Shown here: positions 1 to 37,915 of the stretch, piece by piece
Position numbering within the stretch: position 1 is the stretch's first letter
Layout: each line of letters opens with the position of its first letter
DNA from: a virus
IMG/VR virus record: IMGVR_UViG_3300035184_001096
Span: 1 to 37,915 of that record
Length of the DNA: 37,915 nucleotides
Direction: 5' to 3' (one strand)
Position numbers and translations under genes: made by a program
The notes under the pieces: model-generated
The model's input: only the letters and a program-made list of their open reading frames with translations
Told to the model about the DNA's origin: nothing
The model's database searches: none

Positions 1-104
1 ACAGAGCTAAAAAATACAGAATCCGTATCAATGTATATGTTAGAATCCACTTGCCCACTTGCATCAGTTACAATAGTATCTCTATAAATTTTCTTTATCT
101 TCAT
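1..104 (-). CDS. Truncated ORF with YIDTDSV motif (5' end only)
   Basis: Only the first 34 or so codons are inside the window; the gene continues past the left edge. ATG is at 104-102, 13 nt after the stop of the preceding gene, with an A-rich leader and no Shine-Dalgarno. The peptide begins MKIKKIYRDT and contains NIYIDTDSVFFSS. The string YIDTDSV looks like motif C of family B DNA polymerases (usual form YxDTDS, with two catalytic aspartates). A T4-type polymerase with its own YIDTDSC lies at the right end of the window, so this would be a second one. The match is short and could be chance: other proteins, including beta-rich structural proteins, can contain such a string. That it is a coding region is fairly likely; the function is open. 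Confidence 0.5.
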   Translation of the reverse strand, partial: MKIKKIYRDTIVTDASGQVDSNIYIDTDSVFFSS

Positions 105-117
105 TTTTTATTATAAT

Positions 118-723
118 TTATGATACTCCATCTGAGAAATCAATTGCCATTTGCTTTGCATCTTCTAAAGTGTTTGCAATCCACTCACCTTTACCAAAAG
201 TTTTTGGATATGGTTCAAATTCTCTTCTATGTGTTCCTCTTGTTGATTCATTTGGCACTTTATCATCATAATCATATTCAACCAAAACCCCCAAAACACC
301 AGCTTCTGTATGTTCTTTTACAGTAGCATTTATTTTATAAGTGTCACCCATATCATTATCACCATACCAATTTAGGTTTTCTTCTGCAAAATCTATTTTA
401 TTAGATGCTGAATATCCACAATTCCCTTTCTTACATTCACTACCAATACCAAAACCATATAGTGCTCTATGTGACCACCCATACCATTTTTGTTCGATTG
501 GATTGAATCCAATACTAGCAACCCCACTATCTTTTCTAGCTTGGATTTGTTCACTTATTCCATATTTAAATAAGAACTTTAATGAGTTTTCCACTCCAAC
601 TCTAGTTAAGTAAGAACCATCTACGTTTGAGTAATAGATTTTACCATCATCATCTGGTATGTTACTATCTCCGATTGTAGATATTGAATCAATAAACTTT
701 TGTAATTTTTTCGTAACCTTCAT
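118..723 (-). CDS. Conserved phage protein of unknown function (GWSHRA motif)
   Basis: A 201-residue soluble protein. It starts MKVTKKLQKFIDSIS and holds a central YGWSHRALYGFGIGS segment followed by CKKGNCGYS. The C-terminal region (FGKGEWIANTLEDAKQMAIDF) looks like a small alpha/beta unit. I associate the GWSHRA-type segment with uncharacterised proteins of marine and T4-like phages, but that is memory and not a search. No catalytic motif is evident. It has its own CTTATATAAT promoter-like element at 740-749 and is cut off from the upstream gene by a strong terminator at 768-796, so it is probably transcribed separately from the late tail genes. Fourteen bases separate it from the next ORF. 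Confidence 0.75.
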   Translation of the reverse strand: MKVTKKLQKFIDSISTIGDSNIPDDDGKIYYSNVDGSYLTRVGVENSLKFLFKYGISEQIQARKDSGVASIGFNPIEQKWYGWSHRALYGFGIGSECKKGNCGYSASNKIDFAEENLNWYGDNDMGDTYKINATVKEHTEAGVLGVLVEYDYDDKVPNESTRGTHRREFEPYPKTFGKGEWIANTLEDAKQMAIDFSDGVS

Positions 724-739
724 TTTGTTTAATTTAATA

Positions 740-749
740 ATTATATAAG
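740..749 (-). promoter_or_regulatory. CTTATATAAT promoter-like element (non-late class)
   Basis: CTTATATAAT reads on the minus strand 16 nt before the start codon at 723. The same ten bases precede the gp44, gp55 and gp41 genes. It lies directly downstream of the terminator at 768-796, as expected for a new transcription unit. The leader that follows ends in AAACAAAATG. Confidence 0.5.
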
Positions 750-767
750 GAATTCTAGTCTTGTTTC

Positions 768-796
768 AAAAAAAAGCCCAGAATTAACTGGGCTTT
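768..796 (-). terminator. Rho-independent terminator
   Basis: On the minus strand the arms AAAGCCCAG / CTGGGCTTT (788-796 and 773-781) form a perfect 9-bp stem with a six-base loop, followed by a run of T. It ends the transcript of the membrane/coiled-coil gene at 828-1220. Confidence 0.88.
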
Positions 797-827
797 GAAG
801 TTCTTTATTACGGTTGGTTTTAATTAA

Positions 828-1220
828 TTATTGTTTATTGAGTTCGTTCTCTAAAGTTACTTGAACTTCTGATACTTGATGCTGTAGTTTTTCTATTGCA
901 TGTTGAATTAAATCAGCAAAATTAGAATTTTCATTAAATTTAGAATCACATCTTGATTCCATTTTATCAGTTCGACTGTCAACATACTTATATAGTTCTT
1001 CTATTTGTTTGTCGGCTCTATCAATTTCTTGATCGATTCTACGATCTAACTGATCTTCATTTTTACCTGTTTCAGTTTCTATATCATTAATGACATACTG
1101 TAGGTCTTCTACTTCTTTATAAAGGTTTTTAACTTGTGATTTAGTCTTAAACATAACAACCACTGCAATTGGTAATGCAACGATCACTATACCTAAAACA
1201 AATGCTATTATTTGTTCCAT
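828..1220 (-). CDS. Membrane-anchored coiled-coil protein
   Basis: A 130-residue protein with one N-terminal hydrophobic segment (about residues 4-24, IIAFVLGIVIVALPIAVVVM). A long charged helix follows (about 28-130) that reads as coiled coil, for example VEDLQYVINDIETETGKNEDQLDRR. The topology suggests a single-pass membrane anchor with a cytoplasmic or periplasmic rod. In position it is the last gene of the tail unit. A lysis role (spanin or holin partner) or a virion role are both possible, and nothing in the sequence decides. The start is preceded by AAAACAAAACAAAT. It has an upstream CCATATATAA element and a strong terminator downstream. Confidence 0.8.
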   Translation of the reverse strand: MEQIIAFVLGIVIVALPIAVVVMFKTKSQVKNLYKEVEDLQYVINDIETETGKNEDQLDRRIDQEIDRADKQIEELYKYVDSRTDKMESRCDSKFNENSNFADLIQHAIEKLQHQVSEVQVTLENELNKQ

Positions 1221-1263
1221 ATTTGTTTTGTTTTATTTTTACCGTAATTTCAAAGAACAGTAA

Positions 1264-1273
1264 TTATATATGG
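1264..1273 (-). promoter_or_regulatory. Late-promoter-like element (CCATATATAA)
   Basis: CCATATATAA is a variant of the GATATATAA element found before most morphogenesis genes. It lies 43 nt before the start at 1220, somewhat farther than the usual 18-33 nt. Confidence 0.4.
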
Positions 1274-1291
1274 AAGTTTAAAAAAGTTTCA

Positions 1292-4200
1292 TTAATTAAA
1301 CCAACTCTTAGATCCGCTCTTAACAATAAGGGGTTCGTCTAATCTAGATTCTAATAATTGGATAGCTTTTACGACAGCAGACATATCTCCTCCAGATTTG
1401 GCTTCTCCACCTCCAGATTTCGGTGCATCAAATGCTGGGCTAGCTCCTGCAGGTTTAGTAGCACCTTCAGTACTTGTACCTCCTCCAGTAGATTCAATCA
1501 TTTCAGCAAGTTTATAAATTGCAGCTGCTAGTTGTTCAGACATATTATTTATAGCATCTTCAGTTTTAGAAAGATGTGTAAGTCCTGCAAACATTTCAGT
1601 TGTCAATTCTAATTTTTCTGGATCAAACGCGTTAATGGCGTCTTTATATTTTACAAAGTCTTCAACATAGTTACCAAATGATTGAGTAAACTTTTCAAAT
1701 GGATCAACCTGTTCTGCAATTGCTTTTAAGAATTTTGCAGTTTCTTCTAATGGATTTGAACCCTTTCCAAATAATCCTCCAGCGGCAAGAGTTTGTTCAC
1801 CCTTTGCAAGTGCTCCTATAATTGCTCCAATTCTGGCAGATGCTCCTTCTGGTGTCCATTTATCAGACATTAATTCTTGTGCTGCGCTGGCTATATCCTT
1901 TATAGGTTTTGATATCATTTTAGCGATGTCAGCTCCTTTTTCTATTGATGATGCTGAGAACCAACCACCATCATCTTCTCCTCCTAGTTTTTTAAAGATA
2001 CCTACAAGACCTCCAGAACCATCACTACCTAATAAGATTTGTTTAATATTTTCTTCTACCTTTTTAAGACTAGCTGCCATTCCAGTATGAGAAACCCAAC
2101 CGATTGCTTTACCGTCTTTATCCCACTTATTTGCAAATCTAAGTTCTGCCATGTTTTTGACACCCTCTGCAAGATCTTTAATAGGAGTACCAATTCCTTG
2201 GATCATTTCCTTTCCTTTTTCGTAATCTGTACTACCAAACAATCCACCATCTGGTCCTCCGGCTTTACCTATATTAGATAACATGCCTACTAAACCTCCG
2301 GATCCATTCTCACCTAAGAGAATCATTGTCATATTTGCTGATACCTTCTTAACAGCTCCCGGGATATCTACTGTTTCAAATTCTATTGGTTTTCCTTCTT
2401 TATCGTATTTAGTAGGGAACTTAAGGTTTGCCATTGCTTGGAATCCTAATGCAATTCCTGTTAAAGCGTCTCCCATTCCCTGTACTGCAGAAATACCATC
2501 AGATACTGGTGATGAACTTATAGAAAATAGAGATCTTTTACCACCTGGGTATTTTAAGCCTATTCTTCCGAATACCTCAGCAAGCACGCTTGTTATTATT
2601 CCTGCGTTCTTTGCTACCTTTTCAGGTGCGTCAGATGACATTGTTTCAAATTCTATTGGTTTACCGTTTTTATCGTATTTAGTAGGGAACTTAAGGTTTG
2701 CCATGTTTTGAAAACCAACTGCTATCCCTGTTAAAGCGTCTCCCATACCCATTACTGCTGAAATACCATCAGCTACTGCATTGGATCCGCCGGTTCCAAA
2801 GACCGCGCTCATTAAACTGGTCTTACCACCTTTCATTTGTCTTCCTACTTTCGCAAAAGTCGTTGATAATGTATCTACTATTATGTTAACATTCTCTCCT
2901 AATTTAGATAAGTCAGCAGTTGCTGCTATTTTTTGGAATTGTTGAATTCCCATACCAATTGAAACAAGAACCTTACCAGCATCTCTTAAAGCGAGTACGC
3001 CAATAGCAATTCCAGCTGCGGTCCAAGGAGCCATTACAAATGAATAACCTACAGATTGAATAGCGTATTCCATTTTTGACATCATTCTACCACCACCGAA
3101 TCCAAATGTAGATTCTGTAACATGTCCTGAATCTGCAAGAATACCATCGGTTCCTTGTAGTGCCGTATTCATTGATGCTAATCCCTTTCCAATTTTGATT
3201 AAGGCGATACCGGCTATTACTAATGCGCCTGCACCTAATGCTATAGGTATTGTTAAAATACCAGCTGCTGCGAATGTTGCTGCTATAGCTCCAATTACTA
3301 GTGCCATGACTTTAACATTTTCTGTAGACATACCCTTTGTGGTTTCAGCCATTTTCGATACCCCAGGTGCTAGCACGAGAAGTGCAATACCTGCGATTAT
3401 CATCGATGCGGCACCGAGCGATATAAATCCAGCTGCTAAACCAGCAACTCCCATTACAACTCCTATTCCAGTGATTAATGCAAGTATACCTAAACCTGTT
3501 GGTATGTCTGGTGCTGCTTCTGCCATTAACGATATACCAAAACCAAGTACTATTAGTGCGAAACCTGCGACTATAAGAGCTATAGCTCCTTTAAAAATGC
3601 TGACTGCTTGTTTTCCAACTAAATTAAATAATACCGCGGTTCCACCGATTAATAGACCAGTAATAAGTAATGATTTCATGGGATCTCCATTCATACCTAA
3701 TATCGCTTCAGCTAATACAATAGATGCTGCAAGAATTACAATAGAAAGTCCAGCCGTCAACAGTGCTCTTGCTGTCTTTTTCATTGATTTATCAAGTTGC
3801 ATCTTATCCATTATCATAAATAATACTGCAACACCTAAAACAGCCATTCCGACCAGTAGTACTGTTTGGAATGGATCTCCTAGTAGATTTATAATTAAAC
3901 TAAATAATACAAGTGCAGCTGCTAGCATTATAATAGCCTTACCTGCAATTAGAAGAGCTCTAGCAACATGTCGGATTGATTTATCTATCTTCATCATGTC
4001 TATTAATTTAAAAACTAGAGCCATACCTAAGAGTATCATAGCAACCATAGGAAGCGCCTTTAGCGCGAATACAGCTATTAACCCTGAAAGAGCAATCATT
4101 GAAACGAACATAAATATACCAATTCCAACCATTCTTAACATTATAAATGTCTGTAACAGCTTTTTCTTTGGCATTAATTTGCCAACAAGCGATAGAGTTC

Positions 4201-4669
4201 CTAAGATCATCATTAATGTTAATCCTAAAATTGGAGCAACAACAGCTGCGACAATTAATAATGGAGTAGCTAATACTAACCATCCTGCGAATTTAAATAT
4301 TGATTTACCAACTCCTTCAAGTAACATAAGCCCTACAGTAAGAGCCTCCATCTTAGCCTTTATTTGCTCAGGTTCCTCAAAGTTTTTTAGAGCATCTGCA
4401 ATTAAATTAAGCCCCTTTCCAATTGCGGATAATTTTTTGCCACCAATAAGACCCATCAGAACAGCGCTCTTTGCCTTAGCTCCCATCTTTCCCTTTTGAG
4501 AAACTCTGGTGTTCTTTTCTATCTGTTTAAGTGTAGTTAGCATTTGAGAGAATATCTCAAACATACCACCGCCTTTAGAAACAGATGTAGCCATGCTCGT
4601 CATAGACGAAGACATGGCTCCCTGATTATCTGCAGTTAATTTTTCAAAAGGTGAACTGAACATTCCCAT
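1292..4669 (-). CDS. Very large hydrophobic protein, candidate tail tape measure
   Basis: An 1125-residue protein. Residues 1-110 are mixed and helical. About 110-560 is a long run of hydrophobic helices broken by short basic linkers (MMKIDKSIRHVARALL, MDKMQLDKSMKKTARALL: two related units). About 590-930 holds four related units of roughly 90 residues; two share MANLKFPTKYDK and MGDALTGIA. The C-terminus (1085-1125) is Gly/Ser-rich and ends KSGSKSWFN. The position directly after gp26/gp51-like tail-assembly genes, the size and the repeats all fit a tape-measure protein, whose length sets tail length; many phage tape measures have such membrane-like segments. T4's own tape measure gp29 is about half as long. 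Direct similarity to gp29 is not visible, so the call rests on size, composition and context. It has its own late-type element upstream. Confidence 0.65.
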   Translation of the reverse strand: MGMFSSPFEKLTADNQGAMSSSMTSMATSVSKGGGMFEIFSQMLTTLKQIEKNTRVSQKGKMGAKAKSAVLMGLIGGKKLSAIGKGLNLIADALKNFEEPEQIKAKMEALTVGLMLLEGVGKSIFKFAGWLVLATPLLIVAAVVAPILGLTLMMILGTLSLVGKLMPKKKLLQTFIMLRMVGIGIFMFVSMIALSGLIAVFALKALPMVAMILLGMALVFKLIDMMKIDKSIRHVARALLIAGKAIIMLAAALVLFSLIINLLGDPFQTVLLVGMAVLGVAVLFMIMDKMQLDKSMKKTARALLTAGLSIVILAASIVLAEAILGMNGDPMKSLLITGLLIGGTAVLFNLVGKQAVSIFKGAIALIVAGFALIVLGFGISLMAEAAPDIPTGLGILALITGIGVVMGVAGLAAGFISLGAASMIIAGIALLVLAPGVSKMAETTKGMSTENVKVMALVIGAIAATFAAAGILTIPIALGAGALVIAGIALIKIGKGLASMNTALQGTDGILADSGHVTESTFGFGGGRMMSKMEYAIQSVGYSFVMAPWTAAGIAIGVLALRDAGKVLVSIGMGIQQFQKIAATADLSKLGENVNIIVDTLSTTFAKVGRQMKGGKTSLMSAVFGTGGSNAVADGISAVMGMGDALTGIAVGFQNMANLKFPTKYDKNGKPIEFETMSSDAPEKVAKNAGIITSVLAEVFGRIGLKYPGGKRSLFSISSSPVSDGISAVQGMGDALTGIALGFQAMANLKFPTKYDKEGKPIEFETVDIPGAVKKVSANMTMILLGENGSGGLVGMLSNIGKAGGPDGGLFGSTDYEKGKEMIQGIGTPIKDLAEGVKNMAELRFANKWDKDGKAIGWVSHTGMAASLKKVEENIKQILLGSDGSGGLVGIFKKLGGEDDGGWFSASSIEKGADIAKMISKPIKDIASAAQELMSDKWTPEGASARIGAIIGALAKGEQTLAAGGLFGKGSNPLEETAKFLKAIAEQVDPFEKFTQSFGNYVEDFVKYKDAINAFDPEKLELTTEMFAGLTHLSKTEDAINNMSEQLAAAIYKLAEMIESTGGGTSTEGATKPAGASPAFDAPKSGGGEAKSGGDMSAVVKAIQLLESRLDEPLIVKSGSKSWFN
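2371..2507. repeat. 270-bp-spaced direct repeat in tape-measure candidate, copy A
   Basis: This segment and 2641-2777 are near copies, exactly 270 bp (90 codons) apart. A 35-base core, at 2400-2434 and 2670-2704, is identical. They encode the MANLKFPTKYDK units, so the duplication is recent enough to show at DNA level. Confidence 0.85.
2641..2777. repeat. 270-bp-spaced direct repeat in tape-measure candidate, copy B
   Basis: Partner of 2371-2507. Two further units in the same gene (around 1870-2240) match at protein level only (MAELRFANKWDK and a weaker copy), which points to stepwise tandem growth of this region. Confidence 0.85.
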
Positions 4670-4699
4670 TCATTCTATAGTATTTTTTATATAGTAGTA

Positions 4700-4710
4700 T
4701 TATATATATT
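4700..4710 (-). promoter_or_regulatory. Late-promoter-like element (AATATATATAA)
   Basis: An AT-rich variant of the GATATATAA element, 30 nt before the start at 4669. It overlaps the stop codon of the upstream gene at 4709. The match is loose. Confidence 0.35.
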
Positions 4711-4948
4711 AGAATTTCGGCATTGAAATTTTTGGCATTTTCATTCCACCACCTGACATTCCAGGCATTTTTGGAGGTTTCATACTACTCATCATTCCTT
4801 TTTGCTGAGCTGACATTTGATCGGTTTGATCTGAATTATCTGAATTTTGTTTCTTCAGAACATCTGCCATATCTTTAACATAATACCAATACTCGTAGTA
4901 ATCTAAAGCTTCAATCTCTGAAGGCTGAAGCTTTAGATGGTATATCAT
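4709..4948 (-). CDS. Small tail-assembly protein, gp51-like or second chaperone frame
   Basis: I choose the ATG at 4948 (MIYHLKLQPSEIEALDYYEY), giving 79 residues. The frame is open farther upstream, to 5047, but that part overlaps the end of the gp26-like gene and codes for unlikely residues. The N-terminal half is helical. The C-terminal half is rich in Met, Pro, Gly and Lys (PPKMPGMSGGGMKMPK). T4 places gene 51 next to gene 26, and this gene sits between a gp26-like gene and the tape-measure candidate, where many tailed phages encode tail-assembly chaperones. It could be translated independently or as a +1 frameshift extension of the gp26-like protein, since the upstream gene ends CTT CTT TAA. 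It is much shorter than T4 gp51, so the family name is tentative. Confidence 0.6.
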   Translation of the reverse strand: MIYHLKLQPSEIEALDYYEYWYYVKDMADVLKKQNSDNSDQTDQMSAQQKGMMSSMKPPKMPGMSGGGMKMPKISMPKF

Positions 4949-4961
4949 ATAGAACTTAGTT

Positions 4962-5909
4962 TTAAAGAAGTTCTCCAGTGATATCTGAAATAACGAAAAG
5001 AGATTTGAGTCCGTCACGAAAATTAATAGGTACGAGGACCTCCTCATCCTCGTGCTGTACTAGCATTTCGGGTTTAATACCAACTCTCATCTTTTCAGCG
5101 AGTCTATAAACCAACATATATTTTCTTTCGTTCCATCCTTGAAATTCGATTTCACCTTGGAAGATTGCTTTTTCATTAAAGCCTCTCCAGTCTTTTTGTA
5201 TATAAGGAAGTATTTGTAGGAATGATTGATCCCATTGACCTCCGTTTATTTGTTTTGTTTTGATATAATCAGTGATTACCTCCATAATACCAATAGTCGG
5301 AGGAGACATGTCTATAATACCAAATGATTTTGTTTCGATATTAAAGGTTCTTGCCTCATGCGAATAGTATTTAGATATATCCTCTGGTACATCTGAGATT
5401 TGGAAATATTTAGCTGAAATCTCAGCATCAAATTCTACACCGTCTTTATCTCTTGCTTTAGTGATTAATTTATTCTCAGGTTCTGGGAATGTTAAATCTC
5501 TAATTGAAAGTAAAATATAGAAACGATCTTCTTCTAAAATATCTTTATAAGAAAGTTTCTTCTTTCCTGAAAAGATTCTAACACAGTTCTTTACTATGTA
5601 GTTTAGTTTTTCCTCCATGTCTACTAAGTTGTTTTCATCTACAATAGAGAAATTTCTAATCTCTCCAACTTTAGCAGCTCTAACACTAATAATAGCATCG
5701 TCTGGATAGAATCTTCCGCCAGATGGAAGTCCTACAGCATCAACAGCATGGTATCCTAAATGGACATCAGCGTCTTGTGCTTTCTGGTTAGAATATCTGT
5801 CCATGTTGACAGATCCTAAATTTACTGGCTCGTTAGTACTTGAATTCTCTGTAGCGTCAACAATATCTTTGTATTGTTCGTCTAAATTAATTTCCTTGTC
5901 TTTGCTCAT
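4962..5909 (-). CDS. Baseplate hub / tail-assembly protein, T4 gp26-like
   Basis: A 315-residue soluble protein with a low-complexity acidic N-terminus (1-45). The conserved-looking part follows: GLPSGGRFYPDDA (about 60-72), VKNCVR, DRFYILLSIRDLTFP (about 127-141) and DMSPPTIGIMEVITDYI (about 200-217). The pattern resembles T4 base-plate protein gp26 and its relatives, which act in hub and tail assembly. It is longer than T4 gp26 (about 208 residues). The neighbours support this: the tube and sheath genes lie upstream, and a gp51-like gene and the tape-measure candidate lie downstream. It starts 2 nt after the stop of the small RHH-like gene. Its end is notable: the last sense codon is CTT, directly followed by TAA, with the downstream gene in the +1 frame. 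Confidence 0.6.
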   Translation of the reverse strand: MSKDKEINLDEQYKDIVDATENSSTNEPVNLGSVNMDRYSNQKAQDADVHLGYHAVDAVGLPSGGRFYPDDAIISVRAAKVGEIRNFSIVDENNLVDMEEKLNYIVKNCVRIFSGKKKLSYKDILEEDRFYILLSIRDLTFPEPENKLITKARDKDGVEFDAEISAKYFQISDVPEDISKYYSHEARTFNIETKSFGIIDMSPPTIGIMEVITDYIKTKQINGGQWDQSFLQILPYIQKDWRGFNEKAIFQGEIEFQGWNERKYMLVYRLAEKMRVGIKPEMLVQHEDEEVLVPINFRDGLKSLFVISDITGELL

Positions 5910-5911
5910 AT

Positions 5912-6127
5912 TTATTTATCTTTAAGTTTTTTGATATTTGCTTTGTCCCAGGGTTTAATATCATTCCCTTTTTTATTAATTTCAATTCGAATAATGTCTC
6001 TAATGAAAGCTGATACTGATACTGGACGTTGTCCTGTTTCAATTGCTTCGTTAAGGATTATCCGATTAATCATAGTTACTTCGTCTTCAGACAATAGAAC
6101 TTGTAACTTTTTAGTCAGTTTATCCAT
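5912..6127 (-). CDS. Small protein, possible ribbon-helix-helix DNA-binding protein
   Basis: A 71-residue basic protein. It begins MDKLTKKLQVLLSEDEVTMI, then continues with helices and PVSVSAFIRDIIRIEI. The strand-helix-helix order and the VSAFIRDIIR segment recall ribbon-helix-helix (CopG/Arc-type) regulators, which bind DNA as dimers. This is pattern recognition and not a family assignment. It follows the terminator after the tube gene and reads into the gp26-like gene with a 2-nt gap. It could be a late-stage regulator or simply a small structural protein. Confidence 0.6.
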   Translation of the reverse strand: MDKLTKKLQVLLSEDEVTMINRIILNEAIETGQRPVSVSAFIRDIIRIEINKKGNDIKPWDKANIKKLKDK

Positions 6128-6164
6128 TTATTATTATTATATTATTATATTATGTATTAGTTTC

Positions 6165-6203
6165 ATAAAAATAGGGAATAATTCCAGAGAACTATCCCCT
6201 ATT
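6165..6203 (-). terminator. Rho-independent terminator after the tube gene
   Basis: On the minus strand the arms AATAGGGGATA and TATTCCCTATT pair over 11 bp with one G-U pair, then TTTATG follows. It lies 19 nt after the stop of the tail-tube gene. Confidence 0.75.
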
Positions 6204-6221
6204 GTTGTTGTTTTAGATTTA

Positions 6222-6776
6222 TTATGCTAATACTTCTTTAAACGTATCACATCTCCATCCAATTTCTAATTGAGCAGGATCTGCAGATTCGTAAGAAAGG
6301 TCGTTAGTAAACGGAGCACCTGAAGTTATGAAACAGTCTTCTAAAGTTACTGTTCTATAAATATCTCCAGCTCTGTTAAACTGTACGATTACAATTGTTC
6401 CAACGTAATCCTTCTTAAGTCCCATAGCACCAGTCTGTGGGTCATATTGTGAATTATACCATTGTCTAATTGATTTGTATAAGTATGCTTGGTTTGCTTC
6501 GTTCAAGTTTAACGAGAAGTTGATTGTGATATCAACAGCTGTTTCACTTGGCATACCAGCGTACGAACGAGTAGAGAATTTGTATTTTTGTGCAACTGCA
6601 TCTACTCCTTTGTATAATTCTAATCCTGAGATTGAATTTACATGTTGAAGCATTAGTGGTGCATCTGCAACACCAGCTGGAGGAAGTATAGTTACCTCAA
6701 ACAGGTTAGCCTGAACTGGTTCAAACTGTCTACCTTGTCTACTTGTCTGATCTTGTGAATAATGTGGTAAAGCCAT
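6222..6776 (-). CDS. 19: Tail tube protein, gp19-like
   Basis: A 184-residue protein forming the stacked rings of the inner tail tube. The family pattern is visible: an N-terminal NLFEVTI strand after a polar arm, a central FSTRSYAGMP loop, DITINFSLNLNEA, and a C-terminal LEIGWRCDTFKEV strand. T4 gp19 has 163 residues, so the length fits. It lies immediately after the sheath gene, as in T4 (18-19). The start ATGGCTTTACC has alanine as second codon, as in several abundant virion proteins here. It has a GATATATAA element 23 nt upstream and its own terminator downstream, suggesting high separate expression. Confidence 0.88.
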   Translation of the reverse strand: MALPHYSQDQTSRQGRQFEPVQANLFEVTILPPAGVADAPLMLQHVNSISGLELYKGVDAVAQKYKFSTRSYAGMPSETAVDITINFSLNLNEANQAYLYKSIRQWYNSQYDPQTGAMGLKKDYVGTIVIVQFNRAGDIYRTVTLEDCFITSGAPFTNDLSYESADPAQLEIGWRCDTFKEVLA

Positions 6777-6799
6777 GTTATTTTATATTGTTTATTTTT

Positions 6800-6808
6800 T
6801 TATATATC
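6800..6808 (-). promoter_or_regulatory. Late promoter element GATATATAA (tube)
   Basis: An exact GATATATAA on the minus strand, 23 nt before the tube start at 6776. Confidence 0.65.
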
Positions 6809-6816
6809 TTTAAATA

Positions 6817-9723
6817 TTAACCTAAGTTTCCTGATTGAATTTCTCCAGTGTTAAGAATTGTAGTTCTATGAACAACGATTTCTAAACCTTTAACTGGTTC
6901 AACATAAGTATCAATGATTCCCATGTTATTATCGATAACTTCGTTAGTATTGTTTGTTTGATCCATTATGTTTCTGAATTCATATACACCACTATCTTGT
7001 TTAACTGATTCCATGAAAGAATCTGCTAAAGTTTTAATTTCAAGTCTAGTTTGTACAGTGTTAAATTCAAATACGTAATCCTTTAGGATATTAGCCATAC
7101 CATCTTGTATATAAATAAGTACTTCTCTTACGTGAGCAGAAGAAAGTGCAGATTTAATAGATTGTTGTGCTGTTTTGTTTCCTAAAATTGTTAGACCAAC
7201 ACCTCTTTGAAATACAATCGGGTTAATTCCGAATGGCTCTAGGATGTCTCTATCGTTTTTATCAAAAGAATATTCAGCTCCTTTAACATTTGCACCAGAA
7301 ACCACACCACGTCTTGGACCAGCCACGATTGACCATGGTAAAGCGTTAGTGTATTTGTCGATGTAATTGTTAGCAACGTATGCTGCTGGTGGAACTACTA
7401 TATCTTTTCCATTATCATTTACAACTAATCCAGGAGCGTAGTAGAATGCATAGTTTGCACCTTCTGCGATACTTGGAAGATTGTATAAGAATGTAGGATT
7501 CTGATCTAAGTTACCTCCAGTTTTAATAAATTGAGTTTTGAATGTTCCGTTAGCGTCTTTAAATGATGGATCAAATGATGCTTTAAAATCAGCAACAGTT
7601 GGAGCATTTAAGATAGCAGCAGCGTTTTCTCTGTCTTTCGCTAATTGAGATAAGTTTTTCTTAGTCTCAATTTTACCGTCTGAGAATGAAGTAAATGTAT
7701 CAACAACATATCTAAAGTCGATAATATCTTTATCGATAAGTGCGTCATATAAACCATAACCTCCAGTAAGAACTGATAAGTAATTTGTTATTGATTTAAC
7801 AGCAATAGATGCTTTTGGTAATACAAGTGTCTTGTAGTAGTCAGAAGCAGTTGAGAAAGATTTTATTAATCTGTTAGCAAATGCTGGTTCGATATCACAG
7901 TATACTTTGTAAGTTACTGTAGTGGCAACTACTTTTTCAATTCTTGATATTCTCGCGATTCTACCAGAAATTGCAGAATCAACATACATTCCAACACTTA
8001 GTGGGAATATAGCAGGTGCTGTTAATATAGTCGCAAATTGTACATCAAAGTTAGTACTTCCAGCAATTTGTGATAATAATGTTCCACCTATTGATGGGAA
8101 ATCTAAATCAATAACTCTTGAATTAGTTACGTGATATAAAGATACAGTAGCACCAGGTGCTGCAACTGCTTCAAGACATGTAATTGTAAAATCTCCAATA
8201 GAAAATACCTCAGCTACATATAATGATGTATATAGATCCCATGTTGTTGGCAATGGTGATGCTATTGCGCTAGTAAAAGTTAATTGTAAAACACCACCAG
8301 TGTAAGTGTTATTAACAATTTCATTTCCAGTTAATCCTGAATCTGTTGAGTAGAATTTTCCAATAGCAAAATTCGCTGCAGCAAGTGCAGTTATTCCTGT
8401 TATGTCAATAACATCTCCAGCTAGGTTTGCCGTAGTTGTGATTCCCGGCGCTGATGTATTTACTGAAACATGTGGTACTGCAGCTACTGGAAGAGCAATT
8501 AATCCTGTGTTTGTCTCTGTGAATGCGCTAACAGAATCAACTTTAGCATATTCATTAGAAATTAATGAATCTACGAAATCATCAGTATCTATATTTGCAT
8601 TGTTATATTCTGTTTGTAAAACTCCTGTAAAAGCTAATTGATTACTAGATGCTCCAGATACATTAACTGATCCAGCGCCTATAGTAATTGAATGTGGCAC
8701 TGTTACATCTTGTCCAACTACGTGAGATAAGACTTCGAAATCTTCGTCAGCATCAATAGCATGACCTACGAAATCTACTTTAGTTCCATTTTCATCTAAT
8801 ACTGCATCTTCATCAACTGCACAGAAAAGACCAGTTCTTCTAGCCTCTAAGTTTACGATTGATTCGATGTATAAGTTTCTTCCTTCTAAATCTTTAAATC
8901 CTGGAAGGATAGAACCAGTGTATTGTGCTAAAAGAGTAATTTGTCTTAAGTTAGCAAATTCAGCTAATTTTTCAACTAGTAAACCACCTTCATCAAAGTA
9001 GTCTCCATAAATTGGATCGTTCTTTAAAGCGGTTGCGTTAAATTCTCCTTTAAATACAAATACATCTAACATATAATCAGACATTCTGTCTAATTCATTT
9101 AAATAAGAAGGTACATTACCTTCACCATACCATTCTCTAGCAGTCATATCAAATTCAGCAACATTAGCCGCCTGTCTTGTGATTACTGTAATAGCTTGTT
9201 GTTTAATGTTAACAAAGTTTAATAAGTTGCCTTCATTTGCGTTATTTCCGTTAATTGTTTGTAACGTATTAACATCAGATGGTACCCAAAACTTTTCAGT
9301 GTTAAAGAACTCTGAATAAGCATCAAAATCTTGATTTGATTTGTTTCCTTCTAATGATCCATTTGTTGAAACAGATTGGAAGTGAGCTGTATCACCGCCT
9401 AAGAAAACTCCACCAGCATCATAAGTTGTTGGTGTCATTTTTCCTAAGTTCAATGCTAAGATTGGACCTCTTGAAAGAGCTTCAACCGCTGATCTATGGA
9501 AAAACATTCCCTTTTTTTCTAAGTTTTTATCAATTCCACCGAAAACATCGTTAAATGATTCAACAGTATCAATAAGAACTGGTGTATTGTAAGGTCCCTT
9601 CCTAGAGGTACCTACAACTAATCTAAGAGTTTCAACATTAATGTTAGAGGTTTGTGACTTATCAAATTCTAGTCTGTAAACTCCTGAGCTCTTAAATTGT
9701 AATAATTGAGGACTAAGTGCCAT
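6817..9723 (-). CDS. 18: Tail sheath protein, gp18-like, with large inserted domain
   Basis: A 968-residue contractile sheath subunit. The N-terminal part (about 1-330: SGVYRLEFDKSQTS, VVGTSRKGPYNTPVLI, FKDLEGRNLYIES) and the C-terminal part (about 615-968) match the sheath family. The C-terminal part includes WSIVAGPRRGVV, a long helix with VYEFRNIMDQTNN, and the terminal strand VEPVKGLEIVVHRTTILNTGEI. T4 gp18 has 659 residues. The extra length is mostly a Ser/Thr/Val/Ala-rich beta-type region at about 330-615, likely displayed on the outside of the sheath, as variable domains are in other sheaths. Terminase lies upstream, the tube gene downstream, and a late element 28 nt before the start. 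Confidence 0.92.
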   Translation of the reverse strand: MALSPQLLQFKSSGVYRLEFDKSQTSNINVETLRLVVGTSRKGPYNTPVLIDTVESFNDVFGGIDKNLEKKGMFFHRSAVEALSRGPILALNLGKMTPTTYDAGGVFLGGDTAHFQSVSTNGSLEGNKSNQDFDAYSEFFNTEKFWVPSDVNTLQTINGNNANEGNLLNFVNIKQQAITVITRQAANVAEFDMTAREWYGEGNVPSYLNELDRMSDYMLDVFVFKGEFNATALKNDPIYGDYFDEGGLLVEKLAEFANLRQITLLAQYTGSILPGFKDLEGRNLYIESIVNLEARRTGLFCAVDEDAVLDENGTKVDFVGHAIDADEDFEVLSHVVGQDVTVPHSITIGAGSVNVSGASSNQLAFTGVLQTEYNNANIDTDDFVDSLISNEYAKVDSVSAFTETNTGLIALPVAAVPHVSVNTSAPGITTTANLAGDVIDITGITALAAANFAIGKFYSTDSGLTGNEIVNNTYTGGVLQLTFTSAIASPLPTTWDLYTSLYVAEVFSIGDFTITCLEAVAAPGATVSLYHVTNSRVIDLDFPSIGGTLLSQIAGSTNFDVQFATILTAPAIFPLSVGMYVDSAISGRIARISRIEKVVATTVTYKVYCDIEPAFANRLIKSFSTASDYYKTLVLPKASIAVKSITNYLSVLTGGYGLYDALIDKDIIDFRYVVDTFTSFSDGKIETKKNLSQLAKDRENAAAILNAPTVADFKASFDPSFKDANGTFKTQFIKTGGNLDQNPTFLYNLPSIAEGANYAFYYAPGLVVNDNGKDIVVPPAAYVANNYIDKYTNALPWSIVAGPRRGVVSGANVKGAEYSFDKNDRDILEPFGINPIVFQRGVGLTILGNKTAQQSIKSALSSAHVREVLIYIQDGMANILKDYVFEFNTVQTRLEIKTLADSFMESVKQDSGVYEFRNIMDQTNNTNEVIDNNMGIIDTYVEPVKGLEIVVHRTTILNTGEIQSGNLG

Positions 9724-9751
9724 AATTTATAATTTATTTTTTTTTCTTTTA

Positions 9752-9760
9752 TTATATATC
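9752..9760 (-). promoter_or_regulatory. Late promoter element GATATATAA (sheath)
   Basis: An exact GATATATAA on the minus strand, 28 nt before the sheath start at 9723, in the gap after the terminase gene. Confidence 0.65.
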
Positions 9761-9779
9761 TAATTTATCTTTGGGTTTA

Positions 9780-11603
9780 TTACAAAAGATCATAAATATC
9801 AAATTGTAAATCACCTTCAACATCTAAATCTTTATAGAGTGTTTCTTCCATTAGTTTAAATTTTTCTGGTGCGATTATATCAAGTAATTCTTCGACATAA
9901 TCTGCATAATCGGTTGTTTGAAAAAATTCAGTTGCAGTTATACAGGTCATTATAGTATCATCATTTCCCATTTGGGCTCCATAACTACCATTTCGTAATG
10001 TTCCAAAAAGACTTGCCTCTTGAACTGTAGCAACTTCATTAATTTTCATTTTATTCATTTCTATCAATTTTTTAAAGTTTTGACAGAATACTGATTTATT
10101 ATCACTTTTTAATCTGATTCCTGGTTTAACTGTTTTTGCGTCGTGTCTGTGTTTAAATCTTAAGACCATTTCGTCTTCAAAATCATTTCTACCAGAGAAT
10201 ACTGTTGATAAGTATTTTAATAAGATACTTCCATAAGTATTATATTCAATAATCATTTTAACATTTTCTGAATTAAATACATCTATTGCTAAGGTATATA
10301 AGACCTTTGCAAAATCTTCAATAGGATGATCATTACTTCTAAAAACAGCAACTTGATTTATTTTAAAGAAATCATACATTGCTTGTGGTCCTACAAATGA
10401 TTTAATATCCTTGTCGGTCATTGGTTCAACTTCAAATATATTAATTACTGAAAAATCTCCACCGTTTCCTTCTGCAATATCTACTGAAAATAGATAATAT
10501 TTATTTGGATCATTTGCAGACTCAACATCAAATCCAGGCGCAAAACCTAAGTGACCTTTAGTATCTATGTGTATATTATCAAATTCTTCTAGATCATACC
10601 ATTCGAAGTTACTAGCGTTCTTTCTGATAATCTTCATAGTATCAGGGCTTAATAATAGACTGGATGAACTTGTAAATTCATTTCCATACTGTCTATTAAA
10701 TGCATCTTCAGATCCTAAGTTACCTAATTCTCTTTTGTACCAAGCATCGTCTCTGTCTGGATGTTGCCACCAATCAATTCTAGTAGCTTTATATTCATTG
10801 TTACCCTTTTCAGCATCTGCATAGATTTCATAAAATTTATTAAATCCATTTGGTGTTGATGTGATATTGATTCTAGAAACTTTAGAAGCAGAAAGCGTTG
10901 GGTACACGTTTTCATAAAATGAATTTACAATTGTTGGGTGAACGTGCGCAAACTCATCTAGATATAAATTATGAATTGTAAAACCAATACCTGATTTGGC
11001 AGTTGTTGATTGACCAACTAAACGGCATCCATTATCTGAACGAACATTCATTACATCATACTTAATAATACCAGGCTTCATATAGAATGGTAGATTTTCA
11101 AGTACGACTTTTGCTTTGTCAATAATTTCTTTTGTTGAATCAGACTTGTTTGCTAGTAGCAGTGTAGTTTTATCATAATTGAAAGTTAAATACCATGCAT
11201 TAAAAATGCTGGCAGTTACTGTTTTACCCATTTGACGAGAAGCTAAAACAATATTAAATCTATTGTGTTGAAAATCTCTAAGCATTTTCTTTTGATAATC
11301 TCTTAACTTAACCTGCTGAACTCCCTCATCTGTCATTACAACAGCGTACTTTTCAGCAAAATATACAATATCGTTTGCACATTTCGCTAATTCAGATATC
11401 TCTTCGTCGGTGTATTCAAATACAATATTACCTCTCTTTAAAAATTGCTTACCTTCATAAAATGGCATAGAAACCTGTGGTCTATATCCTTTATCAAGTG
11501 CGACTAATAAATCATTAATACTTTTTGTTGACCATACGAGTTTTTGAGCATCTTTAGACGATTCTCCTTTTGGAATCCATTTATTATCTCCAATTTCACT
11601 CAT
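9780..11603 (-). CDS. 17: Terminase large subunit, gp17-like
   Basis: A 607-residue DNA-packaging motor with ATPase and nuclease domains; T4 gp17 has 610 residues. Visible motifs: Walker A ASRQMGKT at 121-128, Walker B LYLDEF at 213-218, the coupling motif TSTPNGF at 249-255, and the nuclease aspartate in SVDIAEG (Asp375). Further nuclease-domain acidic residues follow, including the GNDDTIM segment near residue 545. The protein docks on the portal, cuts the concatemer and translocates DNA into the prohead. It follows the gp16-like gene with a 1-nt gap and precedes the sheath gene, the T4 order 16-17-18. No obvious promoter separates it from the gp16-like gene. Confidence 0.97.
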   Translation of the reverse strand: MSEIGDNKWIPKGESSKDAQKLVWSTKSINDLLVALDKGYRPQVSMPFYEGKQFLKRGNIVFEYTDEEISELAKCANDIVYFAEKYAVVMTDEGVQQVKLRDYQKKMLRDFQHNRFNIVLASRQMGKTVTASIFNAWYLTFNYDKTTLLLANKSDSTKEIIDKAKVVLENLPFYMKPGIIKYDVMNVRSDNGCRLVGQSTTAKSGIGFTIHNLYLDEFAHVHPTIVNSFYENVYPTLSASKVSRINITSTPNGFNKFYEIYADAEKGNNEYKATRIDWWQHPDRDDAWYKRELGNLGSEDAFNRQYGNEFTSSSSLLLSPDTMKIIRKNASNFEWYDLEEFDNIHIDTKGHLGFAPGFDVESANDPNKYYLFSVDIAEGNGGDFSVINIFEVEPMTDKDIKSFVGPQAMYDFFKINQVAVFRSNDHPIEDFAKVLYTLAIDVFNSENVKMIIEYNTYGSILLKYLSTVFSGRNDFEDEMVLRFKHRHDAKTVKPGIRLKSDNKSVFCQNFKKLIEMNKMKINEVATVQEASLFGTLRNGSYGAQMGNDDTIMTCITATEFFQTTDYADYVEELLDIIAPEKFKLMEETLYKDLDVEGDLQFDIYDLL

Positions 11604-11604
11604 A

Positions 11605-12249
11605 TTATTCTGTTATTTCAACATCTTCGATTTCATCAGGATTCATTCCATCTCTGATTAATTTCATTAAATCTTTTGATCCTCTTAGTGTTGTTCCATC
11701 TTGTGATGAAGATGAACCTCCTGATTCTTTGATTTCTCTAACGTCATCTCTTCTTTTATAAATATCAATATCCCTTGCAATTCTCTTAGCACTTTCTTCA
11801 GTAGCCATTAAATACATTGTTTGGGATTTAATTATATCTAACATTGACTTCTGTAAAGTAGCAAGTACTTCAAACATTCTTGGAGCAATTTCTCCATCTT
11901 CAATAGTTTCAAGTAGTATTGTTAGTGCTCTTTCTCCTGCTTGTAATTGATAAACTAACGAACTCATCGTCATTTCATCCATTTTCTTTTTAGCCTGAAC
12001 ATATTCATCTTTTTCGATAATATCCTCGTCGAGATAAAACTTCATTAGTGCTGTGATTGTTTTCTTTGCCTTTTTTGTTGAACTTGCTTTAAGTTCTCCA
12101 AAAGAAACTAGTGGTTCCATTCTTTTAGCAGGTAATTGTGGGTCAATATCTATAGTTTCTTTTATAGGGTCTGAGCTTTCTCCGATAAGGGCTTCTAAGT
12201 CCTTTCTGATATCCTCAGCCTGATCATTAATCTTTTTATCTTCTGACAT
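11605..12249 (-). CDS. 16: Terminase small subunit, gp16-like
   Basis: A 214-residue, highly helical, charged protein. The central part (about 58-170: KKAKKTITALMKFYLDEDI ... GERALTILLETIEDG ... RMFEVLATLQKSMLDIIKSQ) resembles the long helical core of T4-type gp16, which forms rings, recognises viral DNA and stimulates gp17. The flexible ends are acidic and there is a Ser-rich stretch near 176-182. T4 gp16 has 164 residues. Position directly before gp17 with a 1-nt gap strongly supports the call. A GATAAATA element lies 21 nt upstream. Confidence 0.78.
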   Translation of the reverse strand: MSEDKKINDQAEDIRKDLEALIGESSDPIKETIDIDPQLPAKRMEPLVSFGELKASSTKKAKKTITALMKFYLDEDIIEKDEYVQAKKKMDEMTMSSLVYQLQAGERALTILLETIEDGEIAPRMFEVLATLQKSMLDIIKSQTMYLMATEESAKRIARDIDIYKRRDDVREIKESGGSSSSQDGTTLRGSKDLMKLIRDGMNPDEIEDVEITE

Positions 12250-12270
12250 AAATGTATAGTTTTATTAGAA

Positions 12271-12278
12271 TATTTATC
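12271..12278 (-). promoter_or_regulatory. Late-promoter-like element GATAAATA (terminase)
   Basis: GATAAATA, 21 nt before the gp16-like start. It is intermediate between GATATATAA of this phage and TATAAATA, the known T4 late promoter -10 sequence. Confidence 0.5.
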
Positions 12279-12282
12279 CCAA

Positions 12283-14262
12283 TTATTTTGCGTTAGCAAA
12301 TTTCTGGAATCCTAGACTTGGTATTGCATTATCAATAATTATAGCCAATTGGTTGTCTCTAACAACATATTGATTTAATACATTAGCATGCTGTTCTAAT
12401 TCTATTGGTGTGTTAAACATTCTAATATTAGCCATGTGCATGCTATTTCCCCTAAGCATATATTTCGAAGGAGAATCCCAAGATATTGGTGCTATATTTT
12501 GAGTTATGTTATCAAATTCTAGTACTAGATTATTTGAACCTGATGCTGGTAGATTTGACAATGGTAAGGTTCCAGTACTTAGCACGTTACTTTGTAAATC
12601 TAAGCTATAAATATAAACTCCAGTTGTTAAGAATTCATTTGAAAGATTTATAATGTAGGAATACCACTTATTACTATCTAGAGTTATTCCATGTGATAGT
12701 TCAGTAGTATTTCCATTAACTAAAATTTTAAACTTAGTGTTACTAATATAGATCTTAAATCCTATAAGCGCAGTGTTATCTCCAAATAAGAAATATTCAT
12801 CAGTACTTGTTGAATCGAATTGTGGTTTAAACCAACCCGTGAACGCAGCGTCCTGTGTTGGCGTTACTTTAGAAATTGTATCATATTGCAATACATTGTT
12901 TCCTATTGGAACTGAAGTTAAATCATAGTAATTTTTACTAACAACAGTCCATCTGTTTTTTAAATCAAAATCAATAATTTGAAGATCTTTACTTATAAAT
13001 TCTCTAATACCATCTTTATATGAAGTCGAAACAGTTTGGTATTGATCGGGTTTAGTATTCTTTTCATATTCTGCTGCTATTTGTTCTCCAAATATTTCTT
13101 CTATTCCAGTTGTTAGATTATCTGTTGCAATTTCAAATTCATTTTTAGAAACTGAACTTCTTTCTTGGTATTTTACTAGTTTAATTCTCCAATAAGATTT
13201 TGTTTTATTAAACTCGTCCGCTATAGAAAGAGAGTTAATCTCATACATTCTATTAATAAGAGGAATAAACATATAATCCTTATTTCTTGGTTTTTTACCA
13301 CTACCAAAGATTTTTTCAAATTCAGTCGCAGTAATATGAATTTCAAATTCAGCGTATTCAATTCCAAAAATATCGTAAGTATTTGCCTCACTTGGGAATT
13401 CATTATCTGGAACAAGAATTTTAAGAGTATCTTGAGCGACTACATTATGTAATGAGTACTCCATTAAGATAACATCGCTTGTTCTTAAATCCGGTTCTGT
13501 TCTAAAATATTGAACCTCGTGTCCAAATATATCAGATGCTATATTTACTAATTGTTTATATAAATTATTTGATTTATCTAAAGAGTATGGTTTAAATTGA
13601 TTATCATCACAAACAACATGAATATTTGCACATCCATTATATCCAAAAGAATCACACGCTACGTCATCAAAACAAACGTTAGGACATGATATTAAATTTC
13701 CAGTATCTGGATCCGGATAAACATAATCAATTGATAATATCGCTAATGAATTACCTGGAACAAGTCCATCAACTTCAAATTTAGTATCTACGTATACTGG
13801 CTTTGTTTTATCAAAAGGAATACTAAAAAGATCGCCAAGAGCTAGCCCTTCATTCAATTGTTGAAATTCAGAAAATGTGTTACCAGTCTGTGACCATCTG
13901 AACTCGTACTCAAAGTGATTATTCGAATCAATAGGAATAAAATAATCTAATCCACTTGCTGTGAATGACATCTGTGTTGTTAGTGTCATTGAATAGTTGT
14001 TAGTAACTTGAGCTATTTCATATTCTATATTACCGATGATAATTTTATTTTTATCCACAGTATTAAAGGCAGCTAAAAATTGAGTTTGAAATCCGATTAC
14101 TTCCATGCTTCCCGTTTCGACAGATATACTTCCAACCATGTCTGTTGTTTTTAAACCAACAACAATGTTCCAACCTGTTATGTTTTCAATTCCGATTAGA
14201 GGTTCATTAAACGAGGCGATCATTATGTCACCATATTCATTTGCTATATTACCTAATACCAT
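12283..14262 (-). CDS. Neck protein, gp14-like core with C-terminal LamG-like domain
   Basis: A 659-residue protein. Residues about 1-190 are beta-rich. About 192-220 holds five cysteines (CPNVC ... CDSFGYNGC ... VVC). About 222-366 resembles T4 neck protein gp14: IFGHEVQYFRTEPDLRTSDV lines up with the gp14 pattern GVECYYVPREYVSPDL, and PRNKDYMFIPLINRMYEIN with the gp14 pattern EGDLIYFPMDNSLFEIN. About 470-620 (GWFKPQFDS, LFGDNTALIGFKIYI, LDSNKWYSYIINLS) looks like a LamG/concanavalin jelly-roll, a fold that often binds glycans. Position before gp16/gp17 fits T4 order 13-14-15-16-17. The gp14 comparison is from memory of the T4 protein and should be tested. Its ATG overlaps the upstream stop by 1 nt (TAATG). 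Confidence 0.6.
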   Translation of the reverse strand: MVLGNIANEYGDIMIASFNEPLIGIENITGWNIVVGLKTTDMVGSISVETGSMEVIGFQTQFLAAFNTVDKNKIIIGNIEYEIAQVTNNYSMTLTTQMSFTASGLDYFIPIDSNNHFEYEFRWSQTGNTFSEFQQLNEGLALGDLFSIPFDKTKPVYVDTKFEVDGLVPGNSLAILSIDYVYPDPDTGNLISCPNVCFDDVACDSFGYNGCANIHVVCDDNQFKPYSLDKSNNLYKQLVNIASDIFGHEVQYFRTEPDLRTSDVILMEYSLHNVVAQDTLKILVPDNEFPSEANTYDIFGIEYAEFEIHITATEFEKIFGSGKKPRNKDYMFIPLINRMYEINSLSIADEFNKTKSYWRIKLVKYQERSSVSKNEFEIATDNLTTGIEEIFGEQIAAEYEKNTKPDQYQTVSTSYKDGIREFISKDLQIIDFDLKNRWTVVSKNYYDLTSVPIGNNVLQYDTISKVTPTQDAAFTGWFKPQFDSTSTDEYFLFGDNTALIGFKIYISNTKFKILVNGNTTELSHGITLDSNKWYSYIINLSNEFLTTGVYIYSLDLQSNVLSTGTLPLSNLPASGSNNLVLEFDNITQNIAPISWDSPSKYMLRGNSMHMANIRMFNTPIELEQHANVLNQYVVRDNQLAIIIDNAIPSLGFQKFANAK

Positions 14263-14666
14263 TATTCTTCTTTGTTTTTAATTTCGTCTTGTGGTTTATA
14301 AACTTCTCCAGCAATCCATGACATAATAAAACCAGTCAATGAAACAAAGTATATTGATAATTCATTTAAATCTGCTAAATACCAAATTGCCACCATTCCT
14401 GCAATTGCCCATAAGAGGACAACCACATAAATCATAACCTCTCTTCTAGATTTAGGTCCTTTTTTAAGAACACTTGTTTTAGTGCTTGGTCTTTTAGACT
14501 CTCCCCAAATATATGTTGCTGCGTATGCTGTTAGTGAACCAAAGTAAACTCCAAGGTCAGAAAGGCTTGCACCTTTATAAAGACCAAGTATTCCCATTAT
14601 AATCCATAATGAAACAACAATATAGACTAGTCCTTCTCTTTTACCAAAATTTTGTAGAAACTTCAT
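14262..14666 (-). CDS. Small membrane protein with internal duplication
   Basis: A 134-residue protein with four predicted transmembrane segments in two similar halves. Half one (about 10-58) has EGLVYIVVSLWIIMGILGL then SDLGVYFGSLTAYAATYIWGE. Half two (about 75-125) has REVMIYVVVLLWAIAGMVA then NELSIYFVSLTGFIMSWIAGE. A basic linker (KRPSTKTSVLKKGPKSRRE) joins them. The order, spacing and matching YFxSLT motifs show a duplication and fusion. The function is unknown; holin or another inner-membrane role is possible. It is followed by the neck gene with a TAATG overlap and preceded by a GAATATATAA element, so it is probably late. Confidence 0.78.
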   Translation of the reverse strand: MKFLQNFGKREGLVYIVVSLWIIMGILGLYKGASLSDLGVYFGSLTAYAATYIWGESKRPSTKTSVLKKGPKSRREVMIYVVVLLWAIAGMVAIWYLADLNELSIYFVSLTGFIMSWIAGEVYKPQDEIKNKEE

Positions 14667-14684
14667 TAATTAAACTATTTTTCT

Positions 14685-14694
14685 TTATATATTC
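14685..14694 (-). promoter_or_regulatory. Late-promoter-like element GAATATATAA
   Basis: A one-base-longer variant of GATATATAA, 18 nt before the start at 14666. Confidence 0.45.
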
Positions 14695-14706
14695 AAGAAA
14701 AATTGC

Positions 14707-15342
14707 TTAATAGTCCGTGATTAGTAGTATTAATGAATCGTCTTGCTCCATTTTATGTTCTAAAATATCTAGAATATCTAATAGTGGTGCAAAATCTTTA
14801 TTTTCATTTTCCATGTTTGAGTCAATTAAAGATCCTAAATCTTTTCCTTTAATTCTAACAAACGGGGTCCCATCTCTTAATATTCCTATTTTTTCAAGAG
14901 CCTTGTTCGCACTTAATAGATCTTTGTCTGAAAATATGTCAGAAAGTCTAATAGTTGCTGTCATTATTTTAAAATTAAATTGAAGTACTTTATTGCCATC
15001 TAATTCGACTGTTCTGCTATAGCCCTTCTTTTTATTTAAAGTAATCTTAACATATTTAAGATTTTCCATCTCTTCACACATTTTATGCAGAAAAAAGGTT
15101 GAATTAATCTCTTTATGAATTATGTCAGTACCGATTGATTTAAACTTATTGAGTTCGCTTTGGTAGTTTTCTTCTAAAAAAACCTTGAGTTGATCAGATG
15201 ATACTATGATTGAATCTGAATCAACTTGAATAAAATCAACTTGATTATTCAATTGGGTAAAGATCTTATTATCTATGTAGTTGTATTTATACAGGGTGAT
15301 GTCAATTGCAGTTGGCAAAAGACTTAAATCATATTCAAACAT
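14707..15342 (-). CDS. Hypothetical protein
   Basis: A 211-residue soluble protein (MFEYDLSLLPTAIDITLYKY ... SLILLITDY). I do not recognise it. It has mixed alpha/beta composition, with two basic-hydrophobic strands (YVKITLNKKKGYSRTVEL, VLQFNFKIMTATIRLSDIF near 97-137) and acidic ends. There is no signal peptide and no clear catalytic motif. It follows the gp62-like gene by 16 nt without a visible promoter, so it is probably co-transcribed with RNase H and the clamp-loader subunit and may act in replication. Confidence 0.7.
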   Translation of the reverse strand: MFEYDLSLLPTAIDITLYKYNYIDNKIFTQLNNQVDFIQVDSDSIIVSSDQLKVFLEENYQSELNKFKSIGTDIIHKEINSTFFLHKMCEEMENLKYVKITLNKKKGYSRTVELDGNKVLQFNFKIMTATIRLSDIFSDKDLLSANKALEKIGILRDGTPFVRIKGKDLGSLIDSNMENENKDFAPLLDILDILEHKMEQDDSLILLITDY

Positions 15343-15358
15343 ATTCCTTTAGTTATTT

Positions 15359-15787
15359 TTAATATACTTGCATTGAATCTTCAATTCTTTTCAGAGATTG
15401 ATATAATTCTTCCTTTGCGAATGTTTCTAATTCTTTAAACTCTCTTTTTCCAATTTCATTTTTTTCCATGAAAAAGGAAATAGCTTTATCTGAAGGTATA
15501 TATTTTGATTTTTCTTTTTTAGAAGTTGCTGATTTTTTAGTTTTAGTATAGATCCAAGCTGGAACTCTAGAAAACCTACGAGCAACGAGAGACCAACTAT
15601 CAATAACTGCGTTTGGGTTAATTCCATTAAGATTAAAAAGAGAAGCATTTGCAGGATATTTAATCGCAAAAAAACGATTAATCATGAAGTGATGTCTCTT
15701 TTTATTATGATTTGTTATCTTATCATAATCACCAGGTCTGGTAAACATAATCTTAATAAAATCAAACAGTTTTGTTTCGTCTAACAT
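15359..15787 (-). CDS. Clamp-loader small subunit, gp62-like (divergent)
   Basis: A 142-residue basic protein. The beginning (KLFDFIKIMFTRPGDYDKITNHNKKRHHFMINRFFAIKYP) and the middle (VARRFSRVPAWIYTKTKK) resemble the short gp62 versions of T4-like phages. Those share a start of type FDxL...W...D..KF.PYM.NRFLSM and a central P...K.WIKY block. gp62 pairs with gp44 to load the sliding clamp. The gp44 gene lies in the same block, two genes upstream beyond RNase H and a glycosyltransferase. T4 gp62 has 187 residues. The assignment is by pattern only. Its start lies within the end of a 58-codon ORF. The nearby stop and start suggest translational coupling. Confidence 0.55.
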   Translation of the reverse strand: MLDETKLFDFIKIMFTRPGDYDKITNHNKKRHHFMINRFFAIKYPANASLFNLNGINPNAVIDSWSLVARRFSRVPAWIYTKTKKSATSKKEKSKYIPSDKAISFFMEKNEIGKREFKELETFAKEELYQSLKRIEDSMQVY

Positions 15788-15938
15788 TCTCTATTGCTTT
15801 TGTATAAATTTTTAATCTAGCTTCTATAGTTTTTATATCTCTAATTCCTAATTTGTTTACTTCTAAAATTACTTCATTTGAAATATTTTCAGAATGTGCA
15901 TTGATTAAGATTTCTTCTATTTCTTCAGAATGTGTCAT
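15762..15938 (-). CDS. Small ORF (58 codons), coupled to RNase H
   Basis: An ORF of 58 codons, MTHSEEIEEILINAHSENIS... ending RRNKTV. It starts in a TAATG overlap with the RNase H stop (ATG at 15938-15936) and ends with TGA at 15764-15762, overlapping the first 26 nt of the gp62-like gene. It fills an otherwise unexplained 150-nt gap. The product would be an acidic-to-basic helical peptide (EVILEVNKLGIRDIKTIEARL). The function is unknown. The packed arrangement is the same as at real junctions elsewhere in this genome, which supports it. Confidence 0.65.
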   Translation of the reverse strand: MTHSEEIEEILINAHSENISNEVILEVNKLGIRDIKTIEARLKIYTKAIENVRRNKTV

Positions 15939-17167
15939 TAGAATAATTCATTAATGTGTTTTGGTGGAGCAGGCTTTTCTTCTTCTTTTTTAAGATTAGC
16001 AAAAGCATCATATCCCTTTGGAGCCCCAGATCCTGTTGATCTTTTAGAATTCCAATCAGTTCCTTCTAAGATTTTTTCCATCTGACTTAGTGTTGATAGA
16101 TTTGTTTCTTTAGAAAGATCTTTTTCTATTTCAGAGTATATGCCTTTTTGAATTCCTTCAGGTATTGTGTTATAGTGTAGCAACATTAGATCTAGATTTT
16201 GATTAAATCTAATACGTATTTCTTCTAATGTAGATCTACCAACAATTTCATGGACAATACTAACAAGTAGTGTAACTCGTTCTTTATTAAAGAAATGATC
16301 GATATGGAATTCACCTTCAGTTTCAGTATATTTAGCGAGTATTAGTAGCGCTTGTTTTTCTGTGATTGAATAGTTTCTAATAGAACCTGAACTTGTTCTT
16401 TTAGTCCATGTAACTACTGATTTAATATTGTCACTCTTATCACCTTGTAATATTTTAGAGAATATGAAATCATCACAATTTATTTCTTGAATTGTTACGC
16501 CATTCTTAATAATCCATGCTTTAAAATCATCTTTAAGTTGATCTTGCATTACTGATTCGGATCCAATATTAAATAAAAGATCATCGTTAGACATATCATC
16601 TACTTTAGATTTGCTTAGAACATCTTCGAATCCTTCGAATGCCAATAAGGTTCTTTTAGAATTGTAATACCATAGAGTATATGCATCAGTTGCTTGATTG
16701 TAATTAACAAGTTGAATCAAATCGCGATCGCCAGTCCATACAATACAGTTTTTACCTTCATTATTTAATTGAGTAGACCATCCGAATAGAATATCATCAG
16801 CTTCTGCGCCTGATACTTTATGGATAATAACACCTTTGGATTCTAGAATCTTTTGCCATTCTTCGTATGTTGAGAATACATTTGACCAATTAACAGAATC
16901 ATCAGCAACTCTAGTGCCTTTGTATTCCGCATCTGGAAAAAGGTCTTTACGCCATGATTTTGAATCTACTGCGACGACTATTTGATCCACGAATGGTGTT
17001 AATTTACGAACTTCGCTTGCAAAATCAATGCATAATTTGCGCATTAATTGAGATTTGCCTTCTTCGTCTTTTAATAATTGTTTGCCCTTTGGCCTTGGTA
17101 AGACAAAAAGTCTACTATGTAGGAAGTAGTTTCCGTCTATTACTAATGTATGTTTTCCTAGTTTCAT
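15938..17167 (-). CDS. rnh: RNase H / 5'-3' exonuclease (T4 Rnh, FEN family)
   Basis: A 409-residue nuclease of the FEN/PIN family that removes RNA primers and flaps at Okazaki fragments. Acidic metal-binding residues are visible: Asp11 in VIDGNY, Asp68 in VAVDSK, the cluster AEADD at 121-125, and TGDRDL at 145-150. The helix-three-turn-helix DNA-binding signature is GDKSDNI at 242-248. T4 Rnh has 305 residues; the extra length is mostly C-terminal, ending in a basic, proline-rich tail (KKEEEKPAPPKHINELF). That tail could be a partner-binding tail, for example for clamp or SSB; this is inference. A probable promoter lies in the 64-nt gap upstream, and the stop overlaps the next ORF as TAATG. 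Confidence 0.92.
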   Translation of the reverse strand: MKLGKHTLVIDGNYFLHSRLFVLPRPKGKQLLKDEEGKSQLMRKLCIDFASEVRKLTPFVDQIVVAVDSKSWRKDLFPDAEYKGTRVADDSVNWSNVFSTYEEWQKILESKGVIIHKVSGAEADDILFGWSTQLNNEGKNCIVWTGDRDLIQLVNYNQATDAYTLWYYNSKRTLLAFEGFEDVLSKSKVDDMSNDDLLFNIGSESVMQDQLKDDFKAWIIKNGVTIQEINCDDFIFSKILQGDKSDNIKSVVTWTKRTSSGSIRNYSITEKQALLILAKYTETEGEFHIDHFFNKERVTLLVSIVHEIVGRSTLEEIRIRFNQNLDLMLLHYNTIPEGIQKGIYSEIEKDLSKETNLSTLSQMEKILEGTDWNSKRSTGSGAPKGYDAFANLKKEEEKPAPPKHINELF

Positions 17168-17185
17168 ATTGTATATGTTTTGTTA

Positions 17186-17206
17186 TATGTAAATATAATC
17201 ATTTTA
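17186..17206 (-). promoter_or_regulatory. Possible promoter and A-rich leader of the RNase H unit
   Basis: GATTATATTTACATATAAC on the minus strand precedes AAAACATATACAATATG. The ACATA(A/T)AACAAAACATAT string is shared with the gp41 leader. It is not an exact copy of either promoter class. Confidence 0.35.
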
Positions 17207-17231
17207 ATTGACATAAAAAAATCTGGAGTGA

Positions 17232-18011
17232 TTAAATGTCAATATTTTTTTTAATTTCTTCTGGAATGGTGTGTATTTTGTCAAATATTGGTTTATAATA
17301 CCATTCTAGTAATTTTTCTTCTGATTTCTCAGTGTAATGATAGTTTAATTTATTTTTTAAAGTGTATTCGGACCAATCCATGCCTGCCCATTTTATATGT
17401 CTTGACATTGTTGTGTTAAAATCGTGACGGTGTAAATGCACCATGAATAATTTATGGTCTAAGTTTTGTTCTCTAGTATCTATAGTTTCTTCTTCATATG
17501 TATGGAATCCAGGCTCCCATTTTAATTCTTTCTTTGATATTAATGTTTTTCCATAATGATAATGATTAGTGTACCAATATTTTATCTGATCCATCCATTT
17601 TTTAGAAGGATCAATTGGTTCTTGTAAGAACGGAAGATGTATCACTTCATGTCCTCTGCATGAGACTAATTCAACTTCTGTTTCTTGTAGATATTTTTTT
17701 AATCCTCCTTCGGCATGATAATATAAAATCTCATCAACATCTAGCGGAAGTACGTATGTATATTCTTTATATAAATCTTTTTGGGCGCTTCTCATTGCTT
17801 CAAAAAGTTCAATCGCATCTAAAATATTAGCATCTGTCTTAATTACAGTTGCGTTTTTTCCGATCACATTTTTAATGTATTCTTCAGATGATCCAAAATC
17901 TAAAATATAAATATCACTAACATCGATATGTTTTTGATAATATTCAAAAAACTTTTTGATGTAGGTTTCTTCATTCTTAATAGGACATATTATAGCTGCC
18001 TTTTTCTTCAT
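17232..18011 (-). CDS. Glycosyltransferase family 2-like (GT-A fold)
   Basis: A 259-residue protein. The N-terminal pattern is that of a GT-A nucleotide-sugar transferase: AAIICPIKNEETYIKKFFEYY (5-25), YILDFGSSEE (35-44), and the DxD-type metal site LDVDEIL (90-96). The middle holds WxxQIKYWYTNHYHYGK and EPGFHTYE, then LFMVHLHRHDF, as in transferases that act on polypeptide or lipid-linked glycans. The acceptor is unknown: virion protein, host surface glycan or modified DNA are all possible. It lies between gp44 (stop and start overlap as TAATG) and RNase H, an unusual place for a glycosyltransferase, and looks like an accessory gene inserted in a replication block. Confidence 0.82.
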   Translation of the reverse strand: MKKKAAIICPIKNEETYIKKFFEYYQKHIDVSDIYILDFGSSEEYIKNVIGKNATVIKTDANILDAIELFEAMRSAQKDLYKEYTYVLPLDVDEILYYHAEGGLKKYLQETEVELVSCRGHEVIHLPFLQEPIDPSKKWMDQIKYWYTNHYHYGKTLISKKELKWEPGFHTYEEETIDTREQNLDHKLFMVHLHRHDFNTTMSRHIKWAGMDWSEYTLKNKLNYHYTEKSEEKLLEWYYKPIFDKIHTIPEEIKKNIDI

Positions 18012-18964
18012 TATTTTCCTAAGATTATCGTTTGAATTTTATAGACACATGAAAGTAGTGTAATAACTGGATCAATAACAAGACTTCTCTGTGCTTGGTG
18101 TTCTGCTACTGTAATTGCTATTTGTGGAATATATTTAACACTTGTCTGTTGTTCTGTTTGGATGTATTCAATAAATTCAGCTCCTAAGGTTTGAAGAACA
18201 TCATCTACTCTATTTGAATATTCTCCAACAAGCTGCTTATAGTTCTTTACAGGATCAGTTTCATTAAAGACTAGTTCAAATACATCTTTATAGACTGAGT
18301 TGAATTTTTTTACATCTTCTGCTGTAATATTCTGAGTACCTTGACTTTTATATCCTTGTAATTTATTAAGAGTTGTTCTTAGATCTGGAAAGTTACGTCT
18401 AACAAACTCAACCAGTGCTGGTTTTTCAATTGTCATACCCTCTTTCTTACAAATCTCATATACTCTTTTGATATATTTCTTTGTTAATTCAGATTCTTCT
18501 GCTTTATCAAAGTCAAAATTAATTACTTCAAATCTTGAAAGAATTGGATCTGGTAGTTTATTAATGTAATTACATGTAGCAATAAATCTACTATTAGATG
18601 CAAACTGCTCCATAGTTGCACGAAGTGCTTTAAAGAACTGATCGCTTACTCCATCGACCTCATCTAATATAACAACTTTGAATTTTCCTTGGTCGTCAAG
18701 AATAGACATAGTTGAACAGAAATCTGTAATTCTAGTTCTAATCACATCAACTGAAGTATCAGTCGAGGCATTAATATAGAGATATGGAAGGTCAAATTGT
18801 TGTACAATAGCCTTTGCCGTTGAGGTTTTTCCAGTTCCTGGAGAACCTGCAAATAACATATTCTGTGTTAGACCATCTTTGAATTTATTCATTACTCTTT
18901 CTGGAAGAATAAGATCATCTAGGTTTTTAGGTCTGTATTTCTCTGTAAATAACGCTTGGATCAT
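18011..18964 (-). CDS. 44: Sliding-clamp loader large subunit, gp44-like
   Basis: A 317-residue AAA+ ATPase; T4 gp44 has 319. Motifs: FTEKYRPKNLDDLILP at the N-terminus, Walker A GSPGTGKT at 40-47, Walker B VVILDEVD at 97-104, sensor 1 ATCNYI at 129-134, and the SRF arginine finger at 143-145, the SRC box in related loaders. With gp62 it opens and loads the gp45 clamp on primer-template DNA. The clamp gene itself is not in this window. It is the first gene of a minus-strand unit behind a CTTATATAAT promoter, with the plus-strand gene divergent from it. Confidence 0.95.
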   Translation of the reverse strand: MIQALFTEKYRPKNLDDLILPERVMNKFKDGLTQNMLFAGSPGTGKTSTAKAIVQQFDLPYLYINASTDTSVDVIRTRITDFCSTMSILDDQGKFKVVILDEVDGVSDQFFKALRATMEQFASNSRFIATCNYINKLPDPILSRFEVINFDFDKAEESELTKKYIKRVYEICKKEGMTIEKPALVEFVRRNFPDLRTTLNKLQGYKSQGTQNITAEDVKKFNSVYKDVFELVFNETDPVKNYKQLVGEYSNRVDDVLQTLGAEFIEYIQTEQQTSVKYIPQIAITVAEHQAQRSLVIDPVITLLSCVYKIQTIILGK

Positions 18965-18988
18965 GTTTTTTAATGTTGGATTTATAGT

Positions 18989-19007
18989 TATTATATAAGA
19001 AACTTTG
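18989..19007 (-). promoter_or_regulatory. Promoter of the gp44 unit, 19-mer shared with gp55
   Basis: The minus strand reads CAAAGTTTCTTATATAATA, identical base for base to 28093-28111 upstream of the gp55-like gene. The TATATAAT part is 25 nt before the gp44 start. Its core TTATATAA is a palindrome, so it might also serve the plus-strand gene starting at 19031. Confidence 0.6.
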
Positions 19008-19030
19008 AATATGTTTCAGATAAATATAGT

Positions 19031-19531
19031 ATGGCATACAATAATAAATACCCTAATATTAAGAGAACTGGCGGAGCCTATCCAAGAAATAGATACGGTG
19101 TATGTTATGAAGGACTTTCGCTACAGCAGCGTAGATTATTGCTTGAAAATCCAGTTCTTAAAGAAAGAGCACAAAGTGATCAATTCTTACATATCATATT
19201 TGAGGTTTGTAGATCTAGGCATGTTCAGCATAAAGATAAGTATTATTATAACTGGTCTACTGATGAATTTATGCAAATCGAAGAACTTAAGGAGAGTTAT
19301 GATACTGTAGATTGGACTTGCGCACTTTCTGGTGAACCCATTCGTTCTAATATTAATAACTTTGATGTTAAGAACTTTGTGCATTCTGATTATTGGGACA
19401 CACTATCTGAGTCATCGGTAGATGGAAGAATACTGGAATCTTCTCTTAAGTTTCGAGATCACATAAAAAAACTCCTACTGAATCAACAGAAGGAGTTTAT
19501 TAATCTTGCTCGTAAAAATTCTAAGAAATAG
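19031..19531 (+). CDS. Hypothetical protein, the only plus-strand gene
   Basis: A 166-residue basic protein with many Arg, Tyr and Asn residues: MAYNNKYPNIKRTGGAYPRN, then LSLQQRRLLLENPVLKERA, VCRSRHVQHKDKYYYNWSTDE, and a Lys-rich C-terminus. I do not recognise it. ATGGC at the start follows the pattern of several well-expressed genes here. It is divergent from gp44 and converges on the Lys/Glu/Ala protein gene, whose stop lies 2 nt from its own. The last third of the gene carries, on its antisense strand, a strong terminator serving the opposing gene. The orientation suggests separate control, or later acquisition. Confidence 0.75.
   Translation: MAYNNKYPNIKRTGGAYPRNRYGVCYEGLSLQQRRLLLENPVLKERAQSDQFLHIIFEVCRSRHVQHKDKYYYNWSTDEFMQIEELKESYDTVDWTCALSGEPIRSNINNFDVKNFVHSDYWDTLSESSVDGRILESSLKFRDHIKKLLLNQQKEFINLARKNSKK
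19464..19498 (-). terminator. Rho-independent terminator inside the antisense of the plus-strand gene
   Basis: On the minus strand AAACTCCT (19498-19491) pairs with AGGAGTTT (19476-19469), followed by TTTTTTATG, which gives a 7-T run at 19470-19464. It would end the transcript of the gene at 19534-20676. In the plus direction it is coding sequence. Confidence 0.75.
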
Positions 19532-19533
19532 AA

Positions 19534-20676
19534 TTACATTAATCTGCTAAATGCGTCTTTTATTGAGTTAACTTGGTATTTAGATTCGTTTAATATAGAA
19601 TTGTTTTGTAGTTTTCTTAATTCAGATTCATAAATTCTACCTAGTTCGCTATTTTCTAATTGCCATGATTCTTTTTGAGAAATAGCATCTATTTTTCCTT
19701 GAATCTCTTTTGCTTTATCTTCTTCGCCAGCATCTTGGGCCTTTTTTAACTCTTCTTTATATCCAGCTAATAATTCATCTTGTTTAGTCTTTTCAGCAGC
19801 TTCTTTTTCAGCAGCTTCTTTTTCAGCAGCTTCTTTATCTTTAGCTTCTTTATCTTTAGCTTCTTTATCAGCAGCTTCTTTTTCTTCTCTAGCTGTTTTT
19901 TCTTCTGGAGTTTCTTTATCAGCAGCTTCTTTATCAGCAGCTTCTTTATCAGCAGCAGCCTTCTTATCTTTAGCTTCTTTTTCAGCAGCTTCTTTATCAG
20001 CAGCAGCCTTCTTATCTTTAGCTTCTTTTTCTTCAGGAGTTTCTTTTTCTCCGCCTTTCTTTGCTTTTTCTTCTTCTGCAGCAATAACATCCTTGTTCTT
20101 ATCTTCTAACTCTGCCATAGCAGCATCTTCTTGTTGCGCTTTTTTAGCAAGTTCTTGCATTTTAGCTTTAAGATCTGCCTTTTTCTTTGGATCATCTTCC
20201 ATACCAGTAGTTCTTTTAATAAGCTCAACTTGACCTTTAATTTTTTCTTTAGATAATTTAGAAGCTGTCATTGGACCCTTTCCGCTAAATTTATCATCTA
20301 CCATTTTTTGTAGTTCAGTACCTTGTTCTTTTGCTTTCTTTACTTTGTCTTCTAGAGATTTCTTTTTATCTCCCTTTGCTTTATCTGCAGCAAATTGTAA
20401 ATCACTTGCGTTCATTTTGATTTTATTAACCTTTTGTTGAGATTTAGCAGCTTTCTTACTTGCCATCCAATCTTTAATAAAATCCCCAGCTCCTTCTTCG
20501 ATTTGGTCTTCATCTTCAATTTCTGAAAGTTCTTCAGTTAATTCTGATGCAAGTGTTTCTAGTGAATTGATGATAGTGTCAACGTCACTACTAATAGCGG
20601 TTGGCTGTGATACTTCTGCTTGAACCTCTGATTCTTTAACGGAAGTATACCAATTGTTAAATGATTTAATACTCAT
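19534..20676 (-). CDS. Lys/Glu/Ala repeat protein, candidate head-associated protein
   Basis: A 380-residue protein. The N-terminus (MSIKSFNNWYTSVKES) is followed by an acidic helix. About 55-200 is basic and helical (FIKDWMASKKAAKSQQKVNK). About 205-300 is a low-complexity array of DKEAA, EKEAA and DKKAAA units, likely one long single helix. The C-terminus is LQNNSILNESKYQVNSIKDAFSRLM. It follows the capsid gene, in the place where T4 has gp24, but shows no gp24 similarity. A core or scaffold-like, or internal head protein, is the best guess. The DNA repeat makes the length prone to change. It is between a late-type element and a terminator. Confidence 0.75.
   Translation of the reverse strand: MSIKSFNNWYTSVKESEVQAEVSQPTAISSDVDTIINSLETLASELTEELSEIEDEDQIEEGAGDFIKDWMASKKAAKSQQKVNKIKMNASDLQFAADKAKGDKKKSLEDKVKKAKEQGTELQKMVDDKFSGKGPMTASKLSKEKIKGQVELIKRTTGMEDDPKKKADLKAKMQELAKKAQQEDAAMAELEDKNKDVIAAEEEKAKKGGEKETPEEKEAKDKKAAADKEAAEKEAKDKKAAADKEAADKEAADKETPEEKTAREEKEAADKEAKDKEAKDKEAAEKEAAEKEAAEKTKQDELLAGYKEELKKAQDAGEEDKAKEIQGKIDAISQKESWQLENSELGRIYESELRKLQNNSILNESKYQVNSIKDAFSRLM
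19790..20050. repeat. Tandem 15-bp-type repeat array encoding DKEAA/EKEAA units
   Basis: Imperfect units of the type TTCTTTATCAGCAGC and TTCTTTTTCAGCAGC recur about every 15 bases, mixed with TTCTTTATCTTTAGC units. All keep the reading frame of the host gene. Confidence 0.88.
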
Positions 20677-20709
20677 AATTATTTGTTATTTTGTTTATAT
20701 TAATATATT

Positions 20710-20718
20710 CTATATATC
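20710..20718 (-). promoter_or_regulatory. Late promoter element GATATATAG
   Basis: GATATATAG, 33 nt before the start at 20676, just after the capsid gene terminator. It has one mismatch to GATATATAA and matches the capsid element exactly. Confidence 0.55.
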
Positions 20719-20734
20719 TTTTAAAAAACGGCAT

Positions 20735-20763
20735 AAAAAAAGGGAACTAAATTAATAGTTCCC
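20735..20763 (-). terminator. Rho-independent terminator after the major capsid gene
   Basis: The minus-strand arms GGGAACT (20763-20757) and AGTTCCC (20748-20742), with an A/T-rich loop, are followed by TTTTTTTATG. A strong isolated terminator here fits a very highly expressed gene. Confidence 0.88.
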
Positions 20764-20808
20764 TTTAATATTATAAACTCTCGTTTAACTTTATCTAGTT
20801 AACAAATA

Positions 20809-22344
20809 TTATGTTAAAGATACTAAGTTAGTCCAAGCATTAGCCGCAGCAGTAACTGCGAAAGTAATGTACTGAGTTTCAGGATGGAATCCAGCTTCAA
20901 CTAATGCGAATCTTGATTTAACAGCTACTTTAGGAGCCATAGTTCCTTCAGCGATTGTTTGTACAGATTCAGCCATTAAGTAAGGCATAAATACTAATCC
21001 AGGTCCGTTTCCGTCTCCTTTTCTACCAACAGTAATATCTAAAGTACCCCAAGCTAGTGTTGGATCAGTATAGATATTGATTCCAGCAACAGATCCTAAT
21101 GGGTAGATTGCTCCTGCAGCTTGTGCAAAAGTGTTAGCCATTGGGTTTGCAACGAAACCTGAGATAGATTGTAATACTGTAGCAACTTGTGCACCAACTA
21201 CGGCGAAGTTACCAGCTCCTCTACGACCTCTGTTAGCGATTAAGTTAGCAGCAGCTAAAATTTGCGTTAAGATTTGTCTGTGTAAAGAAGGTACAGTTTC
21301 ACCACCATTCGCATTACCTACTGAAGGTAGTGCAAGATCAAAATCAGTTACACCAGCAGTTATAGCAGCGAAGTTAGCTACGTTAGTAGTACCTAAAGCT
21401 CTTAATTTTCCTAAGATGTATTGGTTGATTGATTGAGTTAATTCATTAGTTAAAACAGCTTCAACTTGAGCGACAGCGTCTACTCCGAATTGCTTTAAAT
21501 CTTGAACTTGCTCTCTTGTTACAGCAGCAGCAACTTGGAAAGTTTCAGCTGAAACTGATTTAGAGAATAAAGAAAGACCCATTAATTTGTCTGGAGTACT
21601 TTCACCTTTTTCTCTTGAGAATGGTTGAGAATATCCATCTGCGTTTTCACCGTCTCCAGCAAAACCTCTAATGTGATCTTCTAATCCTTTTACTAATTCA
21701 ACTTTAATAGCTGAAGTTTCTCCAGCAGCAGCAGTTGCAGCAGTAAATAAAGCTGTAACAGTACTGTTGTTAGCATCTACAAAAGCTTCACCAGCCTTTT
21801 CAATTTCATAGATAGTTTCTCCATCAATTCTAGATTTTCTAGATAATGCAGTAGCGTATGTTGCATCTGCTAAAGCAGGGTTAGAAACGATTACCGTTGC
21901 TCCCGTTGCAGTTGTAGTTACAACTGAATATGCTTTTACGTATGTTGGAGTAACGTCGTTATTAAGTTTACCACCTTCGTATACGAAGTCTAAGTAAGAT
22001 AATAATCCCATTGGTCCAGCCATAGGTACTACAGGTACTAAATCAAGTCCGATAGTTTGTGCAGCAACTTGCATTGCTAAAGGTAATAATGAAGGTGACT
22101 TGTCTCCAGAACCGTTAACAGAAGAAACTCCGTTTGCAATTCCTGAAGGTAAAGTTGTAGCTCCCATACCTGCTAGATTCATTGAAGGATCTAAAGACAT
22201 ATATGAAGCATCTTCATAAAGTTTGTGGTTGTGACAGTAAGTCGACATCCATGCTAATTTCTCAGCATCGTTGATACCAGTCGCAGACTCGATAATCGGA
22301 GCCCATGTTGATCTGATTTCAGATTCGTTAATTAAATTTGCCAT
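20809..22344 (-). CDS. 23: Major capsid protein, gp23-like
   Basis: A 511-residue protein; T4 gp23 has 521. The N-terminus INESEIRSTWAPIIESATGI matches the prohead-type start that the gp21 protease removes in T4. Family segments: LVPVVPMAGPMGLLSYLDFVY (near 99-119), a KVELVKGLEDH region, LTNELTQSINQYILGKLRALG, RRGAGNFAVVGAQVATVLQS (near 375-394), and the C-terminal GPGLVFMPYLMAESV ... RFALVEAGFHPETQYI. It forms the hexamers of the head. No separate vertex protein gp24 was recognised nearby. The gene follows a 116-nt structured leader with a GATATATAG element, and has a strong terminator. Confidence 0.95.
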   Translation of the reverse strand: MANLINESEIRSTWAPIIESATGINDAEKLAWMSTYCHNHKLYEDASYMSLDPSMNLAGMGATTLPSGIANGVSSVNGSGDKSPSLLPLAMQVAAQTIGLDLVPVVPMAGPMGLLSYLDFVYEGGKLNNDVTPTYVKAYSVVTTTATGATVIVSNPALADATYATALSRKSRIDGETIYEIEKAGEAFVDANNSTVTALFTAATAAAGETSAIKVELVKGLEDHIRGFAGDGENADGYSQPFSREKGESTPDKLMGLSLFSKSVSAETFQVAAAVTREQVQDLKQFGVDAVAQVEAVLTNELTQSINQYILGKLRALGTTNVANFAAITAGVTDFDLALPSVGNANGGETVPSLHRQILTQILAAANLIANRGRRGAGNFAVVGAQVATVLQSISGFVANPMANTFAQAAGAIYPLGSVAGINIYTDPTLAWGTLDITVGRKGDGNGPGLVFMPYLMAESVQTIAEGTMAPKVAVKSRFALVEAGFHPETQYITFAVTAAANAWTNLVSLT

Positions 22345-22381
22345 TTTGTTTAAAATTTATTTTTTTTAATGGTTTTTATTT

Positions 22382-22439
22382 TCGTATTCTTACGAGTTTC
22401 GATTCTAATTCAGTTTTTTGCTTCTTAACTGATAATCGA
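22382..22439 (-). ncRNA. Structured 5' leader of the capsid mRNA
   Basis: Two stem-loops on the minus strand. The first has outer arms TCGATT/AATCGA (22399-22404 with 22434-22439) enclosing inner arms CAGTT/AACTG (22411-22415 with 22427-22431). The second is TCGTA-AGAA-TACGA (22382-22395). They lie between the late element and the start codon. They may control stability or translation; the function is inferred. Confidence 0.5.
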
Positions 22440-22460
22440 GTGTTGTTATTATTAATATTA

Positions 22461-22469
22461 CTATATATC
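22461..22469 (-). promoter_or_regulatory. Late promoter element GATATATAG (capsid)
   Basis: GATATATAG on the minus strand, 116 nt before the capsid start. This is the only late element with a long leader in this window. Confidence 0.6.
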
Positions 22470-22479
22470 TATATTATTT

Positions 22480-22514
22480 AATTGAAAAAACCATTTTTTT
22501 GATTTTTTTCAATT
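22480..22514. repeat. 11-bp inverted repeat
   Basis: AATTGAAAAAA at 22480-22490 pairs perfectly with TTTTTTCAATT at 22504-22514, with a 13-base spacer. It lies between the protease-scaffold gene and the capsid promoter. It may help terminate upstream transcription together with the hairpin at 22523-22550. Confidence 0.65.
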
Positions 22515-22522
22515 TTAATAAC

Positions 22523-22550
22523 AAGAGAAGGATGTTTAAGTCCTTCTCTT
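22523..22550 (-). terminator. Strong hairpin after the protease-scaffold gene
   Basis: Perfect 10-bp arms AAGAGAAGGA and TCCTTCTCTT with an eight-base loop, 15 nt after the stop of the gene at 22566. It lacks a clean T run, so it may be an RNA processing or 3'-protecting hairpin and not a classical terminator. Confidence 0.55.
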
Positions 22551-22565
22551 ATAGATTATATATTG

Positions 22566-23954
22566 TTATTTTTTAAATTTTGCTGCTAATTGAGCTGCAA
22601 TATCGGTAGTATCGTATCCTACAGTAGATTTAGTTTCTTCTGCTTTAGATTCATTTAACATTTCTAACTTTTCCATTACTGAAGCAGTTTCTCTAAGATC
22701 TCTTGTTTGCCAAAAGTTTCTTACTTGATATTCAGTACTTAATTTGTGCATTTTAGACTGAGCCATGATTTGTCCTTTTTTACCTTCAGATAATTTAGTC
22801 CAAGCTTCATGATATTCAGATGGCATCATTGAAATTACAGGTAATGTAGTTTCTTCAACAGATTTAGCACCCATTAAAGAATTACCCCATAATCCCATTA
22901 TTTGTCCTTCAGTTAAATAACCTCTTCCTTCGATTGCTCCAGATACTGTTGATTTTTCTTCAGTAGATAATTCGTTGAATTCATTTCTCTTTGATTCAGA
23001 AATAAACTTAAAGAATGCTGGATCAGAGTTTACTTTAATTTTAGAGCTTTCAATTAGGGCTTCTAATTTAGAAGTAATTGAATTTCTATAAGCTTCCATT
23101 GCGTCTTCTTTGATTTCTTCACCTTCAGCATCTCCTTCGCCTTCAAGCTCATCTTCTAATTCTTCTCCTTTATCGTCTTCAATAGAACCTTTTACGTATT
23201 TAGTATCATCAGCATCTTTAGATGGTTCAGTTACGTCTTCAGTTTCATCTTCTAATTCTTCAGCAGGAACTCCAGCTTCATCTTCTTTAATTGCTTCTTC
23301 TTCAGATTCTTTTATTTCTTCGCCTTCAGCATCTCCTTCGCCTTCAAGCTCATCTTCTAATTCTTCTCCTTTGTCGTCTTCAATAGCACCATGCTTTAAT
23401 TTGTTTCCATCTGCGTCTTTAGAATCTACAGTTACGTCAGTAGAATCATCTTCAGCTTCGATTTCTTCAATTTCTTTACCAGCTTCGTCTTCAACGATTA
23501 AGTTAGTGTTTACTGTTTCAGCAACGTATTCAGCGTATTCAGTTACTTTTTCTAAGTTTTCTTTTAAATAATCAATATACTTAGTCATGTTTTCATGAGT
23601 AGTAGCTCCATCATTATAAGATTCTGCTAAATAGTTTGTGTAATTTTTAATTTGATCAACTCCTTCAGCAATATGCTCAGAATATTGAATAGAATTATCT
23701 AGTGTTTCCGCTAGTTTTTCAGAATAAGATATTGATTTATCTGTTTTTTCTGCAACATTTTCTGAATACTCTATTGATTGATCTAGTTTTTCAGCTAAAT
23801 ACTCAGTGTATTCTTTTAATGATGTTAGTTGAGATTCAGTTGACTCAGCGTCTTTTGAAGAATTCATTACCTCTTTGATGGTTTTAATTTCTTCTGAAAG
23901 ATATTGAGAGTACTTGTTAAAATCTTCAACAGTAATAAATTTTGACTCTGCCAT
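22566..23954 (-). CDS. Putative scaffold-only product from an internal start
   Basis: An alternative in-frame start within the protease-scaffold gene: ATGGCAGAGTC at 23954, preceded by AAAGAAACAAAA, the same A-rich leader and ATGGC start seen at the capsid gene. It would give a 462-residue protein (MAESKFITVEDFNKYSQYLS...) without the protease domain. Nested protease/scaffold genes sharing a C-terminus are known in other phages (for example lambda C/Nu3). Expression here is an inference from the start context. Confidence 0.5.
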   Translation of the reverse strand: MAESKFITVEDFNKYSQYLSEEIKTIKEVMNSSKDAESTESQLTSLKEYTEYLAEKLDQSIEYSENVAEKTDKSISYSEKLAETLDNSIQYSEHIAEGVDQIKNYTNYLAESYNDGATTHENMTKYIDYLKENLEKVTEYAEYVAETVNTNLIVEDEAGKEIEEIEAEDDSTDVTVDSKDADGNKLKHGAIEDDKGEELEDELEGEGDAEGEEIKESEEEAIKEDEAGVPAEELEDETEDVTEPSKDADDTKYVKGSIEDDKGEELEDELEGEGDAEGEEIKEDAMEAYRNSITSKLEALIESSKIKVNSDPAFFKFISESKRNEFNELSTEEKSTVSGAIEGRGYLTEGQIMGLWGNSLMGAKSVEETTLPVISMMPSEYHEAWTKLSEGKKGQIMAQSKMHKLSTEYQVRNFWQTRDLRETASVMEKLEMLNESKAEETKSTVGYDTTDIAAQLAAKFKK

Positions 23955-24539
23955 TTTTGTTTCTTTTTTATTTTCTGTGGTTAATGTTTCATTAGTATTA
24001 TTTATCTCGTAAATAAAGAGGTTGTCTTCGTTGACGAATCCATAAGATTCGTTAACTCTTTTAAGCTCTGCATTTTCAAATCCAGGATCAGCAACTAAAT
24101 CATACGTAAATAATTGTTTGATTTTTACAGTTCCATTAGATTCAACAGCTCCAGCTGCTCTACTTGATATTTGAAGAGGAACTCCAGCATCAACTAACGC
24201 CTTTGCCTGTCTTCCTGCTTCTGTATCTAATAGTCTGATACGACCTTTTACCTGTTTGGTATCTTTGTCATATGTTAATTCCTCAATCATGTGTGATACA
24301 TTTTTAAGAGATACATCAAAATTAGCAGGGTGATCTAATTCACCTAGTAATTTTGAAGCTTTGATTTTTGCTTGAAGAGATTCAATTTGAGGAAGATATT
24401 CGTCTTCTGTGTAAATTCTATTATTCTTGTTCTTTTTGTCGATTTCTCCAAAAATACCTTCAAGAATGTAAATTCCACCATCCTGCTTAAATTCTAACTC
24501 AGTAGTTGATCTTTCGAGGATCAGTAAATTATTAATCAT
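22566..24539 (-). CDS. 21: Prohead protease gp21-like fused to a scaffold (gp22-like) region
   Basis: A 657-residue protein. Residues 1-165 are a T4-type prohead protease (U35-like): YILEGIFGEID, catalytic-type His70 in GELDHP (66-71), VSHMIEEL, Ser125/126 in ISSRAAG (124-130), and DLVADPGF (147-154). T4 gp21 has about 212 residues, yet here the frame runs on. About 196-345 is a coiled coil with repeated YxEYLAEKLDxSI-type units. About 350-475 is very acidic, with two near-identical copies of EDDKGEELEDELEGEGDAEG. The C-terminal part (490-657) is helical. This second part looks like the scaffold (gp22) made separately in T4. Met196 (ATG at 23954-23952, after AGAAACAAAA) could start a scaffold-only product. 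A late element lies 25 nt upstream. Confidence 0.85.
   Translation of the reverse strand: MINNLLILERSTTELEFKQDGGIYILEGIFGEIDKKNKNNRIYTEDEYLPQIESLQAKIKASKLLGELDHPANFDVSLKNVSHMIEELTYDKDTKQVKGRIRLLDTEAGRQAKALVDAGVPLQISSRAAGAVESNGTVKIKQLFTYDLVADPGFENAELKRVNESYGFVNEDNLFIYEINNTNETLTTENKKETKMAESKFITVEDFNKYSQYLSEEIKTIKEVMNSSKDAESTESQLTSLKEYTEYLAEKLDQSIEYSENVAEKTDKSISYSEKLAETLDNSIQYSEHIAEGVDQIKNYTNYLAESYNDGATTHENMTKYIDYLKENLEKVTEYAEYVAETVNTNLIVEDEAGKEIEEIEAEDDSTDVTVDSKDADGNKLKHGAIEDDKGEELEDELEGEGDAEGEEIKESEEEAIKEDEAGVPAEELEDETEDVTEPSKDADDTKYVKGSIEDDKGEELEDELEGEGDAEGEEIKEDAMEAYRNSITSKLEALIESSKIKVNSDPAFFKFISESKRNEFNELSTEEKSTVSGAIEGRGYLTEGQIMGLWGNSLMGAKSVEETTLPVISMMPSEYHEAWTKLSEGKKGQIMAQSKMHKLSTEYQVRNFWQTRDLRETASVMEKLEMLNESKAEETKSTVGYDTTDIAAQLAAKFKK
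23113..23189. repeat. 77-bp direct repeat in scaffold region, copy 1
   Basis: It matches 23314-23390 at all but three positions, 201 bp (67 codons) apart. It encodes the acidic EDDKGEELEDELEGEGDAEG unit. Confidence 0.88.
23314..23390. repeat. 77-bp direct repeat in scaffold region, copy 2
   Basis: Partner of 23113-23189. The near identity, including third codon positions, indicates recent duplication or gene conversion, not protein-level convergence. Confidence 0.88.
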
Positions 24540-24564
24540 ATTATATTATTTTATTTATATTGTA

Positions 24565-24573
24565 TTATATATC
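24565..24573 (-). promoter_or_regulatory. Late promoter element GATATATAA (protease-scaffold)
   Basis: An exact GATATATAA, 25 nt before the start at 24539. Confidence 0.65.
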
Positions 24574-24610
24574 AAAATGAAATTTTGTAATTTCTTAAAA
24601 ATTTAAAAAA

Positions 24611-24970
24611 TTAAATATCCGCTAATGGATCTTCTTCCTCTTCTCCACCTTCAGCTTCTTCTTCAGCTTCAACTTCTTCAGCGTTCTTTTCTTCAGTGTA
24701 TTCTAAATATGCCTTTAGTAAGGTTGACATATCTTCATCGGTGAATTCACCATTACCATACTCATCATAGAAATATTGCTTAAATTCTTTTTCAGTTTTG
24801 CTGTTTATAGCAACTCCAAGAATTTCTGTAGATTTAATTTCAGTACCATTATCTAATGTAATATCATCGATTAATACCTTTGAGTCTTCTCCAGCTGAAA
24901 TGGCATCTTCTTTCAAAGATTTCTTTTTTAAGTCTGAAGAAAATTCTTCAAATGTTTTAATAGTTTTCAT
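24611..24970 (-). CDS. Small acidic prohead-core protein (gp67/gp68 position)
   Basis: A 119-residue protein. It starts MKTIKTFEEFSSDLKKKSLKED, a short amphipathic basic start like that of the Lys/Glu/Ala protein. A middle domain follows (EILGVAINSKTEKEFKQYFYDEYGNG) and then an extremely acidic tail (NAEEVEAEEEAEGGEEEEDP). It lies between portal and prohead protease, where T4 has the small core proteins gp67 and gp68; T4 gp67 also has an acidic tail. Sequence similarity itself is not evident, so the role in the prohead core is inferred from place and composition. It has its own late element. Confidence 0.72.
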   Translation of the reverse strand: MKTIKTFEEFSSDLKKKSLKEDAISAGEDSKVLIDDITLDNGTEIKSTEILGVAINSKTEKEFKQYFYDEYGNGEFTDEDMSTLLKAYLEYTEEKNAEEVEAEEEAEGGEEEEDPLADI

Positions 24971-24992
24971 TATATTAATTTATTTTTATAGA

Positions 24993-25001
24993 TTATATAT
25001 C
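24993..25001 (-). promoter_or_regulatory. Late promoter element GATATATAA (core protein)
   Basis: An exact GATATATAA, 22 nt before the start at 24970, directly before the portal gene stop. Confidence 0.65.
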
Positions 25002-25003
25002 TG

Positions 25004-26599
25004 TTACATTCCCATGTCCATCGGGTCAACTTCAGGTTCTTCAGCGTCTTTTGCTGCTTGCCTTTGTTTATAAGCTTCGTTTGCAGCTTTATCATCTGGA
25101 CTTAGTTTTAAATATCTGTCTACTAGGAATTCCATATTAAAGTATGGCATCTCTTCCATCGTTACTGGATCAGTTTTCATTAATGAATCTTGCATAGTTC
25201 CAATAAAGTCTAATCTTTTCTCCATTATCTCCATAGTCTTTAATTCAGCGAACATATTTTCTTCGTGGAATTGTAGTGCTATTTGAGTTTTAAACCCTGC
25301 ATCATCTTTAAATTCAGGGTATTTTAAACACATTTGAATCCATAATGGTTTAACCAGCACTTCTTGGAATGATGATCGAAGTCTCTTAATAAACTTAGAG
25401 AACTTAATTTCATCTCTAATCATACCATCAGCAGCCAGGTTAAAGTCTCCTCCACCATCTTCATACATAAATCTATTATATGGTATTTTAGAAACTTGCT
25501 TTAATTTATCAGTAAAGTATTTAAGTGCTTCAGTATCATTAATATCTGGTCCTTCACCACCTAATGTTTCAATCTCTGGTGTCTCTCCGTCCTTACTAGG
25601 CAACCAATATTCCTTATTGAATTGTAACATTGGTTTTCCATTAGTGGTCAGATTCGCACTGTCCCAATCAAAATCTACAATCTCTTTGTAGTTATTCATT
25701 AATTGTGCAAGTGATTGTTTTGCTCTTGTTTTAGATTTACCTCCAACTGGTATAATGAACTTCATTCTATAAGATGAGTTTGTAACAGCCCAAATAACTC
25801 TGGTATGTTCCATAATTCTCATCAAGTTAAATGCTCTTACAAGTCTTTCTAAATATGAAACTCTAGACGCTGTTGTAATTGAAGAGTATGAGATGTATAT
25901 AATTTGAGAATCATATAGTTTTCTCTCTTTCATTGGATCATCTTTAAATTGGATCCATACTTTTTTACCATCTTCATGGTTATATCCTGGTACTAATGTA
26001 ATAGGGTCAATTTCTTTAAAACCTATAATTTCAGTTTGTTCTGGGTTGTATATAATTTCAAATGATAAGTAACCATCAATTAACCATTTTCTAAAGAAGT
26101 ACCATGCTGATTGATCCTGATTGAATCCAAAATACTGGTAAATTTCTCTATATGATTTATTAAGATACTTTTGAACCTCTTCTGAGATTTCCATTCCAAC
26201 TATTTCTGGATTGGCAAAGAAGTTTTTATTGTCAAATACTATTGACTCATCACAAAGAATATCTAATATGTCTTCAATTTCATCATGTTGCGAGAATTTT
26301 CTAAGCTCATCTCTTTTTGCCTGGTACTGTTGATCAAAGAATGGTACGTTTTTACGCATATTCGTATCAGCCATTGAAAGGGCTGCGAATGCACCATACA
26401 TATCATCACTGTCTGTTCCCAGTGGATTCATTTGGCCGTAACCAAATTGATCCTCTACTGGACCAATTGCCTGTGATTGTCTAAGTACTAAATCGTCATA
26501 GTACATTCCAAAAGACGATAGCTTTTTAAGTGAATCGCTTAATGTGAATGTTCTTTTTCCAGTACTCAATGGACCATTTCTCTCTACAAATCCTGCCAT
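25004..26599 (-). CDS. 20: Portal protein, gp20-like
   Basis: A 531-residue protein; T4 gp20 has 524. Recognisable family parts: RDELRKFSQHDEIEDILDILCDESIV near 112-137, YFFRKWLIDGYLSFEIIYN (near 166-184), GFKEIDPITLVPG, the stem region with YKEIVDFDW, and the crown region LKQVSKIPYNRFMYEDGGGDF (near 367-387), followed by EIKFSKFIKRLRSSFQEVLVKPL. Twelve copies form the ring at one head vertex through which gp17 pumps DNA. The C-terminus is acidic and Met-rich. It heads the head module 20-(core)-21/22-23, the T4 order. The late element is 22 nt upstream. Confidence 0.95.
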   Translation of the reverse strand: MAGFVERNGPLSTGKRTFTLSDSLKKLSSFGMYYDDLVLRQSQAIGPVEDQFGYGQMNPLGTDSDDMYGAFAALSMADTNMRKNVPFFDQQYQAKRDELRKFSQHDEIEDILDILCDESIVFDNKNFFANPEIVGMEISEEVQKYLNKSYREIYQYFGFNQDQSAWYFFRKWLIDGYLSFEIIYNPEQTEIIGFKEIDPITLVPGYNHEDGKKVWIQFKDDPMKERKLYDSQIIYISYSSITTASRVSYLERLVRAFNLMRIMEHTRVIWAVTNSSYRMKFIIPVGGKSKTRAKQSLAQLMNNYKEIVDFDWDSANLTTNGKPMLQFNKEYWLPSKDGETPEIETLGGEGPDINDTEALKYFTDKLKQVSKIPYNRFMYEDGGGDFNLAADGMIRDEIKFSKFIKRLRSSFQEVLVKPLWIQMCLKYPEFKDDAGFKTQIALQFHEENMFAELKTMEIMEKRLDFIGTMQDSLMKTDPVTMEEMPYFNMEFLVDRYLKLSPDDKAANEAYKQRQAAKDAEEPEVDPMDMGM

Positions 26600-26621
26600 T
26601 ATATTATCATATTAATTTTAG

Positions 26622-26630
26622 TTATATATC
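26622..26630 (-). promoter_or_regulatory. Late promoter element GATATATAA (portal)
   Basis: An exact GATATATAA, 22 nt before the portal start at 26599, in the 35-nt gap after the preceding gene. Confidence 0.65.
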
Positions 26631-26634
26631 CTTT

Positions 26635-27225
26635 TTATAAGCTATCTTTGAATAGCCTTATTAATTGTTGTTCGTTTAGACCTTCTAGATCCATAAAATC
26701 ACATAAAGCAATATCCGCCCATTTTTCATAGGATACTACTGCTTTATCGGTTATTAGTTCAGGTCGATATTGTCTAATTGCAAATCCATATCCTTCAGAA
26801 TCTAAAAACGCTTTTATACCATCATATGTTATTCTTAATGGATTTTGTCTAATTGCATTGTTTTTTCCTTTACCAGCTGAGGTTGATTTTATTTGACTTG
26901 ATACTCTTTCGTATAAAGAATCTAATAAATTCTCTTTAAATTCAGTTGGTAATAGATTTAAGTTTACTCCAAGATCTGTTAATCCTCTTTGCTCTATTGC
27001 TAAAACAACCGGGTTTTTATCCCACCATGGTAAATTTTCAGTTATTGGTGAATCATATCTGAATACATATATTTTACCAGCATCAAATCTAGTTCTAATC
27101 GAAGCTACATCTTTTTTCTTTTTACTCTTAAGAGATTCTTCAAACCATTTCTCAGCAGTTTGTATCGCTTTAGATCTACCACCTGCTTTCTCTAATTTCT
27201 TTATCTGTGATTTAATGTAACCCAT
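26635..27225 (-). CDS. Conserved phage protein, unknown (FRYDSP...LPWWDKNPVV motif)
   Basis: A 196-residue basic protein. The N-terminus is a Lys-rich helix (residues 1-40, KSQIKKLEKAGGRSKAIQ). The core reads KIYVFRYDSPITENLPWWDKNPVVLAI, then LGVNLNLLPTEFKENLLDSLYE and ITYDGIKAFLDSEGYGFAIRQYRPELI. The pattern 'x-Y-x-FRY-P...LP-(Y/W)(Y/W)D-x-x-P-(L/V)V' is one I have seen in proteins near gp4 of T4-like phages. The name is uncertain; DNA-end protector gp2 is a positional guess only. It overlaps the gp4-like gene by 14 nt, so the three genes 55-4-this form one operon. Confidence 0.72.
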   Translation of the reverse strand: MGYIKSQIKKLEKAGGRSKAIQTAEKWFEESLKSKKKKDVASIRTRFDAGKIYVFRYDSPITENLPWWDKNPVVLAIEQRGLTDLGVNLNLLPTEFKENLLDSLYERVSSQIKSTSAGKGKNNAIRQNPLRITYDGIKAFLDSEGYGFAIRQYRPELITDKAVVSYEKWADIALCDFMDLEGLNEQQLIRLFKDSL

Positions 27226-27700
27226 TCTTAATAGTGTCTTCAGTTAAAACTATAAACTTCCAGCCTCTTCCTTCTGAAAAGGTTTTTGCTGCATTATATT
27301 TATCCATATTTTTAACGTATTGCTCTGCTAGAAACTTATATGATTTTATAGCTTTTGCTGAATTCTTAGTTGGTGGTTTTGGCTTTGTTATTTGATCTTT
27401 TGGTTTTATTTCTACTAAATACTCTTCAAGTGAACCATCTTGTTTTACTTGTTTAAAATAAAAGTCTGGGTAATATTTGTGGCTTTTTTCAGATTGTCTA
27501 GACCAATATGGTATTTCGACTGGCTCACTTGACCAATTTATTACTTTGTCATTAGAATCGCACCAAATACAGAATTTATATTCCCATGAGCTTCTATAAA
27601 TTATTGGCTGAGGTCCTATATATTTTTCTGGATTGTTAGGATTAAAATATCCTTGTTTAAACCCTGATTTTTTTGATGGGCGATTATTTTTTATTGACAT
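27212..27700 (-). CDS. 4: Head completion protein, gp4-like (TnsA-type endonuclease fold)
   Basis: A 162-residue protein; T4 gp4 (50/65) has 150. The family pattern is clear: KQGYFNPNNPEKYIGPQPIIYRSSWEYKFCIWCD (16-49), WSSEPVEIPYWS (56-67), then the nuclease-like YYPDFYFKQ ... YLVEIKPKDQ (77-103). There the D of PDF and the E-x-K of VEIKP match the PD-(D/E)XK arrangement of TnsA-like endonucleases. C-terminal KYNAAKTFSEGRGWKFIVLTED. gp4 acts late in head completion before tail joining. The start overlaps the sigma-factor stop as TAATG, so it is coupled to gp55 and expressed from the non-late promoter. Confidence 0.82.
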   Translation of the reverse strand: MSIKNNRPSKKSGFKQGYFNPNNPEKYIGPQPIIYRSSWEYKFCIWCDSNDKVINWSSEPVEIPYWSRQSEKSHKYYPDFYFKQVKQDGSLEEYLVEIKPKDQITKPKPPTKNSAKAIKSYKFLAEQYVKNMDKYNAAKTFSEGRGWKFIVLTEDTIKNGLH

Positions 27701-28068
27701 TATAAAGAGTATATTCCAGTACTATCATCTCCACCAGAAGAATCAATTGAAATAGTTCCTTTATATTTCTGTGGATGTATTTTGTTCCATCCTTTAGCAT
27801 ATCCTCTTTTTGCTATTTCAGTAAAATATGCGAATGCGTTTGGATATACTGGATTAAAGTTCTTCCAGTATTTTAATAAATCTAATATTGCAAATGAAAG
27901 GCAATCTTGTCTGTCATCATCGTTTACATATGTCATTCTATTAATTGCTCTTTCAGCAAGAAGTATTAACATCTTTTCAGCGATTGGAGTTAATTTTCCA
28001 AGCTCTTTAGATTCAGACATTGCAGCATGCAAATCTTTATTGTTTAGGTAATTTTTCTTTTTAGCCAC
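27700..28068 (-). CDS. 55: Late transcription sigma factor, gp55-like (GTG start)
   Basis: A 122-residue basic protein; T4 gp55 has 185. It begins in the family style (KKKNYLNNKDLHAAMSESKE). A region 2-like block follows: DDRQDCLSFAILDLLKYWKNFNP (51-73), then AFAYFTEIAKRGYAKGWNKIHP (78-99). This matches the helical core that binds RNA polymerase and the -10 element. gp55 directs host polymerase to short late promoters consisting of only a -10 box. The start codon is GTG (28068), not ATG. It is driven by a CTTATATAAT element whose 19-mer equals that before gp44. The GATATATAA elements in this window are its likely targets. Confidence 0.78.
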   Translation of the reverse strand: MAKKKNYLNNKDLHAAMSESKELGKLTPIAEKMLILLAERAINRMTYVNDDDRQDCLSFAILDLLKYWKNFNPVYPNAFAYFTEIAKRGYAKGWNKIHPQKYKGTISIDSSGGDDSTGIYSL

Positions 28069-28092
28069 TATATTTATGTTTTGTTTATAGTA

Positions 28093-28111
28093 TATTATAT
28101 AAGAAACTTTG
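28093..28111 (-). promoter_or_regulatory. Promoter of the gp55 operon, 19-mer shared with gp44
   Basis: CAAAGTTTCTTATATAATA, the same as at 18989-19007. The TATATAAT box lies 25 nt before the GTG start, followed by an ATAAACAAAACAT leader. Confidence 0.6.
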
Positions 28112-28138
28112 GTTTTGTTTAACCGGTCTTTATAAATA

Positions 28139-28162
28139 GAAAAAGGGACGTTTAACGTCCCT
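28139..28162 (-). terminator. Rho-independent terminator after the 254-residue gene
   Basis: On the minus strand AGGGACGTT pairs with AACGTCCCT (28162-28154 and 28152-28144), followed by TTTTCTATTT. It lies 25 nt after the stop at 28188. Confidence 0.8.
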
Positions 28163-28187
28163 TCTTAGTGTCTATCTATTATTAATA

Positions 28188-28952
28188 TTAAGCTCTTATT
28201 TCGGCGATCTTGTTCTCCCAAACTGTGATTTCACCAGAGATTAAATTATCAGCTGCTTTTATTTCTTCAACTGATTTATCAGCTTCTGCTAAAAGACCTC
28301 TTTGATCTTTTAGGAAAGCAATCATTGATTCATATTTAGAAATGTTCTCTTCAACTTTAGCAAGTTCTGCAGATTGACCTTCAACTAATTCACTTAAGAA
28401 TGAAATTGCGCTTTGTCCTGTTTTTTCGTTAACATAGTCAACTACTTGGTTTGCATTGTCTGCTTTAAAGAAGTTAGAGATTCTATTTTCTGTATTTAAT
28501 CTTGCAACAAATACATTTTCTTCTAATTTAAACACGTTAACAACATTACTATTTCCTTCAAAGGTAGCAGCAAAGTCTAGATTTACAAAGTTCTCTAAAA
28601 TCGCAGGGAGAGATTCGAATAATTCAGCTTTAGGAGCTTCATTATATCTAACAGCTCCGGAATTTAGAACGTGATTTGAGAATGAATTTTCAATAACTAA
28701 ATTGTTATTAGAAAATGTATTTTCTTTAAGGTTATATACAAATTTAGAAGGCCCATTAAACCATTTAATAGTTTCGTTACTGAATTCAAAAGATTCGAAA
28801 GCAGCTATTGCAGTCTTTAATTTTGAATTGATAGTATTTCCTTCAATTTCTTTAATTTCATTTGAGTTGTTCATTTCAAAGACTCTTCCGTTTACATAAA
28901 ACTGAAAAGATTCTTCTACTTTTACAAATGGTGATAAAATGTTAGTCATCAT
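28188..28952 (-). CDS. Hypothetical late protein with C-terminal coiled coil
   Basis: A 254-residue acidic protein. Residues 1-150 are mixed with many Asn, Phe and Glu (FQFYVNGRVFEMNNSNEIKEIEG, NVFKLEENVFVARLNTENRI). About 170-254 is a helical hairpin or coiled coil (LVEGQSAELAKVEENISKYESMIAFL ... LISGEITVWENKIAEIRA). I do not recognise the family. A GATATATAT element upstream and a dedicated terminator downstream suggest an abundant late, perhaps virion, protein. MM at the start leaves two possible starts one codon apart. Confidence 0.72.
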   Translation of the reverse strand: MMTNILSPFVKVEESFQFYVNGRVFEMNNSNEIKEIEGNTINSKLKTAIAAFESFEFSNETIKWFNGPSKFVYNLKENTFSNNNLVIENSFSNHVLNSGAVRYNEAPKAELFESLPAILENFVNLDFAATFEGNSNVVNVFKLEENVFVARLNTENRISNFFKADNANQVVDYVNEKTGQSAISFLSELVEGQSAELAKVEENISKYESMIAFLKDQRGLLAEADKSVEEIKAADNLISGEITVWENKIAEIRA

Positions 28953-28975
28953 AATTTTTATTTTTTCTATTTTTA

Positions 28976-28984
28976 ATATATATC
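28976..28984 (-). promoter_or_regulatory. Late promoter element GATATATAT
   Basis: GATATATAT, 23 nt before the start at 28952. One mismatch to the consensus, in its last base. Confidence 0.5.
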
Positions 28985-28988
28985 TTTT

Positions 28989-29834
28989 TTAATCTCTAAG
29001 TTTGTCAGATTCATTTATTTTGATTGCATCTACTTGTTCTTTAATAGAATCCTTAACTTCAACTTTAGAATTTGATGTTATTTCAAACATTCTATTTCCA
29101 ACATGGAATTCTTTACTGTTTCCATATACGGTACCATCTTTATTCGATTTACCATAATCTCCATTATCAAAATTAGGTAAGAATGTGTTTACCTCGATTG
29201 GAAATACTATTTTATACTTGTCTTTATCTTCAAATGTAAATTCAAGTGGTCTTTCATTGTTGTAGTCATCTGGCATTGCGTAATATGAACTTAATCTATA
29301 TGTACCTTCATTTAAGTTTCCTACTTCTACATTAAAATAATTAGATTTATATAATGTTTTAATAATAGATTCAGTTACTTTAAATGCATCTAGTGTAGAA
29401 CTAACTATAATTTCAACATCAACACCTAAGTTAATTGGAATCATTTCAAATTCTGAAACGTATCCTTGCATTGCTCCATTTTCATCCATTCTTGTGTAAT
29501 TACCAACAGTTCTTTTGTTAACTAGTTTACCAGAATCGACTGACATTGAAGTTAAGTTTACTAGTCCTCTTGGAATTATATCATAATTCCCATCTGCAAA
29601 TCCAGCATCTGGATAACAATTAGGACCGGATGGAGTTGTAAATAAGAATTGATCTCTTAAGAACTGATCATCTCCAGTTATTGAATAATAAAAAGGAACA
29701 TCAATAATTGCTCTTGTTTTATTATCCATTTGTCGATAAAAGTGTAACTTGTTATTTAAATCAGCTAAAAGGCCGATAATTACATGTCTAAAGACACTAT
29801 CATCTGAGTTGAATTTTAGGTTATATGATGCCAT
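28989..29834 (-). CDS. 15: Tail sheath stabiliser / terminator, gp15-like
   Basis: A 281-residue protein; T4 gp15 has 272. The pattern follows gp15: an early VFRHVIIGLLADLNNKLHFYRQ with a VPFYYS strand, then LVNLTSMSVDSGKLVNKRTVG, a central SEFEMIPINLGVDVEIIVSSTLDAFKVTESIIKTLY, then ERPLEFTFEDKDKYKIVFPIEVNTFLPNF. In T4 gp15 caps the completed tail and binds the head neck (gp13/gp14). Here it is detached from the gp14-gp17 cluster and lies beside gp46, so the T4 order is broken. The start ATGGCATCATA is preceded by a GATATATAA element. Confidence 0.75.
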   Translation of the reverse strand: MASYNLKFNSDDSVFRHVIIGLLADLNNKLHFYRQMDNKTRAIIDVPFYYSITGDDQFLRDQFLFTTPSGPNCYPDAGFADGNYDIIPRGLVNLTSMSVDSGKLVNKRTVGNYTRMDENGAMQGYVSEFEMIPINLGVDVEIIVSSTLDAFKVTESIIKTLYKSNYFNVEVGNLNEGTYRLSSYYAMPDDYNNERPLEFTFEDKDKYKIVFPIEVNTFLPNFDNGDYGKSNKDGTVYGNSKEFHVGNRMFEITSNSKVEVKDSIKEQVDAIKINESDKLRD

Positions 29835-29859
29835 TTAAGTTCTGTGTTTTATTTCTTAT

Positions 29860-29868
29860 TTATATATC
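29860..29868 (-). promoter_or_regulatory. Late promoter element GATATATAA (gp15)
   Basis: An exact GATATATAA, 25 nt before the start at 29834. It is placed at the very end of the gp46 gene, marking the switch from replication to late genes. Confidence 0.65.
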
Positions 29869-29869
29869 C

Positions 29870-31543
29870 CTATTCTATAGCTTCAATATCAAACTTAGAA
29901 AAACCATTCTCTCTATAGATTTGTATTTTCTTATCGAATAATTCATGTGGTAATACTGAGTGATTAATAACAAAGGTGTTTATTTTACTCTCTTTAATTA
30001 CTTGACTTAATATCTTAAGTATATTATGGACACCATCTGCGTCAACTGAACTTAATAACTCATCTAAGAATAATAGGTTTAATTGAGGAAATCTTAATTT
30101 TAATATCTTTATAATCGCAATAATGATAATAAAATCTGCCTTCTTACGTTCTCCTGTTGAAAGCGTTAATGGGTTGATCTCTTCTCCTAAATGATTAATT
30201 ATGCAATTGAATTTTTCATCAAATCTAATATGGAAATGCAAGTGCATTGTTTGTGTCATTGCTGCTATATTCGCATTTAGTCCAGGTAATATAGTTTTTA
30301 TTGCAAGGTTCTTTACACCGTCTTCTCCTAAAACTTCTTCAACATATTCTAAGAATCCGTATTCTACAGATTTAAAATCTTTAAGAACTTCTTTTTCTTT
30401 TTCTTGAATTTGAAAGTCGCTAATGATTTGCTCAAGATGAGAAAAATCAGCAGTTCCGTTTAAAGAATCTTTAATCGCAATCAATTCGTTCTTAAAACTT
30501 CTTATATTTGTGTTTAATGTAGATACCTTGTCTCTAACCGAACGATCTTTATCTCTAAGATTTGCTACTTCTTCTTTTATTTTAAGGACTTGAGATTCTG
30601 CGTCCTTCATTTTTATAGGAAGCTTTTCAATATCTTCTTTAATTATCTCTTTACGAGAGTCATGAAAGTCTCCAGTCAATTCGCTCTCACATGTAGGACA
30701 CGTATTATTTTCATATAGATCAAATTTCTTTTGTAAAGACTCTAATCTATATTTTAAACTTGAATAATCGCTTTGCTTTTCTTGAAGATCACTTGTTAAA
30801 GTTCCAATACTTGTTGATATTTTCTGTTGAGCCTCTTCAAGTTTAATCTTATTTTCATTATACTTAACAAGAGAATCTTTTAAACTTTGAATTTTCTTTT
30901 GATCTTTTTCAGCACTTTCTACTAATAATTGATTTAGCTTTAAATTTACTGAAATTATATTTTCGTTTAATTGATTAAGTTCTTGAGAATATATGTCTAA
31001 TTCTGTCTTTAATCCTTTTCTCTCTTCTCTAATTGACTGTTGCATCTCATTAAGAATAGAAAAACCAAACATGCGGTCAATAATCTGTCTCTTATCACTA
31101 TTAGTCATAGTTAAAAAAGACTTAAAATCGTTTACGGATAATATGATAATGTTTTTAAATACATGGTATGGGATTCCAAACAGTTCTTCTTCTAAATAAT
31201 CTTGAACTGATTTTTTACCAGCTTTATCAAATTCTACTCCATTTAAAGTTACTTTAAATATTCCAGGAGCTAATCCTCTTTCAATAACTATTTTTGTAGA
31301 TTTACACTCTAATTTAATACGAACCCAAAGTTCTTTATTAATTCTATTAGGAAGATCTGCCATTCTAACTCCCTCTACTTTTCCGTAAAGACCAAAAACT
31401 ATCGCATTAGCAATAGTTGTTTTACCCTCTCCGTTTTTACCTAGAGTTAAAAATAATTCAGAAGAATCATCACTAAATTCTATTTTTTGAATTTTGTTAC
31501 CGTAACTTGCAAAATTCTTTAGCTCAATACTTTGGATTTTCAT
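29870..31543 (-). CDS. 46: Recombination endonuclease subunit gp46-like (Rad50/SbcC family)
   Basis: A 557-residue SMC-like ATPase; T4 gp46 has 560. Walker A GKNGEGKT at 35-42, long coiled coil on both sides of a zinc-hook CPTC near residue 280, ABC signature LSTGERKKAD near 460, and Walker B NLLFLDELLSSVD near 490. With gp47 it resects DNA ends to 3' single strands for UvsX, in recombination-dependent replication. It directly follows gp47 (1-nt gap) in one operon. Confidence 0.95.
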   Translation of the reverse strand: MKIQSIELKNFASYGNKIQKIEFSDDSSELFLTLGKNGEGKTTIANAIVFGLYGKVEGVRMADLPNRINKELWVRIKLECKSTKIVIERGLAPGIFKVTLNGVEFDKAGKKSVQDYLEEELFGIPYHVFKNIIILSVNDFKSFLTMTNSDKRQIIDRMFGFSILNEMQQSIREERKGLKTELDIYSQELNQLNENIISVNLKLNQLLVESAEKDQKKIQSLKDSLVKYNENKIKLEEAQQKISTSIGTLTSDLQEKQSDYSSLKYRLESLQKKFDLYENNTCPTCESELTGDFHDSRKEIIKEDIEKLPIKMKDAESQVLKIKEEVANLRDKDRSVRDKVSTLNTNIRSFKNELIAIKDSLNGTADFSHLEQIISDFQIQEKEKEVLKDFKSVEYGFLEYVEEVLGEDGVKNLAIKTILPGLNANIAAMTQTMHLHFHIRFDEKFNCIINHLGEEINPLTLSTGERKKADFIIIIAIIKILKLRFPQLNLLFLDELLSSVDADGVHNILKILSQVIKESKINTFVINHSVLPHELFDKKIQIYRENGFSKFDIEAIE

Positions 31544-31544
31544 A

Positions 31545-32657
31545 TTAGTCTATTTCATAGTTATATGCACAAAAGTCATGAAGTTTCCTTAGACGTGCTT
31601 TAATTTGATCTTTAACATCACTAGAATGTCCAAGATTATCAACATACATATTACATAAATGCAATATATTGTAGTTCTTATATAGATCCTCAATCTCATC
31701 CATATCGTACATATCTTTATCTAAGAAAGTATCTTGTTCGTATATGTTTGGGTCTATTTTTCTGCTAATTGATTGTACTTTATTAATTAGTCTTGAAAGA
31801 GCAGATGTTGTAGCTATATTTGATGGAATGTATAAATCTACATAGTTGTTTCTAATAGCATCTTTAAACTCACCCAACTTAACGTCGTATAACTGGGTTA
31901 AATAGAACTTAACAAACTTTGGTGATATAGTATTTTCATAGAAAGTCTCTGACATGTCCTCTAAATCAACCATATCAAACCCTTTAGTATTATCCATATC
32001 AGATCTTGTTAACTCGTATGGCGTACCTACCATTCTCAACCTTCCTCTCTTCTGTCTATAGTGAATATGTCCGGAATATACTGCATCAAATCTATCGTAT
32101 GTAGAAGCTTCCACACCGTGAAAGTTATCTACCTTTTTGTTTAATTTAATACCTCTGACTTCTGAATGACAAAATACTATATTTGAATTTGGGAATTCTG
32201 CAAGAGTTTCCTTTTCATGATCAGTGTCTCTTCTCCATGGCATTAATAAAACTTCTTTGCCTCCCCAATTAAATGTTTTTGATTCTTTATAAATCGCAAC
32301 ATTTGGAATCCATTTTAAAGTGTCAATTGAAGTAACTTCATTACTTTTCTTAGCCCATATGTCGTGATTACCCGCAATAACATGTACTGGTAGTATTTTG
32401 CCAAGTCTTTCAAAAAGATCTATAGCATAATGTAAAACTCTTATATTAATACTTTGTCTATTGTCGAACGCATCGCCGACCTGTACTAATATATCTCCGT
32501 CTTGATAATTTTCAAGAAGTGTTGGAATGAATTGATTGTCATAAAAATCTTTCATCATGTCCAACCATTCTAAAGAACTAGATCTAACACCAAGGTGCAT
32601 GTCTCCTAAAATCCAAATTCTTTTAACTGGTTTATCAAGTATTTCTTGATTAATCAT
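31545..32657 (-). CDS. 47: Recombination endonuclease subunit gp47-like (Mre11/SbcD family)
   Basis: A 370-residue metallophosphoesterase nuclease; T4 gp47 has 339. Metal-binding motifs: GDMHLG (18-23), VGDAFDNR (60-67), GNHDIW (96-101), FCHSEVRG, and SGHIHYRQ. The C-terminal part ends in a helical, basic tail. It forms the nuclease core of the gp46/gp47 complex. It lies 2 nt after the small gene at 32659 and 1 nt before gp46, so it is co-transcribed with helicase gp41. Confidence 0.95.
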   Translation of the reverse strand: MINQEILDKPVKRIWILGDMHLGVRSSSLEWLDMMKDFYDNQFIPTLLENYQDGDILVQVGDAFDNRQSINIRVLHYAIDLFERLGKILPVHVIAGNHDIWAKKSNEVTSIDTLKWIPNVAIYKESKTFNWGGKEVLLMPWRRDTDHEKETLAEFPNSNIVFCHSEVRGIKLNKKVDNFHGVEASTYDRFDAVYSGHIHYRQKRGRLRMVGTPYELTRSDMDNTKGFDMVDLEDMSETFYENTISPKFVKFYLTQLYDVKLGEFKDAIRNNYVDLYIPSNIATTSALSRLINKVQSISRKIDPNIYEQDTFLDKDMYDMDEIEDLYKNYNILHLCNMYVDNLGHSSDVKDQIKARLRKLHDFCAYNYEID

Positions 32658-32658
32658 A

Positions 32659-33102
32659 TTAAAAAAGTCTATTTATATTCTTCTTCTTAAGAATGTTGGT
32701 TTTCTTATCTAATGCTTCTATTAATTCTTCTTTAAATTTGTTTCCAAGAGAAGCATAAAATTTAGTTGGATTAATATTAAAATAATCACATAGTTCTGAG
32801 TAGATCTCAATTATTGAGTGATTTGCTCTCATTTCATCTGAAATATACTCATACACTTCATTGATTTCGATTTTCTTTAATTTAATAGTTTGTTGAAACT
32901 CATCAATATTATTAAATTGATTAAATCTAGAAACAATAATTAAATTATGTATCGTATCTCTTACAATACCTGATTCTATTTTATCTTCCTCATCTCTATT
33001 ATCCATGTAGCTTGGCGCTACTTCGAATTTTAAAGTAGAATCTAATTCGAATTCGCCATCTTCAAACGTGTTGTCGAATATTTTATCTCTTTTTGTTCTC
33101 AT
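32659..33102 (-). CDS. Small acidic protein, possible late-transcription coactivator gp33
   Basis: A 147-residue protein. Residues 1-50 are charged and acidic, about 50-85 contain FNQFNNIDEFQQTIKLKKIEIN, and the C-terminal part reads SIIEIYSELCDYFNINPTKFYASLGNKFKEELIEALDKKT and then NILKKK. The C-terminal pattern (a helix ending in C-x-x-x-x-I, then L...hKxxhxxE) resembles gp33 proteins of T4-like phages, for example T4 gp33 SYLEATTAFLEENSI ... IIEKIQSEAIDENLL. gp33 links the gp45 clamp to RNA polymerase at late promoters. The likeness is modest. The start overlaps the gp41 stop as TAATG. It may instead be a helicase-loader-like or other replication protein. Confidence 0.5.
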   Translation of the reverse strand: MRTKRDKIFDNTFEDGEFELDSTLKFEVAPSYMDNRDEEDKIESGIVRDTIHNLIIVSRFNQFNNIDEFQQTIKLKKIEINEVYEYISDEMRANHSIIEIYSELCDYFNINPTKFYASLGNKFKEELIEALDKKTNILKKKNINRLF

Positions 33103-34415
33103 TATAAACTGTGTATATTTGAATTTGATACCTCATCTGTTTCATGAAGTCTCATATAGTTATAATTAATGTCTAGTTTGCACTTGACACCCTTACCTTC
33201 TCCATCTCTAATTTTTAATATCTTTAACCAATATTCATTAGATGCCCGCATCATATCATCCTGTATGATTCCTAACATTAAATCTGCAGTATGCGAAAGA
33301 CCAGCAGATTCTGCAACATCACCCATTCCAATATCACTTGAATTGTAATTGTTTCTATTAATCTGAGTTGCTGTTACTATTAACCAACCGTTACGTGTTC
33401 CCATTGCTCTTAAATCTTCAGCAATCTGCTTGATCTTTAAGTACATATTTTCAGAATTCGGATTTCTATAATTTGCTAAGATGTTAATGTAATCAATAAC
33501 AACACATCCTAATTTTATTTTTCTTTCTTCTTCTATTTGTTTTAAGTACGCTTCTAGGTCTGGTACTGTTGCCTGTGATGTTGGGAATTGTTTAACAAAC
33601 AATTGACCAGGCGGTGTTAAACCATCTCCAACTCCCTCAAGCTTTCTTTTCATTAAATCTTTATTCTTAGCCTTTTGGTCATATTCATTCATTGGAATAG
33701 TTAACATGTTAGCACCGATTCTTTTTAATACCTTTGGAGCTGACATCTCTGCTGAAACAAATGCAGTGTTAACTCCCATTTTAACAAAATTAGCAGCATC
33801 ATTTGCTAAGTATATAGATTTACCAATATTTTGTTCACCTACATAAACTATTAATGAACCATCTTTATCATAACCTCCGTTAAGTACTCTATCTAAGAAT
33901 TGATATCCAGTAGAAACCTTTTCTCTTTTTTCGCTATAGTGATCATCTGCATTAAAGAAATCAAGCCCAATGTCAGAATTAAATACGATTGAATTTCTAT
34001 CATTAATTAAAGTTTTTACTTTAGAAATAATAGAATCTGCATTATCTGGAGTAACTTCAGTTGTTTTGATGTACTCTATTGTATCAAATAGAGTTGAATT
34101 AAAATTACTCCATTTAATCCAAGATTCTATTGTCGAAGTTAACCACTCATCATCGTATTGTGTAAGATCTGTATTGTATACAAGCTCCATTAAGGATTCT
34201 TCTACATTTCCTTTTACCTTATCACTATTAACCAACATAAGCATTTGATCTTTTGAAGGAGTTTCATGAAATTTATCATGGAACTTCTTTGCAAGCGTAT
34301 TCATTATGTCAATTTCTTCTGAAGTGTAGAATCCTTTTTGAATCTTTTCTAAATATTTTGGTTTAGCAAGAGATAATTTAAAGAATAATTTTTCAAATTC
34401 TGGTCCGAATTTCAT
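33102..34415 (-). CDS. 41: Replicative DNA helicase, gp41-like (DnaB family)
   Basis: A 437-residue DnaB-type helicase; T4 gp41 has 475. The N-terminal domain covers about 1-145. The RecA-like domain starts at VSTGYQFLDRVLNGGYDK (167-184), with Walker A GEQNIGKS (193-200), FVSAEM (219-224), the DnaB-type Walker B region CVVIDYINIL (near 302-311), and ATQINR (near 346-351). It unwinds DNA at the fork with the gp61 primase, which is not in this window. It has a CTTATATAAT element 18 nt upstream and an ATAAAACAAAACAT leader. Confidence 0.94.
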   Translation of the reverse strand: MKFGPEFEKLFFKLSLAKPKYLEKIQKGFYTSEEIDIMNTLAKKFHDKFHETPSKDQMLMLVNSDKVKGNVEESLMELVYNTDLTQYDDEWLTSTIESWIKWSNFNSTLFDTIEYIKTTEVTPDNADSIISKVKTLINDRNSIVFNSDIGLDFFNADDHYSEKREKVSTGYQFLDRVLNGGYDKDGSLIVYVGEQNIGKSIYLANDAANFVKMGVNTAFVSAEMSAPKVLKRIGANMLTIPMNEYDQKAKNKDLMKRKLEGVGDGLTPPGQLFVKQFPTSQATVPDLEAYLKQIEEERKIKLGCVVIDYINILANYRNPNSENMYLKIKQIAEDLRAMGTRNGWLIVTATQINRNNYNSSDIGMGDVAESAGLSHTADLMLGIIQDDMMRASNEYWLKILKIRDGEGKGVKCKLDINYNYMRLHETDEVSNSNIHSL

Positions 34416-34433
34416 ATGTTTTGTTTTATGTAG

Positions 34434-34443
34434 ATTATATAAG
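34434..34443 (-). promoter_or_regulatory. CTTATATAAT promoter-like element (gp41)
   Basis: An exact CTTATATAAT, 18 nt before the gp41 start, followed by CTACATAAAACAAAACAT. Same class as before gp44 and gp55. Confidence 0.55.
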
Positions 34444-34466
34444 TTTTATTGATTTAGTTTAATAAC

Positions 34467-35048
34467 CTACTTTTCACTAGCGAAATTGCCCTGACCATAT
34501 GACCATGGTTCCCTATCCCATAAATTAAATGCCATTGCCTTTCTAGTTCCTGTTAATACTTGATTAACTTTATGTGGAACATGTCCTGCATCGAATATTA
34601 TTAATCTGTTTGGTCTACATAATATAGTGTCTGGCGTTTTGTCTTCTCCTTCTGTATAAACCTCTAAAGCACCTCCTGTAAATTCAGGACCTGCAGGATA
34701 ATATACACATCCGATAATTGGACTCATTCTATCACCAGTTGCTTGTCTATATGCTACATCGTCATCATAGTGCATTTCTAGATAATTTCTAAATCTGCCC
34801 TCTGGATCTGCTTCTTGAATTCCCGTCCAATATTCAAAACCATCTGTTTCAAATATGCGAGTTAATGGATAATTGTGTTTCCATACATATTCAATAATTC
34901 TTTTCTTTACTGATGTGCTTTTGTTTTCTTCATTCCACCAACCCTTCCAATAGTAATATACTCCTGGATCTTGGAAAAATGTTTTATCTTCTGCTATGTC
35001 TTTTAATAATTGTTCATCTTTGATGAAATCGTCAAATACTGTTATCAT
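34467..35048 (-). CDS. 2-oxoglutarate/Fe(II)-dependent oxygenase (prolyl 4-hydroxylase-like)
   Basis: A 193-residue protein with the double-stranded beta-helix pattern. The Fe-binding His93 and Asp95 lie in MHYDDD, a distal His in GHVPHKV (His156/159), and a 2OG-binding Arg in TGTRKAM (Arg169). GGALEVY and IIFDAGHVPH are typical strands. The last block, RKAMAFNLWDREP, closes the fold. Such oxygenases occur in T4-like cyanophages. The substrate is unknown: protein hydroxylation is the usual role of this subclass. It is expressed with uvsX, since the gene start shares ATGA with the upstream stop. Confidence 0.88.
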   Translation of the reverse strand: MITVFDDFIKDEQLLKDIAEDKTFFQDPGVYYYWKGWWNEENKSTSVKKRIIEYVWKHNYPLTRIFETDGFEYWTGIQEADPEGRFRNYLEMHYDDDVAYRQATGDRMSPIIGCVYYPAGPEFTGGALEVYTEGEDKTPDTILCRPNRLIIFDAGHVPHKVNQVLTGTRKAMAFNLWDREPWSYGQGNFASEK

Positions 35049-35356
35049 TGAAATGGGTTTATTTTTATTAAATAAGCTTCTTTGCCTTCTTCTATACTTG
35101 TTTGTTCTATTAAACCAAGTTCTATTGCTTGTTTTAATCCTGCTTCTGCATTATCTATATTTCCAGCAGCGTGATAATTCATTAAAGAATTTTTAGTAAA
35201 ACTAGTTCTTGGTCTTTCTGGTCTTTTTAAAGTTTCTGTTGCGTATATATGAATAATATCGAAGGCATTAGGAAACCCATCAAGTTCCTCTTGAATTCCA
35301 AGAATGTACTTGATGGGTAGTTTATCTTCGTTTAATTTTCCGATGTTTAGTTTCAT
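35045..35356 (-). CDS. Small hypothetical protein
   Basis: A 103-residue protein: MKLNIGKLNEDKLPIKYILG, then AFDIIHIYATETLKRPERPRTSFTKNSLMNYHA, and a small helical C-terminal part (AGLKQAIELGLIEQTSIEEGKEAYLIKINPF) that has the shape of a winged-helix end. I do not recognise the family. It lies between uvsX (TAATG overlap) and the oxygenase (ATGA overlap), so it is part of the recombination operon and is likely translated with them. Confidence 0.68.
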   Translation of the reverse strand: MKLNIGKLNEDKLPIKYILGIQEELDGFPNAFDIIHIYATETLKRPERPRTSFTKNSLMNYHAAGNIDNAEAGLKQAIELGLIEQTSIEEGKEAYLIKINPFQ

Positions 35357-36465
35357 TATTCTGCGTTTGCGTCCTCTAACATTTCTTCAATATCTAAAGA
35401 ACTAGATTCAGAATTATAGTTAAATAATGGTTTAATGTGAGTTTCGATTCTTTCTAATACTTCTCTTGTAAATACTTTTTCGGTGAAAAAATCTTTGTTA
35501 GGTACTGTTTCATCAAGATGCTCACAAATCCAACCTCTTGCAGTTGCTTTAGGAACTTTCTTACCTTTTTCAATAGTACCTTTAGTAATTCCACAAATAT
35601 CCCAGGTTGCGTATTGTTCTAATCCGACATATGCATTCATACCTTCACTAAAGTTTAGGTGAAATTTAATCGGTGTTGGTTTTGCAAAACGATTCTTTGT
35701 AGGTTTTGCAGTTACAATAATACCAACTTTATCAGCGCCATCTTTTAATTGTGCCTTATTTAACATCAATACTATAGATGCTGCGTATTCTGGTCCAGTT
35801 CCACCTCCTGCAATTTGCATTGGAATAAATGATTGAGATTGGTATGTGTGGTTTGTAAATATAAATGGAATCTTTAAATCGGCAAGTGGCGTCATTATAA
35901 TTCTAAATATAGATTTTAAGATCTTTGAACGAGTCATATCACTCTTTTCACTTCCACTCGCAGCATCATCAATTTCTTTTTGAGTTGCTAAGTTACCAGC
36001 AGAATCAAGAATAATCATAAGCTTTGGTATTTTACCACCTTCACGTTTAATTTCCTGCATCTTGTGAGTAATTGTTGTAATAGATGTTCTGAATTCTTGA
36101 ACCGTATTTACTGGTTGATAATTTACCTTAGATATATCAATACCAAATTTAATCATTTGATCCTTATCTACTGCTGCTTCAGAATCATAATAGATTATAT
36201 TATATCCCATGTTTATTGCTTCTCGTACTGAATTTAAGGTAAGGAATGTTTTACCAGTTCCTGAAGGACCTGCAACTGAACATGATCTATTGTTTGGCCA
36301 TCCTCCAAAAAGAGAGCCACTAACACATGCATTTAAATGATAGTTTCCAGTAGGGATCCATTCAGTAACTTCTGAGAAGTTTGATTTATCCATAACAGAT
36401 CCTAGTGGGTTTAAATCCGCTAGTTGTTTATTTAGGTCGTCGAATGTAAAATCTTTTTTAGCCAT
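35356..36465 (-). CDS. uvsX: RecA-like recombinase UvsX
   Basis: A 369-residue RecA-family strand-exchange protein; T4 UvsX has about 391. Walker A GPSGTGKT at 66-73, a catalytic-type IYYDSEAAVD region at 91-100, and Walker B LMIILDSAGNL near 148-158. Loop regions include DDAASGSEKSDMTR and PMQIAGGGTGPEYAASI. The C-terminus is acidic (SSSLDIEEMLEDANAE), a frequent autoregulatory tail. It drives the recombination-dependent replication of the phage. The start overlaps the preceding small gene by 8 nt. Confidence 0.94.
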   Translation of the reverse strand: MAKKDFTFDDLNKQLADLNPLGSVMDKSNFSEVTEWIPTGNYHLNACVSGSLFGGWPNNRSCSVAGPSGTGKTFLTLNSVREAINMGYNIIYYDSEAAVDKDQMIKFGIDISKVNYQPVNTVQEFRTSITTITHKMQEIKREGGKIPKLMIILDSAGNLATQKEIDDAASGSEKSDMTRSKILKSIFRIIMTPLADLKIPFIFTNHTYQSQSFIPMQIAGGGTGPEYAASIVLMLNKAQLKDGADKVGIIVTAKPTKNRFAKPTPIKFHLNFSEGMNAYVGLEQYATWDICGITKGTIEKGKKVPKATARGWICEHLDETVPNKDFFTEKVFTREVLERIETHIKPLFNYNSESSSLDIEEMLEDANAE

Positions 36466-36646
36466 TGTTAAATATATTATTTTCTTTTTTTCTTAAGTCA
36501 CCTAATTGGTTTAATAGATCTTTAGTTTCGATTTGAATTGAATCCATACTATCTTGAAGTTCTTTAAGCCTATCGTGAATTTTTTTGTATTTATGAACAA
36601 ATTCTTTCTGTTCATTATTTAGTGTACTATAGTCTAGTTGTTCCAT
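36458..36646 (-). CDS. Small coiled-coil protein before uvsX
   Basis: A 62-residue protein, almost entirely helix: MEQLDYSTLNNEQKEFVHKY, then KKIHDRLKELQDSMDSIQIETKDLLNQL. The heptad pattern reads as coiled coil. It overlaps uvsX by 8 nt and the previous gene by 20 nt. A mediator or accessory role in recombination (as UvsY has) is a guess from position; the sequence does not resemble UvsY. Confidence 0.68.
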   Translation of the reverse strand: MEQLDYSTLNNEQKEFVHKYKKIHDRLKELQDSMDSIQIETKDLLNQLGDLRKKENNIFNNG

Positions 36647-36830
36647 CTGTTTTATTTTGTTGTACCTCGTTAATTACATCATCAATTGTTATTTGATTAG
36701 AGTTGACGTGTGCATCACTCACGTTGTCTTCTTGTAATTCCCAAGATATTTTTCTAATAACTTCTCCTAGTTCAGAATTATTAGGATATTTATTTGATAG
36801 ATCTGAAATTGTTTTGTTTGTAATTTTCAT
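36627..36830 (-). CDS. Small hypothetical protein after the polymerase
   Basis: A 67-residue acidic protein (MKITNKTISDLSNKYPNNSE ... NKTDGTTRL). I do not recognise it. The start lies 2 nt after the polymerase stop and the end overlaps the next gene by 20 nt, so it is embedded in the polymerase-uvsX operon. Confidence 0.62.
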   Translation of the reverse strand: MKITNKTISDLSNKYPNNSELGEVIRKISWELQEDNVSDAHVNSNQITIDDVINEVQQNKTDGTTRL

Positions 36831-36832
36831 AA

Positions 36833-37915
36833 TTAAAATAATGATGTTGAATAAATTAAGTTTCTATTTAAGGTTTGTAATCCAACCGCCTTAAGCACTC
36901 TGTTTAATGGATCTATTACGCTTTTTTCAAATTGTAATTCATAATCAACTTGTGGAGCTATTTCATAAGGATGGTCACCAGGCATATAGGCGAATATCTC
37001 ACATACGTTGTGTTTGCAATGGTATAATTTTAACTTTTCGCCGTTACTAATCATTTTGTATTTGTTCTTATACTTAGGGTTTGTATTCATTAAGAAGTTA
37101 TAAAAACCAGCAGCCTTCACATTTGGTGGACATTTTAAACCATATTGAAATTCTACAGAATCATCAATAATATATTTTTGTATATTATTAGTTCTTTTAT
37201 TAAAACATATGTCATCTACATTCGCCAATTTAAATTCCTTCTTACCTTGTTTTAAGTAATCAACTAACTTCTTTAATAAGTCTGCTGTTGGTTTTTCAGA
37301 CAAAATTAACTTAAGAGCTTCTGTTAAATGCTTTCTTGCAAGAGAAGGTGTAGAACTTTGAATAGTATCAAAACCAATTGTTTTAATCTTCTTAAGAGAA
37401 GGATATCTATCGTCTATATCTAATTTATCTTCCCATGCTATGTTTTGTAAGTATTTCTTCTTTGCTAACCAAATTCCAGAATATGCTATAGTTTCTAAAT
37501 CAAAATATAAGAAATTATTAGTGTTAGTCGCTTCTGCGTATTTAGCCATGCATTTAGTTATATAATCCTTAAGTCTAAAGTTATACAATTCCATTATAAA
37601 TTTATCAATTGGTAGTTTTTCTCCTAACCAATCAATAGATTCATACATCTCTTCAAATTGAACATAACATGAATCTGTATCAATATAAACTACGGAAGGT
37701 CTTACCAACTTCATCTTTACTGATATGTTAAGATGACTATGAACTGCAGTATCTTTTAACCAGAATTCTTGAAAGTACTTATTAAGAATTCTTTCAGAAT
37801 ATAAGATAGCGTTTTGTCCCTGTAGTGTAATAGATTCTGCTATGTCAATATTGAAAAAGTGAAACCACTTATTACCGAAAGCACCATAAATCGAGTTCAA
37901 CATTACTTTTACCGC
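36833..37915 (-). CDS. 43: DNA polymerase, gp43-like (C-terminal part, 5' end outside window)
   Basis: The last 360 codons of a family B polymerase; the start is beyond the right edge. The frame reads AVKVMLNSIYGAFGNKWF (motif B, KxxxNSxYG) at the edge, then motif C VVYIDTDSCYVQ (catalytic aspartates), then WLAKKKYLQNIAW (KKxY), GFDTIQSSTPSLARKHL, and the thumb and C-terminal end LKAVGLQTLNRNLIYSTSLF, matching T4 gp43 in order. T4 gp43 has about 898 residues; the exonuclease domain should lie upstream. The C-terminus corresponds to the T4 clamp-binding tail (T4 ends SLDFLFG). It heads the operon with uvsX. Confidence 0.96.
   Translation of the reverse strand, partial: AVKVMLNSIYGAFGNKWFHFFNIDIAESITLQGQNAILYSERILNKYFQEFWLKDTAVHSHLNISVKMKLVRPSVVYIDTDSCYVQFEEMYESIDWLGEKLPIDKFIMELYNFRLKDYITKCMAKYAEATNTNNFLYFDLETIAYSGIWLAKKKYLQNIAWEDKLDIDDRYPSLKKIKTIGFDTIQSSTPSLARKHLTEALKLILSEKPTADLLKKLVDYLKQGKKEFKLANVDDICFNKRTNNIQKYIIDDSVEFQYGLKCPPNVKAAGFYNFLMNTNPKYKNKYKMISNGEKLKLYHCKHNVCEIFAYMPGDHPYEIAPQVDYELQFEKSVIDPLNRVLKAVGLQTLNRNLIYSTSLF

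Follow-up and report, generated by a model that had tools for sequence, protein, structure and literature searches.

The window, the whole 37,915-nt stretch of IMG/VR record IMGVR_UViG_3300035184_001096 that was analysed, carries a group of phage head genes on its minus strand, among them a single long ORF flanked by the portal gene (upstream) and the major capsid gene (downstream). The features of the locus are as follows:

20809..22344, minus strand: major capsid protein (gp23), downstream neighbour (Pfam Gp23, E=1.3e-41)
22566..24539, minus strand: protease-scaffold fusion ORF of 657 aa, ATG start, TAA stop, a single open frame
22569..23102, minus strand: conserved helical C-terminal domain with a YQVxNFWxTRDLR motif (alignment A3, 22 sequences)
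22569..23954, minus strand: predicted separate scaffold product of 462 aa, from the internal ATG to the shared stop, directly upstream of the capsid gene
23103..23492, minus strand: acidic low-complexity stretch (seen in the translation)
23517..23810, minus strand: 14-residue repeats of the YSEYLAEKLDxSIx type, several with L/I-A-E, spaced by 14 residues
23952..23954, minus strand: putative internal start codon ATG (Met196), kept by all 101 of the anchored fused relatives
23955..24005, minus strand: variable, A-rich linker, residues 179-195, which would also be the leader of the internal start
24006..24014, minus strand: IYE-178, predicted protease/scaffold cleavage site
24006..24539, minus strand: protease domain, residues 1-178, T4 gp21-type (Peptidase S77; Pfam, PHROG and 5jbl matches)
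24513..24521, minus strand: ILE-9, predicted N-terminal self-cleavage site (L/I-x-E motif, same residue as LIE-9 of T4 gp21)
25004..26599, minus strand: portal protein (gp20), upstream neighbour (Pfam Portal_T4, E=8.6e-69)

Between the fusion ORF and the portal gene lies an acidic 119-aa ORF (24970..24611), and the resulting order of portal, small ORF, fusion and capsid corresponds to 20-(67/68)-21-22-23 of T4. A 10-bp inverted repeat (22523-22550) stands directly 3' of the fusion stop and before the capsid gene; it resembles a terminator but has no T-run in the sense of the fusion gene. Beyond the capsid gene, a 380-aa ORF (19534-20676, minus strand) contains long KEAADKEAAEKE-type repeats and had no family match; it perhaps encodes an internal head protein. 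Judging by its relatives and its type of leader, this T4-type phage probably has a host among the Bacteroidota.

Residues 1-195 matched the Pfam Peptidase S77 profile well above its curated cut-off (E=3.5e-12; 46.7 bits against 27), and the protease half also matched PHROG 207 'head maturation protease' (E=1.8e-43) and the solved T4 protease structure 5jbl (E=9e-4). His70 (in GELDHP) and Ser126 (in SSRAAG) are invariant across an alignment of 14 diverse sequences and are the candidate catalytic residues; against 5jbl, Ser126 pairs with a Ser and His70 with an Ala of the deposited chain. The predicted structure of the protease domain was poor (pLDDT 45) and was left out of the argument.

The remainder of the protein, residues 196-657, consists of a short start segment, the 14-residue repeats, the acidic low-complexity stretch and the helical C-terminal domain. 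The repeat spacing of 14 was found in all representatives and is visible in the DNA as a 42-nt period, while the length of the acidic stretch differs strongly between relatives. Structure prediction gave an all-helical C-terminal domain (pLDDT 70), and a motif resembling YQVxNFWxTRDLR also occurs in proteins of PTm1, pT24, Lak and megaphages. Compared with a viral structure library, the model of this domain matched only two proteins at E <= 0.001, one of them a 657-aa T4-type prohead protease entry; PTm1 and pT24 in the same library gave weak scores. A 389-aa uncharacterised protein of Virus NIOZ-UU157 (a database entry) also resembles the domain and might be a split or fragmentary scaffold.

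Neither Pfam T4_CASP nor the PHROG gp22 family matched residues 196-657, and profile comparison gave gp22 homology of the scaffold half a probability of 0.1%. The scaffold half nevertheless occupies the gp22 position, between the protease domain and the major capsid gene. Because gp22 homology is undetectable, we infer its role as head scaffold from position, composition and cleavage-site content. The initial annotation had proposed that one 657-codon frame holds the functions of both gp21 and gp22. The frame and the S77 domain bear this out, while the gp22 half of the proposal stands by position and not by homology.

T4 gp21 cleaves after L/I-x-E and itself has such a motif, LIE-9, at residue 9 (PMC9026906). 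All representatives have [IL]xE close to the N-terminus, and nearly all of 42 representatives have [IL][YF]E in the linker, the exceptions being L032 (IYD) and L085 (IFQ). In the scaffold the count of [IL]xE is roughly doubled (708 versus 368±17 in shuffled sequence), which is suggestive only of protease sites, as helical repeats may fix the Glu positions otherwise. The major capsid protein has an L-Y-E motif at residue 44, and LYE-43/44 is kept in most relatives. Since [IL]xE at residues 9 and 178 and the excess in the scaffold agree with the specificity of T4 gp21, they count for a nested protease/scaffold gene, as does the T4-like order of portal, small ORF, fusion and capsid.

At the domain junction, ATGGCAGAG starts at 23954 with Met196 and is immediately preceded by GAAAATAAAAAAGAAACAAAA. 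It had been claimed that this leader and ATGGC start are like those of the virion genes, and the likeness holds for the major capsid (TTTTAAACAAA ATGGCAAAT), portal (ATGGCAGGA) and tail sheath (ATGGCACTT) genes as well as for a 184-aa ORF beside the sheath gene (ATGGCTTTA). Phages of Bacteroidota are without Shine-Dalgarno sequences. Initiation in Flavobacterium johnsoniae, likewise without Shine-Dalgarno sequences, is favoured by A at -3, -6, -12 and -13, and AUG is under-represented near its starts (PMC6847099). The window leader has A at all four positions, and only 0.15% of the in-frame windows of its own gene are more A-rich than its 21 nt. A makes up 70% of the 20 nt before the Met, compared with 40% of the gene and 63% of the leader of the full-length ORF. 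At -3, 93% of the internal Met codons have A and none has T, against 31% with A for 330 other in-frame ATGs.

The fused frame as in the window is present in 101 anchored loci, that is, those where the scaffold beginning could be placed, and all 101 keep a Met at the domain junction, at most 12 residues before the scaffold beginning. In a junction alignment of 42 representatives the Met is the sole column without variation, with a linker that varies in both length and sequence. Of the three scans behind these loci, two used patterns distant from the junction, so the conservation of the Met was not built into the search, although the scans rank by similarity to the window protein.

As Lys, Asn, Glu and Thr are frequent in the linker, its A-richness could be a by-product of the amino acids, and synonymous codons were therefore resampled from each gene (2000 resamplings). 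The seven codons preceding the Met contain 597 A against 534±6 expected (0/2000 resamplings as high), 109 T against 141±6 and 4 AUG against 8.3±1.7, with the relatedness of the loci inflating these leader statistics. In a sliding ten-codon window along the aligned genes, the synonymous A-excess is highest at the Met, with z=12.8; the genes have no second peak, the largest outside value, 5.0, being that of the adjoining window. The five megaphage sequences retain the Met but have a weak leader signal (z=2.0). The prediction that the ATG and its leader would be conserved in relatives is thus upheld: both are kept through the clade, with synonymous sites under selection. The sole synonymous peak, the Met in 101/101 and the rank of the leader among the gene's own windows also place its resemblance to virion gene leaders beyond chance. 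A nested start is supported because the Met is invariant while the codons before it vary and are under selection at the nucleotide level. Such localisation of a synonymous signal to a single point is hard to explain otherwise and very probably reflects a translation start, which would very probably yield an additional scaffold-only protein.

IMG/VR contigs carry the same fused frame at identities from 99% down to about 48%, and so do unannotated megaphage genomes of 462-735 kb. Scanning with the C-terminal domain alone fetched 80 loci, 78 of them fused and 2 cut by a contig end, with no split gene among them; relatives were ranked by similarity to the window protein, so those with split genes could be under-represented. 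A single ORF that joins an S77-type domain to a related C-terminal motif also occurs in Tenacibaculum phages PTm1 and pT24, Lak phages and Chryseobacterium phage MA9V-1. The PTm1 ORF sits just before the capsid gene, and the PTm1 and pT24 entries are named 'prohead core scaffolding protein and protease', by annotation only. Separate genes are found in Sphingomonas phage PAU, Pseudomonas phage PA5oct and cyanophages. The 'scaffolding' product of PAU had no family match and so gives no direction, fusion or fission. The fusion is common to a wide range of jumbo and mega phages, of which several are known on Bacteroidota. It was first noted for this phage alone; it is confirmed there and is not unique to it. 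The fusion itself is already in databases, for some phages as a single gene, while the open-access literature yielded neither a paper describing it nor a description of the nested start.

Two loci differ in their architecture. L023:3898-4884 has almost the same protease half as the window, with clear divergence after about residue 160, beyond which the 14-residue repeats are more regular than those of the window; this looks like recombination near the domain junction. In MA9V-1 (L041:3911-7954) the ORF encodes 1347 aa, with an N-terminal S77-type protease and DUF5856 in the middle, and ends a short distance ahead of the next large ORF; this fusion is similar in kind but far larger.

The locus thus has the protease first in one frame and a conserved in-frame ATG at the junction to a scaffold identified by position. 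We consider it to be a nested protease/scaffold gene in a T4-type head module with a probability of about 0.84, the start use, product ratio, scaffold function and cleavages being predicted from the sequence. Initiation at 24539 would give a small amount of the 657-residue protease-scaffold fusion, whose scaffold part would bring the protease into the assembling core. Initiation at the A-rich Met196 site (23954) would give the 462-residue scaffold alone, probably in excess, to form the bulk of the core beneath the capsid shell. On completion of the prohead, the protease would free itself by cuts at ILE-9 and IYE-178, digest the scaffold to small peptides at many L/I-x-E sites, several of them 14 residues apart, and trim the capsid protein near LYE-44, making space for DNA. 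The T4 core contains about 55 gp21 versus 580 gp22 (PMC9958956). A fusion alone would give equal numbers of protease and scaffold, and the internal start would therefore restore a T4-like imbalance. The initial annotation spoke of a different head-assembly strategy; the encoding does differ, but the result may be as in T4, with little protease and much scaffold.

It is unlikely that initiation at the internal start takes place mainly on a separate transcript with a promoter inside the protease coding region. Herpesvirus UL26.5 has its own transcript from a promoter so placed. In the protease-scaffold linker of the window, the octamer GATAAATA (23999-24006, minus strand), 52 nt before the internal ATG, is one base off the T4 late promoter TATAAATA and is a possible internal promoter. 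Many relatives have GAG and ATA codons at this site; a match of at least 7/8 occurs in 24 of 42 relatives against 4.1±1.6 by synonymous resampling, and ATA encodes the Ile there in 16 cases, with 4.3 expected. However, several permuted AT-rich octamers are equally enriched upstream of ORFs, the octamer is absent from 18 of the 42 loci, and related loci are not independent. Moreover, a promoter here would supplement the internal start and not replace it.

A broader scenario, which we regard as rather improbable, is that a large T4-type jumbo/mega phage lineage (to 735 kb) carries a herpesvirus-like nested gene with a promoter inside the protease region and a scaffold of arrayed 14-residue repeats, several of which contain a protease site and whose number has grown with genome and head size. 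The window has 6 repeats, the 635-735 kb megaphages (L031, L032, L033, L034) have 10-12, and phages outside that size range have 5-9, with only 6 recognised in the 462-kb phage (L030) and no trend with genome size among the 110-236 kb contigs. A tie between repeat number and genome or head size is a possible lead, with few independent points and uncertain completeness of the contigs.

It is quite improbable that the C-terminal half is another core or internal head protein and that the true scaffold is encoded elsewhere, for example by the 380-aa (20676..19534) or the 119-aa ORF. The absence of sequence homology to gp22 and the presence of these further acidic or repetitive ORFs beside the head genes would fit such a reading. 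Against it, the C-terminal half lies exactly where gp22 is expected, is long, helical, acidic and rich in sites of the neighbouring protease, and has relatives in PTm1 and pT24 that databases name as prohead core scaffold, though by annotation only.

Phage P2 gpO has been described as protease and scaffold in one chain that separate by self-cleavage. That the phage similarly makes only the full-length, self-cleaving fusion, with Met196 kept for reasons of the protein, is very doubtful: the motif IYE-178 between the domains agrees with it, and PTm1, pT24, MA9V-1 and Lak, in which no conserved A-rich in-frame ATG is evident at the junction, indicate that a fusion can work without an internal start, but a protein-level reason fails for the synonymous A-excess and the avoidance of T and AUG just before the Met, and leaves an invariant Met after a variable linker unexplained.

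If the gene is nested as we propose, gene callers would miss the main scaffold of many jumbo and mega phages, several of them on Bacteroidota, because protease and scaffold have one frame and one stop codon in common. Testing synonymous sites in this way is a cheap route to other nested starts in Bacteroidota phages.

Among the systems compared, the megaphages LR756500-LR756504 and LR745206 (462-735 kb) share the fusion, the junction Met and the 14-residue repeats with the window, but at 32-38% identity, with a less A-rich leader and up to 12 recognised repeats. PTm1 (565 aa), pT24 (527 aa), Lak and MA9V-1 share the single ORF with an N-terminal S77 domain and an FW-motif C-terminal region, but are without repeats of the window type as far as noticed. 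T4 is the textbook case of protease and scaffold made from separate genes. Its genes 21 and 22 are like the window locus in the S77 protease, the portal-to-capsid position, the L/I-x-E motif and the N-terminal site at residue 9; they differ in being separate, whereas the window phage has one shared frame with a scaffold half of no detectable homology to gp22. T4 gene 21 does have a second start, Met45, which gives a shorter, essential protease (PMC9026906). The product of the internal start in the window phage would instead be the scaffold.

Nesting of scaffold within protease is known from herpesviruses and phage lambda, not from T4. In lambda C/Nu3, as proposed here, the scaffold is translated from an in-frame start inside the protease gene; the lambda protease is of another family, and lambda is not T4-type. 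In HSV-1, UL26 encodes a 635-residue protease-scaffold chain cleaved after residue 247, and UL26.5, which starts within UL26, supplies the bulk of the scaffold, only about 10% being derived from UL26 (PMC12474303). The window fusion is like UL26/UL26.5 in domain order, size and predicted inter-domain cleavage, a likeness of arrangement; herpesviruses are animal viruses, and the separate transcript and C-terminal release site are features of theirs. The herpesvirus and lambda solution in a T4-type head module suggests either convergence on a protease-to-scaffold ratio or an old nested form.
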